From NCBI GenBank assembly GCA_021799915.1, contig JAJYZN010000152.1:1-6714 (forward strand): DNA of 6,714 nt, given 5' to 3'. The DNA is from Actinomycetes bacterium (lineage in GTDB: Bacteria > Actinomycetota > Acidimicrobiia > Acidimicrobiales > RAAP-2). Of this stretch, positions 1 to 6,714 are shown piece by piece. The stretch's first letter is position 1. Every line of letters begins with the position of its first letter. The notes beneath the pieces were generated by a model. The model saw only the letters and a list, made by a program, of their open reading frames with translations. It searched no databases and was not told where the DNA came from. The translations under genes were made by a program, and so were the position numbers.

Positions 1-800
1 GTCCGGCCGGGCGAGCGTGCCCCACTGGTGCGGGCGCGAGCCCGATGACCCCTCCAGAGCACCCATCCCGCCACCGCCACGGCGGCGACCGTGGTGAACA
101 CCGACGTCCGCACGGCAGCGCGATCCCGCAAGCGCACCGGGTTGCTGAACTCCCGGACCTCCCACCCGCGCCCCTTGGCCGTGCGAGCCAACGACCGATC
201 AGGGTTCACCGCGACAGGGTGGCCGACGGACTCGAGCATCGGGAGGTCCGTCGCCGAGTCCGAGTACGCGGTGGAGAGCGCGAGGTCAATGCCCTCCTGC
301 TCCGCCAACCTGCGGACCGCCGACGCCTTCGCCGGGCCGAACGCGTAGAACGCCATCCGACCCGTGTAGCGCCCCTCGGCGTCGACTTCGGCCCTCGATG
401 CCACCGACCCGTCGACACCGAGGAGCTCGGCCAAGGGCTGGACGATCTCCTCGGGCGCCGCGGAGACCAGGTAGACGAGGTGCCCTGCGCGGCGGTGCTC
501 CTCCATGAGGTCGAGGGCCTCGCGGTAGATGATGGGCTCGATCGTGTCGGAAAGCGTCTCTCGGACGATCGAGGCCACCCGGTCCCGCTCCCACCCTCTG
601 GTGAGCACCAGCATGCTCTCGCGAATCCGGGCCAGCTTCTGCTCGCTGGCGCCGAACTGGAGGAACACGAGCTGCCCGACGACTGCCCGGACCACCGTCC
701 GGCGACTGATGAGGCCACCGCGGCGGAACGGTCTCCCGAATGCAGCGATCGACGCCTTGGCGATGACCGTCTTGTCGAGATCGAAGAAAGCCGCCCGCAC
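1..800 (-). CDS. HAD-IB family phosphatase (SerB-like) with C-terminal membrane helix, 3' end cut by window
   Basis: Probable phosphoserine-phosphatase-like hydrolase of the HAD superfamily, subfamily IB; the substrate cannot be told from sequence. All four HAD motifs are visible: motif I DLDKT (Asp7 nucleophile, Asp9 acid/base), motif II VSAAPEE with Ser113, motif III GPAK with Lys158, and motif IV YSDSATD with Asp181 and Asp185. Residues about 233-250 form a hydrophobic helix (TTVAAVAVAGWVLW) followed by Arg/His residues, so the enzyme is probably anchored in the membrane with its catalytic domain in the cytoplasm. The frame is open to position 1; 266 codons are seen. Family members of this type are about that long, so probably only a short tail is missing. 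The GTG at 800 puts VRAAFFDLDKT at the N-terminus, as in actinobacterial relatives. No good ribosome site lies before it, but a TACAAT box does. It follows ceoC on the same strand after a 44-base gap. Family call is firm; substrate is unknown. Confidence 0.9.
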   Translation of the reverse strand, partial: MRAAFFDLDKTVIAKASIAAFGRPFRRGGLISRRTVVRAVVGQLVFLQFGASEQKLARIRESMLVLTRGWERDRVASIVRETLSDTIEPIIYREALDLMEEHRRAGHLVYLVSAAPEEIVQPLAELLGVDGSVASRAEVDAEGRYTGRMAFYAFGPAKASAVRRLAEQEGIDLALSTAYSDSATDLPMLESVGHPVAVNPDRSLARTAKGRGWEVREFSNPVRLRDRAAVRTSVFTTVAAVAVAGWVLWRGHRARARTSGARSPGR

Positions 801-807
801 GATGGCA

Positions 808-813
808 ATTGTA
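808..813 (-). promoter_or_regulatory. Candidate -10 box for a leaderless HAD transcript
   Basis: On the minus strand TACAAT (5 of 6 to TATAAT) ends seven bases before the GTG at 800. That spacing would put transcription start at or next to the start codon. The only SD-like AGGA (817-820) is 16 bases from the GTG, too far to serve it. No clear -35 is seen. If real, the HAD gene has its own promoter in addition to read-through from ceoBC. Confidence 0.4.
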
Positions 814-844
814 GGGTCCTGTGACGCCGGGATCGGCGCACCAC

Positions 845-1507
845 TTACGTGCCGATGAGCAGTGCCTGCACCGCAGCCTCGACCTCGGCGATGACGAGGG
901 TCAGCACCTCGTCGCCGATCTGGAGCACCGTGTCACCGCGCGGGACGACGAGGCGGTCGTCGCGCACGACGGCCACCACCGTGGCATCGCGAGGAAACTC
1001 GAGATCAGCAATGGCTCGACCGGCCGCCGGCGAGTCCTCCGCCAGGGTCACCTCGACCAGGTGTGCAGCACCTCCTTGGAACTGCAGCAGGCGGACGAGG
1101 GAGCCGACCGATACCGCCTCCTCCACGAGAGCGGTGAGGAGCTGGGGGGTCGAGACGGACACATCCACTCCCCAGCTCTCGTTGAAAAGCCACTGGTTCT
1201 TGGAATGGTTCACCCGGGCCAGCACACGCGGCACTGCGAATTCCTGCTTGGCCAACAAGGAGATCACGAGATTGTCCTCGTCGTCCCCGGTGGCCGCCAC
1301 CACCACGTCGACGGTGCCCATCCCGGCAGCATCGAGCGAGGCAACTTCGCAGGCGTCGGCCGCAACCCACGTCACGTCCAGCTCCTGGCGCCGTCGTTCG
1401 ACGAGATCTGAGTCCTGCTCGATCACCATGACCTCGTGGCCGTTCATGTGGAGGTCCCGTGCGATCGCGGTCCCCACGCTCCCGCCACCTGCAATGGCGA
1501 CCTTCAC
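845..1507 (-). CDS. ceoC: TrkA-family potassium uptake regulatory protein (CeoC-like)
   Basis: Cytoplasmic RCK-type regulatory subunit of potassium transport that binds NAD(H) and gates a membrane partner; 220 residues, the usual single-RCK length. An N-terminal Rossmann TrkA_N domain covers about residues 1-125: GGGSVG at 7-12 is the dinucleotide loop and Glu30, at the end of strand 2 (VMVIE), is placed to bind the ribose of NAD. ADACE, AATGDDEDN and RVNHSKNQWLF follow, as is typical of this branch. A TrkA_C domain covers about residues 140-218. The GTG start at 1507 overlaps the ceoB TGA (GTGA) and has GAGGAG five bases upstream, so translation is probably coupled. The second position in the pair and motifs such as the WGVDVSVSTP segment fit mycobacterial CeoC better than CeoB. 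The partner channel is not in the window unless it is the divergent permease. Confidence 0.93.
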   Translation of the reverse strand: MKVAIAGGGSVGTAIARDLHMNGHEVMVIEQDSDLVERRRQELDVTWVAADACEVASLDAAGMGTVDVVVAATGDDEDNLVISLLAKQEFAVPRVLARVNHSKNQWLFNESWGVDVSVSTPQLLTALVEEAVSVGSLVRLLQFQGGAAHLVEVTLAEDSPAAGRAIADLEFPRDATVVAVVRDDRLVVPRGDTVLQIGDEVLTLVIAEVEAAVQALLIGT

Positions 1508-2211
1508 GACCGCTCCTCGCTGCCGGGCGCAGCGCCGGTGACGGTCGTGCCCTCTGTCGTGCCGGTCTCGGCCATGAGCGCCTCGAGCTCGGCCAACGCA
1601 TCCCGCATCACCGCGACGTGAAGCTGGTCGCCCTCCTGCCCCACGAGGTCGCATCCATCGAGGCGGGGCACACCGGCCCGGGTGACGCCGACCAGTCGGA
1701 TCCTCCCGGGGCTCTCGATCCCCGCGAGCTTGCGCCCCGCCCAATGCTCGGGCAGCTCGCGCTCGATCAGCACGAGGCGTCCAGAAGCGTCGGCCCATTC
1801 CCCGGCCGCCGCCTCGGGCAGCAGGCGGCGCCGTACCTGGTCGATCGTCCAGGTCACCGTTGCGACCGTCGGGATGCCCAGGCGCTGGTAGATCTCGGCC
1901 CGGCGCGGGTCGTAGATCCGGGCCACGACCCGAGGTATCTGGTAGGTCTCCCGTGCGATCCGCACCGTGAGGATGTTGGTGTTGTCACCACTGGTCACCG
2001 CAGCCAGGGCGGTAGCCCCGATCGCTCCGGCGTGCTCGAGGTCGTCACGATCGAACCCCGAGCCCACGATGCGCTGCCCCGGCCATGACTCGGGAAGCCG
2101 ACGAAAGGCGCGCGGTGACCGGTCGATCACCGCGACGTCGTGCCCCTCGTTCACCAGAGCGACGGCGAGGCCCGATCCCACACGTCCGCACCCCACGACC
2201 ACCATGTGCAC
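1504..2211 (-). CDS. ceoB: TrkA-family potassium uptake regulatory protein (CeoB-like)
   Basis: First of the tandem RCK regulatory subunits; cytoplasmic, NAD(H)-binding, expected to assemble with CeoC. With the GTG at 2211 it has 235 residues. The N-terminal VHMVVVGCGRVG carries the Rossmann loop GCGRVG at 7-12 and Asp30 at the end of strand 2 (VAVID). Other family marks are GSGFDRDDLEHAG, AAVTSGDNTN, RVVARIYDPRRAEIYQRLGI and TWTIDQVRRRLL; a TrkA_C-like domain occupies about residues 145-220. The start is uncertain. GTG 2211 matches the family N-terminus (Met-His-hydrophobic) but has no ribosome site. GTG 2232 would add seven residues and has AGGA six bases upstream. GTG 2304 would add 31 unusual residues and falls in a hairpin. 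The gene faces away from the permease at 3275, as ceoB does in mycobacteria, but here a TnpB-like remnant separates them. Confidence 0.93.
   Translation of the reverse strand: MHMVVVGCGRVGSGLAVALVNEGHDVAVIDRSPRAFRRLPESWPGQRIVGSGFDRDDLEHAGAIGATALAAVTSGDNTNILTVRIARETYQIPRVVARIYDPRRAEIYQRLGIPTVATVTWTIDQVRRRLLPEAAAGEWADASGRLVLIERELPEHWAGRKLAGIESPGRIRLVGVTRAGVPRLDGCDLVGQEGDQLHVAVMRDALAELEALMAETGTTEGTTVTGAAPGSEERS
1513..1518 (-). promoter_or_regulatory. Strong ribosome binding site for ceoC
   Basis: GAGGAG on the minus strand lies five bases before the GTG at 1507 and sits inside the last codons of ceoB. It fixes the ceoC start and supports translational coupling through the 4-base GTGA overlap. 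Confidence 0.8.
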
Positions 2212-2238
2212 GCTGACAGTGCAACACGACACGTGAGG

Positions 2239-2242
2239 TCCT
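2239..2242 (-). promoter_or_regulatory. Possible ribosome binding site favouring the alternative ceoB start at 2232
   Basis: AGGA on the minus strand stands six bases before the GTG at 2232, in frame with ceoB. It is the only reasonable Shine-Dalgarno match near the N-terminus of that gene and argues for a 242-residue form, against the family-based start at 2211. Confidence 0.4.
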
Positions 2243-2286
2243 GTAAAGCCCGGGCACCGGTCACCTGTCGAAGCCGTTGCAGCCGA

Positions 2287-2308
2287 GTGAGCGATGGTGA
2301 TCACTCAC
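2287..2308. other. Nine-base-pair hairpin just past the TnpB remnant
   Basis: GTGAGCGAT (2287-2295), loop GGTG, then ATCACTCAC (2300-2308): a nine-pair stem with one G-T wobble. It begins 14 bases past the TGA of the TnpB-like frame. There is no T-run, so it is not a textbook intrinsic terminator. IS200/IS605-type elements carry subterminal hairpins rather than inverted repeats, and TnpB guide RNAs arise from this side of the gene, so it may be the right-end structure of the lost element. It could also be an operator for ceoB. Confidence 0.45.
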
Positions 2309-2321
2309 GCTGCACCGTTCC

Positions 2322-3032
2322 TCAACACTCGGCGGAACTCAGTCCCGCCTTGCGGGTGGTCCCGAACGATCTTGGGCCACCGGCACCCTTGGACCGCACG
2401 ACCCGAGCTGTAGCTCGCTCTTCCCCATGCTCTGCTGGAGTCGAGGCACACCTCCTCTCTTGGCGTGCTCGATGTCCGAGCCCGCGTCTCGCGATGACAA
2501 GAGCCGCCGCACGGTGGCCCGAGGCATCGGCTGAGATCTCTTGGAGTGAGCCGAGCCAGTGCTCGGTGCCCCACTTGCTGGTGTAGGCCGGATCGACGGC
2601 AATGACGGCGACCCCGGCGTTGGTCGCCATCTGGACCAGGCGTTGAGAGAACTTGGCCGTCGGGATACCTGCGAGTAGGCGTCGGAAGCTCTTCTCCCGC
2701 CTGCCCCGTGAAGGACGGTGTCCCGTGCGCTCTTTGCCCAGCTCCCGAGCCTCGGCGACGTCCAGGTTCTCGATCACGATGGCCCGACAGCCGCTGTCCC
2801 GTGCGGTCGTGAGCAACTCGGAGATCGCCTGGCGCAGGTGGCCGTCACGGGCGGTGGCGGGCAAGTTGGAGAGTGCGAGCGGGATCGTGCCCGGACGGCC
2901 GAGAGGGTTCCCAGAGGGGTCCACCACCATCGCTGCGAGGTGCCCTGCGTTGACGTCGACGGCCAGGACCCGGTGCCCTCGGAGCTGGCCTACCCGGATC
3001 TCGGAGCTCGAACGCGGGGTCACGCACGACAC
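2322..3032 (-). pseudogene. 5'-truncated TnpB-related (IS200/IS605 OrfB-like) RuvC protein
   Basis: This is the C-terminal nuclease half of the TnpB-related accessory protein family common in actinobacteria. Seen in order: VLAVDVNAGHLAA (RuvC-I Asp, codon 2955-2957), RAIVIENLDVAEARELG (RuvC-II Glu, codon 2769-2771), a basic patch, AGIPTAKFSQRLVQMA, VDPAYTSKWG, and DASGHRAAALVIARRGLG (probable RuvC-III Asp, codon 2526-2528). The paired cysteines of the canonical TnpB zinc finger are absent; Trp residues (SKWGTEHW) stand there, which I believe is normal in this subfamily. Full-length relatives have several hundred residues before RuvC-I. Here only about 25 unrecognised ones precede it from the GTG at 3032, so the RNA-binding N-terminal half is gone. 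The start given is a formal boundary with no ribosome site; the frame is open further upstream but does not resemble the family. No stop or frameshift interrupts the conserved part. It is read toward ceoB. Confidence 0.8.
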
Positions 3033-3157
3033 CGCACTCGCCCGGCGCTCCGTGAAGTGGCTCGACGAGCGCAGCACGGACGCCCCAGAAAGTGCCCAAC
3101 TCGCGGCTTGACAACGATAGGAGCATCGACTGTTGGCAACACCGGCGCACCGCCTTT

Positions 3158-3186
3158 GGCCGGCACACCTCACAGCAGGCCGGCAC
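3158..3186. repeat. Direct repeat GGCCGGCAC upstream of the permease
   Basis: GGCCGGCAC occurs at 3158-3166 and again at 3178-3186, 20 bases from start to start, about two helical turns. It lies about 75-105 bases upstream of the -10 box at 3263. The spacing would suit an operator pair on one DNA face. In such GC-rich sequence chance occurrence is also possible. Confidence 0.3.
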
Positions 3187-3262
3187 CGATGGGACAACCG
3201 GCCTCGGACGCCTCTGTGATCGAGCGTCGGCAGCCCATCTGGTGACCGCGGGCCATCAGTTC

Positions 3263-3268
3263 TACTCT
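3263..3268 (+). promoter_or_regulatory. -10 box for leaderless permease transcript
   Basis: TACTCT fits the TANNNT pattern of actinobacterial -10 boxes and ends six bases before the GTG at 3275, so transcription would begin at or next to the start codon. The hexamer 17 bases upstream, TGGTGA (3240-3245), matches TTGACA at only three positions. No Shine-Dalgarno precedes the GTG, which supports a leaderless start. Confidence 0.5.
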
Positions 3269-3274
3269 TGCGCG

Positions 3275-6004
3275 GTGGATACCCACGAGCGCGACGACCC
3301 GTCGTCGGACGACCGGGACGGTTCATCGGACCCAGGGAGCGCGGCGCAGGGCGCGAGAGGTGCCGACGGCGCAGCCCATCCGGCACGCGGGCTCCGGCGC
3401 CCGCTCCCTCCGCCGCCCCGGCCCATCGCCCTGCCCTCGGGTGTGGCGTCACAGTTCCCCGAATCGATCCGCTACCGGATGAAGAATTGGCTGCTCGGAC
3501 CGCCACTGGTCACCGAGCAGCTCAGCAGCGAGCGGCTCGGGCGGCCGACTGCCCTCGGCGTGCTGTCGCCGGACTGCATCTCCTCGTCGGCGTACGGCAC
3601 CGAGGAGATGCTGACCCAGCTCGTCCCCTACGTCGGCCTGGCCGCCTTCACCCTGGTCGTGCCCATCACGTTGGCCATCATCGGCGTGCTGTTCTTCGTC
3701 ACCCTCTCGTACCTCGAGGTCATCCAGCTCTACACCAAGGCCGGCGGTTCTTACGTGGTCGCCCGTGACAACTTCGGGCCCCAAGTGGCCCAGGTGGCCG
3801 CCGTTGCCCTCCTCATCGACTACACGGTCACCGTCGCCGTCCAGACCTCGGCTGGCACCGCTGCGCTCACGAGCGCCCTGCCGTCCTTGTTGAGCTACAC
3901 CGTTCCCATCACGGTCGGCGTGGTCCTCGTCCTGCTGTACGGGAACCTCCGGGGCATCCGCGAGGCGGGGAAGTACTTCGCCTTCCCGACGTACTTCTTC
4001 ATCTTCAGCTTGGGAAGCGTCATCATCGTGGGCTACGTGAAAGCGGCTCTGGGTGATCTTCACGCCAAACCGCTGCCACCGGCCTCCGAGCTGGTCGGCC
4101 AGCACATCGGGACCCCGGGGGGCGGGCTGCTCATGGGGCTGGCCTTCATCTCGCTCCTCAGGTCCTTCGCCAATGGCGGATCGTCGCTCACCGGGTTGGA
4201 GGCGATCTCGAACGGGGTGAGCAGCTTCCGGCCTCCAGAGTCCCGCAATGCCCGGGTCACGCTCGTGGCGATGAGCTCGGTGCTGGCGTTCTTGGTCCTC
4301 GGTGTGACCCTCCTGGCCCGCTGGACCCACGCCGTCCCCTACGCCATCGGCTCGCCCACCGTCGTGTCCCAGGAGGTGCGCGACGTGCTCGGGAGCAGGG
4401 GGATCGGGCACGTCCTTTTCTACGTGGTCCAGTTCGCCACGATGCTCATCCTCTATACGGGTGGCAACACGAGCTTCAACGGGTTCCCCTACCTCGCCAG
4501 CTTCGTGGCCGGGGACTCGTTCCTGCCCCGCCAGCTCACCCGCCGTGGCCACCGACTGGCGTTCTCCAACGGCATCATCGTCCTGTCCGTCGTGGCCGTC
4601 ACGCTGATCCTCGTCTTCCAGGCGAGGGTCGATGCCCTCGTCGCCCTCTACGCCATCGGCGTGTTCACCGGGTTCTTCATGGCCGGGTCGGGGATGGTGA
4701 AGCACCATCTGCGCGAGCGTGGTCCGCACTGGCGGCGCAGCGTGATCGTGAACGGCTTCGCCGCCGTGCTCACGGCCAGTGTCGTCCTCATCTTCGCCGT
4801 GGCCAAATTCCTGGAGGGCGCGTGGGTGGTCGTGGTGCTGGGCCCGCTGCTCTACTGGGGACTCATCCGGCTCCACAAGGAGTACCAAGAGGAGTCCGAA
4901 CAACTCGAGGTGGGAGCGATCCGGGCGTCAGAGGGGCGAATCCTCCGCCGGCACGTCGTGGTCGTCCTGGTCGACCGGTTGGACATGGCGACCGCCCGGG
5001 CCATCCGCTATGCCCGGACCCTCGCCCCTGACGACCTACGCGCAGTCCATTTCGACATCGACGGCGCGGTTGCACGAGAGCTGGAGCGCGAGTGGAGCAG
5101 GCTGGGCCTTTCTCGCCTCCCGCTCGACATCGTCGAATGCCCTGATCGACGCCTTGCCCGCGCCGCCATCGAGCTGGCAGCCGAGGCGGTCGCCGACGGC
5201 GACACCGAATGCACGGTCCTGCTCCCCCGGCGGAGCTTCAGCTCGGGATGGGGAAGGTTCCTCCACGACCGCACGGCCGACCGGATCGCCACCGTCCTCG
5301 GCCAAGTGCCTCACGTGAGCGCGACCATCGTCCCCTACGACCTCCACGGGCGTTGGGGCGACCGGGGCGAGCAGTACCGCCAGATCGTCCAGCGCGCGGT
5401 CACCGCCGGCCCGGGGCCCGAAAGCACCTCGGCCACTGCTCCTGCGACCGGGACGAGCACCGGCGTGGTCGAGAGCCCGGACGACGACACGGCAAGCGGG
5501 CGTGGTCTCTACGCAACACTTGGGACCGGAGAGACGGGTGGGCAGGCGATCGACGGCGATGGCGCCAACGACACATCGACCGGCACGAGCACGAGCACGA
5601 GCCCGCCCACCCCGGAGCCATCGCGCGGCCGCGGCTCCCGGCGCGACCGCGCCCGGGAAGCCGCGACGTCGCCGGCTGACCAGGCCCTCGCCCGGCGGTC
5701 CGCCGGCACCAGCCCCGTGGGTTCTGTCCAATTCCGCGAACGGGTCCGCATCGCCGGACGCGTCCGCTCGGTCCGTGTCCAGCCCCGGGCAGGTACGTCG
5801 AACCTCGAGTGCATCCTGAACGACGGCACCGGCAGCATCCTGCTCGTGTTCCAAGGCCGGCCTCGTATCCCCGGCATCGAGCCGGGTGCGCGCCTGGTCG
5901 CCGAAGGCATGGTGGGCTCCTGGGGACAGCGCATGGCCATCTTGAACCCCGACTACGAACTGGTGTCGGGCTCCGACGGGCCTCCTCCCGCCACCGCCTC
6001 GTGA
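3275..6004 (+). CDS. APC/KUP-superfamily permease (KimA-like) fused to USP-like and OB-fold domains
   Basis: Probable proton-coupled potassium (or amino-acid) importer in the plasma membrane; 909 residues from GTG 3275. Residues 1-68 are acidic, then Pro-rich (RPLPPPPRP). Residues about 92-534 hold 12 hydrophobic segments of the APC fold. Segment 1 is broken by SPDCISSSAYGTEE with Asp100 and Tyr107; KAGGSYVVARDNFG follows segment 2; DYTVTVAVQ (Asp182, Thr186) lies in segment 3; SLTGLEAISNGV (Thr306, Glu309) in segment 6; FPYLASFVAGDSFLPRQL after segment 8. These match KimA/YdaO-type K+ importers. Residues about 555-689 form an alpha/beta USP-like cytosolic domain (HVVVVLVDRLD). Residues 709-812 are a Ser/Thr/Gly-rich linker ending in a basic RGRGSRRDRAR patch. 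Residues about 814-897 are an OB-fold (VRIAGRVRSV, NDGTGSILLVF, GRPRIPGIEPG, NPDYELV) like mycobacterial Rv2694c. The start rests on the leaderless -10 box and G/C-rich codons; Met69 (3479) is the alternative. It is divergent from ceoBC. Substrate is inferred; a family role in amino-acid transport cannot be excluded. Confidence 0.88.
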   Translation: MDTHERDDPSSDDRDGSSDPGSAAQGARGADGAAHPARGLRRPLPPPPRPIALPSGVASQFPESIRYRMKNWLLGPPLVTEQLSSERLGRPTALGVLSPDCISSSAYGTEEMLTQLVPYVGLAAFTLVVPITLAIIGVLFFVTLSYLEVIQLYTKAGGSYVVARDNFGPQVAQVAAVALLIDYTVTVAVQTSAGTAALTSALPSLLSYTVPITVGVVLVLLYGNLRGIREAGKYFAFPTYFFIFSLGSVIIVGYVKAALGDLHAKPLPPASELVGQHIGTPGGGLLMGLAFISLLRSFANGGSSLTGLEAISNGVSSFRPPESRNARVTLVAMSSVLAFLVLGVTLLARWTHAVPYAIGSPTVVSQEVRDVLGSRGIGHVLFYVVQFATMLILYTGGNTSFNGFPYLASFVAGDSFLPRQLTRRGHRLAFSNGIIVLSVVAVTLILVFQARVDALVALYAIGVFTGFFMAGSGMVKHHLRERGPHWRRSVIVNGFAAVLTASVVLIFAVAKFLEGAWVVVVLGPLLYWGLIRLHKEYQEESEQLEVGAIRASEGRILRRHVVVVLVDRLDMATARAIRYARTLAPDDLRAVHFDIDGAVARELEREWSRLGLSRLPLDIVECPDRRLARAAIELAAEAVADGDTECTVLLPRRSFSSGWGRFLHDRTADRIATVLGQVPHVSATIVPYDLHGRWGDRGEQYRQIVQRAVTAGPGPESTSATAPATGTSTGVVESPDDDTASGRGLYATLGTGETGGQAIDGDGANDTSTGTSTSTSPPTPEPSRGRGSRRDRAREAATSPADQALARRSAGTSPVGSVQFRERVRIAGRVRSVRVQPRAGTSNLECILNDGTGSILLVFQGRPRIPGIEPGARLVAEGMVGSWGQRMAILNPDYELVSGSDGPPPATAS
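5584..5601 (+). repeat. CACGAG x3 microsatellite in the linker
   Basis: Three exact tandem copies of CACGAG encode a Thr-Ser alternation in the disordered linker between the USP-like and OB-fold domains. The unit is six bases, so copy-number change would lengthen or shorten the linker by two residues without shifting the frame. Confidence 0.75.
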
Positions 6005-6054
6005 GAGAATGACCGCTGTTCAGCGCCCTGAGGAACCTGCGACAGAACGCTTCC

Positions 6055-6084
6055 TTGCCTCCGGGCCGCTCCAGTCGCTATCGT
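6055..6084 (+). promoter_or_regulatory. Weak candidate promoter for hppA
   Basis: TTGCCT (6055-6060) and TATCGT (6079-6084), 18 bases apart, give TTGNNT and TANNNT half-matches. It would leave a leader of about 210 bases before the ATG at 6300. In GC-rich DNA such matches are rare but not compelling. Confidence 0.25.
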
Positions 6085-6282
6085 CCCCACGACCTCGGAG
6101 AGTCGCTGGTCCGGTGTTGCCCGTTCCCGTCGCCGGGCCGGGGTCCAGATCGGCTCTCGGGCCGAGCGGTCGATCCGGACGTCACCAGGAAGGCGGGACC
6201 GGGGTCGAGGCCAGTCTCCGGCGATCGTGCCGGTGCTCGGTGGCCGCCGACGACGAGGAGCGAGAGAGTGCGAGCTGACACG

Positions 6283-6291
6283 AAAGGGAAG
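6283..6291 (+). promoter_or_regulatory. Ribosome binding site for hppA
   Basis: AAAGGGAAG, with its AGGGA core ten bases before the ATG at 6300. The purine run is distinct from the surrounding GC-rich sequence and supports that ATG as the start. Confidence 0.6.
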
Positions 6292-6299
6292 ACCTCGGG

Positions 6300-6714
6300 A
6301 TGATCCACGCCTTAGTTGCTGAAGGGGGCTACCAAGCCTTCCACCTGAGCTCGGCCGATTGGGTGTGGCTCTTCGTGGCGTTGGGTGCGGGAGTCGTGGG
6401 CATCGGCACCGGGCTCATCCTCATGCGCGGTGTCCTGGCTGCCGACACCGGCACGGCAAAGATGCGTGACATCGCCAAGGCGATCCAAGAAGGTGCCGAA
6501 GCGTTCTTGAAGCGTCAGTTCCGGGCGATCGCCGTGATCGTGGTGCCACTGGCCGTCCTCATATTCTTCACCGCTACCCAGGTCACGAGGCCCAACGGTT
6601 CGGTCGCACTCAATTTCGTCCACGCCGGGATCTACCGGGTCATCTGCTTCCTCTTCGGCGCGGCGTTCTCGGGCCTCACCGGCTTCATCGGCATGAGCAT
6701 CGCCGTCCGAGGAA
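6300..6714 (+). CDS. hppA: Membrane-bound H+-translocating pyrophosphatase, N-terminal part (3' end cut by window)
   Basis: Integral membrane ion pump that hydrolyses pyrophosphate to move protons (or, in some relatives, Na+) across the membrane. The first 138 residues are seen. A hydrophobic segment at about 21-46 (WVWLFVALGAGVVGIGTGLI) is followed by MRDIAKAIQEGAEAFLKRQF at 55-74, a hallmark of the family, where the loop after helix 1 leads into helix 2 (about 76-93). A third segment (IYRVICFLFGAAFSGLTGFI) lies at 111-130. Full-length proteins have about 16 helices and roughly 650-800 residues, so most of the gene, including the pyrophosphate-binding acidic motifs and the residues that set K+ dependence, lies to the right of the window. 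The ATG is supported by an AAAGGGAAG site. It may share expression with the permease by read-through, but a 295-base gap suggests its own promoter. Confidence 0.93.
   Translation, partial: MIHALVAEGGYQAFHLSSADWVWLFVALGAGVVGIGTGLILMRGVLAADTGTAKMRDIAKAIQEGAEAFLKRQFRAIAVIVVPLAVLIFFTATQVTRPNGSVALNFVHAGIYRVICFLFGAAFSGLTGFIGMSIAVRG

What the first reader, a model, noticed from the sequence alone, without database searches (positions are those of the whole stretch)
5399..6004. Potassium-type permease fused to an OB-fold domain
The permease frame continues without a stop past its USP-like domain, through a ~100-residue disordered linker, into an OB-fold (residues about 814-897). As I recall the Mycobacterium tuberculosis locus, the matching OB-fold protein (Rv2694c) is a separate small gene a little beyond ceoBC, while the permease (Rv2690c) is divergent from ceoB. 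A fusion of two proteins that are separate neighbours elsewhere suggests they work together. An OB-fold with a basic RG-rich approach, tethered to a membrane transporter, might bind nucleic acid or a nucleotide ligand; no such K+ transporter architecture is known to me.
Basis: partly seen in the sequence, partly recalled or inferred. Interest (0 to 1): 0.75.

Follow-up and report, generated by a model that had tools for sequence, protein, structure and literature searches.

The report
Potassium importer fused to OB-fold partner
In this actinobacterium a potassium-import protein carries, as its tail, a small OB-fold protein that many other actinobacteria encode as a separate gene near the same importer, which points to an unrecognised working part of their potassium-uptake machinery.

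Summary
The fusion is real. Window CDS 3275-6004 (+) is one 909-aa frame: a KimA-type K+/H+ symporter (PDB 6s3k, E 4e-96), a disordered linker, and an OB-fold (PF01336 above cut-off; AlphaFold2 pLDDT 92.8). 732 database proteins share the fused OB region. In 246 genomes of the class, 68 window-like KimA hits comprise 49 fused, 16 with the OB gene directly downstream, and 3 others. A tree needs 5 fused/unfused changes, at least 3 on starred branches. Elsewhere in Actinomycetota the OB gene is separate but linked: 106 of 111 OB-bearing genomes (of 346) also have KimA, and in 7 of 7 loci read closely two TrkA (CeoB/CeoC-type) genes lie between. TrkH is missing from 62 of 63 genomes with this KimA type. 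Published rifampicin screens in mycobacteria hit KimA and TrkA genes, and an OB and TrkA gene, together. Best reading: the OB domain is a subunit of a TrkH-less K+-uptake system (KimA + TrkA pair + OB). Its ligand is unknown; c-di-AMP is unlikely, because 17 of 44 fused genomes show no c-di-AMP cyclase match and the KimA c-di-AMP pocket is altered. New variant of a known kind.

The parts
3275..6004 (+). KimA-OB fusion gene, 909 aa (start codon GTG 3275 follows the finding's length; the N-terminus is not settled, conservation begins near residue 61)
3455..4894 (+). KimA/KUP transmembrane domain (residues 61-540); K+ site residues kept
   Evidence: PDB 6s3k alignment; residue counts; Foldseek 8b70 E 1.3e-25
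4895..5344 (+). KimA cytosolic domain (residues 541-690), c-di-AMP pocket altered (H-N-Q-S to H-D-R-T)
5345..5713 (+). Linker (residues 691-813), disordered in the model over about 711-796, fast evolving but in frame
5714..5968 (+). OB-fold domain (residues 814-898), same family as a stand-alone actinobacterial OB protein
1504..2304 (-). TrkA-type RCK protein, first of the divergent pair (TrkA_N 83.2 bits); start not settled
845..1798 (-). Second TrkA-type RCK protein (TrkA_N 92.2, TrkA_C 55.1 bits); the RCK part begins at residue 99-100 of this frame, so the true start probably lies nearer 1510
6300..6714 (+). Membrane pyrophosphatase (H_PPase), cut by the window end; recurrent neighbour
3..800 (-). 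HAD-IB family hydrolase, cut by the window end; recurrent neighbour

Best explanation
The protein is a KimA-type K+/H+ symporter with its own regulatory or assembly subunit joined to its tail. The OB-fold is the covalent form of a small OB protein that many Actinomycetota encode separately near KimA and two TrkA (CeoB/CeoC-type RCK) proteins. Together they would form a K+-uptake system without TrkH: KimA is the membrane part, the TrkA pair the nucleotide-sensing ring, and the OB subunit sits on the cytosolic face, held near the KimA cytosolic domain by a flexible linker, where it binds a partner or a polyanionic ligand and sets transport activity. Shown: the fusion, the fold, the co-inheritance, the gene order, the absence of TrkH matches in relatives, the altered c-di-AMP pocket. 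Inferred: one complex, the TrkA pair acting on KimA, the OB acting on transport. Unknown: the ligand.
For: Fusion. Class census of 246 genomes: 68 window-like KimA hits = 49 fused, 16 with OB directly downstream, 3 other (1 second copy beside an OB-bearing copy; 2 cut off by contig ends). Unfused pairs look translationally coupled: in 14 of 17 a candidate OB start lies within 4 bases of the KimA stop, 7 of them NTGA overlaps. Fused/unfused states need 5 changes on the tree, at least 3 on branches of support 95 or more. Phylum draw of 346 genomes: 106 have both, 5 OB only, 31 KimA only, 204 neither. A TrkA pair stands divergent to KimA in 39 of 48 fused loci and in 8 of 8 type-B-only loci read with flanks (type-B loci were picked by OB hits). 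TrkH matches in 1 of 63 genomes with this KimA type, while the same model rings in 11 of 14 controls. Literature, passages only: M. smegmatis evolved under rifampicin gained 11 mutations in the OB-fold gene MSMEI_2699 (1 without drug), 4 in trkB MSMEI_2701 (0) and 8 in a K+ channel gene (0) (PMC10433840); M. tuberculosis insertions in ceoB and the adjacent Rv2690c share a phenotype, and that paper already counts Rv2690 with the Trk system (PMC12216072).
Against: No interaction, transport or ligand was measured. KimA occurs without the OB in 18 of 246 class genomes and 31 of 346 phylum genomes, so OB is not needed by every KimA. 9 of 48 fused loci show no TrkA pair in the DNA fetched; of 14 loci with unfused type A, 8 have the pair, and in 3 of those (L017, L149, L159) it stands beside a type B KimA. 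15 of 65 fused rows have an in-frame start with a ribosome-site-like sequence in the linker (15 of 130 in the other two frames), so some relatives might also make a free OB. That MSMEI_2699 is the stand-alone OB of this family rests on its annotation and its place two numbers from trkB. One genome, G033, has TrkH. TrkA proteins could serve other channels.
Confidence: 0.6

Rival explanations
1. The OB domain is a nucleic-acid binder tethered to the membrane: it holds RNA or DNA near the transporter, and its salt-sensitive grip reports the internal ionic strength or tunes expression of the K+ genes.
Against: OB folds also bind proteins and small ligands; a shared fold shows no function. No nucleic acid was tested. 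The linker is not conserved as basic.
Confidence: 0.22
2. The fusion is passive: OB and KimA were joined because the genes lay side by side, and the OB does an unrelated job.
For: Adjacent overlapping genes fuse easily.
Against: Association in several arrangements: fused, directly downstream, directly upstream (10 OB entries, gaps of 15-38 bases between the matches), and across a TrkA pair; co-occurrence in two draws; state changed at least 3 times; M. smegmatis OB gene selected together with trkB (PMC10433840).
Confidence: 0.08
3. The OB domain is an added c-di-AMP sensor that replaces the altered pocket of KimA.
For: Type A KimA differs at the pocket (V457 to E in 83 of 85 rows, N580 to D in 82, F568 to R in 75) while 10 of 10 type B rows keep H-N-Q-S.
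Against: 17 of 44 fused genomes of the census have no diadenylate cyclase (PF02457) match, 13 of them in one clade that keeps the OB; type B keeps its pocket and also has an OB gene. Completeness of these genomes is not told, so single absences are weak.
Confidence: 0.05
4. Artefact: two genes joined by an error, or the OB is made separately from an internal start.
For: 15 of 65 fused relatives have an in-frame start with a ribosome-site-like sequence in the linker.
Against: Hundreds of other fused proteins; neither of the window's in-frame linker starts has such a site; linker stays in register.
Confidence: 0.03

Closest known systems
KimA of Bacillus subtilis (KUP family, PDB 6s3k, 8b70, 8b71)
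   Same: Aligns over the transmembrane and cytosolic domains (E 4e-96); K+ and coupling residues D36, Y43, T121, T230, E233, Y377 kept in at least 83 of 85 type A rows
   Different: c-di-AMP pocket altered; extra linker and OB-fold; divergent TrkA pair beside it
Stand-alone OB-fold gene near trkA in Actinomycetota (Rv2694c / MSMEI_2699 type; Streptomyces cluster 13947 of PMC13118837)
   Same: Same OB family by profile (Streptomyces genome of L025 E 7e-22, Streptosporangium genome of L066 E 1e-21); same neighbourhood
   Different: Separate gene there; C-terminal domain of KimA here. Rv2694c and MSMEI_2699 themselves were not compared
Trk system (TrkH channel with TrkA ring; mycobacterial CeoB/CeoC)
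   Same: Two TrkA-type RCK proteins encoded beside a K+ transporter
   Different: No TrkH match in 62 of 63 related genomes; the membrane protein beside the TrkA pair is KimA-OB
RecG OB (wedge) domain
   Same: Weak sequence match and a close fold
   Different: Not part of a helicase; matches in frames of 700-1054 aa taken to be RecG score about 30-41 bits against 47-153 for the KimA-linked family (of such frames one, G410, was read)

Membership tests
KimA / KUP-type K+ symporter | Sequence homology over transmembrane and cytosolic domains | tested here: met
   6s3k, residues 67-688 of the protein, E 9e-96 (4e-96 for the permease part alone); Foldseek 8b70 E 1.3e-25
KimA / KUP-type K+ symporter | K+ and proton-coupling residues (D36, Y43, T121, T230, E233, Y377; residues from PMC6994465) | tested here: met
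   E233 and Y377 in 85 of 85 type A rows, D36, Y43 and T230 in 84, T121 in 83; the window has all six by the alignment
KimA / KUP-type K+ symporter | Transports K+ | not testable with these tools
   no assay
c-di-AMP-regulated KimA | Pocket residues R337, H579, N580, Q581, S582 (from PMC10284832) | tested here: not met
   window has R, H, D, R, T; R or K at 337 in at least 81 of 85 rows, D at 580 in 82 of 85
OB-fold PF01336 | Profile match above curated cut-off | tested here: met
   28.6 and 31 bits against 27
OB-fold PF01336 | Beta-barrel of OB type | tested here: met
OB-fold PF01336 | Nucleic-acid binding | not testable with these tools
   no assay
Actinobacterial trkA-linked stand-alone OB family | Homology to the separate OB genes | tested here: met
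   R821, G828, D850, G867 and P892 shared by all 86 rows, fused and separate
Actinobacterial trkA-linked stand-alone OB family | Direct comparison with Rv2694c | not tested
   that genome was not fetched
Trk system | TrkA (RCK) proteins | tested here: met
   TrkA_N above cut-off in both proteins, TrkA_C above it in one
Trk system | TrkH/KtrB membrane subunit (PF02386) | tested here: inconclusive
   1 of 63 related genomes has a match, so not met in the relatives; the window's own genome is not held

The most novel reading that the evidence does not exclude
Actinomycetota use a K+-uptake machine of a kind not yet described: a KUP-family symporter (KimA) gated by a TrkA-type RCK pair and an OB-fold subunit, with no TrkH. 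KimA and the OB protein are then the membrane and accessory parts of the mycobacterial CeoB/CeoC 'Trk' system, and the Acidimicrobiia fusion shows the contact.
Probability: 0.45. Interest if true: 0.85.

Novelty: new variant of a known kind. Interest (0 to 1): 0.66.

Why it matters
Passages of two mycobacterial papers describe the 'Trk' K+ system as two TrkA proteins and name no membrane subunit (PMC8358298, PMC13163235); a third counts the adjacent permease gene Rv2690 with the system on a shared transposon phenotype (PMC12216072); and a Streptomyces survey found no TrkH (PMC10117811). The fusion, the shared neighbourhood and the missing TrkH turn this into a direct prediction: KimA is the membrane part and the OB protein a subunit. 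That would give a role to an OB gene now annotated only as nucleic-acid binding, and explain why it was hit in a rifampicin evolution experiment (PMC10433840). It can be tested in harmless laboratory strains.

Tried and rejected
Internal start in the window: not supported (no ribosome-like site before either in-frame GTG). c-di-AMP as the OB ligand: unlikely. Riboswitch in the window: the only Rfam match at E <= 1 was a snoRNA family at 19.2 bits against a cut-off of 50, taken as chance. PDB profile hits to ubiquitin chains were summed weak matches, mostly to repeats, and were ignored; CcmE chains (E 0.34 and 0.48) were ignored too. Fusions of the OB to TrkA: none among the 120 listed of 250 proteins, judged by precomputed Pfam domains, which many rows lack. 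Fusion in other lineages: among the handles new in the phylum draw (G255-G551, 297) the only open frame over 600 aa holding the OB match was G410, a RecG helicase by my reading of its sequence; the next, G329 (588 aa), runs off a 3-kb contig and has no KimA match. Docking of the OB on KimA: not judged, since the tool gives no pair error and the full-length model is poor overall (mean pLDDT 69.2, pTM 0.53).

Limits of the counts. The conservation table is biased, as its 103 rows were picked by OB similarity. Candidate limits in the genome searches (22 scored per genome, 15) may hide OB genes. The Fisher values (4e-45, 2e-53) ignore kinship. The line between type A (48% or more) and type B (45% or less) is mine. 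In one search OB rows under 47 bits were left out as RecG-like, and G061 counts as OB without KimA although one search's genome table gives it a match; the corrected count is 96/2/18/130. In one search one of the 11 'B' rows (L125) is a cut-off piece of a neighbouring type A copy, so type B is 10 rows; L009 and L120 are the same locus and count twice among the 85. In one search I pasted only part of the listed KimA rows (those on contigs with an OB row and a few others), and one search's list was itself capped, so 29 OB entries, 16 of them fused genes known, appear there without a near KimA. In one search I left out G144, so 63 of the 64 genomes known to have type A were searched. My first count of tree changes (6, at least 4 starred) included rows without an OB; without them it is 5, at least 4 at support 80 and at least 3 at 95. 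The tree is a quick search; it cannot tell gain from loss of fusion.
Full report
WHAT IS THERE. The window encodes, left to right: a HAD-IB hydrolase (minus, cut), two TrkA-type RCK proteins (minus), the long frame of the finding (plus, 3275-6004) and the start of a membrane pyrophosphatase (plus, cut). The long frame is a KimA-type K+ transporter (PDB 6s3k, E 9e-96 over residues 67-688; Foldseek 8b70 E 1.3e-25), then a linker, then an OB-fold (PF01336, 28.6 bits, cut-off 27). AlphaFold2 gives the OB region pLDDT 92.8 and pTM 0.84. In a full-length model the linker blocks 711-790 are at 29-38 and the blocks 801-900 at 89-97.

IT IS NOT AN ARTEFACT. A search drawing words only from residues 800-909, limited by the tool to proteins of about 500-1590 aa, found 732 relatives among 1242 candidates. 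Of the 18 most similar loci from genome records (L001-L018; where titles name an order or family it is Acidimicrobiales or Acidimicrobiaceae) 17 are fused and one, L017, has the OB in another frame. Between window and L001 the OB differs at 30 synonymous and 10 non-synonymous codons, the linker at 24 and 65.

CENSUS IN THE CLASS. In 246 genomes (class of G002, taken as Acidimicrobiia from the record titles), the listed KimA hits fall into type A (48-78% identity to the window, 68 hits in 58 genomes) and type B (34-45%, 82 hits in 68 genomes). Type A: 49 fused, 16 with the OB gene directly downstream, 3 other. Type B: 44 with a same-strand OB gene within 8 kb, 1 with an opposite-strand one, 37 without, contig ends included. 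Of 98 genomes with an OB beyond RecG-like scores, 95 have a listed KimA (96 with G061); 18 have KimA but no OB; 130 neither.

JUNCTIONS AND TREE. In the 17 distinct unfused type A pairs (16 of the census plus L017) a candidate OB start lies at -1 relative to the KimA stop (NTGA overlap, 7), at +2 or +4 (7), or 17 to 38 bases inside the KimA end (3; one of these, L198, also has a start at +19). These are overlapping, presumably coupled genes. On a tree of 94 rows with type B outside (100*), the 65 fused and 17 unfused rows need 5 changes of state, at least 4 on branches of support 80 and at least 3 at 95. The first type A branch is a clade of 5 unfused rows (support 82; the rest of type A 95*). 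Fusion or splitting therefore happened several times; the direction is not proven.

WIDER PHYLUM. In 346 genomes 111 have the OB at E <= 1e-12 and 137 have KimA at E <= 1e-60; 106 have both. Of the 5 OB-only genomes, G410 is a RecG and G329 a 3-kb contig with a TrkA gene beside the OB. Of 116 OB entries 77 lie upstream of a listed KimA on the same strand: 10 at 15-38 bases, 23 at 0.9-2.2 kb, 40 at 2.2-4.9 kb, 4 at 6.2-9.5 kb; 5 lie directly downstream, 5 are arranged otherwise and 29 have no listed KimA within 12 kb. In seven loci read closely (L153, L154, L251-L255) a TrkA pair lies between OB and KimA. No KimA-OB frame was seen among the 297 handles new in this draw.

NEIGHBOURHOOD. Of 70 loci drawn with flanks (the window included), the TrkA pair is present in 39 of 48 fused type A loci, 8 of 14 loci with unfused type A (in 3 of these beside a type B KimA), and 8 of 8 with type B alone; the pyrophosphatase in 17, 7 and 6. 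In 7 of the 8 type B loci, and in L149, the OB lies beyond the TrkA pair and points back towards KimA; in L157 all four genes share one strand. In type A loci the OB lies at the end of KimA. The sets were chosen by KimA or OB hits and some loci end at contig ends.

TrkH. PF02386 matched 1 of 63 genomes with type A KimA (G033) and 11 of 14 control genomes. The TrkA pair thus lacks its usual partner in these genomes, and KimA is the transporter beside it. The window's own genome is not held.

THE c-di-AMP SITE. Using residues named in PMC6994465 and PMC10284832 (passages read) and an alignment with the B. subtilis chain: K+ residues are kept in type A and B. Type B keeps H-N-Q-S in 10 of 10 rows. 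Type A has E for V457 (83 of 85), D for N580 (82 of 85), R for F568 (75 of 85), while position 337 stays R or K (at least 81 of 85). The diadenylate cyclase domain (PF02457) was found in 193 of 246 genomes and in 27 of 44 fused ones; among G001-G008, the genomes of named type A loci, in G001 (the window's nearest relative), G003, G007 and G008 but not in G002, G004, G005, G006. Thirteen of the 17 fused census genomes without it form one clade. So the OB-linked KimA seems to do without c-di-AMP in some lineages; the completeness of these genomes is not told.

THE OB DOMAIN. 86 fused and separate OB sequences share R821, G828, D850, G867 and P892 without exception, and R862, N891 and an aromatic at 859 almost or quite so. 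Nearest solved folds are OB domains of archaeal RPA, PolC, RecG and AspRS/AsnRS. This makes nucleic-acid binding plausible but proves nothing.

LITERATURE (passages found by term search only; no paper was read whole). PMC10433840: under rifampicin M. smegmatis gathered 11 mutations in MSMEI_2699 (OB-fold; 1 without drug), 4 in trkB MSMEI_2701 and 8 in a K+ channel gene (0 without drug for both); MSMEI_2699 is named once, in the table. PMC5401905: trkB is MSMEG_2769 and trkA MSMEG_2771; PMC10127668: MSMEG_2772 is an amino acid permease. PMC12216072: M. tuberculosis ceoB and Rv2690 insertions gain fitness in rifampicin, and both are called Trk genes there. PMC10534295: rv2690c stands with log-fold changes 5.56, 3.26 and 1.63 in a table of differential rifampin susceptibility. 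PMC13118837: a Streptomyces OB-fold cluster is syntenic with trkA and kdpDE. PMC10117811: S. venezuelae has two KimA-like proteins and no TrkH found. PMC8358298 and PMC13163235 name CeoB and CeoC for Trk. PMC9025972: passages on TrkA and the K+ channel MchK. Term searches in PMC12136442 and PMC6375644 gave no hits. No title or abstract start on a KimA-OB fusion, or on the OB protein as a K+ subunit, appeared in the listings; five of these listings are capped (for example 10 of 1,300 papers), and the library lacks most subscription journals.

VERDICT. The most likely mechanism is an OB subunit on a TrkH-less KimA/TrkA K+-uptake system; the OB's ligand and effect are open. Novelty: a new variant of a known kind, with a route to a new kind if the three-part system is shown.

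Noticed in passing
window 2250-3260: About 935 extra bases between the divergent TrkA and KimA-OB genes compared with nearest relative L001 (gap there about 75 bases), carrying a TnpB-like C-terminal fragment on the minus strand (TIGR01766 E 1.8e-7, just under its cut-off); no similar protein in any locus fetched by then. Probably an IS200/IS605-type remnant in the shared promoter region.
   Followed up: partly
window 6300-6714; L150, L151, L152, L155, L158, L160-L163: A membrane pyrophosphatase gene lies next to KimA in many type A and type B loci (30 of 70): a proton or sodium pump beside a K+/H+ symporter.
   Followed up: partly
genomes G064, G072, G076, G107, G111, G129, G132, G140, G158, G190, G212, G227, G244: A clade of small genomes (1.4-2.3 Mb) shows no diadenylate cyclase match yet keeps KimA-OB.
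   Followed up: partly
G255, G270, G284, G326, G356, G373, G391, G417, G426, G474: The OB match ends only 15-38 bases before the KimA match on the same strand, a mirror image of the downstream pairs.
   Followed up: no
G140 contig C14 (L215): Two fused KimA-OB genes in tandem beside one TrkA pair.
   Followed up: no
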